From positions 1 to 40,408 of the forward strand of contig NVTF01000009.1 in assembly GCA_002401485.1 (NCBI GenBank): a stretch of 40,408 nt of DNA, written 5' to 3'. The stretch comes from Elusimicrobiota bacterium (GTDB lineage: Bacteria; Elusimicrobiota; Elusimicrobia; UBA1565). Position numbers and translations under genes: made by a program. Shown one piece after another: positions 1 to 40,408 of the stretch (the stretch's first letter is position 1; each line of letters begins with the position of its first letter). Under the pieces are notes generated by a model. The model was not told the origin of the DNA. It worked only from the letters and a program-made list of their open reading frames with translations, and searched no databases.

Positions 1-114
1 TTCTTTTGCGAGTTTCTTCAGATGGCTCGATGGCATATCCTTGTAACCGGAAATTTTTCGTAAGCGGATCATCCCAGATGCAACGAGACCGAACAAAACG
101 ACCAGCACCGAAGA

Positions 115-804
115 TTGCGTCGGGAACCCGGGTATTCGCGTCACCCACTTATCTTAGGGTTACTTGCTGGTGCTCTTCTCCCGTGGATTACATTTAGGTA
201 TTCGTCCTTAAAAGCGGAAATTGCCAAGCGGGAGGCAACAAAAGAGGAGCTAGTTCAATTTTCTACGATTGCCATTACGAACCTTAGAATTTTAGACCAG
301 ACTAGACAATTTTTCCATTCGCCGACTCTAACCCCACAGAACGCCCGCCAGCTTTCTATCAGGAACCAAGCGGCCTTAAACAAAATGTTTGAAACTCGAC
401 ATGTGGTTGACGCACATATTGCATTCAATTTCACAAACAAGAAGCCCAAATTACAAAAGCAATTCGGGCAATACAGCCTATTCCTAAATCAAACAGTCAA
501 CTTGATATCCGACAGAACAATGCCTTCTTCACGTCGCGCAAAAGGCTTAGACACATACTTTCGTGTCGCAATGGTGCATTTCAATGGAATAGCGAAAACC
601 ATGGATAAAGAAATTTCGACCCTAGAAGGCTGCGTTCTCTGGCACATCTTATTGATGGAATGTGGAGATATTCCAGAATCTATTCCGTACGGGGTACGGG
701 CGCAGAGCAAAATAAATGATCACGCCGAACAACCGCTACGGTCGCCCCGGCATCTCAAGGAATCCAATAATGCCGGCAACCGAGCACGAGCGTTGAAGCT
801 GTAG
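115..804 (+). CDS. Unknown membrane-anchored protein
   Basis: I do not recognise this 229-residue protein. A hydrophobic segment at about residues 11-28 (ILGLLAGALLPWI) lies near the N-terminus and should act as an inner-membrane anchor. The rest is mostly polar and helical, with no motif I can name. The reading frame is closed by a stop at 61-63 and contains no ATG or GTG before residue 1, so the only visible start is TTG at 115, without a convincing Shine-Dalgarno site. The neighbouring frame carries ATG at 78 followed by a basic stretch (MQRDRTKRPAPK) that would make a natural cytoplasmic tail, so a frameshift near 120-160 is possible. Base composition is AT-richer than most of the window, suggesting an accessory gene. 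Function unknown; real coding is likely but the start is uncertain. Confidence 0.55.
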   Translation: MRREPGYSRHPLILGLLAGALLPWITFRYSSLKAEIAKREATKEELVQFSTIAITNLRILDQTRQFFHSPTLTPQNARQLSIRNQAALNKMFETRHVVDAHIAFNFTNKKPKLQKQFGQYSLFLNQTVNLISDRTMPSSRRAKGLDTYFRVAMVHFNGIAKTMDKEISTLEGCVLWHILLMECGDIPESIPYGVRAQSKINDHAEQPLRSPRHLKESNNAGNRARALKL

Positions 805-899
805 AAAAACTCCTGTAAATAGAAAATTATTGCGCAAATTCGAGCAAAGAACGAACCTGGTGGAGTATTCAAGCACCTTGAGAATATTTCTACAGCTTC
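795..899. repeat. 13-bp inverted repeat (GAAGCTGTAGAAA)
   Basis: GAAGCTGTAGAAA at 795-807 is the exact reverse complement of TTTCTACAGCTTC at 887-899. The left arm includes the TAG stop codon of the preceding gene. The loop of about 79 nt is AT-rich and shows no gene. It could be a long-loop terminator or a remnant of a mobile element. No T-tract follows. Confidence 0.4.
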
Positions 900-935
900 G
901 TTAGACTCATCCGGAGCGGCCAAAGCAGCGGGTAA

Positions 936-1469
936 CTAATTGGGCAGGTTAGCCCGCAGATCTTTCATCGACAGCATGAGCGTAAATTCGTTGATCGGTG
1001 AGCGTTCAAAATCATTATTCTCATAAAACTTGCGAGCGTCAGAATTAATAGCGTGGACAAGGACGGCTCGTATCCCAATGTCTTTGGAGGCCGTCTCAAT
1101 TCGAATAAGTGCGTCCTTTAACAGCGCACTTCCGAGTCCTGTGCCTTGCTCTTGGCGGTCTATCGCGAGTCGGGCAATGATTATGACAGGAATAGGATAC
1201 TGTGGGAGTCCCTTTTTCGTTGCTGCGGTTGCTTCTTCATGACTTGCACTGCCAGCCGTCAGTGCATAATAACCAACAACAATCCCACTACGGTGTACGA
1301 CAAATGTCCGTGCGGAATCTTTCTTCATGCTTTGCAGGGAAAAACGCTTCAGCCATTCATCAAGGTCCGCCGCGCTGGAATCAAAGCGTGAACGATTGTG
1401 ATCCTTGTTTAGCTCTTCAACATTAGAAAGAGGTGGTCTCTCCGAGTGAGAACCTTTCGATGGAGGCAC
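936..1469 (-). CDS. TacT-type GNAT acetyltransferase toxin
   Basis: This 177-residue protein belongs to the GCN5 N-acetyltransferase toxins that pair with DUF1778 antitoxins. Characterised members (TacT, AtaT) acetylate the amino group of aminoacyl-tRNA and stop translation. Visible hallmarks are the strand before the acetyl-CoA loop (IIIARLAIDR), the acetyl-CoA binding motif QEQGTGLGSALL, and the late ARKFYENNDFE segment holding the tyrosine typical of the fold. The end, TLMLSMKDLR, is characteristic of this toxin family. It starts with GTG at 1469, sharing one base with the TAG stop of the antitoxin gene (TAGTG), so it is translationally coupled. Length is close to the family norm and nothing looks broken. 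Substrate tRNA cannot be read from sequence. Confidence 0.9.
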   Translation of the reverse strand: MPPSKGSHSERPPLSNVEELNKDHNRSRFDSSAADLDEWLKRFSLQSMKKDSARTFVVHRSGIVVGYYALTAGSASHEEATAATKKGLPQYPIPVIIIARLAIDRQEQGTGLGSALLKDALIRIETASKDIGIRAVLVHAINSDARKFYENNDFERSPINEFTLMLSMKDLRANLPN

Positions 1470-1759
1470 TAGCGCTTCTCAAGAATGCTGGGTTTAGACA
1501 GCAACTTCTTGAGTTTTGGTTTTTTCTTGGCCGGTCGATCTAATGCCGATGTGAAGCGCTTCCATTGCAATGAACTAAGTGCAAAGTCACGCTCTTCGAG
1601 AATGTCGCGTTGAGCTTGCTTGAAGGCACTTTCAACGATGTAGTCGGTAACCGTCACGCCTTTGCTTTCTGCAGCTTTTTTCAGAATTCTCTTCTGCAGG
1701 GCTGTCGCGCGAAAGCTGAGGCGTTTTGTTCTGCGGGACTTAGTCTTAGTAACTGGCAT
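1469..1759 (-). CDS. DUF1778 (TacA-type) RHH antitoxin
   Basis: This is a 96-residue ribbon-helix-helix protein of the DUF1778 family, first gene of the toxin-antitoxin operon. The N-terminal part (RLSFRATALQKRILKKAAES, about residues 14-33) has the beta-strand and first helix of the DNA-binding fold, followed by VTVTDYIVESAF as the second helix. The C-terminal half, with the conserved RDFALSSLQWKRF-like stretch, matches the region that wraps around and blocks the GNAT toxin. The tail is very lysine-rich. Family members bind DNA as dimers and autorepress their promoter, and bind operator more tightly as a toxin-antitoxin complex. A candidate operator sits just upstream at 1768-1784. The start is ATG with AGGTG about 5 nt upstream on the minus strand. 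Confidence 0.9.
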   Translation of the reverse strand: MPVTKTKSRRTKRLSFRATALQKRILKKAAESKGVTVTDYIVESAFKQAQRDILEERDFALSSLQWKRFTSALDRPAKKKPKLKKLLSKPSILEKR

Positions 1760-1767
1760 AAATCACC

Positions 1768-1805
1768 TGTACGCACACTGTACACCCACTTATGAATCCT
1801 GTCAA
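1768..1805 (-). promoter_or_regulatory. TA promoter with overlapping operator palindrome
   Basis: On the minus strand a perfect -35 TTGACA (1800-1805) is separated by 17 nt from -10 TACAGT (1777-1782). The inverted repeat TGTAC-N7-GTACA (1768-1784) covers the -10 box, and TGTAC also recurs directly 11 nt apart (1768 and 1779). This suits binding of two RHH dimers and autorepression by the antitoxin-toxin complex. The antitoxin ATG is 17 nt beyond the -10, with its own Shine-Dalgarno site. Confidence 0.7.
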
Positions 1806-1955
1806 GGGACTATTTCACTGCTCTCTCCTGGAATTTCTATTTTATTTGCTGGCGATTTTCGGTCCGGGCGGGTTCTGGCGTGGGATCCATTCTTGGAGTA
1901 CACTGCAACAGATGTGAACGACCGGGGAGATAGACGCACAGAGAGGTATTAACGA

Positions 1956-2315
1956 GTGATTAATGGATCATGCCACTGTGGAGCCGTTTCCTTCCGCCTA
2001 GGAATCACGCCGGAATGGCTAATGGAATGCAACTGTTCCATTTGTAGACGCTTAGGCGCGCTTTGGGCTCACGCAGAAATTTCGGATATCCAGGTTGAGC
2101 ATAGCGCCGACGCCACGCTTCGCTATATTCAGGGCGATAAAACTCTGGCGATTCATACGTGCAAATCGTGCGGCTGCACAACACATTGGGAGAATTTACA
2201 ACCAGATAAGTCCACCCGCATGGCCGTTAATTGCCGTTTAGCGGACCCCGATAAAATATCTGGAATTAAGATTCGCCATTTCGATGGAGCAAGGACTTGG
2301 AAGTTTCTGGACTAG
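1956..2315 (+). CDS. GFA-family zinc-binding protein
   Basis: This 119-residue protein has the glutathione-dependent formaldehyde-activating (GFA/CENP-V) fold. The zinc ligands are in their usual places: CHCG at residues 6-9, CNCSIC at about 25-30, and the CKSCG of the central sheet at about 69-73. The start is GTG at 1956, chosen because it brings the SCHCGAV motif to the normal distance from the N-terminus. An upstream GAGAGG is a loose Shine-Dalgarno candidate. Family members bind zinc; only a few have a shown activity on S-hydroxymethylglutathione, so the substrate here is not predictable. It stands alone, convergent with the next gene. Lower GC than the bulk of the window suggests it belongs to the accessory segment. 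Confidence 0.85.
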   Translation: MINGSCHCGAVSFRLGITPEWLMECNCSICRRLGALWAHAEISDIQVEHSADATLRYIQGDKTLAIHTCKSCGCTTHWENLQPDKSTRMAVNCRLADPDKISGIKIRHFDGARTWKFLD

Positions 2316-2321
2316 AGTGTG

Positions 2322-2338
2322 AGCGCCCAACAGGCGCT
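2322..2338. terminator. Possible bidirectional terminator hairpin
   Basis: AGCGCC-CAACA-GGCGCT forms a perfect 6-bp stem with a 5-nt loop between the converging stop codons of the GFA gene and the CxxCH protein gene. No T-tract follows on either strand, so it may act weakly or need a factor. Confidence 0.4.
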
Positions 2339-2352
2339 GCCGCCGACTAGGG

Positions 2353-3205
2353 TTAATTACCGTCTCGGATATCCGACTCCAGCCCTAAATCGAAAACTTC
2401 CATCGAGGCTTTAAGGGCCTCATTAGTCAATTCCGAAACCGGCCGCCGACTTTGACCCTCAGCATAATCCTCTAATTCACGGGCCAGCCGCTGTCGTTTA
2501 TCAAAGAGCGTGTTGAAATACCCGGGGGAGAGCACATCATGCAGCGTCTCCATGTCGTCATCCTCAAAAACTTCAACATGAGATTGATCCCGGCAGTAAT
2601 TCGCCGCGTATTCCAAATCCCCGTCAGCACAATCAAGACTCTCCCCAATCGTTCTTAATTCTTCCGCGAGCTCCGCGTCGGCAACAGTCGTCCCGCCGCC
2701 CTTGCCCGTTACCAAGAAGATTTCAAGATCGCGTTGGGTAATTTTAGAGATTCTCACAAAACGATCAACGATGTGCCGGGATAATCGGAGCTGGTTTGCA
2801 TCGTATTTCAGGCTCGTTCCACCTTGGCCCGTATAGACCTTTCGTAGAGAAGAAAACAGCGCCGAAGCATCAACGGAGTCCCAGCATCCCGCATCCCGCT
2901 CAGGGAAAAGCACGCAGTTGGGGGCACGAAGATTATCCTTATTAGACGGCGGGGAGCCTTGTGTGCCGTCTTGGATATGGCATTCAAGACAGGCTCGTTT
3001 CATCATCGCGTAATGGGATTTCATTGCCGCCTCTTCGGCAGCAAACTTATCTGGATCAATGTCGATCTCTTTGCCTACTATCTCCTCCGTTTGGGACGCG
3101 GCCCTCTCGAAGACCCTCTATGGAAGGGTATTCCAGGGCACTCACACAAAACCCCCCGCACAACAAGGTGAGGAGAGCCGCGGCGACAGGAGGGGGGGCG
3201 CGCAT
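2353..3205 (-). pseudogene. Exported CxxCH protein, frameshifted
   Basis: The body (stop at 2353, frame open up to 3117) is an acidic protein of unknown family with one CLECH motif near its start. CxxCH is the haem c attachment motif, used only outside the cytoplasm. That frame has no signal peptide and meets a TAG at 3118-3120. A neighbouring frame beginning with ATG at 3205 encodes a good signal peptide (MRAPPPVAAALLTLLCGGF, cleavage probably after VSA) followed by LEYPSIEGL, and closes at 3056. Joining them needs a +1 shift between about 3059 and 3117, giving one exported protein of about 283 residues. This may be a true frameshift, a sequencing error or, less likely, programmed frameshifting. 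Four other cysteines are scattered through the body, and no axial methionine motif is evident, so haem binding is only a possibility. Confidence 0.6.
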
Positions 3206-3211
3206 GGAAAT

Positions 3212-3217
3212 AGTATA
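3212..3217 (-). promoter_or_regulatory. -10 box for CxxCH protein
   Basis: The minus strand reads TATACT, then 6 nt, then the ATG at 3205. No good -35 is visible. The spacing predicts a leaderless transcript and supports the signal-peptide ATG as the true start. Confidence 0.5.
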
Positions 3218-3439
3218 GGCGGGCAGTCGTATTCCATAAGAAAAAAAACAATACCGAAATCTCTTGAAAACATCGGAGTTTCCCGATAAAAGGGATGGAC
3301 GGGTGTATGCCGCATTCAAAGGAAAACCGTTGGGTGAAAGCTGACATCTTTAACCGAATAGCCGAGGTAAAGGGACAGATGTTTAACTTTTTGTCGGACT
3401 GGACGGATCAATGCGACGTATAACAAGGAAAATTAAACG

Positions 3440-4138
3440 ATGATCATATTACCCCTCGTTGCTGTTCTTTCCGGTGTTGGCTTCATTCAAGCCGAACATC
3501 AGACAAATTGGGTGAAATACAAGCTGGAGGGCACGCCGGTCCGGTGCGAAGTGCCGACCATTGGGACCGTGCAGGAAGTCTACCGGGAGGGCCGCGGCTA
3601 TTCCCGCGTGATGGTCAAATTAACCCACGGCCATTTGATGCTGGAGTATTACGATGGAGAGAAGCATCCCGCAGGGGATTCGTTTAAGACGCTTGATCAC
3701 TATCTCAATAATCAACTATTGGGCGAGCCCTTTGGGAGAGAGAATAACGGTGTTTGGCAGGGGTATGAAACGTTGGCCTTCGGCCGCCAGCAGAAGAAAC
3801 TTGGCATCAAGCGGCGGTACTTCGTGGTCCGGCTCTCTAAACATGAATACCTCGTGTTAAAGATTCATGTTAAAGGCCCCTATTTTAATGAGCTTTACCC
3901 ACTGCAAACGTGGATGAGAAAATCAATGCGGCACGCCAAGCCCAAAGAATTAGAGAAACCCCGGAATAAAATTAAGAAAACCAAAGGGCGAACACCAACA
4001 CGCAAAGAACCGGCTATTTTTATAAAAAACAATAACCCGAAAGTTCCCTACCTAATGGTGAAGGAATGCCCCGAGGGTTTGTTTCCCGTGGTGAAGGACT
4101 GGCCCTACAAGGGTGATATGCTTTGTGAGAAGGGTTGA
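3440..4138 (+). CDS. Exported protein of unknown function
   Basis: This is a 232-residue protein with a short signal peptide (MIILPLVAVLSGVGFIQA, cleavage before EHQ). The mature part begins with a beta-rich region (about residues 20-165: WVKYKLEGTPVRCEVP, LMLEYYDGEKH, YFVVRLSKHEYLVLKIHV) resembling the general shape of small lipid- or peptide-binding extracytoplasmic folds. A strongly basic linker (about 168-190) follows, then a short C-terminal piece with two cysteines (KECPEGLF and MLCEKG). I do not recognise the family. AAGGA lies 10 nt before the ATG and TATAAC at 3419-3424 could be its -10. It is convergent with the next gene, their stops being only a few bases apart. Confidence 0.75.
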   Translation: MIILPLVAVLSGVGFIQAEHQTNWVKYKLEGTPVRCEVPTIGTVQEVYREGRGYSRVMVKLTHGHLMLEYYDGEKHPAGDSFKTLDHYLNNQLLGEPFGRENNGVWQGYETLAFGRQQKKLGIKRRYFVVRLSKHEYLVLKIHVKGPYFNELYPLQTWMRKSMRHAKPKELEKPRNKIKKTKGRTPTRKEPAIFIKNNNPKVPYLMVKECPEGLFPVVKDWPYKGDMLCEKG

Positions 4139-4145
4139 GGCCGGG

Positions 4146-4700
4146 TCAGTCCTTAAGCCACTGCAAAGGCAGGCTGGCAGGCTGATCGGAATATGTTAAC
4201 GCCACCGAGTGGTCGCGATACGATTCCTGGTGATATCCGTCCCGGGAAACCTGAATTAGCGGGAGATAACTCTTGTCCACCCAGTGTCGTGTATGGAGGC
4301 CGTCGACATTCTCAGACCGCTGGGTGCCGGCAGGCGGAACATGCTGCGTGTGAAAATGATAGCCGTCGATATCGATCACAATGTGATGCCCGTAGCGTAT
4401 TCGAAGAACCTTGGCGGCGCGGCGTTTTGCCTCTGGCGTCGCGGCGGTCTGATAGTTCGCCATCAGCCGGTCGGCGATTTCACGATCTGTCTCTGCATGA
4501 ACCATTACTTCGAGACGTGCCTGCCGGGGGACCGCAGCCTTTTTAATGTTCTTTCCTAAATCACCAGCGGATTCAAGAATCAGCGCGATTGCTTTGTTGT
4601 TTTGTTGGTTAAAGGCCGAGGCGCTGCCGGGCAAAAAGAGAGCCGCGGCGAGGGCGGCGGCTGTGAGTGCGTGAAAAGAGGGAGGTGTCTTTGGGCTCAT
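4146..4700 (-). CDS. Exported protein of unknown function
   Basis: This 184-residue protein has a clear signal peptide (ALTAAALAAALFLPGSASA, cleavage before FNQQ). The mature part has a helical N-terminal half (about 30-95) and a histidine- and tyrosine-rich C-terminal half (about 100-184) with motifs such as YGHHIVIDIDGYHFHTQHV and LHTRHWVDKSY. The clustered histidines and aspartates suggest metal binding, but I cannot name a family. A -10 box (TACACT) 6 nt before the ATG predicts that it is transcribed on its own and leaderless. It is the last gene of the minus-strand block and is convergent with the preceding exported protein. Confidence 0.75.
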   Translation of the reverse strand: MSPKTPPSFHALTAAALAAALFLPGSASAFNQQNNKAIALILESAGDLGKNIKKAAVPRQARLEVMVHAETDREIADRLMANYQTAATPEAKRRAAKVLRIRYGHHIVIDIDGYHFHTQHVPPAGTQRSENVDGLHTRHWVDKSYLPLIQVSRDGYHQESYRDHSVALTYSDQPASLPLQWLKD

Positions 4701-4706
4701 ATAAAA

Positions 4707-4712
4707 AGTGTA
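4707..4712 (-). promoter_or_regulatory. -10 box, leaderless start
   Basis: The minus strand reads TACACT, 6 nt, then the ATG at 4700. No clear -35 is visible. Confidence 0.45.
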
Positions 4713-4776
4713 TCACGATATGCCCGGAGAGAAATGAGTCGTTTGGTCCCGGGGAAGGGGGGCTTCCGACGGAAAT

Positions 4777-5796
4777 TTAGAAAAGCGTCAGGCGTTCTTC
4801 GGGCAGATACCGGCAGCGGTTGGACGTTTTTCGAATCGCCCTATGCCACTCATAGACCCGCAGCCCTTCCGGAGCCACATGCACACACCCCGCCTCGCCG
4901 TAATGTTCCTTCATGCGGAGGAAGAAGTGACCCAGTTCATGCATCCAGAAGGTCGCCAAAACGTCCATCTTGCTCCGCAGCTTCCCGCGCTCCTGCATGA
5001 AGAACGGGGAATCGGATAAAAAGGGAAACATGGCGACCACGCCTACGGCATGGTAGGCATTGTGCGTTGAGTTGGTGACAAACCCGTTGGTGATGCCGCC
5101 GCGGATGGAGACGTAGAGCGGCATGTCCGCGTCGGGGCCGGCGATCACGGAGTTGGTCAAAACAAAATCGGCTTCTTTAAGTTCGCTAAGGAAAATTTCC
5201 CAGTGGGGGAAGGATTGAGTGATGGCGGAGTCTTTGTTAAACAGGGTTTCGGAATCGTCTTCCCCGACGCGTGTATTGCGCAGGCGAGAGAGACGATCTT
5301 CAAAAACCGCATACACAGCGTTTAACGCGTCGCGTTTGGTCGCGCCCCGGCGCAGGTTCACATAGCGGCGAATTATTTTTTCGTCTCTGCGTTTAAGGTC
5401 TTCTTGAATGATTTTGAGGATTTCATCCTTCGCGCCGAATCCCGATATCGTGAGAGCGTTGGCCTTCATGAAGTCGCGGGCTTTTTTTGTTTCAAAAAGA
5501 TCGGCGTCGTTTGAAAAACGCTCGAAGAGGTTTTCTTTCCGAACCTCCTTCACGTCGACTTTAAAGGAATACCACGCGTTTAAGAGGATTTCGATTTTCC
5601 GGTAGAGTCTTTTACGTTCCCGCGCGGAGGGGCCGGGGAGGCGTGGGTCTTCCAGGTAGAGAACCCGAAGGGTGTAGGTCGATTCGTGGGAGAGGGCTTC
5701 AAGCGGAGGCAGACTTTCGGCGTAGTCGGTCCACGTTAGGAACTCCGTCGCGGCGCTTGGCGCCGCGAGGAACAGGATGAGAAGGGCCTTGCGCAT
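4777..5796 (-). CDS. Exported HExxH zinc-metallopeptidase-like protein
   Basis: This 339-residue protein has a signal peptide (MRKALLILFLAAPSAA). Its C-terminal part carries HELGH at residues 286-290, the zinc-binding and catalytic motif of gluzincin- or metzincin-type peptidases, inside the helix FWMHELGHFF. A further histidine at 298 (KEH) is a candidate third ligand, though the spacing is not the metzincin HExxHxxGxxH. Upstream regions have helical segments rich in arginine and lysine (about 55-180) and a beta-rich stretch around 210-260. Two nearby cysteines (about 304 and 328) could form a disulfide. The gene starts directly after the TAA of the metallophosphoesterase gene (TAAATG, zero spacing), so it is probably translated by coupling. 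Substrate unknown; peptidase activity is inferred only from HELGH. Confidence 0.75.
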   Translation of the reverse strand: MRKALLILFLAAPSAATEFLTWTDYAESLPPLEALSHESTYTLRVLYLEDPRLPGPSARERKRLYRKIEILLNAWYSFKVDVKEVRKENLFERFSNDADLFETKKARDFMKANALTISGFGAKDEILKIIQEDLKRRDEKIIRRYVNLRRGATKRDALNAVYAVFEDRLSRLRNTRVGEDDSETLFNKDSAITQSFPHWEIFLSELKEADFVLTNSVIAGPDADMPLYVSIRGGITNGFVTNSTHNAYHAVGVVAMFPFLSDSPFFMQERGKLRSKMDVLATFWMHELGHFFLRMKEHYGEAGCVHVAPEGLRVYEWHRAIRKTSNRCRYLPEERLTLF

Positions 5797-6807
5797 TTAC
5801 CAGGTGATTGGGTACGTCGTCCCGTCGAGTTCATAGACCGTTTCGGTGAGTCCGGCCGAGGTCGCTTCAACGAGAAGATAATGCGCCTTCTTGCGTTTGG
5901 GGTAGCTGCCCGGAAGTGGGTACAGAGGCGATCCGCCGCCCGCGGTGAGCACGTATTTCACGCCGTTGACGTTGGCGACACCAAAGGCATGGATATGGCC
6001 CATGTAGACGCGTTCGACGCCGCGGGCCGCGAGGATCGAACCAAAGCGGGTCGCGCCGGTTTCGAAATACGCCTTCGGGATAAGCCCTTGGGCTGTGAAT
6101 CCTTCGCCCACGTCGATCGAGTGAAGTTTTTTCTTAAGGTAACTCGGGACAATGTGGGTCGCAACGATGGTCTTGAGTTCGGTGTCGAGCACTTCGTCCA
6201 GCCAGGACAGTTGTTCATCGGAGACGGCGTAATTGGACGAGTCGAGGGAGACGATGCGCCAGCCGTTGTAGTCGCGGTAGAAATCCCCCGGACCGAATAC
6301 CGCGTGGTAGAGATTTTTATCGGCCTTGCCGTTGGGTTTGGAACGGTCGTGGTTGCCGATCACGTGGAACATCGGCAGCGAAACGTTGTCGGCGAGAAAT
6401 TGAACATAGGCACGGTAATTTTTCACGATGCCCTTGCTGACAAAATCACCTAGCTGCACAATGAAGTCCGGAGAGGCCGCGTGAATGGCGTCAATCTGTT
6501 TTTTAAACGCACCCTTGGGGGCGAAGACTCTTTGCCAGGGGAAACGCCCGGGCTCGACGTCGCCGATGACGGCGAATCGGAAGGATGTTTTGGGTGTGGG
6601 CTGCAGTTTATCAAGCAAGGCTGATTGGGCTTGGGTCCCCCACGTGTCCTTGGCTTTTCGTAAATCCTCGGGGACCTGGACTTCTTTTCCTTGGATCTCA
6701 GGAATTTCTGTTTTGGGACGAAGCAGCTTGAGGTTGGGAACTGTCGTTGAAAAAGTTCCCGCCGCGTGCGCTTGAGCGGCGATCAGTATTAAGAGTGCGA
6801 TTCGCAT
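5797..6807 (-). CDS. Exported calcineurin-like metallophosphoesterase
   Basis: This 336-residue protein has a signal peptide (MRIALLILIAAQAHA) and a calcineurin-like phosphoesterase domain. The dimetal motifs are in order: GDVE at about 82-85 (the usual GDxH has Glu instead of His), GDFVSKG at 120-126, GNHD at 151-154, THIV with His 218, and GHIH at 270-273. These proteins hydrolyse phosphomonoesters or diesters with two divalent metals; the substrate is not evident. The ATG at 6807 is chosen because GAGG lies 5 nt upstream and it begins a perfect signal peptide; an upstream in-frame start would bury that peptide. It overlaps the 3' end of the glycosidase gene by 19 nt. The loss of the first-motif histidine is a mild oddity. 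Confidence 0.88.
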   Translation of the reverse strand: MRIALLILIAAQAHAAGTFSTTVPNLKLLRPKTEIPEIQGKEVQVPEDLRKAKDTWGTQAQSALLDKLQPTPKTSFRFAVIGDVEPGRFPWQRVFAPKGAFKKQIDAIHAASPDFIVQLGDFVSKGIVKNYRAYVQFLADNVSLPMFHVIGNHDRSKPNGKADKNLYHAVFGPGDFYRDYNGWRIVSLDSSNYAVSDEQLSWLDEVLDTELKTIVATHIVPSYLKKKLHSIDVGEGFTAQGLIPKAYFETGATRFGSILAARGVERVYMGHIHAFGVANVNGVKYVLTAGGGSPLYPLPGSYPKRKKAHYLLVEATSAGLTETVYELDGTTYPITW

Positions 6808-7778
6808 GATACCTCGTCCGTCGTTAATAATTCGTGGAACGCTTCCAGCAGCATACCGGCGTTCCAACTGGTGGGCGTTTCCGATACGCCGTCTTCGCGA
6901 TCGAGTTGGGAGAAAATTTTAGAGAAAGTTTGGGTGAGCAAGGATTGTCTGCCGGTTTGCCCCAACACGCGCAGTCCCAGGGCCTTCGACCATAAGGGAG
7001 CCGGTGTCGTCCATGCGCCCGCCCGGTCGATGGCGCGAACAATGCGAGCGGCCTGATCCTTCGACGCCAGTCCCCACGCCGCGGCGGCGAGGTTGGATTC
7101 GGCACCTAGAAGGGGACGCTCGAGAGTGTCGTGATAGAATCCCCGCGTCTCGTCCCAATACGAAGCGTCGATACGGCGAGCGAGCATGGAGGCTTCGCTC
7201 CTTCGGGACTCAGCGTCTCGTTTGCGCCCCAGGCTGGCCAGCAGGTCGGTGAGAGCGCAGGCAGCATGCCAGCGCTGCAACTGGGTAAAGAAGACGATGG
7301 AAGACCGGGAGTTTTCGTACGCGAGGGCGGCTTCGAGTTTTGGCAGGACGAGTCCCGCCCATCCTGGCTGATCGGCTTGAAGGGCATAACGACAGGCCGC
7401 GTTGATAATCAGAGCGTTTGAGGGGCTTTCGTCGTAGAATTTCGGATACAGCGGTTTCTTGAGAGGGATTTTTGAACCAAAAATCAAACGCGCGTAATGC
7501 GTGTGCCTGGAATAGGAATCGAGAATGTAGGGAAAAAGACCGTCTACGCGCTGATGGGCGAGCAATTCGTCGAGTGTATCACGAACCGCCTGAAATTCGC
7601 CGATCCGCATTAATCCGCCTGCGGCAAATCCAAAATCCCGCGTCCAAATGGAATGAAACTGGTGATCCCCCGCCACGAGCAGGGTTCGCGGCCGGCCTTC
7701 GGCGTCGACGGTTTTGAGATTGGCTCTTAGTGAGCGTGAGCACAAGACGGAGGCGCGCAGCAACTCGTTACGGTCCAT
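6789..7778 (-). CDS. Six-hairpin glycosidase-like protein
   Basis: This 329-residue cytoplasmic protein resembles (alpha/alpha)6-barrel glycosidases, such as glycogen-debranching C-terminal domains or invertases. Key features are the WTRDFGFA segment (45-52), like the WxRD active-site motif of these families, then repeated amphipathic helices. The final SWNAGMLLEAFHELL looks like the last barrel helix with its conserved Trp. It lacks a signal peptide and is shorter than full debranching enzymes, so it would be a single-domain hydrolase acting on an oligosaccharide. The neighbours (Lon upstream, phosphoesterase downstream) give no metabolic clue. TAAAAT sits 7 nt before the ATG, so it likely has its own leaderless promoter. 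Family placement is by overall pattern, so the substrate is open. Confidence 0.65.
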   Translation of the reverse strand: MDRNELLRASVLCSRSLRANLKTVDAEGRPRTLLVAGDHQFHSIWTRDFGFAAGGLMRIGEFQAVRDTLDELLAHQRVDGLFPYILDSYSRHTHYARLIFGSKIPLKKPLYPKFYDESPSNALIINAACRYALQADQPGWAGLVLPKLEAALAYENSRSSIVFFTQLQRWHAACALTDLLASLGRKRDAESRRSEASMLARRIDASYWDETRGFYHDTLERPLLGAESNLAAAAWGLASKDQAARIVRAIDRAGAWTTPAPLWSKALGLRVLGQTGRQSLLTQTFSKIFSQLDREDGVSETPTSWNAGMLLEAFHELLTTDEVSCESHS

Positions 7779-7785
7779 TGGACCT

Positions 7786-7791
7786 ATTTTA
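7786..7791 (-). promoter_or_regulatory. -10 box, leaderless start of glycosidase gene
   Basis: The minus strand reads TAAAAT, 7 nt (AGGTCCA), then the ATG at 7778. No -35 is recognisable. Confidence 0.45.
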
Positions 7792-7815
7792 GCAAAGGCC
7801 TAAGGGGTTTCGGGG

Positions 7816-10668
7816 TCAGAAAGGCCAGAAATTAAGGCCTGCCAGAAAGGCCGCGACGCCGGTCAATGCGGCGGCGACCGCGAAAACGGGGTGGGACCAC
7901 CAGGACTGGGATCCCGCCTTCGTGACTCTGAGGGGTTCCTGCGTGTTTTCTTTTTCGAGAGCGAGTTCGAGGACTAAGTCGATGTGGTCCACCGATATCA
8001 GCGTCATCAGTTCCCGGATTTCCTTCGGGATGTCGGCCACATCTTTTTCGTTTTCCTTCGGAAAGAGGACTGTGTCATAACCTTGTTTGAAGGCGCCCAG
8101 CACCTTTTCGCGGAGGCCTCCGATCGCATGCACTTCGCCGTTGGTGTAAACTTCCCCGGTCATCGCGAGCCGTTTTTTAACGGGTCGGCCGGTGAGCCGG
8201 CTCATGATGGCGGTGGTGAGGGTGATGCCTGCCGAGGGTCCGTCCTTGGGCGTGCCGCCCTGGGGAACGTGGATGTGCACGTCCATCGTGTTAAAAAGCA
8301 CATCATCAAGATTGAATTGTTTAGCGCGGGAACGAACAACGGTCATGGCGACCCGGGCCGATTCATTCATTGTCTCCATGAGATTGCCGGTGATTTCCAT
8401 TTTCCCTTTCCCGTTGGGGAATGCGTTGACTTCGATCGGGAGGATGCTGCCGCCCGCTCCGCTCACAGCGAGGGCGCTGGCAACCCCGACATCGTTGTTG
8501 CTCTTCTTTCCGTGGTCGACCGGCGCGGGGCCGATCAAGGAATCAATGACCTCGGGGGTGAGTGTTACATTTTCAGCCGGTTTTCCCGTCTCTACGTTGG
8601 ACACGATCTTTCGGAAGAGTCCTTCGATGGTTCGAGTCAGTGTCCGCACGCCGGCTTCCATCGTGTAGTGCTGAATCAAATGCAACAATCCCTCTTCCGG
8701 GAGTGTTGCCTCCGCTTCGGTCAGGCCTGTCTCCTTGCGGCCTCGGGGATCGAGAAATTGGGAGCCGATCTGAATTTTTTCCGAATCCATGTAGCCGTCA
8801 AATTCGATGATTTCCAAGCGGTCGCGAAGCGGACCCGGGATGCGACTTAAATCGTTGGCGGTGGCGATGAAGAGGACTTCGGATAAATCGAAAGGCAAAT
8901 CGAGGAAGTGGTCGGTGAAGGCGTGGTTCTGTTCGGGATCCAGCACCTCCAGCAGCGCGGCCATAGGATCACCGTTGCCGCCGCCTTCCGGCGGCATTTT
9001 TTCCAATTCATCTAAAACCAGGATGGGATTTTTTGAACCCGCCCGGCGTATGGTTTCGAGGATCACGCCCGCTTTAGATCCTGTATAGGTGCGGCCGTGT
9101 CCGCGAATTTTGGACTCAGTGCTGACGCCGCCTAACGCGATGCGAATGTATTCCCGCCCCATGGCTTCGGCGATGCCTTTTGCGATGGAGGTCTTTCCGG
9201 TCCCGGGAGGTCCCGTGAAGAGGAGAATAGCGCCTTTTTTGTTATCCAGCCGTTTCCGGACTGCGAGAAATTCAAGAATTCGGGTTTTGACCTTTTCAAT
9301 CCCGAAGTGGTCCCGGTCGAGAATCGCCCGGGCGTGGTCGAGGTCTAAATTGTCTTCGGTTCGTTTGCTCCACGGCAATTCGAGAGCAAAGTCGAGCCAC
9401 TGTTCAATCTTCTGGGCTTCGGCGCCCGAGGATTTTTCCAGGCCGGCCGCTTCCTTTCTGACCAATTTCTCGACTTCCTCGGGGAGTCCCGCCGCTTGGA
9501 TGCGCCGCTCGAGATCGTCTGCTCCCTGCTTTTGTTTCTTAACCGCCTTTTTGTCCATGGCGAAAAATTGAGCGATGGCTTTCAGTTGGTCCAATTTGGA
9601 GTCAAATAAGATGATATCGTGCTGCGCCTGAACGTGCATGTTGTCAAAGAGTATTTTGACGGCGTCCGCCGGATCGCGATCGATAAGTTCCATGTACAAA
9701 TCGCCGGCCGCCGGGTCGGTCATGGCGATTTCATTGATGTCGCTGATGATATCGGAGAGAACAAGGTAATAGGCGTCGAGGTCATCCCCTATAGGGGCTG
9801 GGTGTTCCTCGCGTACGGCGGCGATCAATCCAACGGAGGTTTCTGAGTCCGCGCGAAACTTAAGGGAGTTGATTTCAACCCGGGCTGCGACTTCGAGAAT
9901 AAAAATTTGGGGACCGTCGCTTGTCACCTTGGCAAGCAGCGCCGTCTTTTCTTTTCCCCGCATCCCGTTTTGGGAGGTGAGGATTACGTAGCCGTTGTCC
10001 TTTCCTTCATGAGCCGCTTTCGAGAGGGCTTCGTGCAGCGGCGGTGAGGTTTGATCGATGTTGGTCAGGGAGACATGCGTACCCGGTAAATAGAGCCGCG
10101 ACATCCCCATAATCGTTGCTTCGCCGGGGAAATTGTTCATGGTGCCGTTGTTGTTGTTTCCACCGACGGCATTGTCCGGGGGAGCGACTTGAGCATCGGC
10201 TCCGTTCAATTGGAAGACATTACCCTCGAAAAATAAATCGAGGGCCGAGTTCGCCGTGCGGAGATTGCCGGCCTCGATTGAACGGGTAACCCCTTCCATC
10301 GTTTTCCCCAGGGTTTGCAGGACGCTCCCGCGTGATTGGATCGTAACCCCGGATTTAACTGTCGTTTTGGGACTGAGCCCAATTCTTTTGGGAACCGCCA
10401 TCAATTGGGGAGCAGCCTGCACGGTTTGCTGGGGTAAGGCTACCCCGATGGACGGCGACATGGTGGTGAGAGCGGGGACAACCAGGGAGGATGATAAATC
10501 GGTCAGGCTCAGCGGCTTGAGCAGGCCGGTGCCCGATGGAGAAACCTTAAATGCAGCACCGGGCACGGTGACCGATTTTCCGGCGGCGGCACGCATAGCC
10601 CAAAGATTCGGTGTGCTGGAGGTGATTAAAAGGACGGAAAGGCTAATTGCGATGAATTCTCTGGCCAC
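7816..10668 (-). CDS. Lon-type protease with signal-like N-terminus and C-terminal TM (copy 1)
   Basis: This 950-residue Lon (S16) protease degrades proteins using ATP. The AAA+ module has Walker A GPPGTGKT (about 486-493) and Walker B VLDELEKM (about 551-558). The protease domain has the catalytic serine in PKDGPSAG (about Ser812) and the lysine in GLREK (about Lys855), at the usual 43-residue spacing. Unusually, the N-terminus is a signal-like hydrophobic stretch ending in STPNLWA. About 150 low-complexity residues follow, rich in Ala, Pro, Ser and Val, before a divergent Lon N-domain. The last 25 residues are a membrane segment (FAVAAALTGVAAFLAGLNF). GTG at 10668 is chosen over TTG at 10677 because the latter lies within the -10 box. 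It is a close paralogue of the Lon just upstream. Topology is puzzling because the ATPase needs cytoplasmic ATP. Confidence 0.93.
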   Translation of the reverse strand: MAREFIAISLSVLLITSSTPNLWAMRAAAGKSVTVPGAAFKVSPSGTGLLKPLSLTDLSSSLVVPALTTMSPSIGVALPQQTVQAAPQLMAVPKRIGLSPKTTVKSGVTIQSRGSVLQTLGKTMEGVTRSIEAGNLRTANSALDLFFEGNVFQLNGADAQVAPPDNAVGGNNNNGTMNNFPGEATIMGMSRLYLPGTHVSLTNIDQTSPPLHEALSKAAHEGKDNGYVILTSQNGMRGKEKTALLAKVTSDGPQIFILEVAARVEINSLKFRADSETSVGLIAAVREEHPAPIGDDLDAYYLVLSDIISDINEIAMTDPAAGDLYMELIDRDPADAVKILFDNMHVQAQHDIILFDSKLDQLKAIAQFFAMDKKAVKKQKQGADDLERRIQAAGLPEEVEKLVRKEAAGLEKSSGAEAQKIEQWLDFALELPWSKRTEDNLDLDHARAILDRDHFGIEKVKTRILEFLAVRKRLDNKKGAILLFTGPPGTGKTSIAKGIAEAMGREYIRIALGGVSTESKIRGHGRTYTGSKAGVILETIRRAGSKNPILVLDELEKMPPEGGGNGDPMAALLEVLDPEQNHAFTDHFLDLPFDLSEVLFIATANDLSRIPGPLRDRLEIIEFDGYMDSEKIQIGSQFLDPRGRKETGLTEAEATLPEEGLLHLIQHYTMEAGVRTLTRTIEGLFRKIVSNVETGKPAENVTLTPEVIDSLIGPAPVDHGKKSNNDVGVASALAVSGAGGSILPIEVNAFPNGKGKMEITGNLMETMNESARVAMTVVRSRAKQFNLDDVLFNTMDVHIHVPQGGTPKDGPSAGITLTTAIMSRLTGRPVKKRLAMTGEVYTNGEVHAIGGLREKVLGAFKQGYDTVLFPKENEKDVADIPKEIRELMTLISVDHIDLVLELALEKENTQEPLRVTKAGSQSWWSHPVFAVAAALTGVAAFLAGLNFWPF

Positions 10669-10673
10669 ACCTA

Positions 10674-10679
10674 ACAATA
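10674..10679 (-). promoter_or_regulatory. -10 box upstream of Lon copy 1
   Basis: TATTGT on the minus strand ends 5 nt before the GTG at 10668. The same CTATTGTTA context precedes the second lon gene. GTGACG 18 nt further upstream is a plausible -35. Confidence 0.45.
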
Positions 10680-10773
10680 GATGAGAAATTGATGAAACGT
10701 CACCGTCGTAAGGCCTATTTAGGGTTGAGAATAGGTCCTAGTGTGAATTGGGACCGGGGACCTGGGGCTATGC

Positions 10774-13638
10774 CTATCCGGTGAAGGGACCGAGAAACAT
10801 TAACGCCAGACCCACCGCGCTGGCTACAATCGCGGCCCCGATGAGCAGAGGAGCGACCCATGTAGGAACTCGCGACCTTGAGGCGGGCTTCACCGTCAGC
10901 GGCTCTTCTACGGCCGTTTGCTCCAGCGCGTGCTCGAGGACCTGATCGATATGATCCACGGGGATGAGGGTCAATTTCTCTCGCACTTCTTGAGGGATTG
11001 AATCGACGTCTTTCTCGTTTTCCTTGGGGAAAAGAACGGTGGTGTAGCCGAGCTTGGCCGCCCCCATCGCTTTTTCGCGCAGGCCCCCGATGGCGTGTAC
11101 CTCTCCGTTGGAGTAAACCTCACCGGTCATGGCGACCTTGGCCTTCACGGGCCGTCCGGTGAGACGGCTCATGATTGCGGTGGTAAGGGTAATCCCCGCC
11201 GAGGGGCCGTCCTTGGGTGTTCCGCCTTGGGGAACGTGAATATGCACATCCATGGTGTTAAAGAGGGCATCATCGACGCCAAAGGCCGCCGCCTTGGAGC
11301 GAACCAGGGTCATCGCGACCCGCGCGGATTCGTTCATTGTTTCTTTTAGATTGCCGGTGATTTCGATTTTTCCTTTGCCGTTGGCGAAGGCATTCACTTC
11401 GATGGGCAGAACACTGCCGCCGGCTCCGCTGACCGCTAAAGCGCTGGCAATACCGACAGCGTTGTTGGCCTTCTTTCCGTCGCCGACGGGCGCGGGTCCG
11501 ATGAGCGCGTCAATTGTTTGCGGGGTGAGCTCAACGTTCTTGGCTTTTTTTCCGGTCTCCGCATTGGAGACGATTTTCCGGAAGAGTCCTTCAATGGCCC
11601 GGGTCAAATTGCGGACCCCGGCTTCCATTGTGTAATGCGAAATCAAATGCATCAGTCCGGCATCTCCGAGCGTCGCCTCGCTTTCTTTAAGGCCGGTTTC
11701 TTTGCGGGCTCGCGCGTCGAGATAACGTGATCCGATCTCCATCTTTTCGCCGTCGGTGTAGCCGGAATATTCGATGATCTCCAAACGGTCTCGCAACGGG
11801 CCGGGAATGCGGCTCAGGTCGTTGGCCGTCGCGACAAAGAGGACCTCGCTTAGGTCGAACGGAAGGTCGAGATAATGGTCGGTGAACTCGTGATTCTGTT
11901 CCGGATCAAGAACTTCCAAAAGCGCCGCCATGGGATCGCCGTTGGCGCTGCCTTCCGGCGGCATCTTCTCCAACTCGTCCAATACCATGACCGGGTTTTT
12001 AGATCCCGCTCGACGAAGGGTTTCGAGGATCACGCCCGCTTTAGACCCTGTATAGGTCCGGCTGTGTCCGCGAATTTTGGACTCGTTGCTGACGCCGCCT
12101 AAGGCGATGCGCACGTATTCGCGTCCCATCGCTTCGGCGATTCCTTTTGCTATGGAGGTTTTTCCGGTGCCGGGGGGACCCGTGAAGAGCAGGATGGCTC
12201 CCTTTTTGTTGTTCAGGCGTTTGCGCACGGCGAGGAATTCAAGAATACGGTTTTTGACCTTGTCGAGGCCGAAATGGTCCCGGTCCAGGATTTTGCGGGC
12301 GTGATCCAAATCCAGATTATCCTGGGTACGTTTGCTCCAGGGAAGATCTAATAGGAAGGTCAGCCACTGCTCGATTTTCTGCGCGTCCGCGCCGGATGAT
12401 TTTTTGAGGGCAGCCGCTTCTTCGAGGGCTTGCTTCTCTACATGCGCGGGAAGTCCTGCGGCCTTGATGCGGTCCGCAATTTCTTCGGTCTTTTTTTCTG
12501 TTTTCTTGCCCGCCTTAGCCCCTTCTTCAAAGGCTTGGGCCAGGACCTCCATCTGCTCGATCATGGAATCTTTTTCGATGACCTTGTGCTGCCAGCCTAC
12601 GCTGACGTTAGCGAAAAGAGTCTTAAAGGCGACTTCCGGGCTCTCCCCGGTGACCGTGTCGATGAGCTTGGCAGCCTCAGGGGAATCTGTTGAGATGGCC
12701 TCGATGGCAGCTAAAATGTCGAGCAGTATATCCTCGTATGCCGCATTTTCGCTAGTGCCTTCCCCAAAAGGCGAGGGCGCGTTGCGGCGAATCTTGGTGA
12801 TTCTCGCGGTCTGAATCCCGGCTTCCGGTTTCCCGTGAATCTGATCGATTTCAATGCGTTCCTTGGAAACCAGGAGCACGCCTTTGTCCCCGTTGGCTTT
12901 TACTTTCGCGAGAATCGCAGTTTTGCTCTTTCCCGCTATTCCCACGTGTGACGTGATGATGATGTATTGGTCGTTGGCTCCCTTTAAGGCCTGGTCGATC
13001 GCCGTTTTTACGGCGGGTGGGGCTTTTGCGCCATGGCTGAATGAGAAGCTCACGCCTGGCGGAGGAAGTTGGGTGAGGCTGATGAGGCCTGCTTTGGCCG
13101 GAAAACTTTTCGAGATGGGGGGGAGATCCCCACCATCGGCGTCATTGTCGTTGAGGCCGTCAAAGACCGATCCCAGTGCCGCGTTGGCGCCTGTAAAGTC
13201 GCCCCCTTTTAGGGACTGAGAAATTCCTATGGAAATTTTATTGACCGATCCTATTATAGACCCGTTTTGAACTTGAAGCGGCGTGGGGGAAATTTGAATG
13301 CGGGTTTGGTCGGGGGCCAATACGTCCCGCATCACCGGCAGCGCTGAGGGGACTGGAGGGTTAAAGCGAAGAAATCCTGCGTTGGTATGTATTTCTGCCG
13401 TTGCGTTTGGAATCTCCGTAACCGCCGGTGCGCTGAGGGTCGAAGAGAAATCCGTGAGGGTCAACCCTTCCAGGACGGCTAAGCCCGTAGGGGAGAATGC
13501 CGCATTCGCTCCGGGGACCGCGATTCGTTTCCCGACGCCGACGCGTCGCGCCCAGAGTTCGGGAACGCCTGCGCTGCTGAGAAGAATGCAAAGGCTGACG
13601 GCAACAAATCGCTTAAACGCTGTTTTTTCTTCGACCAT
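10774..13638 (-). CDS. Lon-type protease with signal-like N-terminus and C-terminal TM (copy 2)
   Basis: This 954-residue paralogue of the adjacent Lon has the same order: signal-like segment (FVAVSLCILLSSAGVPELWA), low-complexity linker, divergent N-domain, AAA+ module with GPPGTGKT at about 487-494, and protease domain. The catalytic pair is about Ser813 and Lys856. The C-terminus is a membrane helix (APLLIGAAIVASAVGLALMF). AAA+ and protease parts are nearly identical to copy 1, whereas the first 350 residues diverge strongly, suggesting different substrates or partners after duplication. ATG at 13638 is chosen over TTG at 13656 because a -10 box TATTGT lies between them. Copies are 105 nt apart and each has its own promoter-like sequence. 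Both retain every catalytic residue, so both are probably active. Confidence 0.93.
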   Translation of the reverse strand: MVEEKTAFKRFVAVSLCILLSSAGVPELWARRVGVGKRIAVPGANAAFSPTGLAVLEGLTLTDFSSTLSAPAVTEIPNATAEIHTNAGFLRFNPPVPSALPVMRDVLAPDQTRIQISPTPLQVQNGSIIGSVNKISIGISQSLKGGDFTGANAALGSVFDGLNDNDADGGDLPPISKSFPAKAGLISLTQLPPPGVSFSFSHGAKAPPAVKTAIDQALKGANDQYIIITSHVGIAGKSKTAILAKVKANGDKGVLLVSKERIEIDQIHGKPEAGIQTARITKIRRNAPSPFGEGTSENAAYEDILLDILAAIEAISTDSPEAAKLIDTVTGESPEVAFKTLFANVSVGWQHKVIEKDSMIEQMEVLAQAFEEGAKAGKKTEKKTEEIADRIKAAGLPAHVEKQALEEAAALKKSSGADAQKIEQWLTFLLDLPWSKRTQDNLDLDHARKILDRDHFGLDKVKNRILEFLAVRKRLNNKKGAILLFTGPPGTGKTSIAKGIAEAMGREYVRIALGGVSNESKIRGHSRTYTGSKAGVILETLRRAGSKNPVMVLDELEKMPPEGSANGDPMAALLEVLDPEQNHEFTDHYLDLPFDLSEVLFVATANDLSRIPGPLRDRLEIIEYSGYTDGEKMEIGSRYLDARARKETGLKESEATLGDAGLMHLISHYTMEAGVRNLTRAIEGLFRKIVSNAETGKKAKNVELTPQTIDALIGPAPVGDGKKANNAVGIASALAVSGAGGSVLPIEVNAFANGKGKIEITGNLKETMNESARVAMTLVRSKAAAFGVDDALFNTMDVHIHVPQGGTPKDGPSAGITLTTAIMSRLTGRPVKAKVAMTGEVYSNGEVHAIGGLREKAMGAAKLGYTTVLFPKENEKDVDSIPQEVREKLTLIPVDHIDQVLEHALEQTAVEEPLTVKPASRSRVPTWVAPLLIGAAIVASAVGLALMFLGPFTG

Positions 13639-13644
13639 GTGATA

Positions 13645-13650
13645 ACAATA
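13645..13650 (-). promoter_or_regulatory. -10 box upstream of Lon copy 2
   Basis: TATTGT on the minus strand is 6 nt from the ATG at 13638. It is conserved with the corresponding site of Lon copy 1. Confidence 0.45.
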
Positions 13651-13734
13651 GGCCAATCACGATTAAGTCGAAACAGTCAGAAGACCTATGTTTTGTTGGG
13701 AATTCGGCCCATGGCCGAGTGGGACCAACGAAAC

Positions 13735-14607
13735 TTATTTTTGGTGGGCGGTGATGTCTTGGAAGGTCACACCGGCGCCCGCCAACTGTCCTTGCGTGTC
13801 CTTAATGAGAAGCGTGCTGTAACCAAGGACGCGTTGTTGTCCCTCAAATTCCCAGTGAACGTCTTTTCGTTTGACCGTTTGTTTGGTCGCAAGGGTGCGG
13901 CGAATCACGCCTGCTAATTGAGGGATGAGGTCGAGTACATTTTCAACAGCTCGGTCGGTCGCCTCTCCTTGGATGCCGAGCATCTGTCGGGCGGCCGGGT
14001 TGCAAATCATAACGCGCCCCTGAAGATCCACCGCTAGAAAGCCTCCTGATAGATTGTCGAGGATTGAGGAGTTGTAGGTCGTGACGCGGTTGACCATCGA
14101 ATCCAGTTGGAGGCGGCGGATGGTGTGGGATGTTTGCTGGATTGTCGATTTTACGAAACGCAGGTCTTCGCTGGTGAACATTTCGCCGGCTTTGTTGATG
14201 AATTCAAAAACTCCGACAAAATCGAGGTTTATAAATAGCGGGACAGCAAGCACGCTTTTTGTCTCGACCCCCGGGGCGGAATCAATGAGCGCCTTAAAAC
14301 GTGAGTCGGAGGGGGCATCGGCGAGTAGCGCGGGTTCATGAAATTTTGAAACCCAACCGGCAAGGCCCTCTCCCGGTTCGACCGGCGCTTTGGTGGGGGC
14401 GTCTGATCCTGCCCCGATTGAGTGGAACGAGACGAGTTGGTGGGAGATTTGATCGTGATAAAAGTAGATTGCCGCTTCCGCGTCCAGAGCGGCGGCGGTT
14501 TTCTCCAGCATACGCGACCAGACCTTGATTTCATTGGACTCCCGCAGCGAGTCTAGAAATTCAAGAACATCATAGAGGGTCGCGAGGCGTCGGTCTTCGC
14601 CGCTCAT
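13735..14607 (-). CDS. GAF-PAS sensory protein without output domain
   Basis: This 290-residue cytoplasmic protein begins with a GAF domain (about 25-165; motifs EPGEGLAGWVSKFHEPALL and SVLAVPLFINLDFVGVFEFI). A PAS domain follows (about 175-288), ending in VTFQDITAHQK, the typical exit to a kinase helix. No histidine kinase, GGDEF or DNA-binding domain follows, so it would sense a ligand and act by protein contact or heterodimerisation. The ATG overlaps the TGA of the upstream peptidase gene (ATGA), showing translational coupling. It sits directly upstream of the two Lon genes, making a role in signalling to envelope proteolysis conceivable but unproven. Confidence 0.88.
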   Translation of the reverse strand: MSGEDRRLATLYDVLEFLDSLRESNEIKVWSRMLEKTAAALDAEAAIYFYHDQISHQLVSFHSIGAGSDAPTKAPVEPGEGLAGWVSKFHEPALLADAPSDSRFKALIDSAPGVETKSVLAVPLFINLDFVGVFEFINKAGEMFTSEDLRFVKSTIQQTSHTIRRLQLDSMVNRVTTYNSSILDNLSGGFLAVDLQGRVMICNPAARQMLGIQGEATDRAVENVLDLIPQLAGVIRRTLATKQTVKRKDVHWEFEGQQRVLGYSTLLIKDTQGQLAGAGVTFQDITAHQK

Positions 14608-16580
14608 AAGAGTCTCCCGAAATGGATGCGCCTTTGGAGTGGTTTGCGGCGGGTGAGGTCGGTCACCAAGGTGCCCGATTCGATTGAGTCCAGGGCTGCG
14701 CCGAATCGTTCGGTGAATGTCGTTCGCAATGTGCGTGAGACGCCGGCCCGGCTCTCAAGAATTCCATCACCCCCGGTGTAAAACATAACGTGGTCGACAA
14801 TTTTAGAGCGAGCGGATTCCGTCAGAAAAATCAGATCGCCCGGTTCCAGGTGTTCCCTTTTTATGGGGCGGGCTTTTTCAAATTGGGCGTGTGCGTCGCG
14901 CGGAACGGTTAAGCCGACCGAGCGATAGGCAAGGTGAATGAGTCCGGAGCAGTCGACGCCCCAGCCGGGTTTTAGCTGTTGACTGGATCGTCCTCCCCAT
15001 ACATAGGTATCCCCGAGGAAGGTCGCAGCCGCTTCCACGATATCGCGTCTGTTCACCACTCTTTCGCTGGAGACTTCGAGGCGCCACAGCGCGGCGGAGT
15101 CGATTTCGGCTGTGCGGCCTTCCAGAAGACGAACCTTGGTGCGTGGTCCTTTGGAGGGTTCCGCCTGCAGGGCGGCGCCCATGGGCAGGGTGAGGACTTC
15201 CTCGAGACCTTGGGCGTCGCGCCAACGCAGCTCCGCTCGTTTTAGACGGATGACCGAGGTCGGGCGATAGGGTACCGGCGGCGCGGCGAGGGCATCGGCG
15301 CGGACCCAGCCGGGATACCCGCTCCAGGCATTCTTCCCGTTATTGTGGGGTTGTTCGAGGGCTTTAACGAGAACCCAATCCCCCTTGGCTTCCACAACTT
15401 TGACGTGTTCTCCGTACAGGAGTTGGGAGAGACGTCCCTTGTCCATCGCATTGGGCCCCGCTGTCTGGCGCGGCCGTTGGCGTAAATCCGCTGTCGGTAC
15501 GCCGACAACCGCGACCGAGGGAAAACGAGGTCCGAGGAGATAAACGAGCCCGTGTTTATTCTGCAGCCAGACCCGCTCGAATTGTTTGCGTTTGTAAATG
15601 CGGCGTACGCCGCTGGGTTTGGCGGCGGGATCATAGGTGATGATATCCCCGTGTTTGGTGAAACCGGCGACAACGAGAAGATGTCCGTTCGTTTTTGAAA
15701 TCGGAGAATTGTCGAGCTCCCCTTTTTTATACGTGATCGAAGCAATCACGGGTCGGCCGGCGGCGATTTCTTCTTGAAGATCCAGCAATGATTCCAAGCG
15801 GGCAACTTGTCCGCTGAGACCGAGCGAGGCGGCGGCCGCGACGTTGAGGGGCCAGTTGCCGTAGATTTCGGCGTTGCGGTCAAAGACTGTTTCGGCGATT
15901 TTGGCGGTTGTTCGTTTAACCCCCCACCGCTCCAGAATCATGGAGAGTGATGTCGGCGAGCAAACGTGCGGCGCGATGGCCGGATCTTCATCGCTTTGGG
16001 AGCGGGGGGAAAGTTTTATTTCCCGGGCCCAGGGTCCCTTTGCCCACGGGACATGCACAACGCCTTTTCGACTCGTGTCAGCGTAGGTCACGGCGACACG
16101 CAGCAGTTTTGCCTCCCGCGTCCCCGCAGAGAGCATTCGGATCCGGTAGCGGAAGGCTTGCGCTTTTTTCTTGAGCTCGAGTGTATCGACGGAAACCTTG
16201 CCATGCCGATCCGCTTGTTTTTCGAAGCTGCGCGGCGCGCCGGGTTCCCAGCGCGATAGCCGGTACCATTTTGTCCAGCGCCCGTCGATGCGAACCTGTG
16301 CTTCCATTTCGACCGATGAGCCGCGGGGCGTATCGGCGTTCCAGGAACCGACAAGATCATCGAACGGGAAATCGGCTTCGATCACCGCGGACTCCAGAGA
16401 ACCGGTTCCCTGCAGGAGTCCCTTCTCAAAAGACAGCGGTGTGAGTCCTTCGATGCGGGCTTCTTTGATCTCGAGCGGCCACGCATGCACAATGGTCATG
16501 CCTGCCTCGGTGCTTGAGGCGACTGCCAACGCGACGACTGCAATAAATAAAGATCTGCGGTTTCGCGTGATGAGTTGCAT
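14604..16580 (-). CDS. Exported double cysteine peptidase: C39-like plus SH3 and NlpC/P60
   Basis: This 658-residue protein has an N-terminal signal peptide (LFIAVVALAVASSTEA). A beta-rich region (about 35-170) precedes a peptidase C39-like papain-fold domain (about 185-350) with Cys207 in HVCSPTSLSMIL, His300 in NGHLLVVAGF and Asp317 in ITYDPA. SH3-type segments follow (about 360-500: DLRQRPRQTAG, WVLVKAL, GYPGWVRADAL). The C-terminal NlpC/P60 domain has Cys544 in DCSGLIHLAY and His597 in VDHVMFY. NlpC/P60 enzymes cut peptide bonds in peptidoglycan stems, and the SH3 parts bind the wall. Two intact cysteine-protease triads in one chain are unusual. A Shine-Dalgarno-like AAGGA is about 10 nt before the ATG. 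The next gene (GAF-PAS) overlaps by 4 nt. Confidence 0.88.
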   Translation of the reverse strand: MQLITRNRRSLFIAVVALAVASSTEAGMTIVHAWPLEIKEARIEGLTPLSFEKGLLQGTGSLESAVIEADFPFDDLVGSWNADTPRGSSVEMEAQVRIDGRWTKWYRLSRWEPGAPRSFEKQADRHGKVSVDTLELKKKAQAFRYRIRMLSAGTREAKLLRVAVTYADTSRKGVVHVPWAKGPWAREIKLSPRSQSDEDPAIAPHVCSPTSLSMILERWGVKRTTAKIAETVFDRNAEIYGNWPLNVAAAASLGLSGQVARLESLLDLQEEIAAGRPVIASITYKKGELDNSPISKTNGHLLVVAGFTKHGDIITYDPAAKPSGVRRIYKRKQFERVWLQNKHGLVYLLGPRFPSVAVVGVPTADLRQRPRQTAGPNAMDKGRLSQLLYGEHVKVVEAKGDWVLVKALEQPHNNGKNAWSGYPGWVRADALAAPPVPYRPTSVIRLKRAELRWRDAQGLEEVLTLPMGAALQAEPSKGPRTKVRLLEGRTAEIDSAALWRLEVSSERVVNRRDIVEAAATFLGDTYVWGGRSSQQLKPGWGVDCSGLIHLAYRSVGLTVPRDAHAQFEKARPIKREHLEPGDLIFLTESARSKIVDHVMFYTGGDGILESRAGVSRTLRTTFTERFGAALDSIESGTLVTDLTRRKPLQRRIHFGRLL

Positions 16581-16606
16581 TCAATTTTCATCCTTCGTCA
16601 AGCAGG

Positions 16607-16648
16607 AAGGCCAGGCACCGCGCGGGTGGCGGAGTGCCTGACCTTTTT
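16607..16648. terminator. Strong hairpin between ferredoxin and peptidase genes
   Basis: AAGGCCAGGCAC (16607-16618) pairs with GTGCCTGACCTT (16634-16645), a 12-bp stem with one G-T wobble and a GC-rich loop. TTTTT (16644-16648) follows on the plus strand. On the minus strand it lies just after the ferredoxin gene, preceded by an A-run, so it probably terminates ferredoxin transcription. Confidence 0.6.
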
Positions 16649-16670
16649 GAGATCTTTGATCGGTTGACGA

Positions 16671-16985
16671 CTACTTTACGAGCGAGTTGCCAGGCTTCTT
16701 GGGCGGATCGTTCGGCGGACGCGGCGTGACTTTCTCGTTCTCTTTGAACGCTTCGGTCAGTTCCGCGTTGATTGCCGCGTATTCTTCGTCTTCATCTGTG
16801 GAACCAACGATCGCCCCGATCGGGCACTCGGGTAAACAAACGCCGCAGTCGATGCAGACTTCAGGATCGATGATCATGAAGTCTTCTTCTTTGTACGGGC
16901 CGGCATGGATGCAGTCAACCGGACAGACATCTACACATGCTGCGTAAACTTCACCCAAACACTTCTCATTAATAACGTGAGCCAT
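16671..16985 (-). CDS. 7Fe-type ferredoxin ([3Fe-4S][4Fe-4S])
   Basis: This 104-residue soluble electron carrier resembles the Thermus/Azotobacter 7Fe ferredoxins. The N-terminal motif CLGEVYAACVDVCPVDCIHAG lacks the second cysteine of a full 4Fe site, which normally makes that cluster a [3Fe-4S]. The second motif, CIDCGVCLPECP, supplies the complete [4Fe-4S] set. An acidic then proline- and lysine-rich tail (about 62-104) extends the usual length. GGGGGAAG about 9 nt before the ATG is a good ribosome site. It is monocistronic, followed by a strong hairpin, and divergent from the hydrolase gene. Redox partners cannot be inferred from this window. Confidence 0.93.
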   Translation of the reverse strand: MAHVINEKCLGEVYAACVDVCPVDCIHAGPYKEEDFMIIDPEVCIDCGVCLPECPIGAIVGSTDEDEEYAAINAELTEAFKENEKVTPRPPNDPPKKPGNSLVK

Positions 16986-17095
16986 ATTGCTGACTTCCCC
17001 CTAAGGAAGAATAACGGAGTTAAATTCTGCGGATTCAGGAAAACTGCTAAACTCCTTTCACCGTTCACTTCGGATTCTAGAAGATTTCCAATTTA

Positions 17096-17995
17096 GTGTC
17101 AAATATTCTATTTTTACCGATTCTTTTAGCCTTTGCCGTAGGGACCTCCCCTGCGGCGGCTTTTGAATCTATTATCCGCTTGGAAGCGGAAACCTATCGT
17201 TATCGTTTGTACGAAGTCCGCTTCCCATCTCCGCACCAGAGTCCTTTCCCCATTAATGATACGGTTTGGGGGCATCTTTATATTCCACGCCAGGCCGAAA
17301 AAAAACCTCCGATCGTGTTGGTTCTTCCGATCATGGCGGCCCCAAACACCTGGATTGAAATGCGCTTTGTTCACGAATTTTTGCGCCAAGGCCTGGCGGT
17401 GATGTGGATTGAAATGCCGTATCAATTTCACCGAAGACCGCATCCCAGCATCCCCAGCGGCTCGGTTTTTCTTGCCCGCAGCGCCAAGCGCTTGGGAAAG
17501 AATTTTATGCAGTCCCGCGCCGACGCACGCAGGGCGATGGACGTTTTGCAGACGTTGGATCTAGTCGATGGCTCGCGCATCGGAATATTCGGCATCAGCC
17601 TCGGGTCTCTCGTCGGTTCGGCGGTATTTTCCATCGATGATCGGCCTAAAGGGGCGGTATTACTCCTGGGCGGTGCGGATATGGGTGACCTGGTTTTTCG
17701 CAGCAATTTGACAGCGGAGTTTATCAAGGCAGCCGGAATTAAACGGGCGGAAGTCGACGAGGCTTGGAAAGGGCTTGATCCGCTGGATTACCGCGACTCC
17801 AATCGGGGCAAACGGGTGGTTCTTGTGAACGCGCGTTCTGACCGTGTGATCCCCACGTTCAACGGTCGGAAATTGGCGGAGGCGTTTCCGGACGCACTGC
17901 AGCGTTGGGTGCCGGGAGGGCATTATACGGCGATTCTGCATCTCCTGTGGATGCCGAGTTATGCGGCGTATGAAATGCGCAGAATGCTGGAATAG
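17096..17995 (+). CDS. Exported alpha/beta hydrolase
   Basis: This 299-residue protein has a signal peptide (ILFLPILLAFAVGTSPAAA, cleavage before FES). The hydrolase core runs from VLVLPIMAAPN (oxyanion region) through the nucleophile elbow GISLGS at about 166-171 to VVLVNARSDRVIP, with the acidic residue, and GGHYTAI, with the catalytic histidine. It resembles dienelactone-hydrolase or acetyl-esterase-like envelope enzymes; substrate unknown. GTG at 17096 is the only start that includes the complete signal peptide. No good Shine-Dalgarno site is evident, and TCCAAT 3 nt upstream is too close to be a convincing promoter. It converges with the anchored protein gene, whose stop lies 2 nt away. 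Confidence 0.85.
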   Translation: MSNILFLPILLAFAVGTSPAAAFESIIRLEAETYRYRLYEVRFPSPHQSPFPINDTVWGHLYIPRQAEKKPPIVLVLPIMAAPNTWIEMRFVHEFLRQGLAVMWIEMPYQFHRRPHPSIPSGSVFLARSAKRLGKNFMQSRADARRAMDVLQTLDLVDGSRIGIFGISLGSLVGSAVFSIDDRPKGAVLLLGGADMGDLVFRSNLTAEFIKAAGIKRAEVDEAWKGLDPLDYRDSNRGKRVVLVNARSDRVIPTFNGRKLAEAFPDALQRWVPGGHYTAILHLLWMPSYAAYEMRRMLE

Positions 17996-17997
17996 AG

Positions 17998-18957
17998 TTA
18001 CTTTTTTAAATACTTCTGGTACTTTTCCATCATCTCAGGCGTGACGCCAGGCGGCATTTGGGGAGGGGCTTTTTCCGTGGACGATCCTTTTTTCGCCGCT
18101 GATTTCCCATCATACCCGTTAAATCCGCGCTTGCGGAGTTTCGGACGAGAACGCCGGGCGCTGCGGCGTTTTTTCTTCTTCATGCGGTTTACGGAGACGC
18201 CCGCCACTTTCAGCAGATCGGCGGGCACGCCTGCATTCTGACCATAGGTTTCGAGCAGTCCGATTAAATTTCGATCATCACGTTTCTCTGAGAGAATCTG
18301 TTTGAGCGTCGGACCTATTTCCGGGTCGGAAATCACCGACCCGATTAGTTCCTTCATCGCCGATTTTTTGCTTTTGGATTTTAACATCGTCTTGAAGGGT
18401 TTGCTTTTAGAAAGGAGGCGGACAAAGGCTCCAAAGTCATTATCCTGATCGTAGCGGTCGGCGATTTCTTTGAGATTCTTGTTGTAGAGAAACTGTTTGT
18501 ACCATCGCGGCTGATCTTCATGCACTGCATCAACAACCTTTTGCATGACGTCCCGAATCGCCCGGTTGGAAAGACTGCCGTTTTCCTCTTCCTGAGCATC
18601 ACGAAGCCCTTCGACCAGAGCCTTCGCGTCGCCTTTTTTGGCCAACGCCTCAAGGGTGTCTTTTTTTCCGGAATGACCTCCAATGAAACTTTTATCTTTC
18701 TTGATAAATCCTAGGGAGCCACCGCTGGGTCGGGGGGGCCGCGCTCGGACAGGCGGTTTTTTGCCCCAGCCGGCCGGAGCCGCCAAGGCCTTTTCTGGAG
18801 CGGCCGGCCTTTTTTGAATGCCCGAGAATGCCGATCCCAAGGGGGCTTTCGCCTCGTCTTCCCCAGACGGTTTGAGAAATACAAACATCCCCCCGGCGGT
18901 GACCGCGCCGAAAAGAAGGATGGTCGCGAAAGCGGCCAGTGCCGTTTTCTTGTCCAT
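17998..18957 (-). CDS. Anchored envelope protein, paralogue A
   Basis: This 319-residue protein has an N-terminal membrane segment (TALAAFATILLFGAVTAGGMF, about 5-25). A Pro/Ala/Lys/Gly-rich linker follows (about 30-100), then a helical domain (about 100-255) and a very basic C-terminal stretch (KKKKRRSARRSRPKLRKR). The tail ends in a Pro-Met-rich piece. The helical domain, from WYKQFLYNKNLKEIADRY onward, aligns along its length with the domain of the gene at 19182-19958 (WKKEFLGHKDLRKINAAY). They are therefore paralogues of a family I cannot name. TTGACT-17-CATACT ends 7 nt from the ATG, giving a strong leaderless promoter. The domain probably lies in the periplasm. Function unknown. Confidence 0.8.
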   Translation of the reverse strand: MDKKTALAAFATILLFGAVTAGGMFVFLKPSGEDEAKAPLGSAFSGIQKRPAAPEKALAAPAGWGKKPPVRARPPRPSGGSLGFIKKDKSFIGGHSGKKDTLEALAKKGDAKALVEGLRDAQEEENGSLSNRAIRDVMQKVVDAVHEDQPRWYKQFLYNKNLKEIADRYDQDNDFGAFVRLLSKSKPFKTMLKSKSKKSAMKELIGSVISDPEIGPTLKQILSEKRDDRNLIGLLETYGQNAGVPADLLKVAGVSVNRMKKKKRRSARRSRPKLRKRGFNGYDGKSAAKKGSSTEKAPPQMPPGVTPEMMEKYQKYLKK

Positions 18958-18964
18958 GGAGCAG

Positions 18965-18993
18965 AGTATGCCTGAGGCTTAAATTGGAGTCAA
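18965..18993 (-). promoter_or_regulatory. Promoter of paralogue A, leaderless
   Basis: The minus strand has -35 TTGACT (18988-18993), a 17-nt spacer and -10 CATACT (18965-18970), then 7 nt to ATG. It lies back to back with the promoter of the small lipoprotein; the two -35 boxes are 9 nt apart. Confidence 0.75.
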
Positions 18994-19002
18994 GAAGGGC
19001 CC

Positions 19003-19031
19003 TTGACGGGATTTTCCCGGGGCTTTACACT
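19003..19031 (+). promoter_or_regulatory. Promoter of the small lipoprotein
   Basis: -35 TTGACG (19003-19008), 17-nt spacer, -10 TACACT (19026-19031). The ATG is 10 nt further on, leaving a leader of about 3-4 nt. Confidence 0.75.
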
Positions 19032-19041
19032 CCGAATAACT

Positions 19042-19176
19042 ATGAAAAAGTTTCTAATGCCGATTATGGTTCTGTTTTTCTGCGGGGTCACAATGACGGG
19101 TTGTGATGACGGGGAAAATGAGGAGGAACCGACTCCGGCAATTCCTACAACGAGTGATTTTGGCGGCCAAAACTAA
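19042..19176 (+). CDS. Small lipoprotein, 44 residues
   Basis: This short gene encodes a signal peptide (MKKFLMPIMVLFFCGVTMTG) ending in the lipobox MTGC, with Cys21 as the expected lipidated residue. The mature part has only 24 residues and is acidic (CDDGENEEEPTPAIPTTSDF). The coding call rests on the match of signal peptide, lipobox, ATG, TAA and a near-consensus promoter just upstream. It sits between two paralogous anchored proteins, divergent from one and convergent with the other, so all three may form one envelope assembly. The acidic lipopeptide could contact the basic tails of its neighbours; that is inference. Function unknown. Confidence 0.75.
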   Translation: MKKFLMPIMVLFFCGVTMTGCDDGENEEEPTPAIPTTSDFGGQN

Positions 19177-19181
19177 GCCTT

Positions 19182-19958
19182 TTATTTCTTTTTTTTAGGT
19201 ATTTTGCCATCCATTCGGTCCTTGGCAAAACCTAAATGTTTGGCCAGGGCGCCCATGTTGGCATCGGCGAGGAAGGTGTCGGCCGCGGCATTGACGGCCG
19301 CTGATTTCGCCATGGTTTGAATAAAATCGCGCATATCTTCCCGCAGCATGTATTTCCCGAACATGCCTCGAAAATTGGGAGAGCCAACCATTTTCACCAT
19401 GAATTTGATCGCGTCCCGGTCCTTTTGGTAGGCGGCGTTGATTTTGCGCAAATCCTTGTGCCCCAAAAATTCTTTTTTCCAGTCTTGGAGCGCTTTTGAG
19501 TTTTTGAACCGGGGATCCTTTTTTAGGTCGTAAAATGTACTCTTCGCTTTCTTTACCTTGCGGCGTTCGCCGGCCGAGGTGTCCTTCATCGTTCGCGACG
19601 ATGGTTTCTGGATTGGTGGGGGAGTTGGCCGCTGTTGTCTGCGTGTTCGATCCGAACCGGTATAAGTCGCAGGAGCGCCGACTCTTCCTTGGCCGAGCGC
19701 GGGATGGTCCCGGGACTCTTTGATGACCAGTCTCATGGAGGCCTCAAGATCTTTAACCGATGGAGGAATCGGGCGTGAGGCGTAGAGGTTGGGGTCTTTC
19801 TCCGGGGAGATCGCTAAATTAAATCCGGAATCATCGAGAGTTTCTTGTCGCCGTTGGTAGATGTGCCAGCCCCAAATGAGGAGCCCTATATCAGCGAGGA
19901 TAACCACCAGTAAAAAGACTTGGCCGCCGACGCTTTTAGGTTTTCGGATGAGTCCCAT
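19182..19958 (-). CDS. Anchored envelope protein, paralogue B
   Basis: This 258-residue protein has an N-terminal membrane segment (VFLLVVILADIGLLIWGWHI, about 14-33), a Pro- and Arg-rich linker (about 60-130), and a helical domain (about 135-250). That domain aligns with the one in the protein at 17998-18957: the Trp-Lys-x-Phe-Leu start, the Lys-x-Leu-x-x-Ile helix and the spacing of the next three helices agree. The tail is Lys-rich (KIPKKKK). ATG at 19958 is chosen because a consensus promoter (TTGACA-17-CATACT) ends at 19973, so a TTG at 19973 could not be on the transcript. It is divergent from the barrel-LysM gene. Family unnamed; function unknown. Confidence 0.8.
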   Translation of the reverse strand: MGLIRKPKSVGGQVFLLVVILADIGLLIWGWHIYQRRQETLDDSGFNLAISPEKDPNLYASRPIPPSVKDLEASMRLVIKESRDHPALGQGRVGAPATYTGSDRTRRQQRPTPPPIQKPSSRTMKDTSAGERRKVKKAKSTFYDLKKDPRFKNSKALQDWKKEFLGHKDLRKINAAYQKDRDAIKFMVKMVGSPNFRGMFGKYMLREDMRDFIQTMAKSAAVNAAADTFLADANMGALAKHLGFAKDRMDGKIPKKKK

Positions 19959-19972
19959 CGCTGTTATCGTCA

Positions 19973-20001
19973 AGTATGGCTCGGCGCCTTTGGCCTGTCA
20001 A
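19973..20001 (-). promoter_or_regulatory. Promoter of paralogue B
   Basis: The minus strand has perfect -35 TTGACA (19996-20001), a 17-nt spacer and -10 CATACT (19973-19978). The ATG at 19958 is 14 nt further, giving a leader of about 7 nt. Confidence 0.8.
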
Positions 20002-20026
20002 GCGTGCCTGCCGTCGGGATTTGTTG

Positions 20027-20032
20027 TATACT
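20027..20032 (+). promoter_or_regulatory. -10 box of the barrel-LysM operon
   Basis: TATACT is 8 nt before GTG 20041. No -35 match is seen at 17-18 nt. The predicted transcript is leaderless. Confidence 0.5.
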
Positions 20033-20040
20033 TCCGGGGC

Positions 20041-21489
20041 GTGAAAGGCGGATTCCTTCGAATATCGCTGGCTTTTTCTCTAGCGTTCAGCATCGTTCCG
20101 GCCGAGGCGGCTATCTTCAACGATATTCAGCCTGGTGCTCGTGCGATGGGCATGGGTTATGCTTACGGTGCCATCTCCGACGACGTTTACGGAATGTTTT
20201 TTAATCCCGCCGGTCTTGCGGGCGCCCCGTTCGCGCAGATTTCGGGCGGCATCCAACGTATTCCGTCGAATGTGGGCATTCTTTCGCAAGAGACGTTTGT
20301 CTACTCGAGGCCGTTTCCGATCCTTCCGGGGTCAACCGTGGGTGCCGGTTTTACCGATCTGAAGCAGAGAAATGTCGGAGGGAAGGGTCAATTTTTGACC
20401 CATTTTTCAACGACCCTTGATCTCAAGAAATATTTTATTCCCAAACCTGTTAAAGTCGGGGCGAACTTTAAGATCTCAGCAGTGGATCCAAAGGACAAGC
20501 CGAATGTGGTCGCCTTGGGTTTTGATTTGGGCGCGATGATCGAGCCGGGGTGGAATATGACTTACGGCCTTTCGATCACCGACTTGAGCACCAACGTCGG
20601 CGTTCCGACGCCGACCGTTACCGCCGCTGTTGCGTATCGCTACAAGCGCCGAATCCATTTTGCATTGGACCTGAGAATGCGCAGCGGGTTGACCGCGCTG
20701 TATCCCGGCATTGAAGTGGACTTTCTTTCCCGCCTGCTTAAGGTGCGGGCCGGCCGAGGTGTATCGCTTGATTTTCAAGACACCTTAGCATTGGGTGTTG
20801 GCATTAATTATTCACCGCTCTTCCTTGATTTTGCGGTGACGCTGCCTGCGAAAGGACGGACGCATTCCGGAACCGGCGTTCAGGTTTCGACGACTTGGAA
20901 ATTCGGAGCCCCGCCGTTTTACGGACGCTTCCCCGGGGAGGCCGCCCGGACCGCTGAAGATATGCGGGGAGATGTCGCCGACCTGAAGCGCCAGGTGAAG
21001 GATTTGCGCCGCATTCGCGACGCCGCAGATGCGAACAAAACGAGTCTAGAGGGTCAGGTCAACGCCGAAGAAGAACGCTTGCGGGATTTGCAGCAGCAAA
21101 GCCGCGATCTTGAGTACGATCTGCAGCGTCGCCGCTATGATCGGGATCATGACGAGCCGGGAGACCCTTTGTTATCAACCCCTGATGCCCAAGAGGAAGA
21201 TCCTTTTGCGAATTTCCCGGCGTCGATCGATTCGTCTTCTGTGCCGAGTCCCAGCCCGACTCTCTCTCCGACACCCAAGAAAACGCGCAAGCGGCGAATT
21301 CGGAAGCGATCGCGCTTCCCTAAGCGGCATCGGGTCAAAGCGGGGGACACGCTGAGAAAATTAGCAGACAAGTATTACGGGAACCCTGCGTTGTGGGAGG
21401 CGATTTACGAAGCCAATCCCGACCGCATTGAACGCGGACTGCCGATTGAAGGAAAGACTCTCATCATTCCTAAGCCGGACAAGCGCTGA
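20041..21489 (+). CDS. Outer-membrane beta-barrel fused to coiled coil and LysM
   Basis: This 482-residue protein has a signal peptide (LRISLAFSLAFSIVPAEA). A PorV/PorQ-like outer-membrane barrel follows (about 25-305), opening with IFNDIQPGARAMGMGYA and FFNPAGLAG, typical of that family. A coiled coil (about 315-375), a Pro-Ser linker and a strongly basic stretch (KKTRKRRIRKRSRFPKR) lead to a C-terminal LysM domain (about 430-478: HRVKAGDTLRKLADKYYGNP). LysM binds peptidoglycan glycan, so the protein would tie the outer membrane to the wall. GTG at 20041 is chosen as it begins the signal peptide and follows TATACT by 8 nt. The next gene overlaps by one base. Barrel-plus-LysM fusion is uncommon. 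Confidence 0.85.
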   Translation: MKGGFLRISLAFSLAFSIVPAEAAIFNDIQPGARAMGMGYAYGAISDDVYGMFFNPAGLAGAPFAQISGGIQRIPSNVGILSQETFVYSRPFPILPGSTVGAGFTDLKQRNVGGKGQFLTHFSTTLDLKKYFIPKPVKVGANFKISAVDPKDKPNVVALGFDLGAMIEPGWNMTYGLSITDLSTNVGVPTPTVTAAVAYRYKRRIHFALDLRMRSGLTALYPGIEVDFLSRLLKVRAGRGVSLDFQDTLALGVGINYSPLFLDFAVTLPAKGRTHSGTGVQVSTTWKFGAPPFYGRFPGEAARTAEDMRGDVADLKRQVKDLRRIRDAADANKTSLEGQVNAEEERLRDLQQQSRDLEYDLQRRRYDRDHDEPGDPLLSTPDAQEEDPFANFPASIDSSSVPSPSPTLSPTPKKTRKRRIRKRSRFPKRHRVKAGDTLRKLADKYYGNPALWEAIYEANPDRIERGLPIEGKTLIIPKPDKR

Positions 21490-22679
21490 TGGCCGTGATC
21501 GCGGTCGTCGCACGGGATGAAGAAAAACGTTCCGAACTTAAGCTCGCCCTGGAGGAACTCGGCCATCTTGTCGCTGCCGCGAAGGATCTCTCTGGAGCGA
21601 TGGAGGTTGTTTCCAAGCAGAGACCGCGGCTCATGCTGGTGGCCCAAGAGCCCTCCGAGACGGTCGCCGAATCGGCGCTTGCTGAACTTGAACGCGAAGC
21701 CCCGCTGCTTCCGGTTATTGTTGCGCTGACCGAGCGCAAAGCGGCACGCGCGTTGGAGCTGCTGAAGGCCGGCGCCTATGAAGTGGTCGCTCCTCCGTGG
21801 ACGTCCGATCATCTTTCCGCGACGATTTCAAAGGCGCTTCGTTTTAAGGGAACCGCGTTTGAGGCTTCGCGCCCGGTTGAGAAAAAAACCGGCGTGTGGC
21901 TCTACGCCGCGCTTGGCACCGTGCTTCTCATGGGCACGGGATCTTGGATTGCGCTGCAGCGTCATCGTCGGCTCGCGCGGGAAGCCGCAAGGCCGACGCC
22001 GGTGACTGAATTTAAGCTGCCCTACGCCCATCCGGCCGGGCTTGCTTATGATGGCCGGTATTTCTGGATCAGCGACTGGTTCTCGCAGACAATTTATCGC
22101 CACGATAAGAAAACATTGGCAGTGATAAAAACCCGTCATTTGCCGTTGGAACGTCCCGGGGCGCTCGCGTTTGCGGGCAATGTGTTGTACGCGGCATCGG
22201 GGCCGCGGAAGATTGTCCGGCACATGCTCGATACACCGTTGACCGTTCTTTCGACAACGAAGGATCAAAAGCCGCAAACGGTCGGCATGGCCTATGACGG
22301 TTTGTATTTGTGGTCGATCGACACAAAATCAAAAAAAATTCATAAACGCATCCCGGATGAGGGGTTGTCGGTGGTGCAAAGTTTTTCCTATGAGGACGGG
22401 GGAGCGCCTGCGGCCCTCACCTTTGATGGCCTGACGATTTGGACCCTCGATTCGATTAATAGCGAACTGCTGCGGCATGATTTAAACAACCCCGAGCGGG
22501 TGACGATGCGCCTGCCCTTGAATGAGTATCGCGGTGGGGAATGGAGGCCGACTGGGCTCGCGTTTGACGGAAACAAATTCTATACCACCGCTGAACAACG
22601 TCCGCGCGGTGAATCTCCGGGACGACTTTTTGTGCATTCGATTCCGCCGGACCATCTTCACTCGATCCATAACCCGTGA
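21489..22679 (+). CDS. Degenerate receiver - TM - beta-propeller protein
   Basis: This 396-residue protein starts with a CheY-like domain (about 1-118). The phosphoacceptor Asp is missing (LMLVAQEPSE where D-x-x-x-P is expected) and the conserved Lys before the last helix is replaced (EVVAPPWTSDHL). It is therefore a pseudo-receiver. A membrane segment (WLYAALGTVLLMGTGSWIAL, about 137-156) leads to a periplasmic beta-propeller of NHL/YVTN type (about 170-396). The propeller shows repeats such as AGLAYDGRYFWISD, VGMAYDGLYLWSID, AALTFDGLTIWTLD and TGLAFDGNKFYTT. The start ATG shares one base with the upstream TGA. It would link a cytoplasmic protein contact to an envelope scaffold; this is inference. 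Known receivers rarely occur in this order. Confidence 0.8.
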   Translation: MAVIAVVARDEEKRSELKLALEELGHLVAAAKDLSGAMEVVSKQRPRLMLVAQEPSETVAESALAELEREAPLLPVIVALTERKAARALELLKAGAYEVVAPPWTSDHLSATISKALRFKGTAFEASRPVEKKTGVWLYAALGTVLLMGTGSWIALQRHRRLAREAARPTPVTEFKLPYAHPAGLAYDGRYFWISDWFSQTIYRHDKKTLAVIKTRHLPLERPGALAFAGNVLYAASGPRKIVRHMLDTPLTVLSTTKDQKPQTVGMAYDGLYLWSIDTKSKKIHKRIPDEGLSVVQSFSYEDGGAPAALTFDGLTIWTLDSINSELLRHDLNNPERVTMRLPLNEYRGGEWRPTGLAFDGNKFYTTAEQRPRGESPGRLFVHSIPPDHLHSIHNP

Positions 22680-23008
22680 GAGTTGACGCCGCCCGTTTTG
22701 TCCCTGTTCTCATTCTCTTCGCCGATGACGCGTCCCGCGCGGAAACATGGGGTCGTCTTTTATCCTTGAGTCCGGAAGGGGCTCGATTGATCTGCCGCGC
22801 GCCGATCTCCGATGGCTCTCTCTTGCTGCTGGAGTTTGAAGTATTCGGAGATGCTTTCAAGGGAATTGAGGCGGCGGTTACGGGAGTGTCTATCGATCCC
22901 GATGGTTACTCCGTGGCAGTCCTGAACTTCAAAAAGACGACGGACCGTCTGGTCATTGGCCGTGCGGTCCGTCGGGTCGTAGCGTCAGATCTTCCTGATA
23001 CGCGTTAA
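22676..23008 (+). CDS. PilZ-like protein, degenerate
   Basis: This 110-residue protein has the small beta-barrel pattern of PilZ domains (LLSLSPEGARLICRAP, LLLLEFEV, AAVTGVSIDPDGYSVAVLNF). The usual c-di-GMP ligands, an RxxxR motif and D/NxSxxG, are incomplete: LSPEGA keeps the Ser and Gly but the arginine motif is not obvious. It may bind c-di-GMP weakly or act as a protein partner. It begins with GTG overlapping the stop of the pseudo-receiver gene by 4 nt, and ends tail-to-tail with the next gene. The two stop codons share TTAA. Third gene of the barrel operon. Confidence 0.6.
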   Translation: MRVDAARFVPVLILFADDASRAETWGRLLSLSPEGARLICRAPISDGSLLLLEFEVFGDAFKGIEAAVTGVSIDPDGYSVAVLNFKKTTDRLVIGRAVRRVVASDLPDTR

Positions 23009-23997
23009 ACTGGATTGCAGGGATCGTTCACTCCATAAATTAACGTGTTTGCGTCGGCTTCCGTGACAATGGCTTTAGTCGCATCCGCAGCCGTGTCGGT
23101 CATGATCCGCCCGGTAGTTTTATATTCCTTCAGCTGAACGCGCGCGCGACTTTTGTCGTTACCGTAGGCCTGGAAGCTTCCATCTTCCTTTCCATAACGC
23201 ACGCCGTGATAGGAAACGTTTCCAGCTTCTTCCAATGTCGCGTAGACACGGTCGATATGCTTCCCTTTGTCGTCTATAAACATGACAAAGTCGTAAGACT
23301 TATTTGTTTCCTTCAAAATCGCTTGAAGCATCTTTCCTTTGTGCTGGCCGGCGGTGAAGTAAATGCCGCCTTCATATTTCGTGTCGCGTTTGAACTTCTT
23401 CGTGAAGTTCGCGCCCAAGCCTGTTTTCGTGAAGTCGATGCCCAGTGCTTTGAAGGCTTCGAGCGTTGGTCCTGATTCTTCCTCCCCGCGTGAGGTGAGA
23501 ACGAGAATCGGAACGCCGGCAGCTTGGAGTTTCTTGATATTCTTGACTGCGTCCGTGGGGACCACACGGTGCGGTGCAATCGCGCGGGCGGCTTTGGCGA
23601 TGGCGAGGAGATCCTTTTTGCGCTGATTCGTTGTGGCCCTATCCGCCTTAGGACTGCACCCGTAAATCTTTCTGAATTCCCCGCTGAGCCACGGGCTGCC
23701 TGGGAAGTCGGACGAGTAGGTCAAAAGCGTATTGTCGATGTCAAAGACTACCAGGAGATTTTCTCCGGAGGCGGCCACGGCGGCCGCATCAGCGAAGAAC
23801 TCGGCCATCGTGTTTGCTGTGCGGCTTGAGATGGAGACGGCATTGCTGGCGGCGGCTTGGCCATTCCCCTGAATCTCCGGGGCGGCCGTGCTTTGCCCCG
23901 GTCCGGCGGCTTTTTTTAGTTCTTCAAGTGCTTCTGCGTGGACGGCAGGGGCTGTAAACAGTAGTGCGGAAAGGAGCAGAAGAGATGACTTTGTCAT
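23005..23997 (-). CDS. Exported HAD-family phosphatase (DUF2608-like)
   Basis: This 330-residue protein has a signal peptide (LLLLSALLFTAPAVHA). It carries HAD motif I in VVFDIDNTLL (about 83-92), motif II Thr/Ser in LVLTSRGEE and motif IV in MFIDDKGKH. The nucleophile Asp and the general acid Asp of motif I (DxD) are intact, so it should be a Mg-dependent phosphohydrolase. The linkage of an exported HAD with an Ala/Ser-rich region (about 35-70) suggests the DUF2608 family, whose role is unknown. The ATG has AGGAG 10 nt upstream, inside a short hairpin. It converges with the PilZ-like gene. Confidence 0.85.
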   Translation of the reverse strand: MTKSSLLLLSALLFTAPAVHAEALEELKKAAGPGQSTAAPEIQGNGQAAASNAVSISSRTANTMAEFFADAAAVAASGENLLVVFDIDNTLLTYSSDFPGSPWLSGEFRKIYGCSPKADRATTNQRKKDLLAIAKAARAIAPHRVVPTDAVKNIKKLQAAGVPILVLTSRGEEESGPTLEAFKALGIDFTKTGLGANFTKKFKRDTKYEGGIYFTAGQHKGKMLQAILKETNKSYDFVMFIDDKGKHIDRVYATLEEAGNVSYHGVRYGKEDGSFQAYGNDKSRARVQLKEYKTTGRIMTDTAADATKAIVTEADANTLIYGVNDPCNPV

Positions 23998-23999
23998 TC

Positions 24000-24012
24000 A
24001 GGAGGATCTCCT
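24000..24012 (-). promoter_or_regulatory. Ribosome site within a short hairpin
   Basis: On the minus strand AGGAG-ATC-CTCCT folds on itself 2 nt before the HAD gene start. The Shine-Dalgarno AGGAG is the 5' arm, so it could be masked. TAAAAT at 24030-24035 is a plausible -10. Confidence 0.3.
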
Positions 24013-24138
24013 AGATTAGGATTCCCTCTATTTTACTACGTCCCATCGGGGGTGCTATGGGTCTATGAGGTATAGGTACCAGTCTTTAGGCCTGGGTCCA
24101 AGGCAGAGGGAATAATAGAGAGTTCAACCGTCGTCGTT

Positions 24139-24837
24139 CTAAACATCGGAACCGCTCCAATGGTCCGGACCGGACTTCTTGGTCCGCTTGGGGCGGTTTC
24201 GTTTTTTCTTGCGGGAGACCTTCTTGTTTTTCTTCGCGAAGGCGACCGCTTTTTCGGCGATGCGGGTTGCTTCTTGGATCATGGCATGTGCTTCGGCGAC
24301 GGTTTTTGCCGCGCTTTCTGCGGCCTTCTCCAGGCCTCCCTCAAAGGATTTTCGAATCGCGCCTACGTCTTTTTCTTGGATCTCCAATGCCTCGGTCATG
24401 CGTTTGAGCTTGATGTCGAGGCGTCCAAGGCCGCCGACGCGCGAGGACACTTGTTTTAACGCCGCGCGCATTCGGAGAACTTCCCGTTCCCGCTCACGAG
24501 ATTGTCGTTTGAGATCGCCCACATCGCGCCCGCGTTCCCGCAGACGTTCGAGGGCGTTGAGCAGCAGCCCTTCGAGCTCCAGAACGCGATCTTCAATGGA
24601 CCCGACCGCGGCGGCTTCCGCCAGGGTTGGATCCGGGGGAATGAGCCGAAGGTCCCGGGGAAAGTGCTGGCGCAGCTCTCCGATAAATCCCGCACGGATC
24701 CACGCGTGATCGCCGGAGCCATGGAAGTGTTCGGGGCAAACGAGGCTTTCAGGGCCGAAGCTCTCGATTTTCGCGATGTGCTCCGCATCGAGGGGGCCTG
24801 CGACTCCTCCGTCTGGGAGCATTGTCCAATAACGCAT
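24139..24837 (-). CDS. GYF_2-like domain plus coiled coil, basic tail
   Basis: This 232-residue cytoplasmic protein opens with a GYF_2/DUF4339-like domain (about 1-65: RYWTMLPDGGVAGPLDAEHI ... SLVCPE ... WIRAGF). Long coiled-coil segments follow (about 80-195, LELEGLLLNALERLRERG and KRQSREREREV). The tail is very basic (KKNKKVSRKKKRNRPKRTKK). Such proteins often act as adaptors. The ATG at 24837 has TATACT 7 nt upstream, so I prefer it to GTG at 24843. Divergent from gcvT. A palindrome sits between the two genes. Function unknown. Confidence 0.7.
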   Translation of the reverse strand: MRYWTMLPDGGVAGPLDAEHIAKIESFGPESLVCPEHFHGSGDHAWIRAGFIGELRQHFPRDLRLIPPDPTLAEAAAVGSIEDRVLELEGLLLNALERLRERGRDVGDLKRQSREREREVLRMRAALKQVSSRVGGLGRLDIKLKRMTEALEIQEKDVGAIRKSFEGGLEKAAESAAKTVAEAHAMIQEATRIAEKAVAFAKKNKKVSRKKKRNRPKRTKKSGPDHWSGSDV

Positions 24838-24844
24838 CCCCACA

Positions 24845-24850
24845 AGTATA
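24845..24850 (-). promoter_or_regulatory. -10 box of GYF-coiled-coil gene
   Basis: The minus strand reads TATACT, 7 nt, then the ATG at 24837; leaderless. The adjacent palindrome occupies the spacer. Confidence 0.5.
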
Positions 24851-24853
24851 TTC

Positions 24854-24866
24854 TGTAATTATTACA
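24854..24866. promoter_or_regulatory. Perfect 13-bp palindrome, candidate operator
   Basis: TGTAATTATTACA lies between the divergent GYF and gcvT genes. It falls between the expected -10 and -35 of the former. Its right edge overlaps a plus-strand TACAAT (24863-24868) that could be a -10 for gcvT. AATGTACT is repeated at 24871-24878 and 24897-24904. Confidence 0.4.
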
Positions 24867-24918
24867 ATAGAATGTACTGGGACTGCTGATTGTTGTAATG
24901 TACTTCCAGGAAAATTCG

Positions 24919-26019
24919 ATGACCGCTACGGAAACACTGAAGCATACTGCGCTCCACTCTCTCCATACCGATTTGGAGGGAAAAATGGTGCCCTTTCATG
25001 GGTGGGAGCTGCCTGTGCAGTTCTCCTCCATTATGAAGGAGCATAATGCCGTTCGGACCGCTGCGGGCTTGTTTGACGTTAGTCATATGGGCCAGGTTTT
25101 TATTGAAGGTCCCGGCGCGCTCACTCTGCTTCAAAAGATCAACAGCAATGACATTTCACGTCTCAAAGATGGGCGCTCCATGTACTCCCACATGTTGAAC
25201 GAAGCCGGTGGTGTGGTGGATGATGTGATTGTATCCCGAATTGAAGAGGGGCGGTATTTAGTCGTTGTAAACGCTGCAACCCGGGAAAATGATGTCGCCT
25301 GGATTCGCCGTCACGGCGAAGGTTTGGATTTGGAGATTGAGGACCGCAGCGAGTCGCTTGCGATGATCGCGCTGCAGGGGCCGCAGGCCGCCGAATCGAT
25401 GAAGGCGCTTTGTCTGGAAGCTGTTCCCCTAAAACGTTTCGGGGCGATGAAATTGGAGCTTTTTGGACGGACCGTGTGGATTACCCGCACCGGCTATACC
25501 GGTGAAGATGGATTTGAAATTATTTGTCCGCATGAACTCGCGACTCGCGTTTGGCAGACTCTCTCGGCACGGGGCGCGTCATTTGGGCTTCTGCCGTGTG
25601 GTCTTGGCGCGCGGGATACGCTGCGTCTTGAGGCGGGGTATTTGCTGTACGGGTCGGATGTCGACGAGGATCATACCCCCTTTGAGGCTGGTTATGGGTG
25701 GGTTGTGAAACTCAAAAAAGAGACATTCATTGGCAAATCGGCCCTCGAAAAACAGGTCTCGGAAGGCATTCAGCGACGCCTGACCCCCATCCAACTTGTG
25801 GAACGTGGTGTGCTGCGGCCGGATGCGGTTGTTTCCTGTGAGGGTGAAGTGTTGGGAACCCTGTCGAGCGCCACGTTTTCTCCAACGCTGAAGGCGGGCA
25901 TTGGTGTTGGTTATTTTAACCGGCCGGATCTAAAATCCGGAACCCCCGTTTCGGTCCTACTGCATGGCCGCGAATTTCCCGCTGAAGTTGCTGACAGTCC
26001 ATTCTACAAGCGAAGCTGA
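24919..26019 (+). CDS. gcvT: Glycine cleavage system T protein (aminomethyltransferase)
   Basis: GcvT transfers the methylene group of the aminomethyl-lipoyl H protein to tetrahydrofolate and releases ammonia. This 366-residue protein has the family opening (TALHSLHTDLEGKMVPFHGW) and GLFDVSHMGQV. It also has the region LQKINSNDISRLKDGRSMYS with its folate-site Asp, WITRTGYTGEDGFEI and LPCGLGARDTLRLEAGY. Length is normal. The ATG at 24919 has AGGA about 8 nt upstream; the in-frame ATG at 24898 would add seven residues (MYFQENS) that are not part of the family. gcvH follows after 14 nt. The P protein is absent from the window. Confidence 0.97.
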   Translation: MTATETLKHTALHSLHTDLEGKMVPFHGWELPVQFSSIMKEHNAVRTAAGLFDVSHMGQVFIEGPGALTLLQKINSNDISRLKDGRSMYSHMLNEAGGVVDDVIVSRIEEGRYLVVVNAATRENDVAWIRRHGEGLDLEIEDRSESLAMIALQGPQAAESMKALCLEAVPLKRFGAMKLELFGRTVWITRTGYTGEDGFEIICPHELATRVWQTLSARGASFGLLPCGLGARDTLRLEAGYLLYGSDVDEDHTPFEAGYGWVVKLKKETFIGKSALEKQVSEGIQRRLTPIQLVERGVLRPDAVVSCEGEVLGTLSSATFSPTLKAGIGVGYFNRPDLKSGTPVSVLLHGREFPAEVADSPFYKRS

Positions 26020-26033
26020 CCCAGGAGCCCTTC

Positions 26034-26420
26034 ATGCCCGATCCAAAATCGTCTCGTTATATGAAATCTCATGAATGGGTCTCGCTCGAAGGGGACGAGG
26101 CTGTCGTTGGCATTTCCGATCACGCGCAACGCGAAATAACCGACGTGGTTTTTATCGATCTTCCGAAAACCGGCCGAAAGGTCGCGAAAGGGGAGGCCGT
26201 TGCGGTTGTTGAATCCGTCAAGGCTGCATTCGACATCTATGCCCCGGTCGGCGGCGAAATTCTCGCCGTCAACGATGCGGTGACCCAAAACCCGGGCCTG
26301 GCGAATTCCTCTCCGCATAACGAGGGTTGGTTTTTTCGGATCAAGCTTGATGACCCTAAGGAAGCGGAAGCGTTGATGGACCACGCGGCTTACGAAGCCT
26401 TCCTTTCTTCGCAATCCTAG
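26034..26420 (+). CDS. gcvH: Glycine cleavage system H protein
   Basis: This 128-residue GcvH carries lipoate on a lysine in VVESVKAAFDIYAPVGGEI; the lipoylated Lys is in ESVKA at about residue 63. It shuttles the aminomethyl group between the P, T and L proteins. The opening (MKSHEWVSLEGDEAVVGI) and the end (HNEGWFFRIKLDD) match the family. AGGAG is about 6 nt before the ATG. Gene order gcvT-gcvH-lipM-like places lipoylation and its carrier together. Confidence 0.97.
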   Translation: MPDPKSSRYMKSHEWVSLEGDEAVVGISDHAQREITDVVFIDLPKTGRKVAKGEAVAVVESVKAAFDIYAPVGGEILAVNDAVTQNPGLANSSPHNEGWFFRIKLDDPKEAEALMDHAAYEAFLSSQS

Positions 26421-26432
26421 GCGCAAAGAACC

Positions 26433-27149
26433 TTGAAGGGCGTTTTATTTGAGAGTGCGATTCTCGGTGCTGCGGATCAGATGGCACTCGATGAGGCGAT
26501 TTTTGAGGGTGCCGAGCCCGACACCTGTTATTTGCGTTTTTTCCACTGGCCGGGATCCGGCCACGGGGATGCTGTGACCTTCGGGGTTTCGATGGTATAC
26601 GCAAAGGTTGAAGCCGCCGTTGCCGCACATGGATTTCCCCTGAACGCGCCGTTGATTCGCCGCGCAACAGGCGGGGGGATTGTCTACCACGATGGGGATT
26701 TGACCTTTTCATTCGTTTTTCCCTGGTCGCGTCTGTCTTCTCCAGGAATTATCTATAAAAATCTCCATCTGGCCGCCCATCTGGGGCTTCGCTCCCGCGG
26801 TTTTGAGACGCGGCTGTGGGCGCCTCCCAGTGCCGTTGAACAGGTTCCGGGGATCAATACCGAGTGTTTTAGCGGCCCCGAGCCTAAGGATCTGATACTG
26901 CCTGACGGATCAAAAGTATTAGGAGGAGCGTTGCGGCGTCGCGGTGAAACCGGTTTGTACCAAGGATCGATGAGGCCAGAACCTTTTCACGCGGAAAAAT
27001 CCATATTGAAGGATGCGCTCGTTGAAGGAATCGGACTCCAATGGAAGGTTCTCTTTGAATCTCAAGAACTTCCAGGGGAAGCGCTTGCGGCCGCAGAGCG
27101 TTTGAGACACACTAAGTACGCAGTTGATCGATGGAATAAAAGGAGATGA
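26433..27149 (+). CDS. Lipoate/octanoate protein transferase, LipM-like
   Basis: This 238-residue protein of the biotin/lipoate ligase fold has the signature RRATGGGIVYHDGDLTFSFV (about 76-95) and a conserved Lys in DGSKVLGGALRRRG. A cysteine in NTECFSGPEPKDLI falls where octanoyltransferase LipM has its active-site Cys, so transfer of octanoate from acyl carrier protein to GcvH is more likely than ATP-dependent lipoate ligation. The start is TTG at 26433, 12 nt after the gcvH stop; no in-frame ATG lies near. It is located to serve GcvH directly. Lipoate-protein ligase A remains the alternative. Confidence 0.8.
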   Translation: MKGVLFESAILGAADQMALDEAIFEGAEPDTCYLRFFHWPGSGHGDAVTFGVSMVYAKVEAAVAAHGFPLNAPLIRRATGGGIVYHDGDLTFSFVFPWSRLSSPGIIYKNLHLAAHLGLRSRGFETRLWAPPSAVEQVPGINTECFSGPEPKDLILPDGSKVLGGALRRRGETGLYQGSMRPEPFHAEKSILKDALVEGIGLQWKVLFESQELPGEALAAAERLRHTKYAVDRWNKRR

Positions 27150-27153
27150 CAAC

Positions 27154-27384
27154 ATGAAAGCGTTCGTTCTTTGCAAGTTGATTGCGGGTCTCGAGCAGAA
27201 GGCTATGAATCAAATTAGGACCATCAACGGGATTACAGACGTGTTCCTTACTTTCGGCTCGTGGGACGCGGTTCTTCAGACGGAAGCGGATACAATCGAC
27301 AAATTGAGCGGACTTATTGTCAGGGAAATTCGAGGGATCCACGGCGTTCAAACGACGGAGACTCTTGTGACGACTAACCTCTAG
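27154..27384 (+). CDS. Stand-alone Lrp/AsnC ligand-binding (RAM) domain
   Basis: This 76-residue protein consists only of the alpha/beta RAM domain of Lrp/AsnC regulators (AFVLCKLIAGLEQKAMNQI, DVFLTFGSWDAVLQTEADT, VREIRGIHGVQTTETLVT). There is no helix-turn-helix. Such proteins bind amino acids or small effectors and may modulate a partner. The ATG at 27154 is fixed by a strong AAAAGGAG about 7 nt upstream; it starts just after the lipM-like stop. Location after gcvT-gcvH suggests glycine sensing; this is inference. Confidence 0.88.
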   Translation: MKAFVLCKLIAGLEQKAMNQIRTINGITDVFLTFGSWDAVLQTEADTIDKLSGLIVREIRGIHGVQTTETLVTTNL

Positions 27385-27421
27385 AAAAAGCCGCATTCTT
27401 TTTAGTACCGTAGGACACACA

Positions 27422-27886
27422 ATGGAACAGCTCTCCGGGGGAATCGATCCCAAAGAAAAACTTGTACTCATCGTAGACGACGATGAGAGTATTCTCGATC
27501 TGCTTGAGCATGTAGTGAAAAAAGAAGGGTTTCGCGTTGACCGGGCGACCGATGGGCAGGAAGCGATTCGCAAAGTAGATGTCGCCATCCCCGATGCGAT
27601 TGTGCTCGATTTTATGCTCCCCGGCATGGGTGGATTTGAAGTCGCCAAGGAATTGCAGTCGGGAGAAGCACGCAGCGTTCCTATCCTCGTGATTACGGGC
27701 CGCAAAATCGACCAAGCGACGATCGATATGATTTTGCAGGAGTCCAACGTCCGCGAGTATATTGAGAAGCCAATCAAGCCAGCGGTCCTCGCGGGACGTC
27801 TGCATAAATTGCTCGGTACGAAGGCCCCCAGCGGGGGAGGATTTGATCGCCAGCAGAGACGGGGCGGTCTTTCCGGCAGTTGGTAG
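27422..27886 (+). CDS. Single-domain response regulator
   Basis: This 154-residue receiver protein has the acidic pocket LIVDDDES (about 18-25), the phosphoacceptor Asp in AIVLDFMLPG, the Thr in ILVITGR and the Lys in YIEKPIKP. All key residues are intact, so it should be phosphorylated. No output domain follows; a glycine-rich, basic tail (about 138-154) ends the protein. The cognate kinase is not in the window. TAGGA about 7 nt upstream is a fair ribosome site. A small membrane-protein gene starts a few bases after its stop. Confidence 0.92.
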   Translation: MEQLSGGIDPKEKLVLIVDDDESILDLLEHVVKKEGFRVDRATDGQEAIRKVDVAIPDAIVLDFMLPGMGGFEVAKELQSGEARSVPILVITGRKIDQATIDMILQESNVREYIEKPIKPAVLAGRLHKLLGTKAPSGGGFDRQQRRGGLSGSW

Positions 27887-27891
27887 GTGGC

Positions 27892-28350
27892 GTGCGCACC
27901 GCTTTAGGGTGGTTTAAATATCTACTGATCTGCCTCGTTTTTGTCTTCGGCGCCGTCTATATCGATCTTGTTCTTCGGGCCCGGACCGCCTTTTATGAAG
28001 GTGAGAAGTTTTTGGCCTGGCACGCTAATCCCGCTGATAAGAAGGCCCATTTCCAGGCCCGATATACAATCGCCGTCGCCGAATTAAATCGCGACCTGAA
28101 GGCGGGTCGTATGGATGAAACGGAGTTTAAGCAGCGTACATCGCTGGAAGAATTTCGCCGCGACGAAGCCGTCGCCGAGAGTTCCCTGAAATACGCCTAC
28201 CATTGGTTTAAAACCGCGGTGGATCTCTTCTCTCCGCCTGACAGCAAGTGGGTGCGCCTCTCTCGGGAAAAAATGGCGAGCACGAAAACGATGTGGAAGG
28301 CCGAACTCGACGCCGCCAAGATTCCCTACGAAGAGTATATGCTCGAGTAA
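27892..28350 (+). CDS. Small membrane-anchored protein, unknown
   Basis: This 152-residue protein has one N-terminal membrane segment (WFKYLLICLVFVFGAVYIDLVL) followed by a charged helical domain (about 35-150) with a repeat-like pattern of Trp, Tyr and Phe (KFLAWHANPADKKAHF, LKYAYHWFKTAVDLF). GTG at 27892 is chosen with AGGTGG upstream. The TAA stop overlaps the ATG of the next gene (TAATG). Family unknown; likely partner of the following membrane protease. Confidence 0.72.
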   Translation: MRTALGWFKYLLICLVFVFGAVYIDLVLRARTAFYEGEKFLAWHANPADKKAHFQARYTIAVAELNRDLKAGRMDETEFKQRTSLEEFRRDEAVAESSLKYAYHWFKTAVDLFSPPDSKWVRLSREKMASTKTMWKAELDAAKIPYEEYMLE

Positions 28351-29048
28351 TGGCTTCGAAGCGCCGTCGTCGGTCTCCGGCGTTTACGGTGCTCGGTCTT
28401 GTTCTCATTCCCACCGCCGTTGCTGCCGCTCTTGCGGCGGCCCACACCTTATTTTCACTCGCCGCATCCGTCACCTACTTTTCCGCGGGTTTCGGCGCCG
28501 TCCTTTTTGCCCATATGGTGGGAGTGCTTCGGGGGGAGCGCGCCTATGTATTCGCGCATGAATTGACGCACGCCGCAGCCGCGTGGTTTCAAGGCGGAAA
28601 GGTTCTCGCATTTGTGGTCAAGGCCGATAGCGGCCATGTTGATCTCTCGAAGATGAACGCGTTTATCGCTTTGGCGCCGTATTGGATTCCTCTCTACGCG
28701 CTTGCGACAGTCGGAGTGTATCGTCTTGCCATATGGTCCGGTCCGTGGCCAAAACAGGAAGAGTTTTTTCTAGCGGCGATGGGAGGGGCTCTCGCCTTTC
28801 ATTTCGCACATACGGCGCGGGCGTTGTGGTCGACGCACCAAAGCGATCTTGATCATTTGGGAATTACCTTGTCGTTATCCTTGATAGCGCTTTTAAATGC
28901 CGGGGTCCTTCTGGGCGCGCTTAAATGTCTGTTTCCTCAAGCGGTGTCGGTGAGCAATAGTTTGCGATGGGTTATGAGTGTGACCAAGACATTTTGGGGG
29001 GCATTGGCCAGCGGTGTAGGCGATGTCCTGCGGGCAACGGCAACATGA
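28350..29048 (+). CDS. M50-like membrane metalloprotease
   Basis: This 232-residue protein has about five membrane segments and the motif FAHELTH (about 71-77) within a hydrophobic helix, as in site-2 protease-type (M50) enzymes. The segment AFVVKADSGHVDLSK resembles the loop of M50B relatives. A late acidic residue in THQSDLDHLG could be the third zinc ligand. The start is ATG at 28350, overlapping the TAA of the preceding gene by one base, rather than an earlier ATG at 28248 inside that gene. It overlaps the following gene by 4 nt. Intramembrane protease activity is plausible but not certain. Confidence 0.65.
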   Translation: MASKRRRRSPAFTVLGLVLIPTAVAAALAAAHTLFSLAASVTYFSAGFGAVLFAHMVGVLRGERAYVFAHELTHAAAAWFQGGKVLAFVVKADSGHVDLSKMNAFIALAPYWIPLYALATVGVYRLAIWSGPWPKQEEFFLAAMGGALAFHFAHTARALWSTHQSDLDHLGITLSLSLIALLNAGVLLGALKCLFPQAVSVSNSLRWVMSVTKTFWGALASGVGDVLRATAT

Positions 29049-29632
29049 CGCCTGAACTCGTGCGGGAGTTTAAGCGCAAAGCATTTCATCTCTTGAGTCT
29101 GGTTCATCTCGGGGCGTTTTGGGCGTTGGGACAAAAGAATGCCGCCATTGCTGTGCTGGCTTTCACCGCGTTGTCGCTCCTTGTCGAAACATTTCGACTT
29201 CGTAATCGAGGGTTCAACAACTGGCTTATTAATCGTTTGGGCGGAATCCATCGAGAAAAGGAAAAAAACAAAATGAGCGGGATCGTCTGGACCTCGCTCG
29301 GCTGTTTCGGAACCATTGTTCTCTTCGGCGAACAACCCCGCGTCGTCTCTGCGGGAATTCTCTTCCTGGCTCTCGGGGATGGCGTCGCCGCCCTGGCCGG
29401 TCGCGCGTGGGGCGTTCACAAATGGCCGGCCCTCGACGGCAAAAAAAGCCTCGAAGGCTCCGCCGCATGTTTCCTGGCGTGTCTAATTTCCGCTATCAGC
29501 CTCGGCATCAATCTCCCCGCCGCCGCTCTAGGCGCCCTCTCAGCCACGATCGTCGAAATCCTCCCCGTCCCCATCGATGACAACCTCTGGCTCCCTATCA
29601 TCTCCGCCGCAGTCGTCTCCACTGTTATATAG
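29045..29632 (+). CDS. Dolichol/phytol-kinase-like membrane protein
   Basis: This 195-residue multi-spanning protein resembles the CTP-dependent polyprenol/phytol kinase and phosphatidate cytidylyltransferase family. It begins with FKRKAFHLLSLVHLG, has ILFLALGDGVAALAGRAWG and then KKSLEGSAACF, the conserved GDxxAAxxGxxxG...KSxEGS pattern. It would phosphorylate a lipid alcohol. ATG 29045 overlaps the TGA of the previous gene. Its TAG stop (29630-29632) includes the first G of a MITE-like element, so the C-terminus may have been altered by insertion. The last third uses C-ending codons far more than neighbouring genes do. Confidence 0.75.
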   Translation: MTPELVREFKRKAFHLLSLVHLGAFWALGQKNAAIAVLAFTALSLLVETFRLRNRGFNNWLINRLGGIHREKEKNKMSGIVWTSLGCFGTIVLFGEQPRVVSAGILFLALGDGVAALAGRAWGVHKWPALDGKKSLEGSAACFLACLISAISLGINLPAAALGALSATIVEILPVPIDDNLWLPIISAAVVSTVI

Positions 29633-29842
29633 GGGTCTGTCCCCGAGTTATTTGACTTATTGAGGGGGATTTAGGCGGATTTCAGTTTTAATTGAATCGC
29701 TCGAATTCCAATTATCTTCTTGAGATATATGTAATTCTTTAACTAAATAAAGGATTTTTTATTAATCCCCATTGGCTGGGCCCATGTTGGAGCAAAGGAA
29801 TGGGTCGCGGGCAATAAGTCAAATAACTCGGGGACAGACCCC
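29632..29842. mobile_element. MITE-like element with perfect 31-bp terminal inverted repeats
   Basis: The left end (29632-29662) starts GGGGTCTGTCCCCGAGTT and its exact reverse complement occupies 29812-29842. The 149-bp interior is AT-rich and without a gene. The outer GGGGTCTGTCCCC is itself a small palindrome. The transcript of either strand would fold into a 31-bp stem, so it may also act as a terminator between the kinase-like gene and the AsmA operon. No target-site duplication is visible. Such palindromic ends are often mobilised by Y1/REP-type or other transposases supplied in trans; none is in the window. Confidence 0.85.
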
Positions 29843-29857
29843 CAGCCTCCAATGAGC

Positions 29858-29863
29858 TAGAAT
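29858..29863 (+). promoter_or_regulatory. -10 box of the AsmA-pyrE operon
   Basis: TAGAAT lies 8 nt before GTG 29872 and 16 nt after the MITE-like element. No -35 of its own is visible. Confidence 0.4.
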
Positions 29864-29871
29864 AGTCCTGA

Positions 29872-32214
29872 GTGGAAATGAAGAAAGTTCAAAAAGTTCA
29901 TACTAGAAAACCCTATCCGCGAGGTGAGCGGCGGCGCTTGCAGGCGTGGCGCAATGGGGTGATTTGGCTTGGGCGATTTTTTGCCGGGGTTTTGCTTTTT
30001 GTCACCTTTCTGGCAGGGGCTGCGTTTTTAGCTCTGCGATTTTATGTGACTCCGGAGATGCTGCGGGATCGAATGATCTCAGCGCTGGAAACTACGTTTC
30101 ATCGTCCGGTTAAAATTGATCACGTCACTCTTGTTGTACATCAGGGGCTCAAGGTCGAGGGGCTTGAGGTTGCCGAATCGGAAGAGTTTCCAGGAAAGGT
30201 TTTTATTTCGAGCGAATTTCTGCTGGTGACTTTTAATCCGGCATCATTGCTTCGCGGCACTCTCGAGCTTGGAAAGGTTCTGCTCATGCGCCCCGAAATT
30301 AATCTTGTTCGTCGTCGTGATGGGACTTGGAATATACAAGACGTTTTGACGCGTCCCCCGGGAAAAAGGGGGCGGTTTTCTCTGCCGCCGTTATCGGCTG
30401 CAAAAACAATTGTAATCGAGGGAGGGCGCCTGCGCGTGCGGGATATCCCCCGAAAACTGGACGTTATGTTTTCTGAATTTGGATTTGAGGCTGACGAATT
30501 CAAAATCAGCGATGCGTTTCCTGTTCGGATGAAGTTCGTGAATCGATCGAAGATCGGATTCAAAATGGTCCGGGCAAATTTTGAGTTGGAGGGGAATGTT
30601 AATCTGGCCGCATTTCGACCCGAGAAAGCGACACTTGTCGCGAATTCCCTCGTGATGACGATTGATGGGAAACCGGTCAAGATTTCGGGTGAAGTGCGAA
30701 ACATGACCGCGCCCGAGATTGATATAAAACTGAAGCTCCCTGCCTTAACTGCGGCCGATCTGGGTCGTTATAAGCCAACGCCGTCCTGGGTCGATTTCCC
30801 TGCGAGTCAATGGGAGGCGCGCCTGCGGCCGGTCCTGACATCAACAGCCACCACCAATCCGGGAGGGGAGGTTGAACTTTCCACAACGCCGCCGACGCTG
30901 ATCGCCTATCATGTCCCGCATCTATCGGTGTCATTGGGCGGCCTGCGTCTTGGGGCCTGGGGGCGTTACCGTCTCTCGGATGGAAATATCTCCGCAACCC
31001 TCCGCCTTGCGGGTGTGGACCTGAGCAAAATTCCGGTGCTTTACCCGCCTTGGAAAGAAAATTTGCCGAAAGGACGTGCCACGGGGACTCTTAGTTTTCG
31101 AGGTCCTTGGCAAAAGCCGGTCTTCCATCGGGCGGCGCTGCAATTGCGCGGACTCAATCTTAAGTTTTGGAAAGGCAAGCGCATAACGAAGGGCGATATA
31201 AACCTAAGGATCCGTGACGGGTGGCAGGATTTGGATGTGAGCGTTCTTAAAGGAAATTGGGTCGCCTACGGAAACTCCTTGTCCAATATAAATTTCAAGT
31301 CGACGGTTAGAAACGGGGACATGGTGGTATCCGCGTTGGGGCTGACGTGGAATGACAGCAACATCGATTTAAAGGGCTGCATCAAGAACGTTCGCCGCCC
31401 CACCGAAGTTTTTCTTGATGGTGAAATCGACCAGGCTCGTGTGGACGAATCCTACGCTGCGATCGAAAATGTTCTTCGCCTACGCCGGCGCGAGAAAGGA
31501 CTGCCGGATGTCGGGGATAAGGGATGGGCGCAAATCCTAAAAGATGGAATTCCGCCGCGTTTCCCCGATATGACCGGAGAGCTCCGATGGCGCAAGGCTT
31601 ATAGTCCGAATTTTGAAACGGACAACTTTAAGCTGGTCTGGGATTTGAATGATATCGCTAAGGGACTGGATAATTTGAATGGTCGTTTTCGAATGAGTTT
31701 TGGACCCGGTCGGATGAAGGATATCCCGGTCATGCGAAAGAGTCATGTGTTGGTTGACCTGCTGCTGATTCCCTACGTAGAAATGCATCGTCTTGCCAAA
31801 GGGGGACGTTTGTCTCTGGACAAGCTTTTCCCTGATACAATGGATTTCACTAAAGCCTATGGAGAATTCGGCGCCAACCGGGGAATCGTCGATGTGGATT
31901 TCGCGCATTTTGACAGCACGGAATTTGTTTCCTATTCGGATGGGAAGGTTGATTTTCCTCAGGAGAAAACGAATCTTCATGTGCTGCTAAGGCTTCCGAA
32001 GGCATCGAAAAACCTGGCATCGAAACTTCTCGATGAGAAATCACGCCCCTCCATCGATGTTAATCTAGTGGGCAACCTAAACAGCCCCAACATTGAATTT
32101 AATTTAAGAAGCATCAAGGGCGACGATATTGAGAATGCGCTGGCCGCTGCCCTCCAGCGCGTGACCCCATTTCCGTCGCTCGAAGACCACCTGACCTGCG
32201 GGAGGAACCCATGA
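29872..32214 (+). CDS. AsmA-like envelope protein
   Basis: This 780-residue protein has a basic N-terminus, one membrane segment (FFAGVLLFVTFLAGAAFLAL, about 36-55) and a long beta-rich periplasmic region. The start of that region (MISALETTFHRPVKIDHVTL and GTLELGKVLLMRPEINLVRR) is typical of AsmA/TamB-like proteins, which form hydrophobic grooves for lipid transport to the outer membrane. The first 30 residues are unusually Lys- and Arg-rich. GTG at 29872 is used; ATG at 29878 is the alternative. It overlaps pyrE by 4 nt, an odd pairing with nucleotide-metabolism genes. Confidence 0.82.
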   Translation: MEMKKVQKVHTRKPYPRGERRRLQAWRNGVIWLGRFFAGVLLFVTFLAGAAFLALRFYVTPEMLRDRMISALETTFHRPVKIDHVTLVVHQGLKVEGLEVAESEEFPGKVFISSEFLLVTFNPASLLRGTLELGKVLLMRPEINLVRRRDGTWNIQDVLTRPPGKRGRFSLPPLSAAKTIVIEGGRLRVRDIPRKLDVMFSEFGFEADEFKISDAFPVRMKFVNRSKIGFKMVRANFELEGNVNLAAFRPEKATLVANSLVMTIDGKPVKISGEVRNMTAPEIDIKLKLPALTAADLGRYKPTPSWVDFPASQWEARLRPVLTSTATTNPGGEVELSTTPPTLIAYHVPHLSVSLGGLRLGAWGRYRLSDGNISATLRLAGVDLSKIPVLYPPWKENLPKGRATGTLSFRGPWQKPVFHRAALQLRGLNLKFWKGKRITKGDINLRIRDGWQDLDVSVLKGNWVAYGNSLSNINFKSTVRNGDMVVSALGLTWNDSNIDLKGCIKNVRRPTEVFLDGEIDQARVDESYAAIENVLRLRRREKGLPDVGDKGWAQILKDGIPPRFPDMTGELRWRKAYSPNFETDNFKLVWDLNDIAKGLDNLNGRFRMSFGPGRMKDIPVMRKSHVLVDLLLIPYVEMHRLAKGGRLSLDKLFPDTMDFTKAYGEFGANRGIVDVDFAHFDSTEFVSYSDGKVDFPQEKTNLHVLLRLPKASKNLASKLLDEKSRPSIDVNLVGNLNSPNIEFNLRSIKGDDIENALAAALQRVTPFPSLEDHLTCGRNP

Positions 32215-32798
32215 GCCGGACCCCCAAGCTCGATGTTGTCGGCATCCTACAAGAACATGGCGCGATATTAGAAGGTCATTACCGTTTGCCATCGGGATTG
32301 CATACTTCGAAATTCGTCCAACCCGAGAGGGTTTTGCAGTTTCCAAATCTTGCCCGCAAATTTGCGGCAGCGATTTGCCGAAATTTTCCTGAAAAGGCGG
32401 ATGTCGTTGTCTCTTCCAGCATGGGGGGGCTGGTGCTGGGGCAGGAAGTCGCCCGCGAGCGCAAGTGCCGGTCGATCTTTTTTGAACGGTTCGGTGGGGT
32501 GATGGGGCTTCGCCCTCACTTTCACCTCAAACGCGGGGAACGGGTTCTTATCGTTGAGGACGTTTTGATGGCCGGGCGGACGACGGGCGAATTGATCCAT
32601 ACCGCAGCGGAGTTGGGCGCGACTGTTATCGGCGTGGGGGTTGTGGTGGATCGCTCCACCGGCGCGCTTGATCTCGGTGTTCCCGTGCGAGCGTTGGTGA
32701 CTCTTCCGATTCCGGTTTCCACATCTGAAGATTGCAGCGCTTGCACCCGCAAGGTGCCCTTGTCGGCGCCGTATGAGAATGGGACGGGGGGAAAATGA
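32211..32798 (+). CDS. pyrE: Orotate phosphoribosyltransferase
   Basis: PyrE joins orotate and PRPP to form orotidine monophosphate in pyrimidine synthesis. This 195-residue protein has the start ILQEHGAILEGHYRLPSGLH, the PPi loop region SSSMGGLVLGQEVA and the PRPP motif VLIVEDVLMAGRTTGE. A C-terminal CSACTRKVP resembles the Cys pair of the Thermus-type family. ATG overlaps the AsmA-like stop (ATGA). Length is normal; the purB gene overlaps it by 4 nt, so purine and pyrimidine enzymes are co-expressed. Confidence 0.95.
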   Translation: MSRTPKLDVVGILQEHGAILEGHYRLPSGLHTSKFVQPERVLQFPNLARKFAAAICRNFPEKADVVVSSSMGGLVLGQEVARERKCRSIFFERFGGVMGLRPHFHLKRGERVLIVEDVLMAGRTTGELIHTAAELGATVIGVGVVVDRSTGALDLGVPVRALVTLPIPVSTSEDCSACTRKVPLSAPYENGTGGK

Positions 32799-34108
32799 TT
32801 GAACGGTACTCGCTTCCGGAGATGAGGGGCTTGTGGAGTACAGAGGCCCGCATTAAGAAAATGCTGGAAGTGGAATTGGCCTGGTTGGAGAAGCTCGCTC
32901 CCTCTCGAAAAATCCCGGCGCGCCAAGTCTCTGAGCTGCGAAAAATTATTAAGGGAGGGCCTCTTGCCGCCAAGGTGCGCAAGAAAGAGGAGAAAAGCGC
33001 GCATGATGTTGTTGCGATGCTTCAGGTAGTTTCAGAGGCGCTTGAGGGCAAGGCACCGAAGGTGGTGCAGTATCTGCATTTTGGATTGACTTCTTCCGAT
33101 GTTCTCGATACCGCGCTCGCGATGCAGCTCATCGACGCGAATCGATTGCTGGTGGAGGCTTGGAAACCCGTCGCCAAGCGATTAAAGGCGCTCGCCCGCA
33201 AACATAAGAAGACATGGATGGTCGGGCGGACGCATGGGGTGCATGCCGAGCCGATTCCATTTGGGTTGAAGATGGCGGGCTGGTACGCTGAGGCGCAGCG
33301 CAATATTAAACGCTTGGAACGCGCGGGCCGTGAGATCGCGTTTGGAAATCTCTCCGGTGCCGTTGGCACGTGTGCGCATTTTCCTCCCAGTTTTGAGGCT
33401 TCCGTCCTTCGGAAGCTCGGTCTAAAGGCCGAGCCGGTATCGACCCAGGTGGTTCCGCGCGATCGGTATGCGGAGTATTTTCAAATGATCGCGCTGTCTG
33501 CGGCTGCGATTGAACGTTTCGCGACCGAAATCCGCCATTTGCAGCGAACCGAGGTCCGCGAGGCCGAAGAGCCGTTTGGGAGCGGGCAGAAGGGATCCTC
33601 GGCGATGCCTCACAAGAGAAATCCCGTCCTCTGCGAAAACCTTTGCGGTCTCGCCCGTGTGATTCGAGGACACACGGTCCCCATGCTTGAAAATGTCGCA
33701 TTGTGGCATGAACGCGACATCAGTCATTCCTCCGTTGAGCGAGTGACTCTTCCCGACGCCACCGAACTGCTGCACTTTATGCTGCACCGGTTCGCACGCG
33801 TGTTGGACGGGCTTTCGGTTTTTCCGAAAAATATGATGCGCAACCTTGAAAGTTCGCACGGGTTGGTGTTCAGCCAGCGCGTTCTTCTAACGCTGATCGA
33901 TAAGGGATTGGGCCGCATGCGGGCGTATGACATCGTCCAACGCAACGCGATGGAGACCTGGCGGACCGGTGTTCCGTTTAAGGAAACGTTGGCGGCGGAC
34001 AAAGACTTTATGCGCGAGATGGGTCGGGGAGAGCTCGAACGGCTGTTCGATCTTTCTCATTACGGAAAATCGGTTCCCAAGGTCATGCAGCGAGCGGGAG
34101 TTCTGTGA
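32795..34108 (+). CDS. purB: Adenylosuccinate lyase
   Basis: PurB cleaves fumarate from SAICAR and adenylosuccinate in purine synthesis. This 437-residue protein has the fumarase-superfamily signature SSAMPHKRNPVLCENL (about 267-282), the HGVHAEPIPFGLK loop and the TSSDVLDTALAMQL segment near residue 95. All expected regions are present and the length is typical. It overlaps pyrE and the following SAM-hydrolysing gene by 4 nt each. Confidence 0.97.
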   Translation: MIERYSLPEMRGLWSTEARIKKMLEVELAWLEKLAPSRKIPARQVSELRKIIKGGPLAAKVRKKEEKSAHDVVAMLQVVSEALEGKAPKVVQYLHFGLTSSDVLDTALAMQLIDANRLLVEAWKPVAKRLKALARKHKKTWMVGRTHGVHAEPIPFGLKMAGWYAEAQRNIKRLERAGREIAFGNLSGAVGTCAHFPPSFEASVLRKLGLKAEPVSTQVVPRDRYAEYFQMIALSAAAIERFATEIRHLQRTEVREAEEPFGSGQKGSSAMPHKRNPVLCENLCGLARVIRGHTVPMLENVALWHERDISHSSVERVTLPDATELLHFMLHRFARVLDGLSVFPKNMMRNLESSHGLVFSQRVLLTLIDKGLGRMRAYDIVQRNAMETWRTGVPFKETLAADKDFMREMGRGELERLFDLSHYGKSVPKVMQRAGVL

Positions 34109-34833
34109 TCCCCATCGCCCTCTTAACCGATTTCGGGCATCAAGACCCGTATGTCGGCATCATGAAGGGGGTTCTCCTGTCGCGCGCCCCGGGGGCGACG
34201 GTTGTTGATCTTTGCCACGAAATTCCCGGACAGCGGATCGGTGTGGGCGCGTTTTTCCTGAAGGCCGCTATTGCGTATTTTCCCAACGAGACCTTGTTTG
34301 TTGCCGTTGTCGATCCGGGTGTCGGATCGAAGCGGTCCATTTTGTGGGGCCGCAACAAACGAGGGCAGCAATTTCTTGCTCCTGACAATGGGCTGCTTGA
34401 TGACGTCGGCATCGTTTCGGCGCGGCGGGTGAAAAATCGGAGTTTGTTCCTTTCTGAAATCAGTGCTACGTTTCACGGACGGGATATTTTTGCTCCGACG
34501 GCCGCCGCGCTCGCGTGCGGATTGGACCCGGTGAAGCTTGGGCCGAAGGTGAAGCCTCCGAGAAAAAATAAAAAGGGCGCGTCGCGTTCTGTTTTGCTGA
34601 TTGACCGATTTGGAAACGCAGTGACCGATATCCACCCTGAATCCGTGCGCGGAAAATCAATTTGGGTGGGTAAGAAAAAAATAGGATCGCTGCAAAAGAC
34701 TTATTCATCAGTGAAGCCGGGAGCCTTGCTCGCGCTCATTGGTTCCTACGGTCTTGTTGAGTGTTCCGTGCGCGATGGAGATTTCGCGTCAGTTTTTAAA
34801 ATAAAACCGGGGGACCGAGTCCATGTCCGATGA
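34105..34833 (+). CDS. SAM hydroxide adenosyltransferase (DUF62)
   Basis: This 242-residue protein belongs to the fluorinase-like DUF62 family. Characterised archaeal and bacterial members hydrolyse S-adenosylmethionine to adenosine and methionine with water as nucleophile. Marks are LTDFGHQDPYVGIMKGV at the start, VDPGVGSKRSIL and FHGRDIFAP, carrying the Asp, Arg and His of the proposed triad. The C-terminal barrel begins at VLLIDRFGNAVTDI. It starts with GTG sharing four bases with the purB end. The adjacent gene is a SAM-dependent methyltransferase; whether SAM turnover is linked to it is not known. Confidence 0.92.
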   Translation: MIPIALLTDFGHQDPYVGIMKGVLLSRAPGATVVDLCHEIPGQRIGVGAFFLKAAIAYFPNETLFVAVVDPGVGSKRSILWGRNKRGQQFLAPDNGLLDDVGIVSARRVKNRSLFLSEISATFHGRDIFAPTAAALACGLDPVKLGPKVKPPRKNKKGASRSVLLIDRFGNAVTDIHPESVRGKSIWVGKKKIGSLQKTYSSVKPGALLALIGSYGLVECSVRDGDFASVFKIKPGDRVHVR

Positions 34834-36013
34834 ACTAATTGCATTAAAATTAAAGCCGGGTGAGGAGGATCGACTCCAAGCCGGTCATCGGTGGATCTTT
34901 TCCAACGAACTTTCCGAGATCCCCGAAGCTGCGCCCGGCGCCTTGGCCGTTTTGCAATCCTCGCGCAATAAGACCCTCGGCATCGGGTTCTACAACCCAA
35001 AAAGTCTTATCGCGTTTCGTTTGTTGGCGCGCGAGCCCGCCCCTATTAACGCGGAGTTTCTGAGGGATCGTTTGGAAGCGGCCTTAAATCGCCGCAAGCG
35101 CTATCTGGGTGAAGAGGCCACCGCCTATCGCCTGTGCTTCGGAGAGTCCGATGAACTCCCTGGATTGATTGCCGATCGGTTTGGGGATGTGATCGTCCTG
35201 CAGGTTTTATCGGCGGGTATTCAGAATCTGATTGAGCCCCTCGTTGAGGCGCTGCGGGGGTTGCTCGATCCCGTCGCCATCTACCAGAAGAACGACCACC
35301 CCTCGCGTCAACTCGAAGGGTTGTCCGGAAAGAGCGGCGCTATTTTTGGCGAATTGCCCGCTGAAATGGTGATCGAGGAAAACGGGCTTAAGTTTGCCGT
35401 CGACCCTGTGGGTGCGCAAAAAACAGGATTCTATTTCGATCAGCGCGAGAATCGCATGGCGATCACGCCGTTTGTGAAAGGCAAGTGTGTATTGGATCTC
35501 TATTGTCATTCCGGGGCGTTTGCGTTGAACGCGGCCAAACACGGGGCGATCCGTGTATTTGGAATTGATAGTTCCGAACGTGCGATCGAATCGGCCGTCA
35601 CCAGCGCCAAATTAAACGGACTTGAAGGAAAATGCGATTTTCGCGTCGGAGATGCCGAAAAAATGTTGGCGGATTTTTCTGCAACCCGGCAAAATTTTCA
35701 ACCCGATGTTGTGTTCGTGGACCCGCCAAGCCTGGTCCCATCGAAAAAACACCTGACCAAGGCCCTTCGAGCGTACGTGAAGATCAATGCGAACGCGTTT
35801 CGACTCTTGCGGCGCGGTGGCATTGTTGCGACCAGTACCTGTTCCAATCATATCTCACGCCAGGCTTTCATGGGTATTTTACGGGAAGCGGCCTCGAAGG
35901 CTCAAAAAACGGTGCGGCTTCTGGAAATGCGCGGAGCGGCGAAGGATCATCCAACGCTGATCACGATGCCCGAGACCGAGTATCTCCATTTCGCCTTGCT
36001 AGAAATCGGCTAG
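34823..36013 (+). CDS. RlmI-like 23S rRNA methyltransferase
   Basis: This 396-residue protein has an N-terminal PUA domain (about 1-75: ALKLKPGEEDRLQAGHRWIF) and the class I methyltransferase core of the RlmI/YccW family (m5C on 23S rRNA). The SAM-binding motif is VLDLYCHSGAFALNAAKHG; the VFVDPPSLVPSKK segment and the Cys in ATSTCSNH fit the catalytic region. The AVDPVGAQKTGFYFDQRENR segment is diagnostic. It overlaps the DUF62 gene by 11 nt. Confidence 0.93.
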   Translation: MSDELIALKLKPGEEDRLQAGHRWIFSNELSEIPEAAPGALAVLQSSRNKTLGIGFYNPKSLIAFRLLAREPAPINAEFLRDRLEAALNRRKRYLGEEATAYRLCFGESDELPGLIADRFGDVIVLQVLSAGIQNLIEPLVEALRGLLDPVAIYQKNDHPSRQLEGLSGKSGAIFGELPAEMVIEENGLKFAVDPVGAQKTGFYFDQRENRMAITPFVKGKCVLDLYCHSGAFALNAAKHGAIRVFGIDSSERAIESAVTSAKLNGLEGKCDFRVGDAEKMLADFSATRQNFQPDVVFVDPPSLVPSKKHLTKALRAYVKINANAFRLLRRGGIVATSTCSNHISRQAFMGILREAASKAQKTVRLLEMRGAAKDHPTLITMPETEYLHFALLEIG

Positions 36014-36021
36014 AGGTACGG

Positions 36022-38073
36022 GTGGATCCAGAGACACTCGCTCACGGTCAAGGATGGGAACCCAACTCGGACTCCATCGCCGCGCTGCGTCGTTTTCTTG
36101 AACGGGAACATCATTCTCAAAATGCGGGACGCGAGGCGATGTATGACTCGCCGATTGAAGACCGCGTTAAGGCCGGCATCGCGGTCGACCAGGTTTTTTC
36201 CTCCGGGGTTGAGCCCCAGGGGCGGCGCAAGATTTTTATTTTTCATAGTAGGCGCAACGATTCGAAATTTCGCCCCGGCACACGCCTGCGCTTGAGTCGA
36301 GGCGACGCACGTTCCCCGACAGCCGTGTTGGAATTGATTGAAGACCGCTATGATGGAAAGAAGTACGAATTTCGCTTGGTGGGCCAACTGGAGGATGAGT
36401 CGATTCTTGAAAGCTCAGAGCCCTGGGTTCTCGACGAGGATGTCTTCGATTTGCTCGACGCGCAATTGGCGATCCTGCGTGAGGCGGAAGAGGAGGGGCA
36501 TGATTTATGGATAGAAGGGGAAGATCCTCAGCCTGTTCCATCACCCCCTCCGGTTAAATCGGCCTTTGGAAGTGACCTATCCCCTTCGATGGGCAATGCC
36601 TTTGGAGCGGCGGCGGCGGCACCGCGTTGGTTTGCGGTGCAAGGCCCGCCGGGATCCGGTAAAACCCACCTTCTCGCGCGTCTGGCCCTTCATTACGCGG
36701 TAGAGCGCGGCCAACGGGTGCTTATCACCGCGGTTGCACATCAAGCGATTCACCAAGCGTTGCGCGAGACGTTCTTCGTCGGGAAACGCTTCGCACAAGA
36801 CGATCCGCGGGTGAAATCGCTGCTGACCGACAGCCTGATCAAGTTGGGCGGTTCTCGGGGACGCAATGAGGGTCTTCCCGCTGGGGTCCGGCCGGTGTTC
36901 CGGCTTCCGAAAGGGAAAAAAGGATTTATTGCGGGGGCAACCATTTATGCGGCGCGCAACGCCGCTGTCGAATTGGGGGGGCCGCGACCATTTGATGTTG
37001 TTCTCTTTGATGAGGCGGGGCAGGCGCCGCTTGTTCTAGCGTTGGGTGCGCGGCTTCTTGCCGAAAAAACAATATTCATCGGGGATGACATGCAACTGCC
37101 CCCTGTGGTGACCTCCGGATACGACGAAGAGGGCGACCCCTCCGCGCGGCGGTCCGCGATTGAACTCGTTCGGGAACTCTACGAGCCGCCCCCGATGATT
37201 ACCGAGACGAGGCGCCTCAATGACTCGTTGTGCGCGGTTGTGAGCGATTGTTTCTATGACGGAGTTTTGGCCCCGACCGTTGAAGCCGGTTCGCGGCGGC
37301 TCGTTCTTTCAGGAACGCCGGGGGCGGGATTTGAAACCATCTTTGATCCGGAGGAGCCGCTGGTTTTTGTGGATGTTCCGCATGAGGATCAGCGGTCTAG
37401 ATCCGAACCCGAGGCGCGTTGGGCCGCTGCTATTACGGCGGAAGCCGCCCGGCTGGGGATTTCTGCCGAAGAGGTCGGCATCATTTCTCCCTACCGCGCC
37501 CAGTGCAATCGTATTCGATTTTTATGCGGGCAGCGTCGCGGGCTGGCGGTGGCAACGGTAGAACGTTTTCAGGGGCAGGAACGCGAGCTGGTTATCATCT
37601 CGCTGACGAGTTCCCAATTGACGTATATGGCACGTCTGGCCGGGTTTTTATTCAATCCCAATCGCTTGAATGTGGCGATCAGCCGTGCGCGCACGAAGGT
37701 GGTGGTGCTTGGCTCGAAGGCCGCGCTGAAGGCCGCCGTGCAGGCTGCCGATGAGGGCAACCCGGATTCGTCCGCAGCCAGCGGATTGGCGACCTTGTGG
37801 CGAATTCTGGACACGGCCTGCGAAGTGGATGGCGCTAGAGTTCCGATCCCGGTGCCTGTGTCGCCTTCGAAGCCCCCGGCATCCGAGACGCTCGCCTTTG
37901 AGCCCGGCGACATCATTGAACATGCGGATTTCGGGGCAGGGGTCGTTTCCAAGAAATTGCAGGAAACCGTCGACGGGCGGCCGGAATGGGTGAACGAGGT
38001 TCGTTTTGACGATGGAAAGGTGCGAATGCTGATTCCGCGGCTTTCCGAACCTCCGATGAAAAAGGCCGCGTGA
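36022..38073 (+). CDS. Superfamily 1 UPF1/DNA2-like helicase with C-terminal Tudor-like domain
   Basis: This 683-residue helicase has an N-terminal beta-barrel region (about 45-140). The SF1 motifs follow: Walker A GPPGSGKTHLLARL (about 208), Walker B VVLFDEAGQAPL (about 330), QLPPVV (motif III), and later GIISPYRAQ, VERFQGQERELVIISL and LNVAISRARTKVVVLG (motifs V-VI). This order matches bacterial UPF1-like helicases. The tail, GDIIEHADFGAGVVSKKL, looks like the Tudor-like domain of UvrD/PcrA that contacts RNA polymerase. The start is GTG at 36022, with GAGG 6 nt upstream; the reading frame remains open further up but overlaps rlmI. Substrate, RNA or DNA, is unknown. Confidence 0.88.
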   Translation: MDPETLAHGQGWEPNSDSIAALRRFLEREHHSQNAGREAMYDSPIEDRVKAGIAVDQVFSSGVEPQGRRKIFIFHSRRNDSKFRPGTRLRLSRGDARSPTAVLELIEDRYDGKKYEFRLVGQLEDESILESSEPWVLDEDVFDLLDAQLAILREAEEEGHDLWIEGEDPQPVPSPPPVKSAFGSDLSPSMGNAFGAAAAAPRWFAVQGPPGSGKTHLLARLALHYAVERGQRVLITAVAHQAIHQALRETFFVGKRFAQDDPRVKSLLTDSLIKLGGSRGRNEGLPAGVRPVFRLPKGKKGFIAGATIYAARNAAVELGGPRPFDVVLFDEAGQAPLVLALGARLLAEKTIFIGDDMQLPPVVTSGYDEEGDPSARRSAIELVRELYEPPPMITETRRLNDSLCAVVSDCFYDGVLAPTVEAGSRRLVLSGTPGAGFETIFDPEEPLVFVDVPHEDQRSRSEPEARWAAAITAEAARLGISAEEVGIISPYRAQCNRIRFLCGQRRGLAVATVERFQGQERELVIISLTSSQLTYMARLAGFLFNPNRLNVAISRARTKVVVLGSKAALKAAVQAADEGNPDSSAASGLATLWRILDTACEVDGARVPIPVPVSPSKPPASETLAFEPGDIIEHADFGAGVVSKKLQETVDGRPEWVNEVRFDDGKVRMLIPRLSEPPMKKAA

Positions 38074-38462
38074 GACTCTACATCGTTGATGGTTCCAATG
38101 CGGTGCGTCGGGGTGATTATGACCCGCGTTTTCCGGAGATGGATGAGGCGCGTCATGAGGAATTCCTCGATCGAGTGACGCGAGCCGCCGAACCGTTGGA
38201 TGGTGGAATTTTAATCCAGATTTTTTTTGACGGCCCTCGTCGAGAAACCTTCCCAGTGGATACTCCCGTCCAGGTCCGATTCGCCTTTGACGGAGACGCC
38301 GATGCAGGCATTCTGGATGCCGTCCGGTATCGAATGCAATCGGGAAAAGGGGTTGTCGTTGTGACTCAGGATCGCGATCTAGCCGACCAGGTGAAGGAAG
38401 AGGGAGCGAAGGTGATTCGTTTCTCTGAGTTTGAAACGCGTCTTCGCGAGCGACGGGCTTAA
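38070..38462 (+). CDS. YacP-like NYN-domain ribonuclease
   Basis: This 130-residue NYN/PIN-fold protein has the acidic pocket residues: Asp in YIVDGSNAVRRG, Asp in FDGDADAGILDAV and Asp in VVTQDRDLADQV. In Bacillus, YacP (Rae1) is a ribosome-associated endoribonuclease. It starts with GTG overlapping the helicase stop and ends the operon; helicase plus NYN nuclease next to each other suggests RNA turnover. The next gene is convergent with 1 nt between stops. Confidence 0.9.
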   Translation: MRLYIVDGSNAVRRGDYDPRFPEMDEARHEEFLDRVTRAAEPLDGGILIQIFFDGPRRETFPVDTPVQVRFAFDGDADAGILDAVRYRMQSGKGVVVVTQDRDLADQVKEEGAKVIRFSEFETRLRERRA

Positions 38463-38463
38463 A

Positions 38464-39894
38464 TCAGTCCTGACGAATAGGAACTGCGCTGCGCAGCGCG
38501 TCGTCCAGTTCGATGACAAATCCCCGGCCGAGACCGTTGCGCGCATGATAATAAGGGGCTTCGATGTAGATGCGCAATGCGTCCCCTTTTTCTCCTTCCA
38601 TGAAGAACGATCCGTCGGCTTCCGACTGCACGGTCAATTCGATGCCATCGGCACCCAGGGCCTTCACCGCAGACGGGATTACGTCAATGCCGGCTGTGTT
38701 GGTAACCCGCAGGCCCCAAGCGCCGGCGACGCCCGGGCGGGGGGAAACATCCAGCTTCAATCCATGAGGGAAAACAATCGCTTGGTCGATGGAGGTGATC
38801 CGAACCGCCCGGTAGGCGGAGGCACTATTGGCTGTGCGGGGAAGTGATGCTGGAAATTTCCCAAAGCTGTCATGGGCGATAAAATAAGTTTTTTCCCCCC
38901 AGTCCTTGTCGGTTTGATTCGTTGAGCAATGAATCAAGCGTTCTCCCTGTTCCATACAGAAATAACCGACTACGGCTACCGCATGGGCGCCCGGCCAGCG
39001 GGGGTGTTCGGTGTGTTCGAGCTGCACGTAAGCGATGCCCCAGCGTTGGAGGCCTTCCTTTAGGACCTTCGCGTATTTAAGCGGCGTACGTCCGCGAAAA
39101 ACACTGTTGGTAAACAGCTGTTTCCACTCCCCTTCCATCGCCGACATTTCGGGCTTGTATGTGAAGACCTTTCCCGAAATCGGATCCTTGACCGTATAGG
39201 ATTTCTTCTCGGTTAGGAGCTTGGCGTAGCCGCGCGGCTCGTACGGAAAACCGGTGTTGCGTACCGGATCCTTTTGGATGAACTTCGGCGGCACAACAAA
39301 ATCAGGGTCCCCGTTGCCCGAGGAAATACGTGAGCGCCGGAAGTATTCGAGTTCCAGCAGGGTGGGGTCCAGTCCCGTCTCGTTGCCGCCGTGACTGCGG
39401 CTTTCATGCTGGGGCAAGGAGCGTCCTAATTGCTGGGCCCACCAATCGTTGGCGGACGCGGCGGCATGGGCAAGACAGGTCCAGATCGGTTCATTGGGGC
39501 GGCCGTCATAGGTCCATTCTTTGATCTTTCCGAATCTCCGCCCTTGATTCTGCCGGCGAATCATGTCGTTGATTTTAGCGACCTGCTCCGGGGTCTCTTC
39601 CTGGTTCTTGTGAGGGAGGCGGTCGAACCCGGCAATGGTGTCTCTAAATTCCACGGGAATCGTATCGAGATCCAGCGCGAAACGGGGGGCAGCTGGCGGC
39701 GACTCGGATTCGGCGTAAAGGATTTTGCGCTGTTCGCGCACAGGTGTATTCTCCACCGGAACAACCTTTCCATCAAAAATCCGGTCGAGCACTTCGGGGG
39801 AGAGATTATGCCGCAGGATCGGCGCGGGAGGTCGGATATTCGCCGACGCGCAGACGGGAAGAAATAGAAGAACTGGAAGAATAGAAATCTTCAT
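38464..39894 (-). CDS. Exported papain-like cysteine peptidase
   Basis: This 476-residue protein has a signal peptide (MKISILPVLLFLPVCASA). The catalytic residues expected of a C1-type papain fold are visible: Cys140 in IWTCLAHAAASANDWW, His304 in GAHAVAVVGYF and, in place of Asn, Asp342 in FIAHDSFG. The stretch between is longer than in papain. The C-terminal 100 residues are a beta domain (LKLDVSPRPGVAGAWG and GFVIELDDALR). ATG at 39894 is chosen over the 39909 start because the signal peptide begins there and a -10 (TAGAAT) is 5 nt upstream. Substrate unknown. It is divergent from a lipoprotein gene. Confidence 0.75.
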   Translation of the reverse strand: MKISILPVLLFLPVCASANIRPPAPILRHNLSPEVLDRIFDGKVVPVENTPVREQRKILYAESESPPAAPRFALDLDTIPVEFRDTIAGFDRLPHKNQEETPEQVAKINDMIRRQNQGRRFGKIKEWTYDGRPNEPIWTCLAHAAASANDWWAQQLGRSLPQHESRSHGGNETGLDPTLLELEYFRRSRISSGNGDPDFVVPPKFIQKDPVRNTGFPYEPRGYAKLLTEKKSYTVKDPISGKVFTYKPEMSAMEGEWKQLFTNSVFRGRTPLKYAKVLKEGLQRWGIAYVQLEHTEHPRWPGAHAVAVVGYFCMEQGERLIHCSTNQTDKDWGEKTYFIAHDSFGKFPASLPRTANSASAYRAVRITSIDQAIVFPHGLKLDVSPRPGVAGAWGLRVTNTAGIDVIPSAVKALGADGIELTVQSEADGSFFMEGEKGDALRIYIEAPYYHARNGLGRGFVIELDDALRSAVPIRQD

Positions 39895-39899
39895 GCGAT

Positions 39900-39905
39900 A
39901 TTCTA
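39900..39905 (-). promoter_or_regulatory. -10 box of papain-like gene
   Basis: The minus strand reads TAGAAT, 5 nt, then ATG 39894. TTCAGA 17 nt further upstream is a possible -35. Confidence 0.45.
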
Positions 39906-39932
39906 TCATAGGTCCTTTAGACTCTGAATTGG

Positions 39933-39938
39933 TATATT
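39933..39938 (+). promoter_or_regulatory. -10 box of CbiX-like lipoprotein
   Basis: TATATT, 6 nt, GTG 39945; leaderless. It is divergent with the -10 box at 39900-39905, 27 nt away. Confidence 0.45.
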
Positions 39939-39944
39939 GCCCCT

Positions 39945-40408
39945 GTGAAGAGATTTTTTCCCCTATTGTTTTGGGCCCTTGCCGCGGGTTGTGCGACGTC
40001 CGGCGAGGCAGGCCGTGTTGGTGTGTTGGTCATGGCCCACGGCGGCGAACCTGAGTGGAACCGACTCGCGAGTGAAGCGGCTGCTTCCCTCGCGAAGGAA
40101 TACCCAACGGAGATCGCCTTTGGCATGGCGCGGGCGGATACCCTGCAAAAGGCCGTCATGCGCCTGGAGAAACGGCATGTGAGGCGAATCGCCGTTGTTC
40201 GCTTGTTTCTTAGTGGGAAAAGTTTTCTCGGCCGAACGGAAAAGATCCTGGGCGCGGTTCCCGGAGCCTCAGAAAGACCGGCGCATTGGGAGCATCACGG
40301 GCATGGGGACCATGCGATGATGGATCCCCGTACCATGCCCCTGTGGCGGGTCAAGACCAACAGCGAATTTGTGATCACCCGCGAGGGCCTGTTGGATGGG
40401 CCGACGGG
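39945..40408 (+). CDS. CbiX-like lipoprotein (partial, cut by the window end)
   Basis: GTG at 39945 opens a frame that continues past the window end. It begins with a lipoprotein signal, MKRFFPLLFWALAAGC, with lipobox LAAGC (Cys16). The mature part resembles sirohydrochlorin/cobalamin chelatase (CbiX/CbiK) proteins: VGVLVMAHGGEPEW in place of the usual LLVGHGS, then ARADTLQKAVMRLEKRHVRRIAVV. A His-rich segment (HWEHHGHGDH) follows. Chelatases are cytoplasmic, so an outer-envelope lipoprotein form would rather bind or deliver a metal. No stop is visible, so the total length is unknown. Coding call is strong; function is a hypothesis. Confidence 0.75.
   Translation, partial: MKRFFPLLFWALAAGCATSGEAGRVGVLVMAHGGEPEWNRLASEAAASLAKEYPTEIAFGMARADTLQKAVMRLEKRHVRRIAVVRLFLSGKSFLGRTEKILGAVPGASERPAHWEHHGHGDHAMMDPRTMPLWRVKTNSEFVITREGLLDGPT

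Follow-up and report, generated by a model that had tools for sequence, protein, structure and literature searches.

A tandem pair of LonA-type protease genes

The window analysed in this study is a stretch of 40,408 nucleotides from an Elusimicrobiota bacterium, which corresponds to contig C27 of a draft genome (G000; 2.9 Mb in 191 contigs, 78% complete). It contains two ORFs on the same strand, at 10774-13656 (-) and 7816-10737 (-), whose products are called Lon-A and Lon-B here (Table 1). The Pfam families AAA, Lon_lid and Lon_C were all matched in both proteins, and both exceeded the curated cut-off of 608.05 bits for TIGR00763 'endopeptidase La' (639.3 bits for Lon-A and 621.7 bits for Lon-B). 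Motif reading found Walker A (GPPGTGKT) and Walker B (LDELEK) intact in both, together with the Ser motif KDGPSAG and the catalytic Lys (GGLREK). These results confirm an earlier note on this DNA, which had described a tandem Lon pair with intact AAA+ and Ser-Lys motifs. The Pfam LON domain had no match in either protein, yet an AlphaFold model of Lon-A, structure prediction being a check that the note had proposed, aligned with full-length Lon over 802 columns with the N-domain included. The N-terminal parts of the two copies have diverged, as had been claimed, with 29-34% identity in the signal peptide, linker and LonN region (33.8% in the linker alone) and 44% in the helical region. However, the catalytic parts fall short of the near identity attributed to them, as they are 85% identical in the AAA domain plus lid and 82% identical in the protease domain.

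Table 1. Features of the two Lon genes, in window coordinates
Feature	Coordinates	Strand	Remarks
Lon-A	10774..13638	(-)	LonA-type ATP-dependent protease with signal-peptide leader, 954 aa, ATG start
TATTGT -10-like box, Lon-A	13645..13650	(-)	6 nt upstream of ATG; leaderless-transcript arrangement
Lon-A signal peptide MVEEKTAFKRFVAVSLCILLSSAGVPELWA	13549..13638	(-)	followed by basic RRVGVGKR; holds the sole Lon-A Cys (residue 17)
Lon-A linker	13177..13548	(-)	predicted disordered for the most part
Lon-A linker-end motif LGSVFDG	13156..13176	(-)	order-wide LxxLF[D/E]G; closes a predicted helix
Lon-A diverged LonN-like N-domain	12769..13101	(-)	model aligned to full-length Lon 7fd4, 802 columns
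Lon-A AAA+ domain	11764..12192	(-)	Walker A/B intact, 0 Cys
Lon-A Lon_C protease domain	10921..11520	(-)	Ser-Lys dyad intact, 0 Cys
Lon-A C-terminal transmembrane helix	10792..10848	(-)	KD-19 2.55; helix in AlphaFold model; preceded by RSR
Lon-B	7816..10668	(-)	second LonA-type protease with signal-peptide leader, GTG start probable
TATTGT -10-like box, Lon-B	10674..10679	(-)	5 nt upstream of GTG
Lon-B signal peptide MAREFIAISLSVLLITSSTPNLWA	10597..10668	(-)	hydropathy and signal-peptide scan
Lon-B linker-end motif LDLFFEG	10222..10242	(-)	leader motif comparison
Lon-B AAA+ domain	8803..9225	(-)	Pfam and motif reading
Lon-B Lon_C protease domain	7954..8556	(-)	Pfam and motif reading
Lon-B C-terminal transmembrane helix	7834..7890	(-)	KD-19 2.06

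The two proteins share the AAA+ and protease domains, the motifs and the fold of LonA (S16 endopeptidase La), but they differ from it in having a signal-peptide leader with a linker, a diverged N-domain and catalytic parts free of cysteine. Archaeal-type LonB is a membrane-associated AAA+ S16 protease, and the AAA+ membrane proteases of the FtsH type are membrane-held zinc proteases. Unlike FtsH, the window Lons are Ser-Lys proteases with an unrelated domain order, a leader and a loss of cysteine. Unlike LonB, they have no membrane insertion within the AAA domain (interior KD-19 maxima <=1.62), and their Ser motif is KDGPSAG. The Ser motif of LonB is defined as [E/D]GDSA, from which the LonA type is distinct (PMC2605481), and membership of the window Lons in LonB was ruled out by their LonA-type Ser motif and by the lack of an insertion.

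Hydrophobic ends and start codons

Both window Lons begin with a hydrophobic segment ending in ELWA or NLWA. For Lon-A and Lon-B respectively, the KD-19 maxima are 1.71 and 1.93 at the N-terminus and 2.55 and 2.06 at the C-terminus. The AlphaFold model of Lon-A (mean pLDDT 73.9) predicts a helical start, a low-confidence stretch at residues 22-130 that suggests disorder, two helices ending at VFDG, then the Lon body in full and lastly a helix near the C-terminus (residues 929-946). The arrangement described in the earlier note, a signal-like N-terminal segment followed by a linker and ending in a C-terminal helix, is therefore borne out by the hydropathy peaks and the model, and hydropathy does not reject the segments at both ends as membrane helices. 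The note's claim that the proteins are anchored at both ends is more doubtful, as cleavage of the N-terminal segment as a signal peptide is more likely than its retention as an anchor. Similarly, its suggestion to look for the same architecture elsewhere had a divided outcome. The N-terminal element was found throughout the order, but the C-terminal transmembrane helix was missing from the C187 paralogue, the C130/C13 paralogue and the relatives and was present only in the two window copies. Membrane anchors at both ends were thus rejected as a trait of the family. The charge, topology and signal-peptide analyses in this study were crude home-made hydropathy scans and not trained predictors; the site picker took a small residue other than LWA in both Lon-A and Lon-B, and cleavage sites for single proteins are rough.

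The start of Lon-A is the ATG at 13638, and that of Lon-B is most likely the GTG at 10668 rather than the TTG at 10677 given in the ORF list. A TANNNT box followed after 5 to 7 nucleotides by a start codon lies just before the hydrophobic segment in 33 of the 81 genes carrying the leader described below, both window Lons among them, while random start codons taken as a control for these 81 genes had such a box in a mean of 2.3 and a maximum of 8 cases. In close orthologues, substitutions are concentrated at third codon positions throughout the signal peptide and linker. Furthermore, the homologues begin at the signal peptide; starts after residue 150, which the note had said would count against its proposal, were not seen. 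A late start codon for the leader-bearing Lons was rejected on the basis of the homologue starts, the -10-like boxes and the excess at third positions, and the predicted starts of the leader genes appear to be real.

A leader shared by many proteins of the order

The leader consists of a Sec-type signal peptide, an A/P/S/L-rich linker of 80-150 residues and an end resembling LxxLF[D/E]G, which in G000 is often followed by NAAD. The usual signal-peptide pattern among leaders of the order is ..ALL..(S/T)xPGP....AxA|Q. According to the home-made scan, an n-h-c signal peptide with A at -1 is present in all 21 leaders of G000 and in 41 of 42 leaders from other genomes; 32 of these 42 have an AxA-type site and 25 have Q at +1. 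The early mature region is basic in the G000 leaders (mean net charge +1.9) and near neutral in those of other genomes (+0.43).

Searching G000 with a leader profile gave about 20 further stretches besides the Lons, mostly within large ORFs. The carriers include Clp-type AAA+ giants, a double ABC exporter, MutS, SecA with TPRs, MFS, M48 plus ABC1 kinase, VWA/TPR, PLD and adenylate kinase, and in relatives the leader is also found on M50, AAA and PspA/IM30 proteins. The PspA/IM30 domains behind the leader are often in tandem (L298, L310, L379, L380). No leader-bearing DnaK was seen. When 120 genomes of the phylum were sampled, the profile matched at E<1e-4 in 5 of the 7 same-order genomes listed and gave one weak match among the remaining genomes. 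The leader looks like an innovation of the host order.

Lons with this leader number 16 proteins from 13 genomes (G000 and twelve related ones), all of which start with a signal peptide, and almost every copy keeps its Walker A/B and Ser-Lys residues. All 16 lie on one side of a tree branch with support of 98/99, and the other side holds ordinary Lons from the same genomes and from other phyla. A whole-protein contig search had supplied the ordinary LonA of many phyla, used as outgroups, and two Elusimicrobia Lons, with which the leaderless LonA of G000 (contig C17) groups with support of 100/98, a placement that makes an Elusimicrobiota origin of G000 probable. The leader-Lons therefore form a separate clade beside ordinary LonA, which has no export signal and is presumably cytosolic. 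A third leader-Lon of G000 is split over contigs C130 (L188) and C13 (L382), which overlap by 18 bases (ATGGATATGCATATCCAT), and it has no C-terminal membrane helix. In G017, a leader-Lon ORF on contig C28 (L067/L255) adjoins a Clp-type ORF, and the matched Lon frame has one in-frame TGA.

Cysteine content of the leader proteins

The only cysteine of the two window Lons is in the signal peptide of Lon-A, and Lon-B has none. The AAA and protease domains of the leader-Lons have 0 cysteines in 8,655 residues, compared to 50 in 8,325 in the order's ordinary Lons (p 3e-16), leader-Clp proteins have 0 in 14,161 compared to 55 in 17,502 for ordinary Clp (p 1e-14), and leader-SecA has 2 in 2,400 compared to 114 in 17,984 for ordinary SecA (p 1e-4), although these p-values overstate independence within a family as its members share ancestry. 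The recurrence of the loss in many families carries more weight. Lons from other phyla have 33 cysteines in 6,075 residues of the AAA and protease domains. No comparable change is seen in the leader-Lons for Met, Trp, His, Phe or Tyr, so the loss is specific to cysteine. Taken together, the mature leader proteins of G000 have 4 cysteines where about 161 would be expected in about 21,400 residues. The MutS-type ATPase (L280) and the double ABC exporter (L278) of G000 have the leader and a mature part without cysteines.

The Clp giants retain 0, 2 or 4 cysteines, mostly as close pairs such as CSYDYWC, and it has been reported that exported proteins of Gram-negative bacteria favour even cysteine numbers (PMC7678975). 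Several of the giants share the conserved cysteine pair LALPC[ST]YDYWCIREK. Because unpaired cysteines have been lost in many unrelated families, an oxidising, extracytoplasmic location of the leader proteins is the best explanation of the loss. Injection into the cytosol of another cell was also considered and rejected, as that place would be reducing and cysteine loss would not be expected there.

Leader-bearing paralogues and their gene neighbourhoods

Ordinary SecA was found in nearly every genome, and a second, leader-bearing SecA in G000, G001, G003 and G005 (L286, L375, L376, L378). For SecA, Clp and adenylate kinase, leaderless forms occur beside the leader-bearing ones. The ordinary adenylate kinase adjoins secY, and about 14 genomes have a second one, which bears the leader in every case where the start could be clearly read. 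In 14 sequences of this second kinase the P-loop, GFPR and RxDD are intact. The leader-adenylate kinase has no zinc-cysteine lid. As ordinary SecA and adenylate kinase are kept, the leader proteins are paralogues and not REPLACEMENTS.

Some leader genes are linked. An operon on contig C53 of G000 (L372:4506-9635) has the order secY2, leader-PLD (cardiolipin-synthase-like), leader-adk and a J-domain protein; the leader-adk of G005 is near leader-SecA, and that of G015 is divergent from a leader-Clp giant of 2,415 aa. Extra SecY proteins were found in G000 and G001, and they have no leader; the C53 copy has 0 cysteines. Contig C21 of G000 (L373) encodes another diverged SecY, which has 6 cysteines, and close to it lie a short leader ORF and an ORF for an IS30-like transposase. 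The leader-Clp giants (L173:1082-7099, L254, L258-L270) range from about 1,500 to 2,900 aa, and some have M50- or CPBP-like membrane parts.

Relatives of TLC-type ADP/ATP carriers exceeded the cut-off in 20 of 38 genomes and in 0 of 14 controls. Every genome of the family to which the window belongs has them (L289, L290, L291, L292), and they contain cysteines. Chance matches were dismissed, as running Pfam on whole ORFs raised the scores to 72-87 bits, which are still those of divergent relatives, and the cargo of these proteins may be something other than ATP.

Interpretation and alternatives

The earlier note had left it open whether the N-terminus is a signal anchor or the enzyme is used in the envelope, and the order-wide AxA|Q signal peptides and the cysteine-free mature proteins favour the envelope. 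The data presented here suggest that the Lon pair probably belongs to a leader-carrying LonA lineage that is exported and performs ATP-dependent proteolysis outside the cytoplasm. The bipartite leader would send the Lons out of the reducing cytoplasm, most likely to the periplasm or a continuous space, where they would use ATP to unfold and degrade envelope proteins, and the window copies would additionally be held to the membrane by their C-terminal helix. They may act alongside Clp-type unfoldases fused to intramembrane-protease-like parts, a second SecA, and ABC and MFS proteins. Because ATPase motifs are conserved in the leader proteins, nucleotide is expected in the extracytoplasmic space; there the leader-adenylate kinase could balance the adenine nucleotides, and ATP might enter through the TLC-type carriers, so that the kinase and the TLC relatives may form a supply route for ATP. 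Export, cleavage, ATP in the space, the substrates and the direction of the carriers are all elements that we infer.

Some observations fit this poorly, among them the divergence of the TLC matches and the failure to see a leader-bearing DnaK. Basic residues early in the mature part normally hinder Sec export, and basic residues also precede the first membrane helix in several polytopic leader proteins, as RSR precedes the C-terminal helix of Lon-A. By the positive-inside rule these residues would put their side of the helix in the cytoplasm, and the side after the linker looks cytoplasmic in the polytopic leader proteins. A hairpin returning the linker to the cytosol was considered for the polytopic proteins; the Lon linkers show no clear second membrane helix. 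Either the charge rules are bent in the host lineage or the space resembles a second cytoplasm. The latter would mean that the leader proteins are received by an ATP-containing lumen, be it the periplasm or an internal compartment, and that the polytopic ones are inserted from the lumen side by its own SecA and SecY2 with their basic side toward the lumen. This would reconcile the signal peptides, cysteine loss, ATPases and positive-inside charges, and the leader-SecA of four genomes, the extra SecY of G000 and G001 (the C53 copy without cysteines) and leader-PspA would all have a place in it. However, no such bacterial compartment is known for the host lineage, none of the extra SecY proteins bears a leader, the C21 copy has 6 cysteines, and the topology analysis is crude, which makes this version unlikely.

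The same charges could also mean that the proteins never leave the cytoplasmic face. The N-terminal segment would then be an uncleaved N-out/C-in anchor and the C-terminal helix a second one, the linker and the core of Lon would remain cytosolic, and the leader would be a membrane-localisation tag on machines of the cytosolic face, many of which act on membranes. Basic residues after the N-terminal segment (in G000) and before the C-terminal helix, and the positive-inside pattern of the polytopic proteins, agree with this, and ATP outside would be unnecessary. However, cysteine has been almost wholly lost in many unrelated families, which disfavours such a tether, the relatives have signal-peptidase-like AxA|Q sites, and the leader is also borne by adenylate kinase, which is soluble in most of these genomes; we consider a tether quite unlikely. 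Extracytoplasmic ATP is the least secure step of the favoured reading, and the open-access literature yielded no precedent for bacterial ATP-dependent proteases outside the cytoplasm. Exported Lons might instead be ATP-independent peptidases or chaperones whose ATPase motifs are only structural, but hardly any copy has lost its Walker A/B or Ser-Lys residues, the leader-adenylate kinase keeps its active-site motifs and several different ATPases bear the leader, so this seems very improbable. Lastly, start codons in MAGs are uncertain and Lon-B has no ATG start, so the extension could be an artefact of a misread start or a fusion, with the true protein beginning internally. We give this hardly any credence, since the extension is conserved order-wide, the predicted starts have -10-like boxes and a codon-position bias follows them, and cysteine loss is seen in exactly the leader-bearing copies.

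In the textbook view the bacterial periplasm has no ATP and hence relies on ATP-independent chaperones and proteases, and we know of no ATP-dependent work outside the bacterial cytoplasm. The results suggest that this order runs such work. A more far-reaching proposal, an ATP-containing second working compartment outside the cytoplasm with its own SecA/SecY for protein export, Lon/Clp for quality control, transporters, PLD-type/PspA proteins acting on lipids and membrane shape, and Adk under one leader, is tentative and on balance doubtful. Mitochondria and plastids have Lon, ClpC, SecA and a local adenylate kinase, ATP machines that N-terminal leaders direct away from the main cytosol. The likeness to these organelle machines is one of logic only, as the present system is bacterial and its leader begins with a signal peptide. 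The open-access literature gave no earlier description of a set of ATP machines that share a leader. The nearest is a report on Atribacter laminatus, a member of a different phylum. According to its passages on this subject, core-process proteins, FtsZ and LpxC among them, carry N-terminal extensions of 10-73 residues, the Sec signal peptides are unusual and there appears to be an intracytoplasmic membrane; a Lon/Clp/SecA/Adk leader set is not among the extensions described in those passages (PMC7736352). If the reading favoured here is true, an order that exports cysteine-purged Lon, Clp, SecA and adenylate kinase would break the rule of the ATP-free periplasm and offer a tractable case of relocating ATP-driven work to a new compartment, a step central to organelle origins. 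The leader provides a simple handle by which the entire protein set can be listed and tested.

Other genes in the window

Two further ORFs of the window were annotated. The one at 14604-16580 encodes a signal-peptide protein with C39-like, SH3 and NlpC/P60 domains and is probably a cell-wall peptidase. The ORF at 19861-21489 gave weak PorV/PorQ-like and LysM-type matches, which hint at a type IX-like envelope component.
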